Below are positions 1 to 52,548 of a stretch of DNA of 52,548 bases, one piece after another; position 1 is the stretch's first letter, and each line of letters starts with the position of its first letter. Under the pieces are notes generated by a model. That model did not search any database and had not been told where the DNA came from. It was given only the letters and a program-made list of their open reading frames with translations. The DNA is taken from assembly GCA_946060685.1 (NCBI GenBank), contig CAMGOT010000002.1, positions 1 to 52,548 of the forward strand. The letters run 5' to 3'. The stretch comes from an uncultured Bacteroidales bacterium. Its GTDB lineage: Bacteria; Bacteroidota; Bacteroidia; Bacteroidales; Bacteroidaceae. Position numbers and translations under genes: made by a program.

Positions 1-110
1 AAGAAAAAATAGAGAACGCCAAGCAAATGATTGCCATCGGCATGACTGACGAACAAATCTGTATGGTCACCAAACTTTCCATCAGTGAGGTGGGGGCTTT
101 AAGGCAATGA
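1..110 (+). CDS. C-terminal fragment of a Rpn/PD-(D/E)XK-family transposase-like protein (truncated by window start)
   Basis: Frame 3 reads EKIENAKQMIAIGMTDEQICMVTKLSISEVGALRQ*, resembling the C-terminal tail of Rpn family nuclease/transposases. Confidence 0.5.
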   Translation, partial: EKIENAKQMIAIGMTDEQICMVTKLSISEVGALRQ

Positions 111-476
111 GAAGCTGCATCTCCACCTCTTTGAGCAGAAACTGAAAGCATTCCCGGGCAGTTCCAAGCGATACCCGTGAGAAGGAGACAGACGTTATAG
201 AGCATACTCTTGCCTTTACAGGGCGAAGAGACGGCAGTTCATCTACCATAGGGGTGTTGACTTCTTCTTCCTTCTTCCCGCTCGGTATAGCAGGGGCAAG
301 TTCCGTTCTGTCCTCACTCCGTCGTCGATTGCCTTGGGCTATGTACTTGTTACCCCTTCGGGGCATACACAAAACGATGGATTCCCCCGACCCTGCCGCA
401 AATCTTTCATTTGGCTAAGGCTTCACACACCACTTCCCCACCCGATTTTCATTCTTGTCACCATAGAAAATACAGT

Positions 477-515
477 GTGCCCATCCCGTTGGACTTTAGT
501 CTACGGGATGGGCAC
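477..515 (-). terminator. Hairpin downstream of the lipoprotein operon
   Basis: GTGCCCATCCCGT ... ACGGGATGGGCAC perfect 13-bp stem, followed on the minus strand by ACTGTATTTTC. Confidence 0.6.
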
Positions 516-615
516 TACCGTTACCTACGACTTCTTCTCAGGAACTATTCATATCCTTGCCCGCCAGCACTCTGCCGCAGCATTGTACAAGCAGCTTTGC
601 TTTTTCCGAAACCGA

Positions 616-1305
616 TCAAGGCACGGTGTTTTCCACTACACTCACCGAAGCCGTGTTGTTGTAGCCATAGCACACATTGTAGAACTTTCCGGCGGCCACT
701 TCGGTATAACTTACTACAGCGTGCTCATTGGCCACTCCGTCGGTGTTCGTGGCTTTCAGCTGATAGGTAAAGCCTGCCGAAGGATCGAGATAGGCTTTCT
801 GGCCGTCCCTCAAGGTCATCGTACGACTACCACTGCTGACGCTGAAGGTATAGGAGGAGAAGAGGGTGGAAAAACTGGGAGGGAGTGTCAGGCCTACAGC
901 GTAGTTCAACATCGGCACCGCGTACACGCAGTAGACCGTTTCGTCCTCGCCCACACTCACGGTAGTCTCGCCCCAAAAGCATCCTTCGCCCAGTCCGCCG
1001 TTTGCCGACTGCCATGTACTTTGATTGTCGGTATATGCCCGTACGGTATAGAGGACATTGGCCTCCAGCTCTATCTTTGAAGGTGCTGTACCCGGAGCAT
1101 AACTCTTGTAGATATTGCCGTCGGGCTTGCGAATTTCCAAGGTAAGGTCGGCATCTACGGCACGCGTAAGCATCTGCGGCACGCCGGAACGCACCAGACT
1201 GAGCGACAAGATACCATGCCCCGTACCTCCTGCCTCCATCTCATCCTGCTGGCAGGAAGCCAGGAAAAGGAGGGAGAGTATGATAAAGAAGATGTTGCGT
1301 TTCAT
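616..1305 (-). CDS. DUF4493-like lipoprotein (229 aa)
   Basis: Signal peptide with lipobox LLFLASC followed by acidic QQDE; start overlaps the upstream stop (TAATG). Confidence 0.75.
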   Translation of the reverse strand: MKRNIFFIILSLLFLASCQQDEMEAGGTGHGILSLSLVRSGVPQMLTRAVDADLTLEIRKPDGNIYKSYAPGTAPSKIELEANVLYTVRAYTDNQSTWQSANGGLGEGCFWGETTVSVGEDETVYCVYAVPMLNYAVGLTLPPSFSTLFSSYTFSVSSGSRTMTLRDGQKAYLDPSAGFTYQLKATNTDGVANEHAVVSYTEVAAGKFYNVCYGYNNTASVSVVENTVP

Positions 1306-3113
1306 TATTGGCCGTATTTATAGGAAAGGATATAGACTCGGCTGCATGTCTGTCCCGAACCGTAACTGTTGTTTGCCTTCGCCTCCTGAACCAACGAGGA
1401 GGTCGTGAAATACTCCGTACCCTCATAATAGTGGTCCTTGCTGTTAAGTGCACCACTTGAGGACTTTGCACTGAAATAGGTATAATCCCCGAAAAGAAGC
1501 GAGAGCGTAGTAGCCACCGTGGCTCCATGGGACATACAGTTGTAGTAGGCCTCGACCTTCACGCCAGCGGGCACATAGAACATGGCAGTCGTGATATATT
1601 GCGGCTGGCTGGTGGTATTCTGACCAAGTCGCACAAACTCATCTGTCCAGTTGGTGGTTCCATAGGAACTCCAAGCCTCCTGCGTAGGCGGTGCAAAACT
1701 TACGGGCATACCCGTTACGGTCATCGCCTTGTTCGTGGAAAGCGATACCTTGTCGAATACGGCACTGGCCGTCAAGGCATAGGCATTGGGGGGTACCCCC
1801 GTGGCATCCTCATAGACGGTGACGGCATCGTCCTCTTCCTTCACGGGAAGATCCTGCCCATTCACGTTGCAAGCCAGCGCTCTGGTATAGCGGCTGTCGG
1901 CCATCAGCGAGGGATCGACATTGAAGCTCAGTGTCGGATGGTAGATGGTGTAAGGGTCGCAACTGTTGGCACCGTCCACATCGCCTTTCAGATATACATC
2001 GTAGGAAGTATAGGCATCCAGAATCTTCAGTTCCAACGCAGGATTTTCCACCTTAAAGGAGCGCGAGCCCGTACGCTCTGCTACTCCATTCTGCATCAGA
2101 TAATAGGTGGCGGTATATGTTCCTGCCGGCATATATTTCCAACCTTCAGCATTGGCCTTATAGGAAGAAGACAGCTCACCTGTACCCTGCACCGTGCGGT
2201 AAACGTTTCCGTCAGCATCGGCCACTTCGGCCTTCCATTCCATACCAGGATAGCAGTCGGTAAAGGTCAGGTCGGTACCTATCAAATTGCCGCCAGTCGT
2301 AAAGCGGTGGGTGGCACTGACCTGCGGCAAAGGCAACCAGGAAAGGGGGATATTCTCGCCCAGCGTGGCTTCCTCCACCTGCACCTTACTGATATCCACC
2401 GCCGCCACATTCTCCGGGTCGGGAAGTGCAAGGGTGACAATGGCATGGATGCCGGCCTTAAACACATCAGGGAAGAGGGTACCATTAGTATTCAACGGCA
2501 TGCTCACCGTACGCCCGTCGGCCCTCAATTTTCCAAAGAACACTGGGTTCACCGTACTGCCCGCACGGACATATACGCTGAGGTCTGGCCGGAGATTCGT
2601 CACCTCACCATAGTATTCGCCGATATAGAGGCGAAGGGAATAGCTTTCGTAGAACTTGTCGAAGCGGGCGGTCTCCTCCTCATTGCGTCCGAAGATGGCA
2701 GACACCAAGGCATTGCCCACCCCGCAGGTGATGCTCGCCTGGCTCACCTGTCCGTCAGCCACCTGCACCGTAGTGCTTCCCGTATAATAAGGAGCATCAA
2801 TGGCTATCAAAGAATTCTCGCCGTAGGATGCCGACACCGTATACTCTCCTGCTCCGAGGGGAATGCGCACATCGGCATAGGGCTCACGATACACCTCCAC
2901 CCCCCTGGCATTCTTCACGCTTACCGTGAAACGCTCTACTGCCGGTACACCAATCTGTCCGGGAACAGTGCGCACCTTCACGCTGGGGGAGATATTCTCC
3001 AATGATACCTGGAGCAATCCTTCCCCCATCACATGCTCTGGCTCATCGCTGCACGACACAGAAAACATGGCACCGGCAAGGCAGAGAAATAGGGCTAAGC
3101 AATAGTTTCTCAT
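1305..3113 (-). CDS. DUF4493 domain lipoprotein (602 aa)
   Basis: Lipobox FSVSC-SDEPEH; N-terminal GEGLLQVSLE...YTVSASYGENSLIAIDAPYYTGSTTVQVADGQVSQASITCG resembles DUF4493. Confidence 0.8.
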   Translation of the reverse strand: MRNYCLALFLCLAGAMFSVSCSDEPEHVMGEGLLQVSLENISPSVKVRTVPGQIGVPAVERFTVSVKNARGVEVYREPYADVRIPLGAGEYTVSASYGENSLIAIDAPYYTGSTTVQVADGQVSQASITCGVGNALVSAIFGRNEEETARFDKFYESYSLRLYIGEYYGEVTNLRPDLSVYVRAGSTVNPVFFGKLRADGRTVSMPLNTNGTLFPDVFKAGIHAIVTLALPDPENVAAVDISKVQVEEATLGENIPLSWLPLPQVSATHRFTTGGNLIGTDLTFTDCYPGMEWKAEVADADGNVYRTVQGTGELSSSYKANAEGWKYMPAGTYTATYYLMQNGVAERTGSRSFKVENPALELKILDAYTSYDVYLKGDVDGANSCDPYTIYHPTLSFNVDPSLMADSRYTRALACNVNGQDLPVKEEDDAVTVYEDATGVPPNAYALTASAVFDKVSLSTNKAMTVTGMPVSFAPPTQEAWSSYGTTNWTDEFVRLGQNTTSQPQYITTAMFYVPAGVKVEAYYNCMSHGATVATTLSLLFGDYTYFSAKSSSGALNSKDHYYEGTEYFTTSSLVQEAKANNSYGSGQTCSRVYILSYKYGQ

Positions 3114-4819
3114 TCGTATAAAAGTTTCAGATTATCGACTTTCAGGAGGGTCTCACTGCCTCCGATGAAATAATCGCCGAACTTGCTGCTCGCTGCCACC
3201 ACGACGATGTATTTGGGCTTACGGTCGGTGTGCCTGTAATTGAGGGTGATGGTTTCGGTGGTCCATGCAGGCACATCGGCCCCTTTCGTCATCTGGCCGT
3301 AGGCTATCACATTGTCGCTGTTGGGATTGAAGAGTTTCAGCGTGCTGGGACGTGTGCGTACGACGAAGGGGTAGGTCACGTCCTTATAGACCTCCTCGTC
3401 CTTGTCGCCGATCAGGGCAACGAACACCTGGCAGGTGTCGGGCTGTCCGAGGAGATTGTCGTAGGTGTTGCGGCTGATGTACTTGCCGTAGCTGTCGTCC
3501 CACTTGCCGCCACCCTTGTTGATGGTAGAAGTCTTGAAGGAATAGTCAAACTGCAGTTTCGTGGGGTAGCTGCTGAAGGGCTGTCCGAAACTCAGGATGC
3601 CGTTTGTGCCATCGGTCTCCAGGTACTTTCCTGCGAAGATGTTTCCGGCGGCAAACTTGATGACGATATATTTCGACTGCAGGTTGGCAAAGATGCGGTC
3701 GCCTTCCGTTCCCATCGTGGAATTGCTCTGCCCCACGGTAGTGGCTCCACGGTTGCCAGTGTCCCAAAAGGGCGTGTCGCCAGCCTTCCAAGGCTGATAG
3801 AGGTCCCGGCCACCCACATCAGAGGTGGACCACTCGTCAAAACTGCTGTTGGGCAGCTGCAGAGGGTCGGCGGTATGGAAAGCACATACCGGCGAGGTCA
3901 CACCATCGGCGGTAGTGCGGCAGAGATAGTCTGCACCTGCCGTCAGACCATCGATGACCGCCTTATAGTCTGATTTTCCGATGATGACATTCTCTCCTAC
4001 CACTACACGCCAGTTGTCGGAGCCTGCCTCACAGTATTCCACTACAGGAATCGTACCATTCTGCATCACTCCGCTCACGTAGGCTCTGACGGAATGGGGA
4101 AACACCTCGCACGTGGTGGTCTGTGTAGAAGCGGCATTATAGACGAATATCGTCCATTCCTGTGCAGTCTCATTGTTGTACTCAAACACGGCATACGTCC
4201 TTCCACGGGTGAAATCCACCTCCGTGCCAGTAGGATCAGGATATACTCTGCCATGCTGACCTCCGAGCATGAACTTCAACACCTTCACACTGTTGAGTTT
4301 CTGTTCCGGAGTGACATAGGCGACAACGTTGCAGTTCACGGGGTCAATCACCGCCTCGCCCACTTGGTTTTCCAGCACGACCTCACGCTGCACAATGCGC
4401 TCCACATTCACCTTCCAGCGGAATTCCTGGTAGGTTTTGAGGAGGAGGTTGGCACTTCCCTTGCTGCAATCAAGTACTGGGAGCGTATGCGTTACCTCCA
4501 CGAGTCCTCCATCAGCTATCTCCTTATACACGAAAGCATTGTTGCTTACGCCGAACTTCTTGAGTTTCACCCTTGCGAGATCCACCTGATCGTTCACATA
4601 CAGTGAAATTTCACGATTCTCCTTATCGATCTGTGCTTCGGCAAACTCATTGCCGGTGGCATCACATTGTCCCTCCACTTCGAAAGTCGTAATCTCCGAC
4701 TTCACCCAGGGCAGGGGCAGGCTCTCCTCCTCGAGGCACGAGGTCAGCAGCAGGGCCGCCGCCACAATAATCTTTATGAAACTGAAATGATAAGAATGGG
4801 TCATATTACGATAACTCAT
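3110..4819 (-). CDS. Lipoprotein with C-terminal PCMD-like (putative carbohydrate metabolism) domain (569 aa)
   Basis: Lipobox LLLTSC-LEEES; LPNSSFDEWS...FWDTGNRGATTVGQSNSTMGTEGDRIFANLQSKYIVIKFAAGNIFAGKY; start possibly 4804; 4-nt overlap with next ORF. Confidence 0.75.
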   Translation of the reverse strand: MSYRNMTHSYHFSFIKIIVAAALLLTSCLEEESLPLPWVKSEITTFEVEGQCDATGNEFAEAQIDKENREISLYVNDQVDLARVKLKKFGVSNNAFVYKEIADGGLVEVTHTLPVLDCSKGSANLLLKTYQEFRWKVNVERIVQREVVLENQVGEAVIDPVNCNVVAYVTPEQKLNSVKVLKFMLGGQHGRVYPDPTGTEVDFTRGRTYAVFEYNNETAQEWTIFVYNAASTQTTTCEVFPHSVRAYVSGVMQNGTIPVVEYCEAGSDNWRVVVGENVIIGKSDYKAVIDGLTAGADYLCRTTADGVTSPVCAFHTADPLQLPNSSFDEWSTSDVGGRDLYQPWKAGDTPFWDTGNRGATTVGQSNSTMGTEGDRIFANLQSKYIVIKFAAGNIFAGKYLETDGTNGILSFGQPFSSYPTKLQFDYSFKTSTINKGGGKWDDSYGKYISRNTYDNLLGQPDTCQVFVALIGDKDEEVYKDVTYPFVVRTRPSTLKLFNPNSDNVIAYGQMTKGADVPAWTTETITLNYRHTDRKPKYIVVVAASSKFGDYFIGGSETLLKVDNLKLLYE

Positions 4820-4875
4820 AAGGGTAGATTCACCTATATTTGGGATGTATAAGCCATGTGCATAACCCGGCAGTA

Positions 4876-5898
4876 TCAGAGATAGAACGTCATGCCGATG
4901 TTGATGCTGAAGAGGTTGAAGCGGAAGTTGGCTCCTCCTCCCTTTCTCTTTCCATATTCATACTTGAGGTCGCCGGGATGGAGGTTCTTGAACTTTCCCC
5001 ACTGGTAGTCCACTCCGAGCACACCGATGGAGGTTTCCACGGCAGCATAGTCGGTGACGAAGACGCAGATACCCGGCGAGAATCCAAGCTGCACGGTGTT
5101 GATGCGCTCATAGGTACCGTCGAGCGTGTTGAGCCCGGCAGCCTCATCGCGGCGGCCCGTGGTGTTCATTCCCGTAGTATGGATATAGGAGGCACGGATT
5201 TCGCTGAAACATCCCAGGATTTTGCTGCCGAAGAGCGACATATAGTTTCTGATGAAGAAGCTGCCCGTATGCCTGTGTTCCATATAGTAGAGGTCTTCCA
5301 GACTGATATTGAAGTCCTCCCCGAGGTTGAGGTCCATATTGCCAAGGAAGAAATAGTTTCGCCCGTAGTTGTAGCGCAGACCGATAGCCACATTGTTCTT
5401 AACGAAAAATCCCACGGCAGGCGACACGGAAAGGGAATGCCCGTCCATGTTGAGGTCCTTGAGCACGAGCAGGTTTTCGCTCTCGTTGTCCCACTGCCTG
5501 TAGTTGACGGTAGCTCCCATCATCCAGAGTCCCTTCGGCACGAACACCGCCTTGACGGCACTGCGGTCCACACGCTGTATGTGGCGTTTGTTCGTCAGTT
5601 TCTCCTGATAGTAAGGCGCACGTCGGCCATAATACAGCGAGTCGCGGTAGGCATCCGTCCCGAAGCCATAGCGGCTGGCATTATCGTAAACTGCCATACC
5701 CTGTCCTCGCGACTCACCTTCCGGTGTATACACCCTGACGCGTTGCACTTTCTTGTCCTCTTCGCTGATGCTTTTCACAGCCAGCACATCAGGATTTCGT
5801 ATGTCACCGCGCTGGGCGAAGACGGCTGCCGATGAAGAGAACAGCAGCGCAGTCAGCAACATACTCAGCAACATACTATGTTTGAAATAGACTTTCAT
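4876..5898 (-). CDS. Outer-membrane beta-barrel / porin-like protein (340 aa)
   Basis: Signal peptide then alternating aromatic strands, terminal aromatic pattern FSINIGMTFYL. Confidence 0.7.
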   Translation of the reverse strand: MKVYFKHSMLLSMLLTALLFSSSAAVFAQRGDIRNPDVLAVKSISEEDKKVQRVRVYTPEGESRGQGMAVYDNASRYGFGTDAYRDSLYYGRRAPYYQEKLTNKRHIQRVDRSAVKAVFVPKGLWMMGATVNYRQWDNESENLLVLKDLNMDGHSLSVSPAVGFFVKNNVAIGLRYNYGRNYFFLGNMDLNLGEDFNISLEDLYYMEHRHTGSFFIRNYMSLFGSKILGCFSEIRASYIHTTGMNTTGRRDEAAGLNTLDGTYERINTVQLGFSPGICVFVTDYAAVETSIGVLGVDYQWGKFKNLHPGDLKYEYGKRKGGGANFRFNLFSINIGMTFYL

Positions 5899-5968
5899 TA
5901 AGAAATGGTATTAAGATGGTGTACTTTTACGGTAGGAAAACCTACAGGCCCCATTCGGGTTTCAATTG

Positions 5969-5976
5969 CAAAAGTA
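5969..5976 (-). promoter_or_regulatory. Bacteroidota -7 box (TACTTTTG) upstream of the beta-barrel gene
   Basis: caaaagta on + strand = TACTTTTG on minus, matches TAnnTTTG; no clear -33. Confidence 0.5.
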
Positions 5977-6154
5977 CGCTTTTTCTTAGACAAAAGGGTT
6001 AAAAAAGAACAATAATTCTTTCTTAAAAGCCATATTTCCTTATCGCACACAGATTTTTGACCTCGGGTATGGAAAAACTCCGCGCCACAAAGTCAAAAAT
6101 CCGTCGTTGCGAAAAGCAATAATGCAAGCCCGAAGGCATAAACTGTCGGGATAG

Positions 6155-6193
6155 GGCATGCCGACTTCCATAGGTTCAGGAAGCCGTCATGCC
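6155..6193 (-). terminator. Imperfect hairpin after the 6219-8018 gene
   Basis: GGCATGCCGACTTCC / GGAAGCCGTCATGCC, 13 of 15 pairs; weak T run. Confidence 0.35.
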
Positions 6194-6218
6194 TTTTCCT
6201 GTTATGATTGGTCAGCTA

Positions 6219-8018
6219 CTATTGTCTGGTCGGCTGTCCCCATTCGAAGGAGAACTCGTCGAGGAGGAGATTAGAAGAATCTGAACCGTAGAAGAAATCT
6301 CCCCACTTGCTCGAAGCGCAAACTATAAGCAGGTGTGTAGGCTTGGCTGTTGTATTATGATACACGAGAGGTATGCTAAACTGCTTCCAGTTTGCATCCG
6401 TCGTATTCTGCGACAATTCACCATAGGCAATGACGCGCGGATCAGTCTGCCAGTTGATGGCTGTCGACAATTCGTAGCCTGATGTGGAAGTATTCGCAAC
6501 CTTAAGTTGCTCTGTAAGTAGCGCGCAGAAGATTTGACAATGGTCATTCTCGCCCGATGAAGCAGTAGCACTTTCTGGTTTAGAACCCCTATTGATAGGT
6601 CCTGGAGTATACTTCATATAACCCTTCAAAGCAGAAGGCCGTGAAGTAAAAGGAACACCCCAGTTGAGTTTTGCACCCTTAGTACCTACAAGTCCTACAA
6701 AATCACCCGTAAAGAGGCTAGCAGCAGCAAACTTGATAACGACATATTGCGATGTCAACTGCGCAGAGGTGCCGCTATAAGCACCATTAGTGATTGGGAC
6801 TGTCAGATTATAGCCAAAACTTGCAGAACCTGGATTACTGGTACTCCAGTATGATACACCTGCCATACCAGGAACATCCGCATCACCATCCTTATACCAT
6901 TTCTCGAAATCACCATTGTAGATAGCCGTCTGAGCCTCAGTAGTAAACTTGGTCTCGTTGCTGTTGACAGTCGATACACCGTCATCATAGCGCAGACGAT
7001 AGACGTAGGCCGTGTTGGGGGCAAGCCCTGTCAAGCGTGTGGTGTAAGTATCGTTGGAGCCTGCCGTAAGCTGGCTGTTGGCTATGGTCGCCCACTCTGC
7101 ATCGCTCTGCTTCTTATATTGGAAGGTCAACTTCGAAGCATCGAAATCCGAGGTCTTTGACATCACGCCGGCAGAAAGGTCGGCAAAAGTGCTCCAAGTG
7201 TTTGGAGTAGAAGTCTGCAACGAGATGGCACTCTTTCGGGGAATGGAGATGATGAAATCATACTGATGCGTAGTCTCGTCGACCGTGACGGTGACACCAC
7301 CCATATGACCAATTTCTGCCAGTTTGTAGGTGATTTTGTAGTAGTCGCGGGCACTCACTTCCGTCACATCCTGAGTCATGACATTAGTGTTATTGCTGTT
7401 GTTGGTAGCGACCAGCTGGAAATGCAAGGGTGCTACAGGAAAATACGCTGCACTGCTGGAAGCGTTGCCCATGTAGAAGTTACAGGGAGCCACATCGGCT
7501 ATATCAGAGGTGACGATGCTGTTTGCAGACTTGAAATAAGGTTTGAGATTATCGTCGAACGTGACACTCACCTTCACATTGGCCTGTGTGAGGGTAAGGG
7601 TTGCACGGGTCAGACTCTTGGTGAGTACGGTGACTTTGGTACTGCCCACATAATAGGGGGCATCGAAACCAGAGCCGGAGCCATCCCATCCTGCCGACGA
7701 ACCACTGACGGTATAGGTATCTGGAGCCAGCGCGATATTGCTCTTGAGGCGCTCATCGTTCACGGCATCGCTACTTTCAAACACCACCGTGCCTGCACTG
7801 TTGGTTATCTTCAGGGCAATGGTCTTGGGGTCATAGCCCGAAGGAGCAGAGGTGGCAGCACGCATATCCTTGTCGTTGGTGGAGACCAGCGTGGAGAGGT
7901 CCAACTTGAGATAGCCCTGCGTCATCTCCTCCTCACTCATGGTATCACTGCAGGACAGTGCAAGGAGCGACAGGCAGAAAACGGCCATCCATGTCAGGAT
8001 TGAATATATTGTTTTCAT
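6219..8018 (-). CDS. DUF4493 + PCMD-like domain lipoprotein (599 aa)
   Basis: Lipobox LLALSC-SDTMSEEE; FDAPYYVGSTKVTVLTKSLTRATLTLTQANVKVSVTFDD; C-terminal YNGDFEKWYKDGD...SQYVVIKFAAASLFTGDFVG. Confidence 0.8.
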   Translation of the reverse strand: MKTIYSILTWMAVFCLSLLALSCSDTMSEEEMTQGYLKLDLSTLVSTNDKDMRAATSAPSGYDPKTIALKITNSAGTVVFESSDAVNDERLKSNIALAPDTYTVSGSSAGWDGSGSGFDAPYYVGSTKVTVLTKSLTRATLTLTQANVKVSVTFDDNLKPYFKSANSIVTSDIADVAPCNFYMGNASSSAAYFPVAPLHFQLVATNNSNNTNVMTQDVTEVSARDYYKITYKLAEIGHMGGVTVTVDETTHQYDFIISIPRKSAISLQTSTPNTWSTFADLSAGVMSKTSDFDASKLTFQYKKQSDAEWATIANSQLTAGSNDTYTTRLTGLAPNTAYVYRLRYDDGVSTVNSNETKFTTEAQTAIYNGDFEKWYKDGDADVPGMAGVSYWSTSNPGSASFGYNLTVPITNGAYSGTSAQLTSQYVVIKFAAASLFTGDFVGLVGTKGAKLNWGVPFTSRPSALKGYMKYTPGPINRGSKPESATASSGENDHCQIFCALLTEQLKVANTSTSGYELSTAINWQTDPRVIAYGELSQNTTDANWKQFSIPLVYHNTTAKPTHLLIVCASSKWGDFFYGSDSSNLLLDEFSFEWGQPTRQ

Positions 8019-8034
8019 TTCTATTTCGATTTGA

Positions 8035-9312
8035 TCACTCTACTACTTTTATAAGGATTGTTCCAGACTTGGTATTATCGTCCATATCCGTTACAGTCAT
8101 ATTAAAGCGATGATTACCCACAAGTACCTGAAGAAGAGTAAAGAAATTTCCAACGGGGAAAGTATATTCTCTATCACCCCTTGCTGGAACACTTATAGTT
8201 TTACCCAAGCTTCTAAACAAGGCCACTAAATTTTGGTTATCCACGACCTCTGCACCTGCAAGAAAATCCACCGCAAAGTTTGTATTCAAATCAGCAAGAG
8301 ATTCGTTCATTTCTTGACTGTCAGAAATAATGGTTACCTTAATACTCTTTATTCCTGCACTTGCAGCAATGTACGTATCACCCTTTGACGCATCAGGAAT
8401 ATTTCCTGGGGACATTGTTATGTCATTCGGCAAATTGAGCGTGATACTTCCTTCTTCGCCAGAACCGCCGCCAGAACCGCCGCCTTGGTTAGGATCGTCA
8501 AGTCCAGGTACGTCAATGACATCAACCGTAATATTTTCAGTAGTCTCATCGAACACCACACTGGCAGAGATATTGATACCCGTGATTTTTCCTTCGGTAC
8601 TCTCCGTGGGAGCAAAATTCATCGTAATCAGGTCGCCACCGGTGAAGTTTTCTTCGTCGTCATCATAACCGCCCTGGCTGCTCTGGTTCTTGGTCAGCAC
8701 ATTGCGTGCGGCAATGGTATTGCCGGAAGCGGTGGTACCACGGAAGTTCACCACAATCTGCTTCACACCGCCATCACCAAAATACCAATATACCGTGCTG
8801 GACTGATTGGCAGTGGTCTTGAAACTCATGACCGTATTGCTGCCATCCTCGATGGTGATTTCCCACTCGCTGAAAACATTGCGGAATTCATTGTCATAGT
8901 TGACCGTCACCTGGCTGTTCTCCATCTTGCAGACCACCTCGACGGGCGAATTCACATCCTTGACAATCTCCACATCGGCAGCACCCTTATAATAAGGGCT
9001 GGGCATACTTTTGGCAATATTTCCCGGAGTGTGCGACTCTACCGTATAGTTTCCTACCGACATCTGGATGGAACTCGGCACTTCGCCTACCGTGGCATAT
9101 TCCTTCACCACAGTACCGCTGGCATCCTTGATGACTACGGGAAAATCCGTGGTGCTGACATCGCGGCGCGCAGGCTGGAGCACCTCAACGTTCAGCTCCA
9201 GCGTACCCTCGTCGCCTCCGGCCGTGAACTTGGACTCCAGGTCCTCGTTCATACAAGAGGAGAAAGCCATCAGGGCTATCGCTCCCGCAAAGATTTTATT
9301 GTAGAATTTCAT
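8035..9312 (-). CDS. DUF4493 domain lipoprotein (425 aa)
   Basis: Lipobox LMAFSSC-MNEDLE; GTLELNVEVLQ...YTVESHTPGNIAKSMPSPYYKGAADVEIVKDVNSPVEVVCKMENSQVTVNYD. Confidence 0.8.
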   Translation of the reverse strand: MKFYNKIFAGAIALMAFSSCMNEDLESKFTAGGDEGTLELNVEVLQPARRDVSTTDFPVVIKDASGTVVKEYATVGEVPSSIQMSVGNYTVESHTPGNIAKSMPSPYYKGAADVEIVKDVNSPVEVVCKMENSQVTVNYDNEFRNVFSEWEITIEDGSNTVMSFKTTANQSSTVYWYFGDGGVKQIVVNFRGTTASGNTIAARNVLTKNQSSQGGYDDDEENFTGGDLITMNFAPTESTEGKITGINISASVVFDETTENITVDVIDVPGLDDPNQGGGSGGGSGEEGSITLNLPNDITMSPGNIPDASKGDTYIAASAGIKSIKVTIISDSQEMNESLADLNTNFAVDFLAGAEVVDNQNLVALFRSLGKTISVPARGDREYTFPVGNFFTLLQVLVGNHRFNMTVTDMDDNTKSGTILIKVVE

Positions 9313-9377
9313 ATCTTTGTCTGATTTGTCTGTAATCTAATTGAAAAACTATTTGCATTCACTGGGATTCAAGACGC

Positions 9378-10211
9378 TTAAATCCAGGTGACGGGCACCT
9401 CCCAGGTGATTTCCTTGTCGTTGGTGCTCTCGTCGATGGTGATGGTGAGGCTGATGCCGCCCTCTGTGCTCGGCTTATAGTTAGGAGCGATGGTCAGCTT
9501 GTGCGCCTTGTTGCGCAGCAGCTGGATTGTACCCGTCACCTCTGCCGTGTTCGTGGTGCTTCCCTCCGGCAGATAATCGGCCTTTGCCGTCATCTTGATG
9601 GTATAGTTCACAGTCTCACCGTTCGCGGCAAGTGCGACATACCAAGGTGCAGTGTCTGCCTTTGCCCAGGTGCAGGTCTGCGAGCCCATAGCCTGCGTAC
9701 CCGCGTAAGTCACGCTGTAATCGTCGAAATAGGTAGCCATCGCAGCATCAAAATCCACGGAAAGCTTTCCACAAGTGGGGGAGCAACTCACACTCACCGT
9801 CTGCTCCGTATTGGCATTGACGGTCACGGTGGTCTCACCCCTCACCAGGAATTCATCGCGGGAGAAGGGATGCTCCGCACCATAGGATGCTATAATGGTA
9901 TACGAACCTATTTCCAACGCTTTGGGCAGATAGTCGTTCATAGAAGCGTATGCAAATTCCATCACATCGCTGCCGGACTTCATATCAACAACCCTGACTG
10001 TATAATTGCCTGTATTTCTATAGTCAGCCTCCGAGAGCGCACGAGTCAGAGGGTCGAACTCCGAGTCGACCGTCAAGGTTCCCAGATTCAACGTGCCATA
10101 CACCTTGTCGGAGCCGACACCGAAATCAAACCCTGGGTCTTCAGACATACATGAGGACAGTGCCACCGCAGCACCGAGGCTCACGCAAGAAATTAGATGT
10201 TTCAGTTTCAT
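9378..10211 (-). CDS. DUF4493 domain lipoprotein (277 aa)
   Basis: Start reassigned to MKLKHLISCVSLGAAVALSSC-MSEDPG; the longer ORF runs through poly-G tracts and tandem repeats. Confidence 0.75.
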   Translation of the reverse strand: MKLKHLISCVSLGAAVALSSCMSEDPGFDFGVGSDKVYGTLNLGTLTVDSEFDPLTRALSEADYRNTGNYTVRVVDMKSGSDVMEFAYASMNDYLPKALEIGSYTIIASYGAEHPFSRDEFLVRGETTVTVNANTEQTVSVSCSPTCGKLSVDFDAAMATYFDDYSVTYAGTQAMGSQTCTWAKADTAPWYVALAANGETVNYTIKMTAKADYLPEGSTTNTAEVTGTIQLLRNKAHKLTIAPNYKPSTEGGISLTITIDESTNDKEITWEVPVTWI

Positions 10212-10310
10212 TTGCGTTTTGGTTATTTGTCGATTTTTTAATTGGCGTTTGTTTTCAATAGTCGTTTGTTTTGTTGGTCGTGATTTAATGCATAATGAAA
10301 TTTGTGAATA

Positions 10311-10358
10311 GGGGGGGGGTGAAATATAAAAGTGGCATGGAAATAGCAGGGGGGGGGG
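10311..10358. repeat. Two poly-G tracts (G9 at 10311-10319, G10 at 10349-10358)
   Basis: Direct reading of sequence upstream of the minus-strand operon. Confidence 0.9.
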
Positions 10359-10403
10359 AAATTCCTGATGCGCATGAGCATTTTTCGTGCCGCATGCAAA
10401 CCC

Positions 10404-10445
10404 CATGAAAACACTTGGCTTCGCCATGAAAGCACTTGGCTTCGC
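10404..10445. repeat. 21-bp tandem repeat x2
   Basis: CATGAAAACACTTGGCTTCGC / CATGAAAGCACTTGGCTTCGC. Confidence 0.9.
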
Positions 10446-10591
10446 AAGGAGGGATAAAAGAAAAAAACAGGGCAAAAAGCATATTCATGCAGCAACCTGC
10501 ACAATGCCATTACCACCAAGCCTTTTTACAAAAGGCACACACTAAAGTGTGTAGTTTTCAAATCTTTAGCATTTGTCTTGTTTTCCGAGTG

Positions 10592-10599
10592 CAAAATTA
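10592..10599 (-). promoter_or_regulatory. Candidate -7 box (TAATTTTG) for the lipoprotein operon
   Basis: caaaatta on +; TTTG occurs upstream but at 16-nt rather than 19-nt spacing. Confidence 0.5.
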
Positions 10600-11133
10600 G
10601 GGTAAAAACCCGAAACAAAAATATATTTTTTGGTAGATTCCATATTTTTACCAATTCTACACCGACAACTGACATATTGGAAAAGCATAAAACAACAAGG
10701 GCTACACACCCCCCTCACTTTGCGCAAAAGGGGAATTTCAACGATGAAACCGCCGGAAATCACCGCTGAAGATGAGGAAAATCACCCCGGATGTTTATTT
10801 TTTGCAAGCGGTAGTTTCAGGAAACCACCGCTTGACATCTCCCCCCCCTTTCACACGGTAGAACCGAAAACACCCATTTTGGAAGCACAGAGAAAGCGGA
10901 AAACCAAAGAAAACACCGAAAACCGAGTGGTGAGCACCGTACCTACGCGTTTCCAAACATCAGGACAGTGCGACATCCCAAAGCAGCAGAAGCGACGGCA
11001 CATGTACGCCCATGGGAACAAAGCGCAGGGAGATGGGCCAGGGGGCATCTACCTGCATTGCTTCATGAAGCACAGCCTTTCACTTTCCCATGGCATAAAC
11101 CCAAGCGGGACTCGTGCGCGCCTTTGACATTTG

Positions 11134-11219
11134 CGTTCAGCCATGGCTGAACGGCCGAGTATGTCAACATCATCGGCCACAGAAGTAAACATAAATCACC
11201 GTTCAGCCTTGGCTGAACG
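11134..11219. repeat. Paired palindromes CGTTCAGCC(..)GGCTGAACG
   Basis: 11134-11153 CGTTCAGCCATGGCTGAACG (perfect); 11200-11219 CGTTCAGCCTTGGCTGAACG. Confidence 0.9.
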
Positions 11220-11282
11220 CAAAACCTTAAGCATAGGCCGAAACATGCTGACAATAAGCCTATGCAAAACTAATAGATATTC

Positions 11283-11866
11283 GGGGGTATTCTAAAAATA
11301 ATGCGCGTACGATCATGTATCACTCGTCATCGTCAAGCACTACTACTGATATTTCAGAGAAGATATACTTCATCGGCAAAGTAAGTACTACTTCTCAGGC
11401 AAAGTAAATATACTCAACTTTCGCAAGTTCAAATAGCTTGTGTTTCAGAAGTAACGGTACGCCCTGAAAGGGCAGCAAGTACATAGCCCAGGCGGGCGCC
11501 CTGGGTGGTTTGACCGCTGCAAATGCGCCCTGAAAGGGCAAAAGTATAAGCATACAGGTGATGAAGAAACCCAGGGCGTTGCCCTGGGCTATAGACTTTT
11601 GCCCTTTCAGGGCGATGATGCGCGGCATATACATACACCCAGGGCGCCTGCCTGGGCTATGGAAACCATTGGGCTTTCAGCCCGTTCATACAAACCAATA
11701 CGACCCGCATGAGCACGCCCTGAAAGGGCAATTCCCTCCTTAGACCAAGGCAACACCCTGGGCATTCACAACCAAATAGAACCCAGCGAAACTTGAATAA
11801 GTATATCTTCTCTGAAATAAAGTTTCAACTGAAATTCTATCAAGATTCATTTATAGAACACCCCCT
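11283..11866. mobile_element. Compound element with outer TIR-like ends, inner 20-bp inverted repeat and internal GC-rich dyad array
   Basis: Outer GGGGGTATTCTAAAAATAAT (11283) vs revcomp GGGGGTGTTCTATAAATGAA (11846-11865); inner ATTTCAGAGAAGATATACTT (11351-11370) and exact reverse complement (11799-11818). Confidence 0.55.
11461..11760. repeat. Alternating dyad array: GCCCTGAAAGGGC and CCCAGGGC-N-GCCCTGGG
   Basis: GCCCTGAAAGGGC at 11461, 11527, 11717; inverted at 11601; variant GGGCTTTCAGCCC at 11671; CCCAGG...CCTGGG dyads near 11487, 11570, 11638. Confidence 0.85.
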
Positions 11867-14080
11867 TTATTTCAGATAGTCGTCGAAATAGCGGGTGATG
11901 CGCTCATGGAGATGAATCATGTCCTTGCCCATCATGTTGTGGTCCTGACCGGGATATACGAAATAGTCGGGCTGGACATCGGCATCCTCACAGGCACGGA
12001 GGAAGGCCAGGGAGTGCTGGAGCAGACAGGTACGGTCGTTCAGTCCGACGATGACCTGCAGACGTCCCTTGAGATTCTTCGCCTTGTTCAGCAGACTGCT
12101 GGAGGCATAGCCTTCGGGATTCTCCTGGGGGGTGTCCATATAGCGTTCGCCATACATCACTTCATAGAAGCGCCAGTCGATGACGGGACCTCCGGCAACT
12201 CCGACCTTGAAGACGTCGGGATGTGAACACATGAGATTGGTGGTCATAAAGCCACCGAAACTCCAGCCATGAACTCCGATACGGTCGGTATCGACGTAGG
12301 GAAGCGACTTGAGATAGGCCACGCCCTGCATCTGATCCTGCATCTCCACATCTCCGAGATGACGGAAGGTGCAGCTTTCGAAGTCGAAACCACGGTCGCC
12401 ACTGCCACGGCCATCCATCACAAAGAGGATATAGCCACGGTTGGCCATATAATACTCCCAGGGACGGGTAGTATAGTTCCAGCCTTCCTTGACGTTGGTG
12501 GCATGGGGGCCTCCATAGACGTAGACCACTGTGGGATATTTCTTCGAAGGATCGAAACCTACGGGAAGAACGATGCGATAGTAGAGCGGCGTGCAGCCAT
12601 CGGCTGCAGTGAGGGTGCCGCCTTTCACTTCGGGCATGGAATAGTCCTTCCACGGACTTTCACACTCCTGGAAAGTGGCGAGGAGTGCAGGACGTGATGT
12701 GGAACGGAGGTCGAACTGACGGAACACATCGGGCTTTGACCAGCGGTCAGTGAAGAGGGTGCCTGCGGGCGAGAGGGAGGGACGGTGTATGCCCACGCCA
12801 TTGTCGAGCAGTGTACGCTTGCCGGTAGCGAAATCCACGGCATAGACATTCTCGCGGATATGTCCGTTCTCGTTGGTCTTGAGGATGACGCTGCGACGGG
12901 CGGTATTGAAACCCATAAGGTCCAAATCCTCATATTCGCCAGCGGTGAGCTGACGCTCCTCCTGCACTTGCAGCTTGCCCTCCTTCATCTCCATGCGGAA
13001 CACATAAAGATGGTTGAAGCCATCGCGCTCGCTCTGATAGAGGAAGCGGCTGGAATCCCAGGGCAGGAAGGTGAGCGGATGCTGCGGCTCCACGAAGCGG
13101 GCATTGGTCTCGGTATAGAAGACTCCGATACGCTCGCCCGTGGCAGCACAGTAGGCTACGAGGTCGCAACGATCCTGACTACGGGGAAGTTCCATCAGGA
13201 AAATGATTTTGCTGTCGGGACTCCAGGAGACATTGGTGAAATAGCGGTCGGTGGGGTCGCCGGCCTGCAGGTAGACGCTCTTGCCTGTGGCAGGATTGAA
13301 CACGCCCACCGTGACTTTATGGCTCGTCATTCCTGCCATGGGATATTTCTCGGGAGCAGGCTGTGCCATCTGCGTGGTGCTGTCGACCTCGATATCGAGG
13401 AGGGGGAAATCGGTGACCATGCTCTGGTCCATGCGATAGAAGGCAAGAAGGCTGCCGTCGGGGCTCCAGAAGGTGCCTTTATAGATGCCGAACTCATTGC
13501 GATGCACAGAGGTGCCATAGAGCACATCGCGGCTGGCATCGGTGCTCACCTGAAGGTCACTGCCATCGGCAGTACGCACATAGAGGTTATAGTCCTTGAC
13601 GTAGGCCGTACTGTGGGAAGCCTCGCAGAAATCGGTCTCCGACACTCCTTTCAGCCGTGGCTGATGCCATACGATGGTATGCTTCGTCCAATCGTACTCC
13701 ACCACATTGGCATCGGAACTGAGCCGCACGATGTGACGTTCGGCATCGGAGAAGACGGCATACTGGAGGGTACGGATGCTGTCGGCAGGGAAAAGCACAT
13801 GAAGGGCGGCATTGGCTTCCTGACGGGAGAAGAGGAAAGCTTTCTTGCCCGACACCGTTTTGCCACGATGGTCGGACATCAGAGAGCAGGTGTCAACACC
13901 CGTGCGCACCAGATTCTCTCCCCACCATGCCGTGGAGATATTCTCCGGCTGGAGGGTCCAGTATTTATTGCCTCCCCACATCAGTTCGTCGAGCGTGGGG
14001 CTTTTCAGTGTCTGTGCCATAAGGACTGCTGGGAAAAGCAGCATGAGGACTGCGAAGAATGAGCGTTTCATAAATTGCAT
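11867..14080 (-). CDS. Prolyl oligopeptidase (S9) family, dipeptidyl peptidase IV-like (737 aa)
   Basis: C-terminal HGWSFGGFMTTNLMCSHPDVFKVGVAGGPVIDWRFYEVMYGERYMDTPQENPEGY catalytic region; start may be 14071. Confidence 0.88.
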   Translation of the reverse strand: MQFMKRSFFAVLMLLFPAVLMAQTLKSPTLDELMWGGNKYWTLQPENISTAWWGENLVRTGVDTCSLMSDHRGKTVSGKKAFLFSRQEANAALHVLFPADSIRTLQYAVFSDAERHIVRLSSDANVVEYDWTKHTIVWHQPRLKGVSETDFCEASHSTAYVKDYNLYVRTADGSDLQVSTDASRDVLYGTSVHRNEFGIYKGTFWSPDGSLLAFYRMDQSMVTDFPLLDIEVDSTTQMAQPAPEKYPMAGMTSHKVTVGVFNPATGKSVYLQAGDPTDRYFTNVSWSPDSKIIFLMELPRSQDRCDLVAYCAATGERIGVFYTETNARFVEPQHPLTFLPWDSSRFLYQSERDGFNHLYVFRMEMKEGKLQVQEERQLTAGEYEDLDLMGFNTARRSVILKTNENGHIRENVYAVDFATGKRTLLDNGVGIHRPSLSPAGTLFTDRWSKPDVFRQFDLRSTSRPALLATFQECESPWKDYSMPEVKGGTLTAADGCTPLYYRIVLPVGFDPSKKYPTVVYVYGGPHATNVKEGWNYTTRPWEYYMANRGYILFVMDGRGSGDRGFDFESCTFRHLGDVEMQDQMQGVAYLKSLPYVDTDRIGVHGWSFGGFMTTNLMCSHPDVFKVGVAGGPVIDWRFYEVMYGERYMDTPQENPEGYASSSLLNKAKNLKGRLQVIVGLNDRTCLLQHSLAFLRACEDADVQPDYFVYPGQDHNMMGKDMIHLHERITRYFDDYLK

Positions 14081-14089
14081 GATTACAGA

Positions 14090-15688
14090 TTATCTTTTGC
14101 TACCACCACGGCCGCCCTTGAAACCATCCCGGCCGCCTTTAAAGCCTTCTCTTCCGCCTTGACGACGGTCGCGACCTACACGGTTGTCGCGACTGTCGCG
14201 GCCTTCGCGACCTTCGCGACGCTCCTTGCCACCACTCTTCTGTCCGCGCTCACGGGCTTGCGACTCCTCGAAACTGCGGTGACGATTGCGGAGGGCACGG
14301 TACTGTTCTGCCATCTCCTCATCCTCAAAGAGGTCTTCAGGACGGGGAGCACGACGGGGACGCTCGCCATCGGCATCATCATGACGGCGACGGTTCTTGA
14401 AGTCAGGGTCGTACTTACGGCTGAACTCTCGCTCACGGCCATCGCGGAAACGGCGCTTCTCGCCCATACGGCTCAGTTCGTCACGGGACTTTACAGCACC
14501 TCCCTCGGCACGGAACTGGTCGAGCTTGCCTGCAAAGGTGACGAACTTGCGCACCTCGCAGTCGAGGGAACCATTTTGCAAAGGCACCTTCAACGACGGA
14601 CGCAGACCGATGGCATCGAACAGTTCTTCCTTGCTGGAGATGACCCATGCCTCCCCTCCCGTGAACTCTTGCTTGAGCTTCTTGCCCAGCGTCTTGTAGA
14701 GTACGGTGATGTCCTCGGGATGCAGGCGCTCGCCATAGGGCGGATTGGTAAACATCAGACGATGAGGGGCTTTGCCGTCGTCAGCGGAAGCGGCTTCCTG
14801 GGCTTCCGACATCTTGAAATCACGGATGTCGCGCTGCTCCACACTGACGATGTCATCCACACGTGCCGCCTTGAGATTGGCGAGTGCTGCACGAACGGCA
14901 TTGTTGTTGAGGTCGAAACCATAGATATGATGATGGAACTCGCGCTCCTGAGAATCGTCCTCGAAGATTTCGCCGAGCAGTTCGGGGTCGAAGTCTTTCC
15001 AGTTCTCAAAGCCGAATTTCTTGCGGAACACACCGGGATAGATATTGCGGGCCATAAGGGCGGCCTCGACGAGGAAGGTACCGCTGCCGCAGAAGGGGTC
15101 GACGATGTCGCAATCGAACTGCCAGCCACTCATCTTGATGATGGCTGCTGCCAGAACCTCATTGATGGGAGCCTCCACACTCGCCTCGCGATAGCCGCGC
15201 AGATGAAGGCTCTCGCCGCTGGAGTCGAGGGAAAGGGTGCAGACATCCTCGGCAATATGGATATTCAGTCGAAGCTGGGGATTGCTGACGCTGACATTGG
15301 GACGCTTTCCCTCATGCTCCACGAAATAATCCACGATGGCATCCTTCACCTTGTACGTGACGAAGCGCGAATTGCGGAATGTCGTGCTATAGACGGTGGT
15401 ATCGACGGAGAACGAGGTGGTGAGGTCGAGATATTCTGACCATTCTATCCCTTTGACGGCCTGATAGACATCAACGGCATCATGCGCAGTGAAGTGCTTG
15501 ATGGGTTTGAGAATGCGCACGGCAGTGCGAAGGCAGAAATTGGCGCGATACATCATGCGCTTGTCCCCGGAAAAGGAGACCATACGGCGGCCTATCTGCA
15601 CGTCGTCAGCGCCCAATTCAATAAGTTCTTGCGCCAACACCTCCTCAAGTCCCTGAAAGGTCTTGGCTACGAGTTCAAAATTTTCCAT
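14090..15688 (-). CDS. THUMP-domain class I SAM-dependent RNA methyltransferase (RlmL-like) with Arg/Gly-rich C-terminal tail (532 aa)
   Basis: FELVAKTFQGLEEVLAQELIELGADDVQIGRRMVSFSGDKRMMYRANFCLRTAVRIL; DPFCGSGTFLVEAALMARNIYPG; MFTNPPYGERL. Confidence 0.88.
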   Translation of the reverse strand: MENFELVAKTFQGLEEVLAQELIELGADDVQIGRRMVSFSGDKRMMYRANFCLRTAVRILKPIKHFTAHDAVDVYQAVKGIEWSEYLDLTTSFSVDTTVYSTTFRNSRFVTYKVKDAIVDYFVEHEGKRPNVSVSNPQLRLNIHIAEDVCTLSLDSSGESLHLRGYREASVEAPINEVLAAAIIKMSGWQFDCDIVDPFCGSGTFLVEAALMARNIYPGVFRKKFGFENWKDFDPELLGEIFEDDSQEREFHHHIYGFDLNNNAVRAALANLKAARVDDIVSVEQRDIRDFKMSEAQEAASADDGKAPHRLMFTNPPYGERLHPEDITVLYKTLGKKLKQEFTGGEAWVISSKEELFDAIGLRPSLKVPLQNGSLDCEVRKFVTFAGKLDQFRAEGGAVKSRDELSRMGEKRRFRDGREREFSRKYDPDFKNRRRHDDADGERPRRAPRPEDLFEDEEMAEQYRALRNRHRSFEESQARERGQKSGGKERREGREGRDSRDNRVGRDRRQGGREGFKGGRDGFKGGRGGSKR

Positions 15689-15852
15689 TCAATGATATAG
15701 GAATATGGAGAAAGATATGCAGGGCAAAGTGTCGGTGCCCCTCCTTATATAATATTATATATATTATGAATAAACGTGCGTGAACTACGGCTTACAGCAC
15801 CTGCCGCGCAGATTTCTTTTTGCCTGCAGAAATCTATTTGGCAAATCAAAGA

Positions 15853-15860
15853 CAAAGGTA
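15853..15860 (-). promoter_or_regulatory. -7 box TACCTTTG for the RNA methyltransferase gene
   Basis: caaaggta on + strand, matches TAnnTTTG. Confidence 0.45.
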
Positions 15861-15913
15861 CGGCAAAAGGCTGAAAAGCCAAAACTTTAAGGAGTATTTC
15901 TGAAAAAAAACAC

Positions 15914-15921
15914 TAACTTTG
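15914..15921 (+). promoter_or_regulatory. -7 box TAACTTTG upstream of the TauE/SafE gene
   Basis: Matches TAnnTTTG; weak -33. Confidence 0.4.
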
Positions 15922-16025
15922 CCCAAATTTCTGCATGATTTTACGCACACACTCGGCTGAAAGGCAACATTTGACAGGAAAGCCAGGATATAGTGCAAAC
16001 AACCCCCAAAAAAACAACTGACAAC

Positions 16026-16862
16026 ATGGATATTCTAACCTTTACGCTCATCATGCTCCTCGCTGCCTACGGTGCAGGACTTTTGGGGAGCCTGACGGGA
16101 CTTGGCGGCGGAGTCGTCGTCATCCCTGTATTGACGCTCTGCTTCGGCGTCGACTTTCACTATGCGGTAGGTGCTGCACTTGTGGCTTCCATCGCCACTT
16201 CAAGCGGCTCAGGCTCTGCCTACGTCAAAGAGGGCATCACGAACATCCGATTGGGAATGTTTCTTGAAATTGCCACCACGCTGGGAGCCGTGGCAGGTGC
16301 CTTCATCGCGGTATGGCTGAACAACAATGTGATAGCCGTGATTTATGGTCTGGTACTCATCCTGACGGGAACGATGCAGTTCGTCAAGAAGCAGGACCAC
16401 ACGGGCATCAGAGGCTCGGAGGCTGCCCGACGGCTGAAACTCTTCGGCACATGGCCCCAGAAGGACGGCTCGCTGAAGGCCTACGAACTGAGGAATGTGG
16501 GACGCGGATTCAGCGTGATGGGAATAGCCGGAATGCTGAGCGGCATTCTCGGTATCGGCTCGGGCGTGCTGAAGGTGATTGCTATGGACAACATGATGAA
16601 GGTGCCGTTCAAGGTGAGCACCACCACCTCCAACTTCATGATGGGTGTGACAGCATGTGCCTCGGCCGTGGTATATGTGCAGCGCGGAAATATCGTGCCG
16701 GGCATTGCATGTCCGGTGCTCATCGGTGTGCTGCTGGGAGCCCTCACGGGAGCCCGGATGCTGAAAAGACTCGACGTAAGGGTACTGCGGAAGGTGTTTG
16801 CCATCGCAGTATTCATGGTGGCAGCGAACATGATCTATATGGGGGTCACGGGCAAGTTCTGA
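16026..16862 (+). CDS. Sulfite exporter TauE/SafE family protein
   Basis: Polytopic GLLGSLTGLGGGVVVIPVLTLCFGVDFHYAVGAALVASIATSSGS; alternative start 15993. Confidence 0.88.
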   Translation: MDILTFTLIMLLAAYGAGLLGSLTGLGGGVVVIPVLTLCFGVDFHYAVGAALVASIATSSGSGSAYVKEGITNIRLGMFLEIATTLGAVAGAFIAVWLNNNVIAVIYGLVLILTGTMQFVKKQDHTGIRGSEAARRLKLFGTWPQKDGSLKAYELRNVGRGFSVMGIAGMLSGILGIGSGVLKVIAMDNMMKVPFKVSTTTSNFMMGVTACASAVVYVQRGNIVPGIACPVLIGVLLGALTGARMLKRLDVRVLRKVFAIAVFMVAANMIYMGVTGKF

Positions 16863-16949
16863 CTCCCACCGATTTTCCATCAGGGTGTCGTTGGCATAAC
16901 CCGTTTACCATCCGCCCTTTCAACCTTTAACCCTTAACCGCCAAACATT

Positions 16950-17339
16950 ATGGCCCAAAACAATACCGACCTTCAGATGCTCATCGCCCGCACCCTCCGC
17001 TTTGGTGTGGCAGCGGCAGCCATCATCGCTGCCATAGGAGGCATCATCTATCTCTGGCAGCACGGCAGTGAGCCCATGCCGGACTATTCCCAATTCAACT
17101 ATACCGACGCGACCTATCATCCTGCCGACTATACCACTCTGGAAGGAATCATCGCCGGCATTCTCGACATGAACTCCCGCTCATGGGTGCAACTGGGTGT
17201 ACTGGTACTGATTCTTACGCCCATCATCCGCGTAGTGCTCTCCTTGGCCGACTTTCTCCGCGAGCGCGACTGGCTCTACAGCATCATCACCGCCATCGTG
17301 CTTGCTGTGATTATCAGCAATTCCATAGGAGGATTTTAA
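16950..17339 (+). CDS. DUF1634 family membrane protein (129 aa)
   Basis: Small three-TM protein adjacent to TauE/SafE, a recurrent pairing. Confidence 0.75.
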   Translation: MAQNNTDLQMLIARTLRFGVAAAAIIAAIGGIIYLWQHGSEPMPDYSQFNYTDATYHPADYTTLEGIIAGILDMNSRSWVQLGVLVLILTPIIRVVLSLADFLRERDWLYSIITAIVLAVIISNSIGGF

Positions 17340-17486
17340 GCTGCACAGATAAGGGCTTTCAAAATTCCTGACCTCTACGGCTGGAAGCCTTCAACGAAGG
17401 GCATGGATGGCCATTCAGTGTCTTCAGGCGTTCAGCGGTTGGTCCCGGCCGACGCATCAGGACAAAGCGTACTATCCATATAGCAG

Positions 17487-17526
17487 AGCCGCCGCAGCAC
17501 CGAAAGGGTGCTGCGGCGGCTTTATT
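17487..17526 (+). terminator. Intrinsic terminator
   Basis: GCCGCCGCAGCACC GAAA GGGTGCTGCGGCGGC TTTATTT. Confidence 0.85.
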
Positions 17527-17543
17527 TCATCAACTCAATTGGC

Positions 17544-20246
17544 TTAGAAGGTGGCGCGGAGCATGAAGCGGATGCCCCATTTCTGCGTATCGCCGTAGAT
17601 GCTGGAGGCATCGTTGACGTAGGTGATGCGGTGGACATACTGAATCCACAGCAGCTTGAAAATATTATGAATGCCGACATAGGCCTCCACATAGGGCTTC
17701 TTGAACTCCATCACCTGGGTCTGCTGCTGGTAGGCACCTGTCAGCGGATTGAAGCGGGAGGGGAAATAGAAGATGTCCGTACGGTTCTGGTTCTTGGCAA
17801 GATAGGGATTGTTCTGGTCGGTCAGATGTCCCCAAAGGCAGTTCACACCGAAATACTCGCGCCACTTGAGCCGACGGATGAGGGGTATGCGGTTGAGAAG
17901 CTTGCCGTTCAGGTCCCACTGCGCCATCAGACTGATATAGCGGTCGTTGAGGAACTCCATATTCTTAATCAGGCTGAACATATTGTCCTCGCGGATATAG
18001 CTGGTGTTTGCCCAGGGGATGCAGAGGAGGGGGAAGGGCACCTTGTTCCATTGTGCTCCCGCCTTCACGCGTGTGTCGATCTTTCCCCACGACTTCACCC
18101 ACCAACGCTTGTAGAGTTCTATCTCGGTGAGATTGTAGGTATAGTCGCTCCATACTCCCTTCACTCCTACGGTATGTGAAATGCCAATGAGCGGTGCTTC
18201 CTTGTTGAGGAGGATGCGACGTTGCTTCGTGTTCAGATACTCTACGCCGGGCTGCCACTGGAAAGAGAAGGTGAAATCGGTGGTGGTGAGATAACGCCGG
18301 TTCAGCTGGCCCAAGGTCTGATTGCCTGCAGCAGGCACAAAGGGAGTGCCGGACTCGCAGTCGATGACCCCGAAGGGACGGGTGAAATAGCTGCCGTCCT
18401 CGTTCATCTGGTGCAGACCATTTGCCACGGGCTGATAGAAGAGCGAAGAAGTGGGCTCGTTGCGGTCGTGGCTGAGTTTCCACGTAGCACGCATACCGTT
18501 CTCCCATTCCGAATCATAGAACAGCTTGAAGTTCTCATTGTACATCATGTGGTCGACTTTCGACCATTTCAGTGCCACGAAGACATTGTCCTTGTCGGTG
18601 GGGAGATGCACATCGGAAGGCGACATCACATCGTTTGAATAGGAGAAGGTGAGATTGCGCATGGGATACTCGCGCGGCAGATACTTCTTCTTGTTGAACG
18701 AATAGGTCACCTCGCCCATACCTTTCCACCGCTCATCCTTGAAACCGTAGGCGGCATATCCCCGGAAGAAGAGGTGGGGATGGAGATTGGCAGTGGTCAG
18801 CAAGGATGCACGGAGTCGCAGACCGTCGACATCGCTGTGGGAGATGGTCGTGTTGACGGGACCATAGTCCACCTTGCTGCCTTTCTTGGGGTCGAGGGTT
18901 GTCTCCACGAAGTTCTCGATGAATGCCTTGCCCACCCAAATGATGGGCTTGAAGCCTTTCAACTGCTGCAAGCGGTCGAGGAAAAGGCTGACACGGGTCT
19001 CGCTCTGTGTGAGATTCTCCTTACGGTGCCGCTCCCAGAACACCTCGTCCTTCATCTGCGCGTCGGCCATGAGTTTCGTCTTGCCCTTAATCTTGAAACT
19101 GATATCAGGGATGGGGTCGAAGTTGAAATTGGAATACTCCGTAATGCGTCGCGCCTGCAACTTCAAGCCTTTCTTCACGACTTTCATGACGAGCAGCATG
19201 CGGTCGGAGGTCAGCACCTGCTCGCCGCTGGGCAACTGCTCATAGTCCTGCTCCACGCGCATCAGGTCGACAAAGTTGACTCCTGTGTGGACAGGTACGC
19301 CCATCGACACGCGCTTTACACGATAGGTGGAATCGGCAGTGACGAAGAGTTCTCCGCTGAAGCCAAAATCCTGGCTGTTGTTGGGGGTAAACTGCACTTC
19401 GATGCACTTTGTGCCTTCAATGAAGAGGGTATCGGCCAGGAAATAGCGATAGAAGGCTATACCATCCTTCGAGGAAAGGGGGGAAATGAACTGATACTGC
19501 AGCAGGCGGATATTGTCTTCATAAAGATTGATTTCCGTGAAGAAATCGTTCAGCAGCTGCGTCATGATGTCGCCGGTATTGAAGAGCTCGGTTATGCCGT
19601 CCTCACGCTTGCCGATGACGATGCTCTTTTCCGTATCGTCCGACTTTCGGTAGATGATGTTCGACACCGTTTCCTCGACGATGAGGGGCAGAATCAGTTT
19701 TCCCGATTCCGGCGAAAGCTCCACATGCTCCTTGAGGAAAGGCATCCGCTTGAACTTGCCCTCCTCAAACACCTTCGGTGTCACATCGGCGAGGGCAAAG
19801 TTCAGCTTGTTGTACTGCTCAATATTATAGTATTCATGCTGCTTGAGGTTCTGGAATTTCTTTGCCTCAATCACTTTTCGCATGAACTCCACGGCGGGAT
19901 TGTTCTTGCGGCTGTACTTTGTTTTCTTTCCCACCACCTTTGCCTCCCCAAAACTCAGGTCGAGCGGTTCGAGCTTGATGTCGAGTGCTGCTCCTGCCGT
20001 AGGCTTTACGGTGAAGGTTTCATAGCCCACACACGAAACGGTGAGTTTTTTGCCGGAACGGAAAGGTAGGGAGAAATTACCGTCGAGGTCGGTCTGCACA
20101 CCCTCACGCGTTCCCTCATAGAACACATTGACAAAGGGAGCGGCCTCGCCCGTCTTAGCATCTGTCACATGGCCGGAGATGCGCTGCGCTGCCATCTGCA
20201 GCACGACGGAAAGGGAGAGGAGGATAATACTGAGTATACGTTTCAT
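17544..20246 (-). CDS. DUF5686 / carboxypeptidase-like regulatory domain outer-membrane protein (900 aa)
   Basis: ISGHVTDAKTGEAAPFVNVFYEGTREGVQTDLDGNFSLPF then KYSRKNNPAVEFMRKVIEAKKFQNLKQHEYYNIEQYNKLNFAL. Confidence 0.85.
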   Translation of the reverse strand: MKRILSIILLSLSVVLQMAAQRISGHVTDAKTGEAAPFVNVFYEGTREGVQTDLDGNFSLPFRSGKKLTVSCVGYETFTVKPTAGAALDIKLEPLDLSFGEAKVVGKKTKYSRKNNPAVEFMRKVIEAKKFQNLKQHEYYNIEQYNKLNFALADVTPKVFEEGKFKRMPFLKEHVELSPESGKLILPLIVEETVSNIIYRKSDDTEKSIVIGKREDGITELFNTGDIMTQLLNDFFTEINLYEDNIRLLQYQFISPLSSKDGIAFYRYFLADTLFIEGTKCIEVQFTPNNSQDFGFSGELFVTADSTYRVKRVSMGVPVHTGVNFVDLMRVEQDYEQLPSGEQVLTSDRMLLVMKVVKKGLKLQARRITEYSNFNFDPIPDISFKIKGKTKLMADAQMKDEVFWERHRKENLTQSETRVSLFLDRLQQLKGFKPIIWVGKAFIENFVETTLDPKKGSKVDYGPVNTTISHSDVDGLRLRASLLTTANLHPHLFFRGYAAYGFKDERWKGMGEVTYSFNKKKYLPREYPMRNLTFSYSNDVMSPSDVHLPTDKDNVFVALKWSKVDHMMYNENFKLFYDSEWENGMRATWKLSHDRNEPTSSLFYQPVANGLHQMNEDGSYFTRPFGVIDCESGTPFVPAAGNQTLGQLNRRYLTTTDFTFSFQWQPGVEYLNTKQRRILLNKEAPLIGISHTVGVKGVWSDYTYNLTEIELYKRWWVKSWGKIDTRVKAGAQWNKVPFPLLCIPWANTSYIREDNMFSLIKNMEFLNDRYISLMAQWDLNGKLLNRIPLIRRLKWREYFGVNCLWGHLTDQNNPYLAKNQNRTDIFYFPSRFNPLTGAYQQQTQVMEFKKPYVEAYVGIHNIFKLLWIQYVHRITYVNDASSIYGDTQKWGIRFMLRATF

Positions 20247-20576
20247 GAAACAGGGAATGGGCTTCTAAAGGGGGTGGTTCGACACATCTATAAAACATGC
20301 GCACGCATGCGCACGAGAACAGCAACAAAAAGGGGAAGGGAAGATGTTCTGTGGACAACGAAAGAGCAATGCGCACAAATCCGCTGCAAAACTACGAAAA
20401 CATGAATGGTTTTCAATAATGCTGCTTTCATTTTCCGCTGAAAATTATTGCTTTAGACCTTTATTTGCCATTCGGAGACACGAAAAGCTGCATCAAATTA
20501 TCAGGAGCGGAACGGGAATGGAAAAGGCAGAAAAGAACACGGGAAAGCGGACTGTATCGAGGCATTGGAAAAGCAA

Positions 20577-20668
20577 GCGCCGCAGGCCACCCCCTACAGA
20601 AAGGGGAGCCTGCGGCGCAGTGTCTTATCGTCCTACCGTGCCGTCACATTGCACGACAGCAGGGAAGA
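20577..20668. repeat. Intergenic hairpin repeat, copy 1
   Basis: GCGCCGCAGGC...GCCTGCGGCGC hairpin followed by cagtgtcttatcgtcctaccgtgccgtcacattgc; second copy at 25147-25237. Confidence 0.9.
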
Positions 20669-20684
20669 ACAAGTTTTCGGATTT

Positions 20685-20868
20685 AAGTAGGTGTTCAAAA
20701 TTAGTTTTATGTTTGAATGCTCTATTTGGATGCAGATTTTAGTCTTGAAATAAAGGAGCATAGCGGGCTATGTGACTGTTTTCAAGGCTGAAAGATGCGC
20801 CAAAGAGAGTGTGCAAACATAAGTGGCATAATTAAATCTTAGTATAAACTAATTTTGAATACCTACTT
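20685..20868. mobile_element. MITE-like element (184 bp) with terminal inverted repeats of about 23 bp
   Basis: Left (T)AAGTAGGTGTTCAAAATTAGTTT vs revcomp of right (T)AAGTAGGTATTCAAAATTAGTTT, one mismatch; flanking ATTT on both sides; internal CATAGCGGGCTATG hairpin. Confidence 0.8.
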
Positions 20869-23800
20869 ATTTCACCAGATACTTCTTGCCGTTGATGATA
20901 TAGAGACCTGCGGGGAGGTTCTTCAGGCTGTTCATGCGTACACCGGAGATGGTGTAGATGCGGTTGTCAGCCTTCTGGTCGAAGATGATATTGGTGATAC
21001 CGGTGATGGTACCCTCGGCGGGGATGAAAGCAGCACCCGTCTCGGTGGTGGCAGGAAGGTCGAGGAAGTAACCCGTGTTGGGAGCCACAACGTCGCTCTT
21101 GGAACCCTCGGAGAGGAGGAGCTTGGTGTGAGCGGCATCGAAGAGACCGGCACCCGTGGGAACCACGGTCTGCTCGAATACAGGAACAAGTCCGTTCACG
21201 GCAGCAGCAGGAGTGTGGGTGGGCACGAAGTCCTCAAGCTTCGCAGCCTCGGTGTAGAGCGTGAAGGTGGACTGTCCGGCAATCTTCTCGCCCGGAACAA
21301 ATACGTAAGCCTGTCCGGCGGTAAGTATGCCAGTCTCTTCCTTCAGCTGTACATTGTTGGAAGCATCCTGACCGATGACGCTATAGAAAGCACCACCCTC
21401 AAAGATTTCGGGATCAGCCGTTGCATTTACAGGGAAGGTCATCACCTGAGGAGCATCCTTCACCTGGAGGTTCAGCAACATACCATTGTTATAGATATCC
21501 TCCCAAGCGGCATTGATGTCCTGAGCCACAAATTCCCATGCGCTGTTGTCGCGGCCCTCGGCAGAATTCCAGGATACCACGCCACCGTTGGGCTGTGCGT
21601 TGACATAGAGATAGTTGCCGTTGTAGGCATCCTCCTCATTGATGACGAGGTTGAAGCAGCCTTCGGTATTGGCAAAGCGGAGCTTGAACACATAAGGCTC
21701 GGGAGTCTGCACGATGGCATCGGTCTCAGTAGCGGGAGCGAGATAGAGACCCGTGTAGAGGTTCTTGTAGGTGTATCCACCCTCTACCTTCTCCACGTAC
21801 CAGTAGGCACCGGGACGCTGGGTGCGGTTAGGCTCGTCGGTATAGTTGTCGCCTGCCTTCACGCGGCCGCCCTTGTCGACGCGAACCTTTGCAGAAGAAT
21901 TCATGGCGATGATGATCTGACCTTCGTTGGAGGCATTCGAGCTCTTGCTGCGAATCATATAGTAGCCGTCAGCGGGCTTGATGAGTGCATCCTGGAAGGC
22001 ATCGATGGCAGCCTGGAGAGCAGCCATTGTCTCGCGGATTTCATCGACGGACATACCGCCCTTGTAAGCAGCCTTGGCAGCATCGATAGCAGCCTGGAAG
22101 GCATCGATAGCGGTCTGGGGGAAGTAGCCCGGAGTCGTACCGGCAACGGCAGCATCGTGGGCAGCCTGTGCGGCGGTAATCAGATCCTGAAGTGCCTGAG
22201 GATTGGGGATGGCAGCCTTCAGGGCATCGATGGCAGCACGGAGAGCATCGATGGTCTCCTGGGTAGCGAGTTCGTCGGCAAGTTCCTCATTGGCCTGCTC
22301 TACGAGATCGTCGACAGCCTTGCGGAGAGCCTCGTCGGTGCAGTAGTAGGGCGACTGGGGATCCTCAACGATAGCCCAAGGCTTCTCGCCTTCATAAACG
22401 CGAAGCTCGGAGAGGTTGAAGTACATACCTGCACTGCCGAGGTCGGAGTAGGTGTGGAACACATCGAAGCGGAGGTGGCTATAACCGAGTTTGGTGGTGA
22501 ACCATCCGGCGAAGCTTTCGCTGTTCTCGTCAGTACCCTTATCGTAAGCGTTTAAGTACCAGTTCACCTCCGTAGAATCGCTGATAAGCGTCCAAGATTC
22601 GCCATCGTTGGAACCGTAAATCTTGATAGAATAAGGAATACCGTTATAATTCTTATGACGGGAAGCAAGCTTCACGGTCACGGCATCAGCCTTCTTGAGA
22701 AGGTCGAGTTGGAGGTTATGGAGCGACCATACTTCCTCTCCGGTTTCAGGGTCAATCTCCTTGGGAGAATCGCCCGTGTGCCATGAAGAGTGCCAGAGAT
22801 TCTTCACCTGACCGTCTACGAGAACACCAAGGTCCTTGCCTTCCTCAGAGTCGGAGGCGTTCGACTTAATCTGGTCAGCAGAAGTCACGAGACCATCGAC
22901 CTCGCTGAAGTCGAGCCACTGCTGTACTTCATCAGAGGTAGCGTAGGACACGGTCTTGCCGTCGAGGGCCATTTCATTATTAATATTGTCCTCCTTCAGA
23001 GTCTCAGCCTCGTCAACGAGCTTCTCCAGCTTGTTGTTGAGCTCAGGCTGGAGAGCGTTCTCCTCGATGAGCTTGAGGTCTTCCTCCGTCACGGTGCGGA
23101 TGGTCCAGCAGGAAGCCGAAGCACTCTTGGCCCATGCCACGGTGTTGGCATAGTCGCCGGCAGCATGAATACCGGAAACCTCACCATTGCATACCCAGTT
23201 GTTATCGTTGAAGAGGGTCCAGAATCCGGGATTCTCGGGGCTGGGCTCCATGGTGTAGAGGTCAATCTCCTTGTCGAGGTCAGCCTCAGCCACGGAAGGC
23301 ACCTGCTTGTTGTTGATGTCGATCACGTGGATGTAGCGGCCGGTAGCATAGTTCTTGAAGTAGTAGCGGTTCTTCACGGGCGAGTCGATCACCTGCCAAA
23401 CCATATACTTCAGACCACGCTGCTTGTACCAGTCGTCGCCCTCAAGATCGCCATTGTATACGAAGGTGTCGTTGACGTTCGTGCCGTTCTTGGAAGAGAA
23501 GCACCACTTCAGACCGTTCTTCGTGGCGTTGGCATACGTCTTGGTATCACCGTCGACATTGTCGAAGTTCTCATAGAGGGCACCACCCTGCGGATCGCGC
23601 CAGCTGGTGAAGATGTAGTAGCCGGCCTGGAAGGGCACGAAGCTGTCGAGCAGTGCCTGCCATGCCTCCAGCAGAGCATCGGCGAGAGCCTCGGCATTGC
23701 CTTCATTGGCATCCTGGGCAGCCTCGTAAGCGGCAATCAGGGCTTCCAGTGCTTCTTCGCTGTACTGTCCGGGATTGATACCGGTCTCATAGTTCTCTGC

Positions 23801-24538
23801 ATCGAAACCATTGGGGAAGAGATCCTGCATCACGGAGTCAAGATAGCTGAGTGCATCCTGCTGGTGTACGGGATGGATGAGCCAGGTGTTGGTGTTGTAG
23901 TTCGTACCGCGCGAAACATTGCCGACGGTAGCGCCGGCACCAAGACCGAGCAGATAAGTATAGGTGCTATACTGGTCGGTGGCATCATCGGCATTGGCCG
24001 ATACGATGACTACAGCACCGTCAGCATTGCAGTAGGACACGCAAGAGAGATCAAAGGCTTCGCCTGCAGCCTTTGCCTCTGCCACCATGGCAGCCACACC
24101 GGTCAGGTCTTCCTCAGCATCCTCAGGAGTATAAGTGTAGTCGGGGTCAACCCACTCCACGGTCTTCACGCAGACTTTCCATGCACGGCTGGAGGAAGTG
24201 CCATAGAAATTGTCGTTGCCCGGACCATAGAGATAGTTGCCCGCGCTGTCCTTAATGAGGTAAACGGGCGAGCCGTCAGCGGCTTTCTCGCCAGTGGCCT
24301 CAAAGGTATACAGGCTGGCAGAAGTCAAATGGCTGGAAAAATTGAAGCCATTTCCGGTCAGGAACGCATAGGATCCTGCAAGCTGTGCCTGTCCACCTTG
24401 GAACGCATACTGCACGCCAACTTCAACTTCCGATGCACTGACGGCATCGTCGGTCTCGTAATAGCGCTCGGCAGAAGCGGTCAGACTTCCTACAGCAAAC
24501 AAGGATGCTGCAGCAAGGATTTGTAGACTTTTCTTCAT
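20867..24538 (-). CDS. Large T9SS-secreted protein with F5/8 type C-like and FIVAR-like repeats
   Basis: Signal peptide MKKSLQILAAASLFAVGSLTASA; QALQDLITAAQAAHDAAVAG...AIDAFQAAIDAAKAAY; C-terminus RIYTISGVRMNSLKNLPAGLYIINGKKYLVK (type A sorting domain). Confidence 0.82.
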   Translation of the reverse strand: MKKSLQILAAASLFAVGSLTASAERYYETDDAVSASEVEVGVQYAFQGGQAQLAGSYAFLTGNGFNFSSHLTSASLYTFEATGEKAADGSPVYLIKDSAGNYLYGPGNDNFYGTSSSRAWKVCVKTVEWVDPDYTYTPEDAEEDLTGVAAMVAEAKAAGEAFDLSCVSYCNADGAVVIVSANADDATDQYSTYTYLLGLGAGATVGNVSRGTNYNTNTWLIHPVHQQDALSYLDSVMQDLFPNGFDAENYETGINPGQYSEEALEALIAAYEAAQDANEGNAEALADALLEAWQALLDSFVPFQAGYYIFTSWRDPQGGALYENFDNVDGDTKTYANATKNGLKWCFSSKNGTNVNDTFVYNGDLEGDDWYKQRGLKYMVWQVIDSPVKNRYYFKNYATGRYIHVIDINNKQVPSVAEADLDKEIDLYTMEPSPENPGFWTLFNDNNWVCNGEVSGIHAAGDYANTVAWAKSASASCWTIRTVTEEDLKLIEENALQPELNNKLEKLVDEAETLKEDNINNEMALDGKTVSYATSDEVQQWLDFSEVDGLVTSADQIKSNASDSEEGKDLGVLVDGQVKNLWHSSWHTGDSPKEIDPETGEEVWSLHNLQLDLLKKADAVTVKLASRHKNYNGIPYSIKIYGSNDGESWTLISDSTEVNWYLNAYDKGTDENSESFAGWFTTKLGYSHLRFDVFHTYSDLGSAGMYFNLSELRVYEGEKPWAIVEDPQSPYYCTDEALRKAVDDLVEQANEELADELATQETIDALRAAIDALKAAIPNPQALQDLITAAQAAHDAAVAGTTPGYFPQTAIDAFQAAIDAAKAAYKGGMSVDEIRETMAALQAAIDAFQDALIKPADGYYMIRSKSSNASNEGQIIIAMNSSAKVRVDKGGRVKAGDNYTDEPNRTQRPGAYWYVEKVEGGYTYKNLYTGLYLAPATETDAIVQTPEPYVFKLRFANTEGCFNLVINEEDAYNGNYLYVNAQPNGGVVSWNSAEGRDNSAWEFVAQDINAAWEDIYNNGMLLNLQVKDAPQVMTFPVNATADPEIFEGGAFYSVIGQDASNNVQLKEETGILTAGQAYVFVPGEKIAGQSTFTLYTEAAKLEDFVPTHTPAAAVNGLVPVFEQTVVPTGAGLFDAAHTKLLLSEGSKSDVVAPNTGYFLDLPATTETGAAFIPAEGTITGITNIIFDQKADNRIYTISGVRMNSLKNLPAGLYIINGKKYLVK

Positions 24539-24651
24539 AGAACAAGAATTAAAATAAAACAAATAAATTAGACTTTGATGGTTTTAAGGTTTGAATCATC
24601 TAAGGTTGTTGTCGGCTCAGGCATGAACGGCAACTTGTGCATTCAGGCCGC

Positions 24652-24727
24652 CTGGTGAGTATGTGCCAACTTGTGAGTAAACACTGATTTTGTGAGTAAA
24701 TACCAATTTGTGAGCGAACGTCAAGGA
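24652..24727. repeat. About 19-bp direct repeat, four degenerate copies
   Basis: TGGTGAGTATGTGCCAAC / TTGTGAGTAAACACTGATT / TTGTGAGTAAATACCAAT / TTGTGAGCGAACGTCAAGG. Confidence 0.75.
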
Positions 24728-24876
24728 TTGTGTTTTTCTTTTCAGAAGCCGTGCGACTACAGACTCTGCCGGTTCGGCGAAGCGTATGGGCTAAAGAATC
24801 GTACACCTCCCCAAAGGGGCGATACCGATTCACGAAGGAAAGACTACAACTTGACTCCTATGATAATTTCTCCGTG

Positions 24877-24884
24877 CAAATATA
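24877..24884 (-). promoter_or_regulatory. -7 box TATATTTG for the 20867-24538 gene
   Basis: caaatata on + strand, matches TAnnTTTG. Confidence 0.5.
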
Positions 24885-25146
24885 CAGAAAAGAAATAACT
24901 TCGCATATTTTTCTACGAATTTTCAAAGAAAAAAAAACATTCATCCCTTAAAATCGACTTTTTAGAGCCTTGAAAATGCCACAAAAAATGAGAAGACAGC
25001 AACTGAGAGGATGCAGGAAGAAGGAAAACATCGGAAAGTCCTAATTAAAGAAAATACATGGCCGACAGGCCTGACTGCAGATTTGCCGCATGGAAGGCTT
25101 GTCAGCCTGCCCTGTGGAAACGCAGCATATAACTGGGAAGAAAAAA

Positions 25147-25237
25147 GCACCGCAGGATCCCCCTATGGAAGGGAAAGTCTGCGGTGCAGTGTCTTATCGT
25201 CCTACCGTGCCGTCACATTGCGCGACTGCAGGGAAGA
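25147..25237. repeat. Intergenic hairpin repeat, copy 2
   Basis: GCACCGCAG...CTGCGGTGC hairpin followed by cagtgtcttatcgtcctaccgtgccgtcacattgc shared with 20577-20668. Confidence 0.9.
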
Positions 25238-25350
25238 GCTTTCTGTGCAGCACTTTTCAATACTATATTTTTTTTGAAGGGGGGAACGCTCTTAACGATT
25301 TTACGATGGAGCAGCGAGCGGAGAGGCAGCACGTCTTGTTGCCAACACAC

Positions 25351-25399
25351 AAAAAGCCAGGAGCGGAGTCTTACTGCTAAAGGAATAGACTCCGCTCCT
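25351..25399 (-). terminator. Intrinsic terminator of the RlpA-like gene
   Basis: AGGAGCGGAGTCT/AGACTCCGCTCCT 13-bp perfect stem, minus-strand T run GGCTTTTTG. Confidence 0.8.
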
Positions 25400-25452
25400 G
25401 AGCGAATATCAAAAGGTGGCATCCACAGCCACCGTCATTATTTATCGGTCCA

Positions 25453-26154
25453 TTATTTATCAGCCTGCTCTGCCTTGGCCATATTCGACTGCCCCACGAC
25501 ACGGTATCTGGGTTGTGCCTTGGCAGTAAAGTTTTCCGGGTTCTTGGCGGCATTGGTCTTGGCAATCTCCTTGCGGGTAGCCTCACGCTGCTGCCATTCG
25601 GTCATGGTGTAGTAGTTTCCGGTCACAGGATCCAGCAACTGCAGTTCGGGGAGCACCAGCTCTTCCTTTCCCTTGGCGTAAGGCACTCCACCATTCAGCA
25701 TGCTGGGGTCGGCCATGGAAATCTCTACAGGGCAAACGCCATCCCGCACCATATCAATATGCTTGGCGGCTGCCATCGAAAGGTCGATGACGGCCCCCTT
25801 GCGGAAAGGCCCGCGGTCGGTAACCGTGACGTACACTTCCTTACCGTTACGCTTGTTCTTCACCTTGAGTACCGTTCCGAAAGGCAACGTGCGATGGGCA
25901 CACGTCAACGAGTCACGGTGATACACTGTTCCAGAACTCGTGCGGCGACCATGCGACCTGTTGCCATAAAAAGTGGCATTCCCGCTCTTCACCACATCTT
26001 TACCACCATCGGCAAGCATCTCTGCATTTGCCAAGGCGAACACTGCAATGAGCGTCAGAACGACTGCCTTGTAGAAGGAGCGTACGGAGCATTTCGCCGC
26101 AACGTGAAGGATGCGGTGTGCTGCTTTCTGACTTGTTGTCTTGATTTTTTGCAT
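25453..26154 (-). CDS. rlpA: RlpA-like septal ring/double-psi beta-barrel protein
   Basis: GNATFYGNRSHGRRTSSGTVYHRDSLTCAHRTLPFGTVLKVKNKRNGKEVYVTVTDRGPFRKGAVIDLSMAAAKHIDM. Confidence 0.85.
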   Translation of the reverse strand: MQKIKTTSQKAAHRILHVAAKCSVRSFYKAVVLTLIAVFALANAEMLADGGKDVVKSGNATFYGNRSHGRRTSSGTVYHRDSLTCAHRTLPFGTVLKVKNKRNGKEVYVTVTDRGPFRKGAVIDLSMAAAKHIDMVRDGVCPVEISMADPSMLNGGVPYAKGKEELVLPELQLLDPVTGNYYTMTEWQQREATRKEIAKTNAAKNPENFTAKAQPRYRVVGQSNMAKAEQADK

Positions 26155-26432
26155 AACAAATCCGGACGCTCTGAGAATATATTTAGAATGAGAAATGGAT
26201 AAAAACAATATCGATAGAATAGTATATAAGAATACTCTGACCCATCAGGCCTGACGAAGCAAAAGACTCCAGTTGCGCAAGCTGCAGTCGTCCGCACCTT
26301 GCAGGAATCTTCTGACGGGAGCGTCCCACCGTCGGATGCAACGGAAAACAACGTCTCAACCGCTGTGAATCAGCCTTTAAGCCGGCCTTTTCACCCCGTT
26401 TTCCGATTGTTGATGGCTCTGTCAGACGGGTG

Positions 26433-26440
26433 CAAAGGTA
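26433..26440 (-). promoter_or_regulatory. -7 box TACCTTTG upstream of the RlpA-like gene
   Basis: caaaggta on + strand. Confidence 0.4.
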
Positions 26441-26550
26441 CGGATTATGCCCTTTGCAGGCAATATTTCTGCAAGATAATCAGCACATTAACATTTGTTT
26501 TGTGCATTTTAACTATTCTGAGATGGCAAAAAAGCTGGCATTTCTTTCTG

Positions 26551-26600
26551 TAAAAAGACTTTTCGGAGATGCCGGAAATACCGACATCTCCGAAAAGTCT
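26551..26600 (-). terminator. Terminator of the alpha-2-macroglobulin gene
   Basis: AGACTTTTCGGAGATG/CATCTCCGAAAAGTCT stem, minus-strand T run TCTTTTTA. Confidence 0.8.
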
Positions 26601-26630
26601 ACAATCTGCAAACTACCATACTGCCATTCT

Positions 26631-29600
26631 TCATTCCCGTCCCGACGATATGCTCACAGCCGGCGCATAGCCGGAAAACTCGGGAGCAAAGGCGCAGGAT
26701 ATATGCAGCAAGCCCGTGGAATAGCGTCCGGAACGCGCCACAAAATATTCTTCGGCAAACTCCATGGTGCCTTTCGGGAAATGCTCGAAATAGAAGTCAT
26801 TGCGGGTATCGCGCACCATGCGGTAGGCCAGATTTCCGGATGTCCATACAGTGCCGCTCAGCGGACTCACGGGTTCAAGGTTGGCAGGACGACCGGCTTC
26901 AAGGCGCACGAAATCAAAATCGCGGGCTGCCTTGACGGTAAACACTTGACGTACGCGTACACCGGGAACCAGCCATTTGGCCTGCTGGCCATCACTGTCA
27001 GGAAGGTCGGCCCATCTTCCTTCATGCCACACCTGCCAGCGACGGGCCACCGTCAGCTCTGCCCCTGCCTGCTGCACCAGGGCTGCAGGAAGCGTATAGC
27101 GTGCGCGGACGCATCCCCACGACAGGCCTTCCGACTCCTTATTAATATTATAGCCGCTTGTGCGCAAGGCTTTCGCCGTCTCGTCGGGAGTCAGCATCCT
27201 CACGCTATGGTCTTCGTTGCCAAGATGCTGGAATGCCGATGCCTGAGCGTCATAGCCCAACAGGAGGGCATAGGTGGCATCTGCCGTGGCACGCGTACTC
27301 TCCCACTGCTGCGTGCGCTTGCTCTGAAGCAGCCAAAGCCGCATCTCCTGCTGCAAGGCCGGACGATCCTGCTGCGTCATCCAGTTGTCAGCCTCCTTGC
27401 CCAAATGGGGATTTGCAAGGGCCTCCAGTGTCATCGTCTGTGTCGGGATGCGGTAACTTCCCCACCCCACCTGAGCACGCTGGGTGTCGAAATATCTTCC
27501 CATCACAGGAGAAAGCACCGTATGCTCCACCAGGCTCTGCACCGACTCGTCCGCTGCCACCAAACACTCTGCCGTCAGATGCCGCGAGAGTACACCCGTA
27601 GCAGCCGACTCTGCCAGCACCTGTGCCACCACACCCTTGCCGTACATCGTCAGGCTTTTCTTCTGCTGGCAGGCACGCTCTATCAGACGGGATGCCACGG
27701 CATCAGGCTCCAGCCCACACAACGTGCGCACATAGAGATAACGCAACAGTGTCTCTGACAGGCCATTGCCGGAAGGATGTTTGCGCATCTCCTCCCAGGC
27801 CGCAGCGGCTTCCTTCTCCATATAGTCCATAGCACGCTCCAGCACTCCGTCGGCGAAGGTGCTACCCGTCAGGTGCTTCATGCGGCCGAGCAGGATTCCC
27901 ACATCGGCAGTCACCCAGAAGGACGAGGGGAAACCTGGCATCCAGGAGAAACCGCCATCGCTGCACTGCCTGTCGCGCAACTGGTCCAAGGCAGCATAGC
28001 GCAAGGCACCGACGACCGCAGAGGAAGGCATCTCATCGCGAACTTCCTGAATCTGCTCCGACAGACAGCGCGCCACTTCTACGATGTACAGGCGTACAGC
28101 AGCATCGTTGGCACTCAAGGCTTCCATTTCCAGCAAGGCCGGCACTGTACGTACCACGCTCCATAGCGGATTGCCCGTATATTCCACACTCAGCTCCGGC
28201 TGGCACAGGGCATCATTGCGCATCAGCTGCTTCAAGCCAAGACTACTGAGGTCCACACGCTGCTGCCCTGCTTCGGTGAAGGAGAATGGTACGGCGGTCT
28301 CTACCACCACCCTTCCGCTCAACAAAGGTATGGCTCGCTGTTCACCGTCGCGGAACACCTGGCCCTCGGCATCAGGTTCTGTCTGTGCCACCACTTTCAC
28401 CGCCAGCTGTGCCAATGCCTCTGCCAGACCATCGGTGGGGTCGGTGCTGGAGGCCGGAACACCCATTGCCCGCAGATTGGCTTTCACGGTAAAGTGGAAG
28501 GTGACGGAGGCACCGGCTTCCAAGGCAAACGTCTGCCGCTCCTGGCGCAAGGGCTTTCCCCCGTCGGCATCGGAAAGCAGGAAGGCGAGCGTTCCGCACT
28601 GACGCGTCGAACTTACATTTCGAACCGTGACGGGCACATCCGCCACATCGCCGTCACGCAGGAAACGGGGAGCCGCCACTTCTGCCATAATCTCCTTGCG
28701 CGCCACAATGGTATCATGGAGGATGCCATAATTCATCTGACGGTCGTGGGCAAAGGCACTGAAGTTCCACTGTGTCAGGCTTTCCGGGAGGGTGAACGTC
28801 ATCGTCACCTCTCCCTCTGCATCTGTTCGGAGAGCAGGCATGAAAAAGGCGGTCTCACCGAAATGTTCACGAACGGGAACATCCGCCATCTCCGCACCCG
28901 CGGAAGCATCTTCCTCCGCCACTTCTTCTGCAGGAGCCGCATCCTCCATTTTGGCCGACATATTGGCGGTCATCATCAATTCATCTGCCATGGCATACTT
29001 TGAACTGCCTTTGGCCCGTACGGTCCGTTCCTGCAGCATCGATCCTGCCACAGGCATCGGACGCATCATATCCGACACCATGCCATGTGTTCCTGCAAAG
29101 GAGAACATCGAGCTTCGCCAGTGCGACAACCGCCAACTGCCCCACGAATCCACCGGTTCGTTATAGTATAGCCACAACGAAGCAGTGCGTCCCGGGCGCC
29201 ACATGGAAGGATGATGGATATAGCGCGGGAAATAAATGTCGAATGTCCACTCGCCCTTGCTGATGGCATCGAGCGAAGCATCGTACAGGCGTGCCATGAC
29301 CAGAGCATCGGCAGGCGCACCGTCGGGTTTGCGTACCGTCAGCGACCAGGTCTCTTCCTGACCGGGCTGTAGCTTGTTGCGGAAGGTGCTCCAGGAGAGC
29401 AAAAGGCGCTTGTCGGGACGCGGACGCTCCACCCGACAACTGATGCTGTGGAACGTGCCATCCTGCATCCATCCCAGATAAGCCACGGCAGCATCGCCAT
29501 AAGCGGGCTGCCAGTCGAGCGTGCGTACAAGGCTGTCGGTCACCTGTACGGTCTGCTCAGCCACATGCTCCCCTTGGGCGGTCACCACATCATAATATGC

Positions 29601-31829
29601 CCATGCTCCGGGAAGTGTCAGCACCATACGTGCCTTTGAGCAGTCGTCGGATGTCGCTATCCGCCACGGCTCCTTCCTTTCTGCCTCCTTCTTCTGCCAT
29701 TCTTCCGGAACAGGCTGGCGTGCCACTACCGTAGCTGTCGCCGTGACACTTTCTCCATTCGGAGCCGTCACGTCACACTGTGTCGTGAAACGATAGAAGA
29801 GCCAAGGAGCAGCTATGCTCTTTTCGACGTCTTCATCGGAAATTCCGCGCAGGCGGACAACGATTTCAAACGTTCCGTCAGGACCACTTGTGGTTTCACC
29901 CGTCACCTTGGCATCCTCAGTTCCTGCCATTCGCCAGAAACTGACGCTACGCTCCGTCGACCAGCACACCTTTGCTTCTGCCACGGATATGCCGGAATAG
30001 GTTTTCACCGTACCGCGAAGAGTCAGGCTGTCGCCCAGTTCCCACGCATCGCGCCCATAGCATGCTTGGGGGGTGGGAACATCCATCTCCACCATAAACG
30101 TCGGGCGCTTGTATTCCTCCACACGTAAGCTGACACTTCGGGAAAGTCCGTTGCCGGTAAGTCGCAGTTGGTAAAGCCCTGGCATCAAAGGTTCCGGGAG
30201 CACGAAACTACCGTTGAAATCGCCCATATCGCTCGTACAAACGGTGGTATCGGAAAGTGTCTTTCGCTGAGGGTCGAGGAGCACTACTTTTCCATTCCAT
30301 CCCTGAACGGACTGGACATCATCCTGCTGCTGCTGATAGACAACGCCTCCGAAATGCACCGTCTGACCAGGACGGTACACAGCACGATCCGTAAACATGC
30401 GGCCGGACGTGACTTTCTGCTGCACGGGATGGAAACCCTGGCCGACGGTGGCATAGAAGGGTGGAAGAAACACATCGTCGCCCACTTGTGCCGACACCAG
30501 CAACTGTTCGTCCGCATCGTCCAACCAGCAGATACCGCCGACGATACCCGCTGCGGCATTCCAATGGACAGCCTGCCGTTCTTCTGCCCGTCGGCCCCAT
30601 CCGTAATGCTGGATTTTTGCAGACTGCACAGCCACACCGGCACGGAAAGGCTCTCCATCCCGGGCATCCACAAGCATCAGCCGCAAACGATAGTCCCCGC
30701 CTTCATCATAACTAAATAGTACGGGACAAATGCGTGTACAGGGAACCACGGTGAAATCGCGTATTTTTCCATTCTCGCGCAATTCCACCCTATAGAGTCC
30801 GGGAGCATCGAACTGTATCTGAAGCGTATCAGTATGACCGACGTGGGCGGGCGCATCGTGGGCAGGCACACGGTGGGTGCTGCACAGCGTCAAGCCTGCA
30901 CGCTTGCACAACCGTGTCAGGTCGGCATCATCCATGGCATCGGGCATCAGGTCGCTTCCGGCTGCTTTCTTCAAGCGGTAAATCCGCAATTCCGCATGGG
31001 AGACATTGCGGGTGTCTACACTGACAGCATAGGACTTTCCGGGATAGAACAGCGATTCCGAGGCCTCGAAGGAGGCACGGATATAGCCGCTCTCCTCACC
31101 TGCGATGTAAGCCGACAGCACTTTCTGTGCATGACTTCCCTTAAAACGAGGCAGCATACTGCGTATTTTTGCGATAAAACCGCCTTTTTCATCATCCAAA
31201 AGCTGCTTCTGCACCATTTCATCGTACTCCATCATCAGCAAGGCTTCCTCATACCCTTTCTGTTCATACACCCTCCGCATCCGGCTACGGGCATCCTGGG
31301 CCTGGGCCTTGCTGATACCCCTGTACCCTTCACGGTCAAGCACCACGCGCGTGAGGAGTGCGAGCAGGTCATCATGAGTCCATCGGCTGTCTTCCCCCAT
31401 TTCGAACAATGTGGCATAGTCAGCCGTACGGGCATCGGCCAGCACCTCCGGCTGGGCGATGGAGGCCAGCAGACTGTCAGCGTTGCCCGTCAGCTGTCCG
31501 TAGGCCGAAAGCCAAAGGGCACGCTCCACAGGCCGATGTTCTTGGGCCATCGCACGCTCTATCTGCTGCAGAACGACATTGCCACTATCAGGAGAAATCT
31601 CACGTGCTACGGCACATTCCGTGACCAATGCCCGCAGCAACTGGGCATCGGCCCTCTCGTGGGCAGCTTTCTTCCTGATTTCGAAAAGCACATCGCGGGC
31701 AGAGGCTGGCAAATCCTTCTGATAGGCTGCGTCGAACTGTGCCCAAAGCGCATCAAACGTCTGTGCCTTTGCTGCGAAAGGCAACAGGGAAAGCAGGGCT
31801 CCAAGGAGCATCAATAATTGTCTTCGCAT
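26631..31829 (-). CDS. Bacterial alpha-2-macroglobulin family protein (about 1732 aa)
   Basis: MG2-like VSGRMFTDRAVYRPGQTVHFGGVVYQ; bait/ANA-like AFFMPALRTDAEGEVTMTFTLPESLTQWNFSAFAHDRQMNYGILHDTIVARKEIMAEVAAPRFLRDGDVADVPVTVRN; start set at MRRQLLMLLGALLSLLPFAAKA. Confidence 0.88.
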   Translation of the reverse strand: MRRQLLMLLGALLSLLPFAAKAQTFDALWAQFDAAYQKDLPASARDVLFEIRKKAAHERADAQLLRALVTECAVAREISPDSGNVVLQQIERAMAQEHRPVERALWLSAYGQLTGNADSLLASIAQPEVLADARTADYATLFEMGEDSRWTHDDLLALLTRVVLDREGYRGISKAQAQDARSRMRRVYEQKGYEEALLMMEYDEMVQKQLLDDEKGGFIAKIRSMLPRFKGSHAQKVLSAYIAGEESGYIRASFEASESLFYPGKSYAVSVDTRNVSHAELRIYRLKKAAGSDLMPDAMDDADLTRLCKRAGLTLCSTHRVPAHDAPAHVGHTDTLQIQFDAPGLYRVELRENGKIRDFTVVPCTRICPVLFSYDEGGDYRLRLMLVDARDGEPFRAGVAVQSAKIQHYGWGRRAEERQAVHWNAAAGIVGGICWLDDADEQLLVSAQVGDDVFLPPFYATVGQGFHPVQQKVTSGRMFTDRAVYRPGQTVHFGGVVYQQQQDDVQSVQGWNGKVVLLDPQRKTLSDTTVCTSDMGDFNGSFVLPEPLMPGLYQLRLTGNGLSRSVSLRVEEYKRPTFMVEMDVPTPQACYGRDAWELGDSLTLRGTVKTYSGISVAEAKVCWSTERSVSFWRMAGTEDAKVTGETTSGPDGTFEIVVRLRGISDEDVEKSIAAPWLFYRFTTQCDVTAPNGESVTATATVVARQPVPEEWQKKEAERKEPWRIATSDDCSKARMVLTLPGAWAYYDVVTAQGEHVAEQTVQVTDSLVRTLDWQPAYGDAAVAYLGWMQDGTFHSISCRVERPRPDKRLLLSWSTFRNKLQPGQEETWSLTVRKPDGAPADALVMARLYDASLDAISKGEWTFDIYFPRYIHHPSMWRPGRTASLWLYYNEPVDSWGSWRLSHWRSSMFSFAGTHGMVSDMMRPMPVAGSMLQERTVRAKGSSKYAMADELMMTANMSAKMEDAAPAEEVAEEDASAGAEMADVPVREHFGETAFFMPALRTDAEGEVTMTFTLPESLTQWNFSAFAHDRQMNYGILHDTIVARKEIMAEVAAPRFLRDGDVADVPVTVRNVSSTRQCGTLAFLLSDADGGKPLRQERQTFALEAGASVTFHFTVKANLRAMGVPASSTDPTDGLAEALAQLAVKVVAQTEPDAEGQVFRDGEQRAIPLLSGRVVVETAVPFSFTEAGQQRVDLSSLGLKQLMRNDALCQPELSVEYTGNPLWSVVRTVPALLEMEALSANDAAVRLYIVEVARCLSEQIQEVRDEMPSSAVVGALRYAALDQLRDRQCSDGGFSWMPGFPSSFWVTADVGILLGRMKHLTGSTFADGVLERAMDYMEKEAAAAWEEMRKHPSGNGLSETLLRYLYVRTLCGLEPDAVASRLIERACQQKKSLTMYGKGVVAQVLAESAATGVLSRHLTAECLVAADESVQSLVEHTVLSPVMGRYFDTQRAQVGWGSYRIPTQTMTLEALANPHLGKEADNWMTQQDRPALQQEMRLWLLQSKRTQQWESTRATADATYALLLGYDAQASAFQHLGNEDHSVRMLTPDETAKALRTSGYNINKESEGLSWGCVRARYTLPAALVQQAGAELTVARRWQVWHEGRWADLPDSDGQQAKWLVPGVRVRQVFTVKAARDFDFVRLEAGRPANLEPVSPLSGTVWTSGNLAYRMVRDTRNDFYFEHFPKGTMEFAEEYFVARSGRYSTGLLHISCAFAPEFSGYAPAVSISSGRE

Positions 31830-31843
31830 CTTTTCGGTTATAA

Positions 31844-31930
31844 TCATATCGTTAATACTCATATCGTTAATCCTCATATCGCTTGTCATTAGTGAAGTGG
31901 ACGGACAGTGAAGTGGATGGACAGTGAAGG
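31844..31930. repeat. Two adjacent short tandem repeats (15 bp x3, 16 bp x2.5)
   Basis: TCATATCGTTAATAC x3 degenerate then AGTGAAGTGGACGGAC x2.5. Confidence 0.85.
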
Positions 31931-31961
31931 ATGTCTGCCCATAATGAATATCTTTAGAATG

Positions 31962-31969
31962 CAAAAATA
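31962..31969 (-). promoter_or_regulatory. -7 box TATTTTTG for the alpha-2-macroglobulin gene
   Basis: caaaaata on + strand. Confidence 0.45.
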
Positions 31970-32354
31970 AACAATTCATTGCAAAGCAAAGCGAAAAGAT
32001 GGAGGGAATTAGCGGCTTTTTAACTTGATTTGGCTATTTTCAAGCCAATCACATAAGAATATAGCGAGAATCCGTCCTCACCGTGACCGAGCACACCATC
32101 CACCGCCTCCGAATCCTGCCTTATTCCCGCAGCCGTTTTTCAGCAGAGGAGCGAAGCTCTTATAGATGTGGAAACAGCTACGGATTTTCCCGCTCATTTT
32201 AGCATAGGCTTGTCTTATGCTATCTTCTCCCATGTTCTGCCCATCCGGCTCCCATCCTTGTCTGCAGAAAAATGGGACTTACTTGGGACTCACTGGGGAC
32301 TCATCCACCTACGTTTATGATGAAAACTTGTATGGCGTACAAAACGAATTGACA

Positions 32355-32402
32355 GCACCCACTTTAAACCTGCCCACCTTAAACCTGCCTACCTTAAACC
32401 TG
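32355..32402. repeat. 15-bp tandem repeat x3
   Basis: CCCACTTTAAACCTG CCCACCTTAAACCTG CCTACCTTAAACCTG. Confidence 0.9.
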
Positions 32403-32474
32403 TATGAGACAAGATTAAGCTAATCGAGGAAGTATATTTGCAGCTCTGCCGATGTATGTTAACTTCATTGCCGA

Positions 32475-32542
32475 CAAGGTTAATAACCTTGCAGCCGTAA
32501 GGTTATTAATCTTAAGCCTGTAAGGTTATTAACCTTACAGGC
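32475..32542. repeat. Cluster of three AAGGTTATTAACCTT-type palindromes
   Basis: CAAGGTTAATAACCTTG; TAAGGTTATTAATCTTA; GCCTGTAAGGTTATTAACCTTACAGGC. Confidence 0.9.
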
Positions 32543-32570
32543 AATAAAGTTATAGTCCTTGACTTCCTTT

Positions 32571-32860
32571 TATGTATTAGGGTGTTCCATAAAGTAGCTT
32601 AGCTTCGTCTTCCTCTTTGGCTTTGCCTTCCTCCTTGATGCCTCAGGATAGTCCAAACTTGCCTCTCCATTCGGTTTGTCGTCGGCAGATGCGAAAAGTT
32701 TAAAAGCCCTCCATCGTGCAGCAGGCTTCTTTTGCAAGCACAAGGCCAATAGTAGAAGATGTGGGCTATGAGTGTTATGCCTGATATGCAGACTTTGTCC
32801 AGGATGCAGTCCTGCGACTCTTTTTGCCGTGTCAAAACTGCGAGGGGAGGAAACCGCAAG
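32571..32860 (-). pseudogene. Possible IS/transposase remnant
   Basis: Minus frame reads ...LQKKPAARWRAFKLFASADDKPNGEASLDYPEASRRKAKPKRKTKLSYFMEHPNT*; its 3-prime end runs through a TIR-like TTAGGGTGTTCCATAAAGTAGCTT. Confidence 0.3.
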
Positions 32861-32882
32861 AGAGGAAATATTCTACAAATTA

Positions 32883-32913
32883 TTTGGAGAATTGGAAAAT
32901 TTAGCTAATTTTG
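32883..32913 (+). promoter_or_regulatory. Bacteroidota promoter TTTG-N19-TAATTTTG
   Basis: Exact TTTG (32883-32886), 19-nt spacer, TAATTTTG (32906-32913), about 250 nt upstream of the WG-repeat gene. Confidence 0.75.
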
Positions 32914-33170
32914 CAGCGGGTAATCTTGATGGGCATCAGCTTGTGATGACTTTGAGATGGCATCCGCCAATTATGTGAAAGCGTTTATCATGCGCTGTAT
33001 CCTGGCATTCCGAGACGAGAGTCAAGCAGGTGAGGTGGCTTTTAATTTGGGGACAGGAGATGGGTAGCAAGGTCAGGCTCTCACGTTTTCCATAGTTGGC
33101 AGAATCAGTTACAGGAATGCTAACAGCCGAATTTTGGGAGCCAATAGGCAATGATACTATTGTTAGTTTT

Positions 33171-34841
33171 ATGAAACGACAGAGAAAGGTTTGGAACGTT
33201 CTGGCGATGATGGGTGTACTGGCCATCACCGCATTATTTGCATCTTGCGGTTCTTCAGAGAGCAAGAAAGACGAGCAGAAGGTGGACTATCTGGCAGTCC
33301 AGATTGACAAGGACGACAGTTGGAGTATCATTGACGCGAATGGCAACGTGGTCGTCGATCGGGAATACGACAAGGATAATGTCCTGTCGAGCGTCTATGA
33401 CGGTGGAATTTATTGGGTGCAGTCCAATGGCAAGTTCCGCCTGTTCTCCATCGATTCGCCCAAGAAGTCGCTTACGGATGATGAATATGACAAGGTGACT
33501 ATTTTCCGGGAAGGCAGGGCATTTGCATCTGTTACAGGCCAGCCCATTCTGATGCTCGACGAGAAAGGCAATCACCTCAAGACGCTCAGCAAGGATGTGG
33601 CAAGGGCATTCGCATTCTTTGACGGCATGGCACCCTATCAGGACCAGGAAGGAAAATGGGGCTTTCTGAACAAGTCGGGCGACATACAGATTCCAGCAAC
33701 TTATAGTGCCATACATAATTTCGGTTCCGGGGTGTGTTGTGTGTATGCAGATGCAGAAATGACTGCTGTTACGCTGATTGACAAGAAAGGCAATGCCATA
33801 AATTCATGGAGCAAGCAGAAGTACAATCCGCGCCAATTGCCGTCGGAAGGAAAAATTGGAGTGGAGGTTGATGGAGATTCAGAACATCCTTCGGTCGCTT
33901 ACCTGGATGTCAAGGGGAACGAGTTGTTCGGAAAATTTGCAGGCTACAGCACCCCGGAATGCTATTATGGAGGCTATGCCGTTCTCAGAAACTTTATGAC
34001 GGAAGAATATACCGTCATAAACGATAAGGGCGAGAAGATGATAAGAAGCGGCAAGTATAAATCTATCGATAATATGGGCAATGCCACCTTTGGCGTGAAG
34101 AAAGGCGAAAAGTATGGAGTAGTAGACGCCGAGGACAATGCCTTGGTGGATTTTGACTATGATGGCATCTGTCCTCTTCGCCTGGGCGAGAACTACATCA
34201 TGATATCAGGCAATTATTTTGTGGTGGTTACTCCCAAAGGAGAAGAAATCAAGAAAGCCGAATTTAGGAATTTTAATTTAGGAGGCACTTCGGGATATGC
34301 AGAATATGTTGATTTACAGGCAATTGCCGATACGTTTACGCAGGATGTAAGTACAAAGGGAGTGGTGTGTTGCAACGGACAAGAAGACATGGCATCCATA
34401 GCCAAGAGCCTGAAACTTGAATTGGATTCCGTGTCACCCTACGCGTCGTCCGTTTCAACTTCTTTCCATACATCCTGGTGTACCATGGAACGAATTCTGC
34501 ATTTCACAGGAATACTGAAGAATGAATTATTCCATGAAGAAACATCCAATGATGGCTGGTTTGAATATACGACGCAAGTGTCGGACGGATTTGAATGGAA
34601 TCCTGACGCCAAACTTGAGCGGATGGTCGTGTCGGTGAATATCCCGAAAGAGTATAACGAGGCTTTTATTTCGTGCGTGAAGAAAAGCATTCTTGCCAAA
34701 GGGTTCACTCAAAGTGACTACGATGGCGAGTTTCTCTGCGGTTCGGGCGACAATGCAAAGCGTATCATCATTAACAGTGAATATGACACGGATGAGGTCA
34801 GCATGGATTTTTTCATCCACAACAATACCGATGACGAATAA
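33171..34841 (+). CDS. WG repeat-containing lipoprotein
   Basis: Lipobox ALFASC-GSSESKKDE; repeats such as EGKWGFLNKSGDIQIPATYSAIHNF and GEKYGVVDAEDNALVDFDYDGI. Confidence 0.85.
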   Translation: MKRQRKVWNVLAMMGVLAITALFASCGSSESKKDEQKVDYLAVQIDKDDSWSIIDANGNVVVDREYDKDNVLSSVYDGGIYWVQSNGKFRLFSIDSPKKSLTDDEYDKVTIFREGRAFASVTGQPILMLDEKGNHLKTLSKDVARAFAFFDGMAPYQDQEGKWGFLNKSGDIQIPATYSAIHNFGSGVCCVYADAEMTAVTLIDKKGNAINSWSKQKYNPRQLPSEGKIGVEVDGDSEHPSVAYLDVKGNELFGKFAGYSTPECYYGGYAVLRNFMTEEYTVINDKGEKMIRSGKYKSIDNMGNATFGVKKGEKYGVVDAEDNALVDFDYDGICPLRLGENYIMISGNYFVVVTPKGEEIKKAEFRNFNLGGTSGYAEYVDLQAIADTFTQDVSTKGVVCCNGQEDMASIAKSLKLELDSVSPYASSVSTSFHTSWCTMERILHFTGILKNELFHEETSNDGWFEYTTQVSDGFEWNPDAKLERMVVSVNIPKEYNEAFISCVKKSILAKGFTQSDYDGEFLCGSGDNAKRIIINSEYDTDEVSMDFFIHNNTDDE

Positions 34842-34944
34842 TTAAAGTTCAGGAAAATCGACCTGCACGGTTGGAAGCATTCCATGAACGACACGGTTTT
34901 TCCACTCTGTGTCTTTAGGTAACGTCTAAAAAAAATACAAAATC

Positions 34945-36339
34945 ATGAAAATACGACAATTTATCATGCTGCTGGCAGTCGTCATGTCGGCCACTGCTGC
35001 CTATGCCCAAGGATATGAGCTGAGCAGGGCTAAAATTCTGATAGATGCAGGCGACTATAAGGAAGCCGCCATTACCCTGCGTCCTCTGGCCGACAACGGC
35101 AATGCCGAAGCGCAGTACCTGGCCTCTCAACTGTTTGCGGAAGGAAAGGGAGTGATGAAGAGCGAGGAGCAGGCAGAGCGCTATATGCTCTTGTCGGCAA
35201 AGAACGGATATGTTCCTGCCATGGAGGAGTATAGCGATATGGCGTATAAGAAACAGGACTATCCTGCCGCCTACAAATGGATGAAGGCCGCCAACGACCA
35301 GGATTCAACCACCTATCGGAAATTCTGCATCGGATTGTACACCTACCGCGGACAAGGGGTGGAGAGCGATAAAGTGAAGGGATGGAAGATGATGTACAAG
35401 AACAAGGAAACGGTGGAATGGAGGAATGAGGCGGTGGAAAACTGTCACGAAGAGTTCTATCGCCACATCATCGACACTTCGCTTGAGCATCCGCAAGATA
35501 TGCGAACGAACCTTGAGACAGTATATGCCGAAGGACTGGGAAAGCCGGAATGGGTGGACGAAGTGAGCGATTACTTCTTTGAGCAACTTGCCACGCTACC
35601 GTTTGAACAGCAAACAGCCCATTTTAATGTATGGAAGGCCAAGTTCGGATCCTATATTTCTGTGTATGTGTATGCCATGATGAACGAGAAAGGCATCGGC
35701 ACAGATCGAAATCACAATGAGGCCTACGTTTACGCCAGTCTGCTGTTCAGCCGCGACCTCAACCAGTTTCCCTTGATGAAAAAGGGTACGGAAAGCATTG
35801 TCTATGCTTATGAGGCAGGGCAGCGCGTCATGGACAACTATAAGGTGACATCCGTAGAAAATGGCCAGGTGACGCTTGACAGCACATGCGACGGGGAGAA
35901 CACCTTCACCCCGCAGCAGTTGGCTGACAAGGAGGTGAAACTATGGTTGGCGAAGGACAGATATGCCAAGAAGAAACGCAATATCAAGGTGGCTTCCCGC
36001 GCTCCGCAGATAGAAGTCCTGGAAGCTACCACATCCTTTTCTGAAGAAACACTTGAAGTGAAATTACAGGTCAGGCTGAAGGCTATGAACAAGTGCCAGT
36101 TCGATGCAAGCAATGCGCAACTTCTCACGGCATCCGGCAGGAAAATCAATGGCCGAGTAAGCGTGTGGGGCCTAAACACCATAGGTTCCCAGAATAATAT
36201 TCTCATGCCAGGAACTATAGCTTACGTAACCCTCCGTTTCCCTGGATTGCGGAATAGACAAGAGATACAGGAAGCCTCATGTTTCGTGAAGACCAACTAT
36301 GGCTATGGCAAGATTATGGCTTTGGATTTCGCCTTTTGA
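34945..36339 (+). CDS. Sel1-like repeat (SLR) protein (464 aa)
   Basis: GDYKEAAITLRPLADNGNAEAQYLASQLFAEGKGVMKSEEQAERYMLLSAKNGYVPAMEEYSDMA. Confidence 0.82.
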   Translation: MKIRQFIMLLAVVMSATAAYAQGYELSRAKILIDAGDYKEAAITLRPLADNGNAEAQYLASQLFAEGKGVMKSEEQAERYMLLSAKNGYVPAMEEYSDMAYKKQDYPAAYKWMKAANDQDSTTYRKFCIGLYTYRGQGVESDKVKGWKMMYKNKETVEWRNEAVENCHEEFYRHIIDTSLEHPQDMRTNLETVYAEGLGKPEWVDEVSDYFFEQLATLPFEQQTAHFNVWKAKFGSYISVYVYAMMNEKGIGTDRNHNEAYVYASLLFSRDLNQFPLMKKGTESIVYAYEAGQRVMDNYKVTSVENGQVTLDSTCDGENTFTPQQLADKEVKLWLAKDRYAKKKRNIKVASRAPQIEVLEATTSFSEETLEVKLQVRLKAMNKCQFDASNAQLLTASGRKINGRVSVWGLNTIGSQNNILMPGTIAYVTLRFPGLRNRQEIQEASCFVKTNYGYGKIMALDFAF

Positions 36340-36405
36340 TGTTGCACTGTTGACGATAGCAAGTTAGCATCCTCCTGCAGGACGCTTATTCACTATCGCT
36401 GTTTT

Positions 36406-36462
36406 GCCTGGAAAGCAGTAGGCCGCATGCTTCGGCACACTGCCTTCCAGGCATTGTTTTTT
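36406..36462 (+). terminator. Terminator of the Sel1-repeat gene
   Basis: GCCTGGAAaGCAGT/ACTGCcTTCCAGGC stem followed by attgtttttt. Confidence 0.8.
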
Positions 36463-36670
36463 CCGGTCTACGGTTGCCGAAGGGAAAGGTGATGCCAAGC
36501 AACACACTGGACAACACATTACACCACCACAGCTGCCCCTACTAGGGCGTGCCTTTAATGCACATTATCAACAGCGGTAACAACTTGCGAAACGAGACTA
36601 ATATTATAAAGAGGAGTTGTATGGCATCAACGCGTGGTTGCATGAACGCTTGCATTTGGATGGCCTACAC

Positions 36671-36717
36671 AAAAAAATCAGCTCCGCATCATCCGACGGT
36701 CGGATGATGCGGAGCTG
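36671..36717 (-). terminator. Terminator with 19-bp perfect arms
   Basis: CAGCTCCGCATCATCCGAC-G-GTCGGATGATGCGGAGCTG, minus-strand T7 run. Confidence 0.85.
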
Positions 36718-36752
36718 TTATGACGAGACATCACTAAAGGATGCCGGTGCTT

Positions 36753-39512
36753 TTAGAAGAGCACTTTTTTGCCGTTTACGATGTAGAGTCCCTGAGTAGC
36801 ACGACTCACGCGACGTCCTGCGAGGTCGAAGATCGGAGTCTGGCTGGACTGGCCGAGAACATTGTTGATGCCAACGGGCTTCGTTTGGCCGTTGAGGGAG
36901 TAGATATAGTTGCCCTTGTTCAGCTCGTGCGTGCCGTTGAAGTCGCAAAGTTCACCGTATACCACCACTTCATCGCCAAGTTTCAGATAGTCCTCGACAG
37001 TGATATCCTCGCCGTTGATACCATAACCCTGGTAGACCTCCAGCTGGTTTTCCTCAGTGCCATCATCGCTGATGAAATAGATGGCGTTGGTATATTTTCC
37101 TGCGATGGACTGAATCTTGCTGACCTTACCCACGACGAATACCTTCTTGCTGAGGTCGCTGAGGGGATCGACAATCAGTTCATGAGCCTGTGCCACGGTG
37201 TAAGCCGTCTCGGGGGTGTTGCTGATGTCCTTCAGTTCAACTTCGCTGCCCACGAGTTCAACGTCGGTGACGATGACATTCACGTACTTGCCGCTGCTGG
37301 CATACATGGCAAAGCCCGTGATATCATAGGTGCTGCCATTGGAGAGGAGGGCCTTCAGTTCGTCGGCGGGATAGACGATGGAGCCGATGGCGGTTTCGGC
37401 ACCTTCCACCGTGACGTTGTAATAGTTGCCGGAGATATTGAGCGTTCCGCGGAACTTGATGAAGTCGATTTCAGGACTTGCCACCCAATCGTCGAGATCA
37501 GCACCCGTCATGACGGTAGGTGAGGGGTAGTTGACAGTCTCCTCGCCCAGTTTGGTCAGCGTAGCACTGCTGAACTGGTTGAAGCCTGCATAGGTGGAGA
37601 GTGCGCCCTCTACCTTCACCTTGTCGCCCACGGCGGCAGAGCCCTCGGTGTATGCCAGGGTCTTGAAGCAATAGATATAGCCGGTGGCATCTCCCAATAC
37701 GATGCTGGAACTGTTGGCGGCCACTACGGTGCCTTCCACCACGGCCTCTGTTCCGGCCTCGGCAGCCAGAGCCTCTGCTACGGTCATGGTCTTGATGTCG
37801 CCAGGCTCGTCGCCGCCTGCAGCTTCCACATTGGTGACAATGACATTCACATACTTCCCGCTGCTGACATACATGGCAAAGCCCGTGATATCATAGGTGC
37901 TGCCATTCGTCAGCTGAGCCTTCAGTTCGTCGGCGGGATAGACGATGGAGCCGATAGCGGTCTCGGCACCTTCCACCGTGACGTTGTAATAGTTGCCGGA
38001 GACGTTGAGCGTTCCGCGGAACTTGATAAAGTCGATCTTGGGACTTGCCACCCATGCGTCGAGATCAGCACCTGCCATGACGGTTGGTGTGGGGTATGCG
38101 ACAGTCTCCTCGCCCAGTTTGGTCAGCGTAGCACTGCTGAACTGGTTGAAGCCTGCATAGGTGGAGAGTGCGCCCTCTACCTTCACCTTGTCGCCCACGG
38201 CGGCAGAGCCCTCGGTGTATGCCAGGGTCTTGAAGCAATAGATATAGCCGGTGGCATCTCCCAATACGATGCTGGAACTGTTGGTGGCCACTACGGTGCC
38301 TTCCACCACGGCCTCTGTTCCAGCCTCGGCAGCCAAAGCCTCTGCTACGGTCATGGTCTTGCTGTCGCCAGGCTCATCGCCACCACCAGGCTCGTCGCCG
38401 CCTGCAGCCTCCACGTTGGTGACAATGACATTCACGTACTTCCCGCTGCTGGCATACATGGCAAAGCCCGTGATATCATAGGTGCTGCCATTCGTCAGCT
38501 GAGCCTTCAGTTCGTCGGCGGGATAGACGATGGAGCCGATAGCGGTCTCGGCACCTTCCACCGTGACGTTGTAATAGTTGCCGGAGACGTTGAGCGTTCC
38601 GCGGAACTTGATAAAGTCGATCTTGGGACTTGCCACCCATGCGTCGAGATCAGCACCTGCCATGACGGTTGGTGTGGGGTATGCGACAGTCTCCTCGCCC
38701 AGTTTGGTCAGCGTAGCACTGCTGAACTGGTTGAAGCCTGCATAGGTGGAGAGTGCGCCCTCTACCTTCACCTTGTCGCCCACGGCGGCAGAGCCCTCGG
38801 TGTATGCCAGGGTCTTGAAGCAATAGATATAGCCGGTGGCATCTCCCAATACGATGCTGGAACTGTTGGTGGCCACTACGGTGCCTTCCACCACGGCCTC
38901 TGTTCCAGCCTCGGCAGCGAGTGCCTCTGCTACGGTCATGGTCTTGATGTCGCCAGGTTCGTCGCCGCCACCAGGCTCTTCTCCACTCTGCGTCTTGACT
39001 AACGAGGCATCATCGATGATGGCGTTGGCCTTTGCTTTTTTTGATACCATGACAAGGATGGCAAGGCGTCCCTGCTGCTCAAGGGTGAAGGAGTACTCCA
39101 CCTTTGTCCATTCATTGCCGACGCTGCATTCGGTACCATAAATGTAAGAATTGGAGTCAGCCTTGTCGTTCTCGTCGACAGGCACGTAGCCCGGCCTTAC
39201 GTTTGTGGCCGCCTCTGCGTCGGCACTCTTTACATAGAAAGTGAAGAGGTAGGTTCCGGCCTCCAAGGTGAGTTCCTTATACGCCATGCGCTTGTTGCTG
39301 CTGGCTTTCGCAGCCTCCACGGCGTATTGTCCGTCATGGGCATCGGTGCTTTGTGTGAGAGTAGCACTGGATGCCGAAGAGGCAGACTTCCAGTTGACGG
39401 GCAGACCATCATCGGTCCAACTCTCGAAATCGCCGTTCTCCAGCAGGTTGCTCTGGGCACTCATGGAAAGAGCGGAGAGCACTGTGGCAAGAAAGAGTAG
39501 AAATTTCTTCAT
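36753..39512 (-). CDS. T9SS-secreted protein with N-terminal CBM-like domain and triplicated OB-fold-like modules (919 aa)
   Basis: Three about 190-aa units starting KTMTVAEALAAEAGTEAVVEGTVVA, divergent fourth module (VGKVSKIQSIAGKYTNAIYFISDD), C-terminal PIFDLAGRRVSRATQGLYIVNGKKVLF. Confidence 0.85.
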   Translation of the reverse strand: MKKFLLFLATVLSALSMSAQSNLLENGDFESWTDDGLPVNWKSASSASSATLTQSTDAHDGQYAVEAAKASSNKRMAYKELTLEAGTYLFTFYVKSADAEAATNVRPGYVPVDENDKADSNSYIYGTECSVGNEWTKVEYSFTLEQQGRLAILVMVSKKAKANAIIDDASLVKTQSGEEPGGGDEPGDIKTMTVAEALAAEAGTEAVVEGTVVATNSSSIVLGDATGYIYCFKTLAYTEGSAAVGDKVKVEGALSTYAGFNQFSSATLTKLGEETVAYPTPTVMAGADLDAWVASPKIDFIKFRGTLNVSGNYYNVTVEGAETAIGSIVYPADELKAQLTNGSTYDITGFAMYASSGKYVNVIVTNVEAAGGDEPGGGDEPGDSKTMTVAEALAAEAGTEAVVEGTVVATNSSSIVLGDATGYIYCFKTLAYTEGSAAVGDKVKVEGALSTYAGFNQFSSATLTKLGEETVAYPTPTVMAGADLDAWVASPKIDFIKFRGTLNVSGNYYNVTVEGAETAIGSIVYPADELKAQLTNGSTYDITGFAMYVSSGKYVNVIVTNVEAAGGDEPGDIKTMTVAEALAAEAGTEAVVEGTVVAANSSSIVLGDATGYIYCFKTLAYTEGSAAVGDKVKVEGALSTYAGFNQFSSATLTKLGEETVNYPSPTVMTGADLDDWVASPEIDFIKFRGTLNISGNYYNVTVEGAETAIGSIVYPADELKALLSNGSTYDITGFAMYASSGKYVNVIVTDVELVGSEVELKDISNTPETAYTVAQAHELIVDPLSDLSKKVFVVGKVSKIQSIAGKYTNAIYFISDDGTEENQLEVYQGYGINGEDITVEDYLKLGDEVVVYGELCDFNGTHELNKGNYIYSLNGQTKPVGINNVLGQSSQTPIFDLAGRRVSRATQGLYIVNGKKVLF
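37245..38945. repeat. Long tandem in-gene repeat (units about 549, 567 and 585 bp)
   Basis: Direct comparison; first two protein units differ by one residue (YASSGK/YVSSGK) outside the linker. Confidence 0.95.
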
Positions 39513-39587
39513 AGTGTAAAAAAAGTGGTTTTATTATGGGTTGTTGGTTTTGTTGCCGATGTTTCCTCGTTTTAGGATTTCCAACTG

Positions 39588-39595
39588 CAAAATTA
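39588..39595 (-). promoter_or_regulatory. -7 box TAATTTTG for the 36753-39512 gene
   Basis: caaaatta on + strand. Confidence 0.5.
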
Positions 39596-39714
39596 AGGTT
39601 TTATTTTCAGTTATGGCCATTCTGACATGAAGAAAACATGAAATCTTGCAACATGGGCATGGGTTTTGCCTGATGTTACGGCTCGAAATAGAAGGAGAGT
39701 GCATTGACTACGCT

Positions 39715-39764
39715 TGACAGCCCGCTTCCAAATGGCTTTCCGGCCAATTGGAAACGGGCTGTCA
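39715..39764. other. Long hairpin downstream of POT transporter gene
   Basis: TGACAGCCCGcTTCCAA ... TTGGAAaCGGGCTGTCA; no strong T run. Confidence 0.6.
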
Positions 39765-39819
39765 GTTCACTCCCCCTGCATTATGGGGAGGGGGCATTTT
39801 CAATTCATGCTATAGGATA

Positions 39820-41358
39820 TCAGGACACCTTCTCCAGCTTCTTGAGAATGGAGAAGATGAAAATGGCAGATACAAGACAGATGCCTGCCAGTACACTCCA
39901 GATAACGAAGAGAGGCATATTGGCACCCCACATCAGACCAGGAATCATCACGAGCTGGTTGCCGATAGCGGTAGCGGCAAACCACAGACCCATCATCAGA
40001 CCGGCATACTTGGGAGGAGCCACCTTGCTGACGAAGCTGATGCCGATGGGCGAAAGGAGCAGCTCGGCGAAAGTCAGCACGAGATAGGTGGTGATGAGCC
40101 AGTTGGCATCCACGCGTGCAACTTGCTCTCCAGCCTTGATGGCCTCTGCCTGGTCAACGGGAAGTGCCAGCCCCAGGGAGCCTACTGCCATAAGGCAGAA
40201 AGCGGAGGCTGCCACGAGCATGCCGATACCTATCTTCTTCGGACTGGAAGGCTCCATGCCCTTTCTGCCAAGCCAGGCGAAGAGGGCCACACTCACGGGA
40301 GTGAGGGCCACGACATAGCAGGGATTGAACTGCTGGAAGATGGGGGCCTTTACTTCTGTAGGACCGCTGAGCATACCATATTTCACGTAAAGGAAAGCTG
40401 CGGCAGCAATGATGACAAGTGCAGAAATGCCACGGCCCTTGGAAGTGGAACTTTGGAAAATGCCGAAAAGACCATAGACGATGAAGATGCACGCCACAAG
40501 ATTCGTCACATCGAAGGCCATAGCCTGAACCCCTTCGGAGGTGGTGGCGGTGAAGTCGCGGGCGAAGAGCGTCAGCGTGTTGCCGTTCTGATGGAATGCC
40601 ATCCAGAAGAAGATGACAACGGCAAACACGAGACAAAGGCAGATGATGCGTTCCTTGGTCTCTGCTGCTGACAGTTCAGGCTGGTTGGCATCTGCCTTTT
40701 TCGCTTTGTCGGCCTTCTTGCCTTCCTGTGCGATGACATGCTTATAGGTACCGCTGAAGGCATAATAAATGGCGATGGAGACGATAAGGCTGATGCAGGC
40801 TACGGCAAAGGCAAAATGGTAGGAGTCGGCCTCGCTGATGCCAAGATTTGTCTGTGCATATTCCATCACCTTGATGGCAGCCGTGGGGGCAAACATGGCA
40901 CCGATGTTGATGGCCATATAGAAGAGCGAGAAGCCGCTGTCGCGCTTGTCGGCAAACTTCGGGTCGTCGTACAGACGGCCTACCATAACCTGGAGGTTGC
41001 CCTTGAAAAGACCCGTACCAAGGCTGACGAGAATCAGTGCCAGACCCATGGAAGAGGCGGCAATGAGGTCGCTGCCAAGAGGGAGGGAGAGAATGAGATA
41101 ACCGATGAACATGATGAAAATACCCGTGGTCACCATACGGCCAAAACCGAAGCGGTCAGCAGCGATACCGCCAATGACGGGCAAAAAATAGACCATCATG
41201 AGGAATGTAGAATAAACACCACTGGCGAAACCCGTCTCCCAGCCGAAATTAGCCTGGAGGAAGAGGAGGAATACAGCCAGCATGGTGTAATAGCCAAAAC
41301 GCTCGCCCGTATTGGCCAGCGCGAGAGCCCATAAGCCCTTTGGTTGTCCTTCAAACAT
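39820..41358 (-). CDS. POT family peptide MFS transporter (512 aa)
   Basis: PKGLWALALANTGERFGYYTMLAVFLLFLQANFGW...YFLPVIGGIAADRFGFGRMV. Confidence 0.9.
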   Translation of the reverse strand: MFEGQPKGLWALALANTGERFGYYTMLAVFLLFLQANFGWETGFASGVYSTFLMMVYFLPVIGGIAADRFGFGRMVTTGIFIMFIGYLILSLPLGSDLIAASSMGLALILVSLGTGLFKGNLQVMVGRLYDDPKFADKRDSGFSLFYMAINIGAMFAPTAAIKVMEYAQTNLGISEADSYHFAFAVACISLIVSIAIYYAFSGTYKHVIAQEGKKADKAKKADANQPELSAAETKERIICLCLVFAVVIFFWMAFHQNGNTLTLFARDFTATTSEGVQAMAFDVTNLVACIFIVYGLFGIFQSSTSKGRGISALVIIAAAAFLYVKYGMLSGPTEVKAPIFQQFNPCYVVALTPVSVALFAWLGRKGMEPSSPKKIGIGMLVAASAFCLMAVGSLGLALPVDQAEAIKAGEQVARVDANWLITTYLVLTFAELLLSPIGISFVSKVAPPKYAGLMMGLWFAATAIGNQLVMIPGLMWGANMPLFVIWSVLAGICLVSAIFIFSILKKLEKVS

Positions 41359-41433
41359 AGATTTGTGTGTTTTGGGGGATTGTTAGTGATTGTTTGTTGT
41401 ATTATTGTGTGTTTTTTTATGCGGGGATAATAT

Positions 41434-41629
41434 TTAAGGGATGTTCTATAAATTAGTTTTTTATTCATTTAGAAAGTTTTATTATGCTTGGCCACTTTTC
41501 AGCCTCTCGCTTGTATCTTCCTATCCTTCAAACACTTACATAGCCCGCTATGTGCGCGTTTAAAGGATAGGAATCTACTGTGCGATAGTTCGAAAATTGT
41601 CTCAAGCTAATTTATAGAACATCCCTTAA
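41434..41629. mobile_element. MITE-like element (196 bp) with 26-bp TIRs
   Basis: Left TTAAGGGATGTTCTATAAATTAGTTT vs revcomp of right TTAAGGGATGTTCTATAAATTAGCTT; internal CCTATCCTT...CATAGCCCGCTATG...AAGGATAGG nested hairpin. Confidence 0.85.
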
Positions 41630-41788
41630 TGCGGAGATGATATGCCGGAGGGCTCCACGAAAAAAGAGCGTAGGGGGAACAGTGGCATATGCGCCCCCCC
41701 TTTTTATTGCAAATGGCAAGGTACTTTTTTTTGAGAGGGTTAATTCCTGCGGAGATTTCCCGTCAGGAAATGAAAACCGGGAGTATTC

Positions 41789-44650
41789 TCATTTTTTACA
41801 TGAGCAAAGTTCCGGCTTGAGGAATTTAGCCGTAAAACCCTTGTCCTGAGCCGCCACCTCCTCTGGAGTACCCTGTGCCACCACCTGCCCACCGCCACGT
41901 CCGCCTTCCGGCCCGATGTCGATGATATGGTCGGCCACCTTCACCACATCAAGGTTATGCTCGATGACGATGACGGTATTGCCTTTTTCCACCAAACGCT
42001 GCAACACGCCGAGCAGGATGCGGATATCCTCAAAATGCAAGCCCGTGGTAGGCTCATCGAGGATAAACACGGTTCTGCCCGTGTCGCGCTTCGAGAGTTC
42101 CGTCGCCAACTTCACACGTTGGCTCTCGCCACCCGACAGCGTGGTGGACGATTGTCCGAGGCGTATATAGCCCAGTCCCACTTCCTGAAGGGTCTTGATT
42201 TTCTGGAGGATGACGGGTACATGCTCAAAGAACTCTACCGCCTGATTGATGGTCATATCCAGCACGTCGGCGATACTCTTCCCCTTATAGCGCACCTCCA
42301 GCGTTTCGCGGTTATAGCGCCGGCCACGGCAAGCCTCACATAACACATAGACATCGGGCAGGAAGTTCATTTCGATGGTCTTGTAGCCATTGCCCTTGCA
42401 CGTTTCGCAACGCCCGCCTTTGACATTGAAAGAAAAGCGCCCGGGCTTGTATGCCCGCATCTTCGATTCCGGCAAGGCAGAGAAGAGATTGCGGATGTCA
42501 TTGAATACACCCGTATAGGTGGCAGGATTGGAACGAGGCATACGCCCGATGGGGCTTTGGTCGACGGCCACCACCTTGTCGATATGCTCCAGACCTTCGA
42601 TGGAATCGTAGGAAAGCGGCTCGCGCAAAGAGCGGTAGAAGTGCTGGCTGAGGATAGGAAGCAGGGTGTCGTTGATTAGGGTCGACTTGCCGCTGCCGGA
42701 CACTCCCGTGACGCAGGTCAGTGTACCGAGGGGGAAACTAACGCTGATATTGCGCAAGTTGTTGCCCTTACACCCCTTCAGCGTGAGGAAGTTGCCGTTG
42801 CCCTTGCGCCGGACAGCAGGCACTTCGATGCTGTGGGTACCGTTCAGATAGCCGGAGGTCAGCGTGTCATGGCGCAGCATTTCCTGGGGTGTGCCTTGAA
42901 ACACCACTTCACCACCCTTGCGGCCTGCCCTCGGGCCGATGTCCACGATATAGTCGGCAGCCAGCATCATATCGCGGTCATGTTCTACGACGACGACCGT
43001 ATTTCCACCATCGCGCAGTTGCTTCAGACTGTCAATCAGACGGACATTGTCGCGTTGGTGCAGTCCGATGCTGGGCTCGTCAAGGATATAGAGTACATTC
43101 ACCAACTGCGATCCAATCTGAGTGGCAAGCCGAATGCGCTGGCTCTCACCGCCCGAAAGCGTCATCGTGGCACGCGACAGACTGAGATAGTCCAGTCCGA
43201 CATTCAGCAGAAAACGCAGTCGAGTGCGGATTTCCTTCAGTATCTCGGTGGCCACGGCACGCTCTCGCGTCTCCAATTTTTCCTCGATACCATCGAAGAA
43301 ATCATACAGTTCGCCCAAATCCATCGCGCTCAGTTCCCCGATATTCTTTCCCCCGAAACGATAGGACAAGGCTTCGCGGTTCAGACGGGTGCCATGGCAG
43401 TGCGGACAAGTCACTTCCTTCGAGAACTGCTCTGCCCAGCGTTGTGCGGCAGCCGACATCTCCACATCAGCCATCTGCTGCACATACTTCGCCAGGCCAT
43501 CGTAACTGACGTAATAGTCCTCGTCGGCTCCGGTGGCGGAGGCAGGAATCCGCACGGCCTCATTGCTGCCGTTGATAATCTCGTCGATCGCTTCCTCCGG
43601 CAATTCGCTCACGGGCGTGTCGCGGTCGGCATCATATTTCTGCAGCACAGCCTCGATTTTCCAGAATATCAGGTTGTTTCGCCATTTTCCCAAAGGTTCC
43701 ATAGCCCCTTCCCGAATGCTCTTTGAAGGGTCAGGACACACCTTCTGGATGTCCATGGCATGAAGAAATCCCAATCCCTTACATTTAGGACATGCCCCCA
43801 GCGTTGAGTTGAAGGAAAAGATATTGGGTGCAGGTTCGCGATAGGCGATTCCTGTGACGGGACACATGAGCCTTCGGCTGTAATAGCGTACTGCCTGCGT
43901 TTCCGCATCCAGGATAAGCAGCAGTCCGTCGCCCTGGTCGAGGGTTTTCGTCACGGATTGCTGCAAGCGTTCGCCATCCTTGGCGTGAACGCGGAGTTTG
44001 TCGATCACCACCTCTATATCGTGCGTCCTGTAGCGGTCCAGTTTCATCCCGCGTTCCACCATCTTCAGTTCTCCGTCCACACGCACGTGAATGAAGCCTT
44101 TGCGAAGTATCGTTTCGAACATTTCACGATAGTGACCCTTGCGATTCTGCACCAAAGGAGCCAGGAGATAGATGCGCCGGTCGGCATAGTCGCGCAAAAT
44201 CATGTCGACGATTTTCTCCTCCGTATATTTCACCATGCGCTCTCCGCTGAGGTAGGAGTAGGCTGTTCCTGCACGGGCAAAGAGCAATCGGAGGAAATCA
44301 TAGACTTCCGTGACGGTGCCCACCGTGGAGCGGGGATTCTTGTTGGTGGTCTTCTGCTCGATACTGATGACGGGCGAGAGTCCTGTGATCTTGTCCACAT
44401 CCGGCCGCTCCAAGTTTCCGAGAAAATTGCGGGCATAGGCGGAAAAGGTCTCGATATATCTGCGCTGTCCTTCGGCATACAAAGTGTCGAAGGCAAGACT
44501 GGACTTTCCACTGCCTGAGAGTCCGGTGATGACGGTGAGTTGTCGGCGTGGAAGTGTCACGTCGATGTTCTTGAGATTGTGAACGCGTGCGCCCCACACC
44601 TCAATGTTGCCGTAATTATGCGGGTTGTTATGCTTGTTGTCTTCTGCCAT
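41789..44650 (-). CDS. uvrA: Excinuclease ABC subunit UvrA (953 aa)
   Basis: Walker motifs [25 protein letters not shown] and [17 protein letters not shown], zinc-finger cysteines, [17 protein letters not shown]. Confidence 0.95.
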
Positions 44651-44733
44651 GAGATATTCTGCTATGATGAAAAAAACAGCGTTTTCATCGTCGGCAAACA
44701 GGTGTTTGGAAATCAGAACACCCCTTAATAGCC

Positions 44734-45456
44734 TTACATGCCTCCACCTGTAGTCCCCTCCTTGTACCCTCGGAGCAGGTTGATGGTTTTCTTATAATTG
44801 TATTTCAGTCCGTCGGCACCTCTTGCATTGATGATGAGATAGTAGGCTCCATCTGGTGCCTGGTGTCCTCCCTTCCCGTTCATCGTCCCGTCCCATCCGT
44901 CGGCAGGGTCGTCCCATTCATAGAGCTTACGTCCGCTCCGGCTGAACACTGCGGCATGAAATTCCACGATACTCTCATAGCCCTCTTTCACCCTGAACAC
45001 ATCGTTGATGCCATCGCCATTTGGCGTGAAGGCATTCGGCACTTCCAGTTTGCTCTCCGCAATGTTGATGACAAAGGGCTCGTCCATCTCGTATTCCAGC
45101 GTATCGCCGTCGGCAGAGAACGTCACATAAAGGTTCACGTAGGATGTACCGCTTTTCAAAAAGCGGTATTCCGTGTTCTCCTCAAAGCGCGTCAGATAGG
45201 GTGTGGCACTGCCATCGGTCAGGAATCTCCACTCATAGCGTGCCTCATAGCGCCCCAGATGTTCGGGACGCGCCTCAAAACGAACGGCAAAGGGAGCACC
45301 TCCTGAATAACTGGTGGCATCCTCCACCTCCTGCCCATCCTCATCTATATATATCATTACGGGCGACACCGTGGGGTATTCCTCATCGTCCGCAGCCCGG
45401 AGGACGACAGACAACGAAGTCAAGAACAATAGCAACAGCAGACGTAGTTTTGACAT
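44734..45456 (-). CDS. Protein with T9SS type B (gliding-motility CHU_C-like) C-terminal domain (240 aa)
   Basis: VPNAFTPNGDGINDVFRVKEGYESIVEFHAAVFSRSGRKLYEWDDPADGWDGTMNGKGGHQAPDGAYYLIINA. Confidence 0.88.
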   Translation of the reverse strand: MSKLRLLLLLFLTSLSVVLRAADDEEYPTVSPVMIYIDEDGQEVEDATSYSGGAPFAVRFEARPEHLGRYEARYEWRFLTDGSATPYLTRFEENTEYRFLKSGTSYVNLYVTFSADGDTLEYEMDEPFVINIAESKLEVPNAFTPNGDGINDVFRVKEGYESIVEFHAAVFSRSGRKLYEWDDPADGWDGTMNGKGGHQAPDGAYYLIINARGADGLKYNYKKTINLLRGYKEGTTGGGM

Positions 45457-45477
45457 AATTCATGGAATTTCGAACCG

Positions 45478-45485
45478 CAAAAGTA
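45478..45485 (-). promoter_or_regulatory. -7 box TACTTTTG for the CHU_C-domain gene
   Basis: caaaagta on + strand. Confidence 0.45.
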
Positions 45486-45525
45486 CGACAATAACGACGA
45501 AATACAAAAAATATGGGGTCATTTC

Positions 45526-45556
45526 TTTGGTTTTAACATCCTATTTGCTAAATTTG
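45526..45556 (+). promoter_or_regulatory. Promoter TTTG-N19-TAAATTTG for the tRNA
   Basis: Exact -33/-7 match with 19-nt spacer, about 10 nt before the tRNA 5-prime end. Confidence 0.8.
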
Positions 45557-45566
45557 CACCCAAAAT

Positions 45567-45647
45567 GCGCTTGTGGCGAAATGGTAGACGCGCCAGACTT
45601 AGGATCTGGTGTCTCGCGACGTAGGGGTTCGAGTCCCCTCAAGCGCA
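45567..45647 (+). tRNA. tRNA-Leu (anticodon TAG)
   Basis: Acceptor GCGCTTG/CAAGCGC; anticodon arm CCAGA-CTTAGGA-TCTGG; T arm GGGGTTCGAGTCCCC; variable arm present. Confidence 0.93.
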
Positions 45648-45657
45648 CGACTCCTGC

Positions 45658-45700
45658 GAGGTAACTGCCGGTTCTTCAAGTGCCCGCGGTTACCTTTTTT
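45658..45700 (+). terminator. Terminator after tRNA-Leu
   Basis: AGGTAACTGC...GCGGTTACCT then TTTTTT. Confidence 0.65.
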
Positions 45701-45867
45701 CGTTTGACGAAAAGGGCTTCATAAAAAAGAGAAGCGGGCATCGCACGCCCCCCTGCCTGCCGTCCTCCCTTCTATGCAGGATATGAGATTTTCCCAATAG
45801 GACTTGCCGCACCTGCGACTCTCCGTTCTATTGGCCACCCTACCTTCCATACTATGACTTCCCGTCT

Positions 45868-47115
45868 ATGAATCAGAACAGTTTATATGAGGTTATGGCT
45901 CCCGTCGGTTCTCGCGAATGTCTGGCGGCAGCATTGAAAGCCGGTGCCGACTCGGTATACTTCGGTATCGAGGCACTCAATATGCGTGCCCATTCTGCCA
46001 GCCGCTTCACAAAGGCTGATTTGGCAGAGATTGCTGCCCAGTGCCGTGAACAAGGCGTGAAGACCTACCTTACCGTCAACACCATCATCTATGGTGAGGA
46101 TCTGGACCAGATGCGCGACATCTGCGATGCGGCCAAGGCGGCAGGCATCAGTGCCGTCATTGCCGCCGATGTGGCGGTTTTGGCCTATTGCAGAACGATA
46201 GGGCAGGAAGTACATCTCTCCACCCAACTGAACATCTCCAATGCCGAGGCTTTAAAGTTTTATGCCGAATATGCCGATGTGGTGGTGCTGGCTCGCGAGC
46301 TTCGCCTGCAGCAGGTGCGCGATATTGCCGACGTCATTGAACGGGAGAACATCTGTGGCCCCTCCGGCGAGCGGGTACGCATCGAGATGTTCTGTCATGG
46401 TGCCCTCTGCATGGCGGTGAGCGGAAAGTGCTATCTCTCGCTCGACAATGCCGGACGCTCGGCCAATCGTGGGGAGTGCATGCAAATTTGCAGGAGAGGA
46501 TATACCGTGCGCGATCGGGAGACGGGCATGGAACTCGACATTGACGGCAAGTACATCATGTCGCCCAAGGATTTGAAAACTATCGGTTTCATCGATAAAA
46601 TGATGCGCGCTGGCGTTACGGTCTTCAAGATTGAAGGGCGTGCGCGCAGCGCGGAATACGTTTACACCGTAGTGAAGTGCTATAAGGAGGCTATCGCCAG
46701 TGTGCTCGACGGAACATTCTCCAAGGAGAAGATAGCAGCTTGGGACGAGCGGCTGTCGCGCGTATTCAACCGCGGATTCTGGGACGGCTACTATCTGGGG
46801 CAGCGACTGGGCGAGTGGAGCCAGCAGTATGGCAGCAGTGCGACGGAGAAGAAGGTATATATCGGCAAGGGGCAGAAATACTTCTCGAAACTTGGTGTGG
46901 CAGAATTCTACATCGAAACGGGAGAATTCCGTCCCGGCGACCGCCTGCTCATCATCGGTCCTACCACAGGTGCTCTTTATGTAAGTCCTGAGAGCGTGCA
47001 TGCCGACAGCGGACCTGTGGAAGTGGCACGAAAGGGGATGCGCGTGGCCATTCCCGTCCCCGAAAAAGTGCGCCCCTCCGACAAGCTGTACAAACTCGTG
47101 CCCAGCGAGTTCTAA
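45868..47115 (+). CDS. Peptidase U32 family protein (TrhP/YegQ-like)
   Basis: YEVMAPVGSRECLAAALKAGADSVYFGIEALNMRAHSASRF; RIEMFCHGALCMAVSGKCYLSLDNAGRSANRGECMQICRRGY. Confidence 0.88.
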   Translation: MNQNSLYEVMAPVGSRECLAAALKAGADSVYFGIEALNMRAHSASRFTKADLAEIAAQCREQGVKTYLTVNTIIYGEDLDQMRDICDAAKAAGISAVIAADVAVLAYCRTIGQEVHLSTQLNISNAEALKFYAEYADVVVLARELRLQQVRDIADVIERENICGPSGERVRIEMFCHGALCMAVSGKCYLSLDNAGRSANRGECMQICRRGYTVRDRETGMELDIDGKYIMSPKDLKTIGFIDKMMRAGVTVFKIEGRARSAEYVYTVVKCYKEAIASVLDGTFSKEKIAAWDERLSRVFNRGFWDGYYLGQRLGEWSQQYGSSATEKKVYIGKGQKYFSKLGVAEFYIETGEFRPGDRLLIIGPTTGALYVSPESVHADSGPVEVARKGMRVAIPVPEKVRPSDKLYKLVPSEF

Positions 47116-47141
47116 CATGAAAAATTTACTATACCATAAAC

Positions 47142-48059
47142 ATGAAACGAGTAGCAACCATCGGATTCTTTGATGGTGTCCACCGAGGGCATCAGTATCT
47201 CTGCCAGCAGTTGCGTGAGGTGGCAGGCGAGGAAGGAACAGCCATTATCCTGACCTTTGCCAAGCATCCGCAGCGTGTGCTCGGACGGCAGGACCCTCCT
47301 CCATTACTCACGACGAAGGACGAGAAAATGCGTCTCCTTCGCGGACTATGCCAAATCAACCAGATTGAAGTGCTGGAATTTGACCAGCGGATGGCAGGAC
47401 TGACGGCAGAAGACTTCATGAACCATTATCTTCACAGCACCTTTGGTGTCACCCATTTGCTCGTGGGCTACGACCATCACTTCGGCCGTCCGCGTTGGGG
47501 GGAAGGTATTGAGAACTATTGCGAATACGGCAAGGAGACTGGTATTGAGGTGGTGTCGGCACGACAATTACCGGAAATCAAGATTTCTTCTTCCAAAATC
47601 CGCAGGATGATTGCTGCGGGCGAGATGGAAGAGGCCAACAATTTGCTCGGGCACACCTATTTGCTCGGTGGAACCGTGGTAAAAGGCCAAAAGTTGGGAC
47701 GCAAGTTTGGCATCCCCACAGCCAATCTGGCGGTAGGCGATGCCTTGAAGATGATTCCCGCTACGGGTGTCTACGTCACGACAGTGAAAGCTGACGGACA
47801 GTTGTATCAGGCGGTGACGAACATCGGCAAGTGCCCGACGCTGAAGAAGGGCGACACTATCTCCATAGAATCGCACATCCTCGACCCCTCTTGTCCTAAC
47901 CTCTATGAGAAAGCGGTAGAGGTGTATTTCCATAAGCGGTTGCGGGATGAAGTGGCATTCGATGACCCGGAGGCATTGCTGGAGCAGGTGAATGCCGATG
48001 CCGAAGTGGCACAGGAGTATCATCGAGAGCATCCCTTTACGCCCGATATGGCTTTATAG
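47142..48059 (+). CDS. ribF: Bifunctional riboflavin kinase/FAD synthetase
   Basis: IGFFDGVHRGHQYLCQQL; LLVGYDHHFGRPRWG; SSSKIRRMIAAGEMEEANNLLGHTYLLGGTVVKGQKLGRKFGIPTANL. Confidence 0.93.
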   Translation: MKRVATIGFFDGVHRGHQYLCQQLREVAGEEGTAIILTFAKHPQRVLGRQDPPPLLTTKDEKMRLLRGLCQINQIEVLEFDQRMAGLTAEDFMNHYLHSTFGVTHLLVGYDHHFGRPRWGEGIENYCEYGKETGIEVVSARQLPEIKISSSKIRRMIAAGEMEEANNLLGHTYLLGGTVVKGQKLGRKFGIPTANLAVGDALKMIPATGVYVTTVKADGQLYQAVTNIGKCPTLKKGDTISIESHILDPSCPNLYEKAVEVYFHKRLRDEVAFDDPEALLEQVNADAEVAQEYHREHPFTPDMAL

Positions 48060-48169
48060 CACAAAAAGGACTTTCGGCAAAAGAGCAGGGAGCTGCGGTT
48101 GACTGCCAGTTGCAGGCCTCACTGCCCTCCTCTCCTTGCATGCCATAAAATCCTGTATTCCCACCCGTG

Positions 48170-48220
48170 AAATCCGTCGTTCTTCTGCTCTCAATGAGAT
48201 TGTGGAAAAACGACGGATTT
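48170..48220. other. 12-bp-stem hairpin between ribF and CPBP gene
   Basis: AAATCCGTCGTT / AACGACGGATTT. Confidence 0.6.
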
Positions 48221-48261
48221 ATCGTATACTTTTATCACGAACCTTGTAAGACAGATTTTTT

Positions 48262-49065
48262 ATGAAAGATTTATGGACCACCGTAAAGGTGCTTCTTCTT
48301 TTCTTCCTTTCCCAAATGCTGGGAATTGTCGGCACCTTTCTCATTATGGCATTCCGGCCAGGATTTGACATAGCCGGCCCCGATGCCTTCGACAAACTTC
48401 GGGCAGATATGGATCCTGTGCTGTATGGCATGGTGAGTCTTGTCTGTACGCTTCTGCTCATCTGGCTCCTTTGCGCCACACGTCTGACCAGCCCCCGTCC
48501 GTTGCGATCGTTTGCCAAGGGTATGCCCAAAGGGTGGGGATGGAGTATTGTGGGTTTTATGCTGGTATCATTCGGCCTAAGCATGATACTCGACCCCTTT
48601 TCATTGGAAAATGAGGAAGTGATGCAGACTTTGCTGGCAATGAAGGGCAATCTGTGGTGCGCATTGCTGCTGGTTGTTGCAGGTCCTGTGGTGGAAGAAC
48701 TGATATTCCGCGATTGCATCACTCGTGTGCTGCATCGCAGTGGCACCATCCTCGCCGTCGTGTGCAGTGCCTTCGCCTTTGCCGTCATCCATGGCAACTT
48801 GATGCAAGGCATTCCCGCCTTTTTCATGGGAGTCGTACTTGCCCTGCTGTATCTCCATACGGGCGACGTGCGCCTCTGCATACCTGCCCACATATGCAAT
48901 AACCTCACGAGCTATCTGCAGATGTACCTCGATGCAGATTCCCGGTTCCTTTCGTCGTGGTCCGATTCCATACTTATCATTGCGGGTGTTCTGCTCCTTG
49001 CAGCAGGCGGCTTCACGCTCTATGCCTTCCTGCATCCGGAAAAGCCCTTGCAGAACAAAATATAA
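48262..49065 (+). CDS. CPBP family intramembrane glutamic endopeptidase (267 aa)
   Basis: GPVVEELIFRDCITRVLHRSG ... FAFAVIHGNLMQGIPAFFMGVVLALLY ... IPAHICNNL. Confidence 0.87.
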   Translation: MKDLWTTVKVLLLFFLSQMLGIVGTFLIMAFRPGFDIAGPDAFDKLRADMDPVLYGMVSLVCTLLLIWLLCATRLTSPRPLRSFAKGMPKGWGWSIVGFMLVSFGLSMILDPFSLENEEVMQTLLAMKGNLWCALLLVVAGPVVEELIFRDCITRVLHRSGTILAVVCSAFAFAVIHGNLMQGIPAFFMGVVLALLYLHTGDVRLCIPAHICNNLTSYLQMYLDADSRFLSSWSDSILIIAGVLLLAAGGFTLYAFLHPEKPLQNKI

Positions 49066-49294
49066 ACCCTTCCCCCCTCCTCCTCCTCCTTAAATCTTTT
49101 CTTGCCAAATGCCTGCTTATGGCAGGCTGCATCGGAGCCTTACAAGGTGAGGCACAGACAGTCCCTGAAATCCACATCCCCGACACCTATCATCCCTCGG
49201 GGAAGAAAATTTATCACAAAGGATGGAATGCCGACATTGCCGACGTGAGGATGCCGGAAATCATGGTCAAATAGTCCTGCGTCAAAGAAAACAG

Positions 49295-49334
49295 CATTGG
49301 GGCTCCTGCGGTATGTTTCGCAAGAGCCCCAATG
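49295..49334. terminator. Hairpin between the CPBP region and convergent DUF5009 gene
   Basis: CATTGGGGCTC/GAGCCCCAATG 11-bp stem; minus strand followed by CTGTTTTCTTTG. Confidence 0.6.
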
Positions 49335-49377
49335 GCAATTAGACACGGGCGGACCAATCCGGCATGGCATCTCCTCA

Positions 49378-50448
49378 TCATATCTTCACAAACACCTGAT
49401 GCCTGTACATCCACCGGAGGATGAAAAAGAGGATGAGGAAGTTGCCGAACGTCAGCCAAGTATCGTACTGACAGCCCAATATCGGCTGAAGACCGTAACT
49501 GACGCTATGCACGATGGAACGGAAACTGACCACCTCACCCAACATATACGCCACGATGGAGTTCATGCCATAGAACTTCAGCCATTCCAGCCCACGATGA
49601 TGCCCCAGGACATCTATCCACCCATAAAAGGCTGCCATGAGCAGAAAACAGTAGCCGGCGGAGAGAAGCGTCATGCTGCACGTCCAGATGCGTTTGATGA
49701 TGGGCATGTGAAATCCCCACAGCCATCCTGCGAGCACCAGGGCAATGCCCACGAGAGCCAGTGTCAGACACATCCGGCCACGATGCTTCCCCTGCCGGAT
49801 CATCTGTCCTGCCACCGCTCCCAGCGTCACAGTGACGCCAAAGGTGAGGCTGGGCAGCACCCAGGCATAAGTGGGATCCCCCTGGAAGCGTCCGAGAATC
49901 ATGCCGTCGATGCGGCATGCCAGGTTGCCCTCCAAGGTGAAGTCGCCCCAGAGCGTCATAGGGATGGCATATCCCAGGAGCAGGAGCAGTATGCCCAGGA
50001 TTTGCCCCCGCCAGCTGAAATGGAGCAGGAGGATAGCGGCAATGAGATAGCCCGTGGCGATAGCCTGCAAGGTGTTGGTATAAATGTAGATGGCAGAGCA
50101 GTTGAGCCCCAGCAAGTTGCCCTGTACCACCATGCCCAGCAGGAAAAGAATGACAAAACGTCGCAACACCTTCCTGTAGGCTGCTGATTTAGGGGCTTCG
50201 CCACGCAGGAAGCGCGAAAAGGCAAATGGCATGGAGATGCCGCTCATGAAGAGGAAGAGCGGCATGACGAGATCCCAAAAGCGGAAGCCCTCCCACACTT
50301 CATGATCGAAATGATAGAGCAGCGCAGAAGCGACGGGCGAATCGATATGGGAGAGGAACTGCAAGAGAACGGGCTGGAAGAATACGAGAAGGAAAAGGTC
50401 GAATCCGCGCAGGACATCGAGCGAAGACAGGCGTTGCTGGGGCTTCAT
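49378..50448 (-). CDS. DUF5009 / heparan-alpha-glucosaminide N-acetyltransferase-like membrane protein
   Basis: Start set at MKPQQRLSSLDVLRGFDLFLLVFFQPVLLQFL; WDLVMPLFLFMSGISMPFAFSRFL. Confidence 0.82.
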   Translation of the reverse strand: MKPQQRLSSLDVLRGFDLFLLVFFQPVLLQFLSHIDSPVASALLYHFDHEVWEGFRFWDLVMPLFLFMSGISMPFAFSRFLRGEAPKSAAYRKVLRRFVILFLLGMVVQGNLLGLNCSAIYIYTNTLQAIATGYLIAAILLLHFSWRGQILGILLLLLGYAIPMTLWGDFTLEGNLACRIDGMILGRFQGDPTYAWVLPSLTFGVTVTLGAVAGQMIRQGKHRGRMCLTLALVGIALVLAGWLWGFHMPIIKRIWTCSMTLLSAGYCFLLMAAFYGWIDVLGHHRGLEWLKFYGMNSIVAYMLGEVVSFRSIVHSVSYGLQPILGCQYDTWLTFGNFLILFFILRWMYRHQVFVKI

Positions 50449-50471
50449 GGAAAAATGGAGAATGGATAAGG

Positions 50472-50504
50472 AGTGAAATGGAAAATGAGTGAAATGGAAA
50501 ATGA
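50472..50504. repeat. 16-bp tandem repeat x2 in the leader of the DUF5009 gene
   Basis: AGTGAAATGGAAAATG AGTGAAATGGAAAATG AG. Confidence 0.9.
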
Positions 50505-50578
50505 GTGATAGGCAGAACATGCTTTTGGGCCTATGGATATTCCACCGGCTACTGATGTGGTCCATCGAATTTCGGGGG

Positions 50579-50586
50579 CAAAGGTA
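50579..50586 (-). promoter_or_regulatory. -7 box TACCTTTG for the DUF5009 gene
   Basis: caaaggta on + strand. Confidence 0.45.
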
Positions 50587-50790
50587 AAGATTATAATTGA
50601 TATAGAACGAAATGGCACTGTAAAAAAGCATAACGATGCCGCGGGATTTTTTGAGGAACCAGCAGGGCTGGCACTGGTGTGCAAGAATTGCCAGTGACAC
50701 CGAAGCCTGTGAAAAACAATCACTTTGGGACTTGAATAGAGCAAAAAACGCGCAAAGTGTCACTTAATTGTGTAAATTTTGTAATATTTA

Positions 50791-50821
50791 TTTGCCCCTA
50801 TTGGCTAAACCCTTAATTTTG
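50791..50821 (+). promoter_or_regulatory. Promoter TTTG-N19-TAATTTTG for the SusC leader
   Basis: TTTG 50791-50794, 19-nt spacer, TAATTTTG 50814-50821. Confidence 0.85.
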
Positions 50822-50827
50822 CACAAC

Positions 50828-51070
50828 ATAGCGTAATCTTCTATAAAGAGAAGATGGGTTCCGACGCGAAAAAAGGAGCAGTCGAAGTGGTTCTGATGCG
50901 AATCAGTAGCCGCAGGTGCGGAATTAGACCTACGCTATCATCATCCCCGCCAGGGGGAGGTACGCTTGCCAGGCGCAGCGGGTCTGCGTCGGGAGATTTT
51001 GCGCAGAGTACAGCCAAGGGGCATGTCCGGTGCAACAAGACAATAGCCCCCCTCTGGTACTGCAGATCTG
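50828..51070 (+). ncRNA. Candidate structured 5-prime leader or small RNA
   Basis: ATAGCGTA/TACGCTAT closing stem enclosing ATCTTCT/AGAAGAT, CTGAT-GCGA-ATCAG and CCGCA-GG-TGCGG hairpins; further CCCC-GCCA-GGGG and CGCAG-CGGGT-CTGCG hairpins. Confidence 0.5.
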
Positions 51071-51173
51071 AAAAAACTAAACAGAACGGACTTACTGAAC
51101 TGGTGAAAATACAGATTTAGGAGTAGTTCAAGTCAACATCAGCATAAAGCACAACAAGCAAAACAGGTATACT

Positions 51174-52548
51174 ATGTCAAGAAAAATGACGCTTCTGCTG
51201 GCCGGAATGGCACTGTCAGCCGGGACGGCCTTTGCACAGAAGCAAGTCACAGGTACAGTCGTCGATACAGACGGCGAGCCCGTTATCGGTGCGAACGTCA
51301 TCGTTGAAGGCACGGGTATCGGTGCGACGACGGACAACAAAGGCCATTTCGTCATTAAAAATGTTCCTGCCAAGGCCAAACGCCTCAGCGTCACCTATAT
51401 TGGTATGGAGAAGAAGACGGTCAATGTGTCCGCCAACGTCAAGATTGTGATGTCCATGTCCGATAATTCTTTCGGCGAGGTCGTTGTGACGGGTATGCAG
51501 AAGACGGACCGCCGCCTCTTTACCGGTGCCACCTCAAAGGTGGATGCCGAGAAGGTGAAGTTGGATGGTGTGCCTGATATCAGCCGCGCCCTTGAGGGTC
51601 GTGTGGCTGGTGTAAGCCTGCAGAATGTCTCCTCGACCTTTGGTACTGCTCCGAAAATTCGTGTGCGTGGTGCAACGTCAATCTATGGTAGTTCCAGCCC
51701 GCTTTGGGTGGTGGACGGTGTCATCATGGAGGATGCCGTGAGCGTCAGTGCCGACGATCTTTCCTCCGGCGATGCCGAGACGCTGATCTCCAATGCCATT
51801 GCCGGTCTGAACCCCGACGACATCGAGAGTTTCCAGGTGCTCAAGGATGGTAGTGCCACCTCTATCTATGGTGCCCGTGCCATGGCTGGTGTGATTGTCA
51901 TCACCACGAAGAAGGGACGCGCCGGACACAGCTCCATCAACTATACGGGAGAATACACCTACCGTCGCAAGCCCAACTACAACGAGTACAACATCTGTAA
52001 CTCCCAGGAGCAGATGGGTATCTATCGTGAGATGGAACAGAAGGGATGGCTGGAACTGGCATCGCTCGCCAACAGCTCGTCGTCGGGTCTGTACGGCCAG
52101 ATGTATACCCTCATTGACCAGTACAACAAGACGAACGGACAGTTTGGACTCCCCTATACGGAGTCGGCCATGAACGCCTATCTGCAGCAGGCAGAGTTCC
52201 GCAACACCGACTGGTTCGACCTCCTTTTTAATAATAATATTATGCACAACCACTCCGTCAGCATCGCTACGGGTGGTGACAAGGCCAACCTCTATGCTTC
52301 TCTCTCTGCCATGGTCGATCCGGGCTGGACGAAGGACAGCGAGGTGAACCGTTATACCGCAAATGTCAACGCCACCTTCAACATCTCGAAGTGGGTGTCG
52401 CTGACCATGCGCACCAATGCCAGCTATCGTAAGCAGAAGGCTCCCGGTACGCTCAACAAGAGTGTCGACGTGGTGAGCGGAGAGGTGAGTCGCGACTTCG
52501 ACATCAACCCCTTCAGCTACGCCCTCAACACTTCGCGTACGCTCGACC
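51174..52548 (+). CDS. SusC/RagA family TonB-linked outer-membrane protein (truncated by window end)
   Basis: MSRKMTLLLAGMALSAGTAFAQKQVTGTVVDTDGEPVIGANVIVEGTGIGATTDNKGHF ... FGEVVVTGMQKTDRRLFTGATSKV ... IRVRGATSIYGSSSPLWVVDGVIMED ... SATSIYGARAMAGVIVITTKKGR. Confidence 0.93.
   Translation, partial: MSRKMTLLLAGMALSAGTAFAQKQVTGTVVDTDGEPVIGANVIVEGTGIGATTDNKGHFVIKNVPAKAKRLSVTYIGMEKKTVNVSANVKIVMSMSDNSFGEVVVTGMQKTDRRLFTGATSKVDAEKVKLDGVPDISRALEGRVAGVSLQNVSSTFGTAPKIRVRGATSIYGSSSPLWVVDGVIMEDAVSVSADDLSSGDAETLISNAIAGLNPDDIESFQVLKDGSATSIYGARAMAGVIVITTKKGRAGHSSINYTGEYTYRRKPNYNEYNICNSQEQMGIYREMEQKGWLELASLANSSSSGLYGQMYTLIDQYNKTNGQFGLPYTESAMNAYLQQAEFRNTDWFDLLFNNNIMHNHSVSIATGGDKANLYASLSAMVDPGWTKDSEVNRYTANVNATFNISKWVSLTMRTNASYRKQKAPGTLNKSVDVVSGEVSRDFDINPFSYALNTSRTLD

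Follow-up and report, generated by a model that had tools for sequence, protein, structure and literature searches.

Seven contiguous genes of an uncultured Bacteroidales bacterium probably encode a surface structure that resembles a type V (FimA/Mfa1-type) pilus, possibly with an outer-membrane barrel (D) and a lipoprotein (C) at its base. The genes occupy positions 616-10211 on the minus strand of the window, the 52,548-nucleotide stretch analysed, and their transcription order is G-F-E-D-C-B-A. The window is one whole contig of the host MAG, which is 2.44 Mb in size and 82% complete. An earlier note on this DNA had guessed at a fimbria-like complex; a FimA-superfamily fold in the predicted model and a conserved pilin-type maturation site strengthened that guess.

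All seven genes lie on the minus strand, and domains were assigned with Pfam. Gene G (9378-10211), the first gene, encodes a 277-aa DUF4493 lipoprotein with its lipidated Cys at position 21; its start was taken as the ATG at 10211, and a longer TTG-start ORF was also listed. Gene F (8035-9312) encodes a 425-aa DUF4493 lipoprotein with Arg49 and a C-terminal domain of about 150 aa that matches no known family. The 599-aa lipoprotein of gene E (6219-8018) consists of DUF4493, an Fn3-like middle part and a C-terminal PCMD jelly-roll. Gene D (4876-5898) encodes a 340-aa protein that is an outer-membrane barrel in the predicted model, and gene C (3110-4819) a 569-aa PCMD lipoprotein without DUF4493. 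Gene B (1305-3113) encodes a 602-aa DUF4493 lipoprotein with Arg48 and a C-terminal region of about 350 aa that matches no known family. Gene A (616-1305) encodes a 229-aa DUF4493 lipoprotein with Arg48, which in the window stops at the last strand of the domain and has no long tail.

The earlier note had proposed at least four DUF4493 paralogues; the results showed five above the curated Pfam cut-off of 27 bits for PF14900 (A 54, B 96, E 134, F 154, G 145), and a common fold is supported for these five of the six lipoproteins. The two PCMD-like proteins it named, C (117 bits) and E (142 bits), likewise exceeded the curated cut-off of 28 bits for PF13201. Its single outer-membrane beta-barrel was borne out by the model of D, which has eight strands; D had no Pfam match. 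All six genes described as consecutive lipoprotein genes do encode lipoproteins, but they are not strictly consecutive, as the gene for the barrel, D, separates E from C. Both overlapping junctions were present: the ATG of B overlaps the TGA of C at 3110-3113 (ATGA), and the ATG of A overlaps the TAA of B at 1305 (TAATG). The flanking genes scanned were those for an S9 peptidase, an RlmL-type methyltransferase, DUF5686 and A2M. A scan of window positions 1-15000 against Rfam gave no match.

The lipoboxes and acidic mature N-termini were found as previously quoted, namely CQQDE (A), CSDEPE (B), CLEEES (C), CSDTMSEEE (E), CMNEDLE (F) and CMSEDPG (G). The published Bacteroides lipoprotein export signal is CS(D/E)2 (PMC6222051), and the six lipoproteins carry similar residues, in agreement with the export-type signal claimed for them. 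A pattern search showed that acidic residues are also common in the orthologues: at least two D/E within +2 to +6 occurred in 62-93% of the orthologues of each gene, compared with 4/30 other regex-called lipoproteins, a noisy control set. By pattern, the proteins are therefore lipoprotein precursors with an export-type signal, like the subunits of type V pili, both in the window and in the orthologues. We infer that this acidic signal directs the flipping of all six lipoproteins to the surface.

We constructed a model of G with AF2 (pLDDT 81, 28 sequences). The model showed a strand at 38-48, followed by a loop containing Arg57 and by further beta domains, while the C-terminal tail was left unplaced. 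When the model was compared with the PDB using Foldseek, ranks 1-20 were all Bacteroidia FimA-superfamily or cell-adhesion proteins, and the matches included 3up6 (E=1.7e-7), 4gpv, 3gf8, 3pay, 3r4r, Mfa3 (5nf4) and Mfa2 (5nfi). The FimA pilus structure 6kmf was matched at E 3.4e-3, and FimA and Mfa1 ranked below 20. TM-scores were modest (0.25-0.44 for the best 20 matches), so the assignment of a FimA-superfamily two-domain fold is drawn from the consistency and E-values of the matches to this predicted model.

At the sequence level, none of the seven proteins had a Pfam or NCBIfam match to the FimA, Mfa1 or Mfa2 families. The lone match with a fimbrial name was FimD_tip_adhes, at 13 bits against a cut-off of 170, on the N-terminal 40 residues of A, which are mostly signal peptide. 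A sequence search of the PDB with G returned no DUF4493 structure and only titin-type Ig noise. Profile-profile comparison of DUF4493 with Mfa2/Mfa-like families gave no link, in a comparison whose positive control also failed and in which several of the comparison ORFs were out of frame. In the open-access literature searched, we found no paper on DUF4493, PF14900, PF13201 or the "PCMD domain"; the paper on the BT2081 structure covers a PCMD member.

In orthologue alignments, each of the five DUF4493 paralogues had an almost invariant Arg, replaced by Lys in some sequences, behind the first strand of the mature protein. The counts were R25/K3 of 28 at Arg57 of G, R26/K2 of 28 at Arg49 of F, R26/K2 of 29 at Arg48 of B and R23/K1 of 25 at Arg48 of A; in the product of gene E the site is also present, with gaps that shift in the alignment. 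The motif [TS][RK][ASTVG] at +11 to +45 was found in 118/132 DUF4493 lipoproteins, in 3/18 C proteins, which thus mostly lack this TRA-type site, and in 2/30 other lipoproteins. Mfa1 is cleaved at Arg49 (PMC5954841), and the basic residue of the DUF4493 proteins falls nearby, at positions 48-57. These results indicate a conserved predicted maturation site of the type V kind in the five paralogues.

The tail of G (263-277, with the pattern DIEVPxxWI) varied less among orthologues than the remainder of the domain did (entropy 1.46 against 1.97 bits). It has a beta pattern and a pLDDT of about 41, and we propose it, on the basis of the model, as a candidate donor strand. Genes for Arg-specific C11 proteases were present in 39/42 genomes carrying DUF4493, yet also in 282/301 genomes of the family overall; this near-universal distribution makes the co-occurrence uninformative. 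No C11 protease was found in the host MAG (82% complete), and the relative G275 had two matches.

The AF2 model of D (pLDDT 71) contained eight strands over residues 125-339, preceded by about 80 disordered and variable N-terminal residues; the C-terminal NLFSINIGMTFYL is conserved. The best solved Foldseek matches were OmpA and OmpW, with E from 4e-5 to 8e-4. A plug-barrel or transport role for D found no support, since an eight-stranded barrel of the OmpA/OmpW type, as modelled here, is too narrow for protein export. Searching the PDB with C by phmmer gave nothing significant. The PCMD profile of E matched 4jrl, 4het, 3s30 and 3hbz (E 8e-26 to 3e-29), and we take 3hbz to be BT2081. For this PCMD protein, the structure paper describes a calcium site together with a deep pocket that putatively holds carbohydrate (PMC2954218). 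The suggestion of glycan binding is thus plausible for E and C, whose PCMD domains have the BT2081 fold, and by analogy the jelly-roll of E likely binds a glycan.

No match to PF08842, the FimB/Mfa2-type anchor family, was found in the locus or in the host MAG (82% complete). C could take the role of such a non-cleaved anchor, and we propose it as the partner of D at the base.

Gene order was compared in 34 stretches from other genomes and two further contigs. By automatic profile assignment, the exact one-strand order G-F-E-D-C-B-A occurred in 20 other loci; the two closest relatives, L040 and L058, also had all seven genes once missed ORFs were added. Conserved gene order, which had been set as a check on the cluster, therefore holds, and its recurrence indicates that the arrangement is more than chance. 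Gene C in G275 and gene A in L040 were intact by tblastn. Upstream of its locus, L058 apparently also has the S9 peptidase and methyltransferase genes found in the window, indicating that the position of the locus is common to L058 and the window.

DUF4493 was detected in 42/301 sampled genomes of the same family, typically as five copies with characteristic sizes, and within the genus it was seen among the sampled genomes in the host genome and G275 only. The barrel D was detected in 41/394 genomes of the order, representing 26 genera and about 20 families. At this level there are frequently two barrels in tandem, preceded by DUF4493 genes of larger size, and in the three most distant loci only D and a PCMD lipoprotein remain as a pair. 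The variant with two tandem barrels was recorded in ten loci from many families of the order, often with a DUF4493 gene of 820-870 aa in front. Five other loci carry a second, diverged B-A-type DUF4493 pair directly downstream of A, which suggests tandem expansion of subunits. Elsewhere in the host genome, locus L068 on contig C36 encodes two more DUF4493 lipoproteins of 268 and 262 aa on the plus strand (11478-12284 and 12393-13181) with the Arg motifs WTRG and TVRAE, and neither a barrel nor a PCMD gene adjoins them. A third PCMD protein of this genome, outside the operon, is encoded in locus L069 on contig C174, at about 3307-4437.

We propose the following assembly. With their acidic export signal, the six lipoproteins would be flipped onto the outside of the cell, where the five DUF4493 proteins would serve as pilin-fold subunits with two domains. 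An Arg-specific protease, for example a surface clostripain, would cleave after the conserved Arg/Lys. This cut would remove the lipid together with the first strand and so open a groove, which the following subunit could fill with its conserved C-terminal tail by donor-strand exchange. G is the likely stalk pilin; F, E and B, each with an N-terminal pilin domain and extra C-terminal domains, may be tip or adaptor subunits, and A is proposed as the terminal subunit. C, a lipoprotein without a cleavage site, and the eight-stranded D would form the base or anchor pair.

Several results support this type V-like reading: ranks 1-20 of the Foldseek search with G, the basic residue that follows the first strand of the mature protein in five paralogues, the strand of G at 38-48 before Arg57 together with its conserved, low-pLDDT tail, and, in over 20 loci, a gene order and gene spacing like those of an operon. 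The domain plan of F, E and B also supports it, as published tip pilins consist of a pilin domain and an extra C-terminal domain (PMC12632263). The reading is weakened by the modest TM-scores, by the lack of a FimB/Mfa2-type anchor in the locus or host MAG and of a C11 protease in the host MAG, and by the presence of five differing pilin-type subunits with no one dominant stalk, which is unusual. The chains of F, E and B run past the tail position, so that their tails are not free ends, which also counts against it. In addition, we know of no type V locus with a dedicated barrel.

Compared with type V pili (FimA-FimE and Mfa1-Mfa5 of Porphyromonas gingivalis and the FimA-superfamily pilins of Bacteroides), the locus shares lipoprotein precursors, a two-domain pilin fold by model and a basic residue after the first predicted strand, as well as subunits of the tip type, extended at the C-terminus by further domains, and a cluster without chaperone or usher; the conserved C-terminal tail of G is a candidate for the C-terminal strand of those pili. 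It differs in that its subunits are DUF4493 and not FimA/Mfa1/Mfa2 proteins by sequence, that a Mfa2-type anchor is lacking, and that the operon includes two PCMD proteins, an eight-stranded barrel and five pilin-fold genes. Because the sequence families and the anchor of type V pili are absent from the locus, and the fold and the cleavage site are there by prediction, we set it apart from a type V pilus proper. It is possible, though rather doubtful, that the locus represents a class of its own among type V pili, spread across the order, in which DUF4493 proteins make up stalk and tip, D and the PCMD lipoprotein C form, as a dedicated pair of barrel and lectin, a base replacing the FimB/Mfa2 anchor, and the D-C pair is an older surface module underlying the pilus.

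The DUF4493 and PCMD lipoproteins might instead surround D in a non-polymerising surface complex, a glycan-binding scaffold with no filament, the pilin fold then reflecting shared ancestry as in many Ig-type lipoproteins. The putative carbohydrate pocket of PCMD (PMC2954218), the large C-terminal domains on F, E and B, the D-C pair kept without DUF4493 in distant loci and the export-type signals on all lipoproteins would suit such a complex. However, neither a near-invariant Arg/Lys in five paralogues nor the conserved, unplaced tail of G would be expected in it, and we consider it unlikely.

PCMD proteins also raise the question of polysaccharide utilisation, as a SusCD-like accessory role was proposed for BT2081 and its B. 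thetaiotaomicron paralogues lie in PULs beside SusC-type porins (PMC2954218). At their C-termini, E and C match the jelly-roll domain of the PCMD family (BT2081; 3hbz, 4het, 4jrl, 3s30); unlike in that family, the PCMD of E is fused to a pilin-fold domain, and the setting is a conserved operon with a barrel alongside, not a PUL. The flanking genes scanned included no SusC/SusD, TonB-dependent porin or glycoside hydrolase, and D is of the OmpA/OmpW type rather than a TonB-dependent porin; this very improbable reading was rejected on gene content. D resembles OmpA/OmpW-type barrels in its eight long modelled strands and differs from them in lacking a periplasmic OmpA domain and a Pfam match and in having the variable, disordered N-terminal extension. 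Its fixed position in the operon and its co-conservation would fit a dedicated lipoprotein export pore, a Slam-like flippase. But its model, nearest to OmpA/OmpW, offers no protein-sized channel, and lipoproteins with export signals occur across the phylum (PMC6222051), whereas D is found in only 41/394 genomes of the order; we regard this role as hardly credible and rejected it on barrel size.

DUF4493 and most PCMD proteins are currently annotated merely as unknown or as "putative glycoside hydrolase". If the type V-like reading is true, they would become parts of an adhesive pilus open to experiment, for which a stalk, tips, a cleavage site and a glycan-binding domain can be named as candidates. 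Roughly one in seven of the family's sampled genomes has the gene set, and roughly one in ten genomes sampled in the order has the barrel. To our knowledge, no other type V-like locus comes with an outer-membrane barrel of its own, so the reading, if true, would also matter for the question of how these pili are anchored.

Across loci, the median intergenic gaps were 32, 16, 78, 11, 9.5 and 9 bp, the D-C junction was a 4-bp overlap in 8/29 loci, and most relatives likely transcribe the cluster as one unit. The Bacteroidota -7-type element TAATTTTG lies upstream of G at 10592-10599 (minus strand). Of 28 loci, 20 had the pattern TANNTTTG upstream of G, whereas 0-5 of 26-30 had it upstream of any one of the other genes; the stretch scanned was 400 bp for G and 250 bp for the others. 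In the window, the promoter-like TACTTTTG (5969-5976, minus strand) lies in the 320-bp gap between E and D as a possible second promoter, so by sequence the cluster may form two transcription units here; the nearest relative, L058, also has a promoter-like element in its long E-D gap. A sigma-70 scan gave a promoter count at chance level, and a terminator scan gave 14 versus 10.4 +/- 3.0. Over the whole window, TANNTTTG occurred 34 times versus 19 expected from shuffles, an excess consistent with Bacteroidota-type promoters.

The G leader comprises about 385 bases between the promoter-like TAATTTTG and gene G. It contains two minus-strand poly-C tracts, one of 10 C at 10349-10358 and one of 9 C at 10311-10319, which could slip and vary expression; L058 is without them. 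The leader also contains, at about 10400-10445, a near-perfect tandem repeat of 21 bp, GCGAAGCCAAGTG[CT]TTTCATG.
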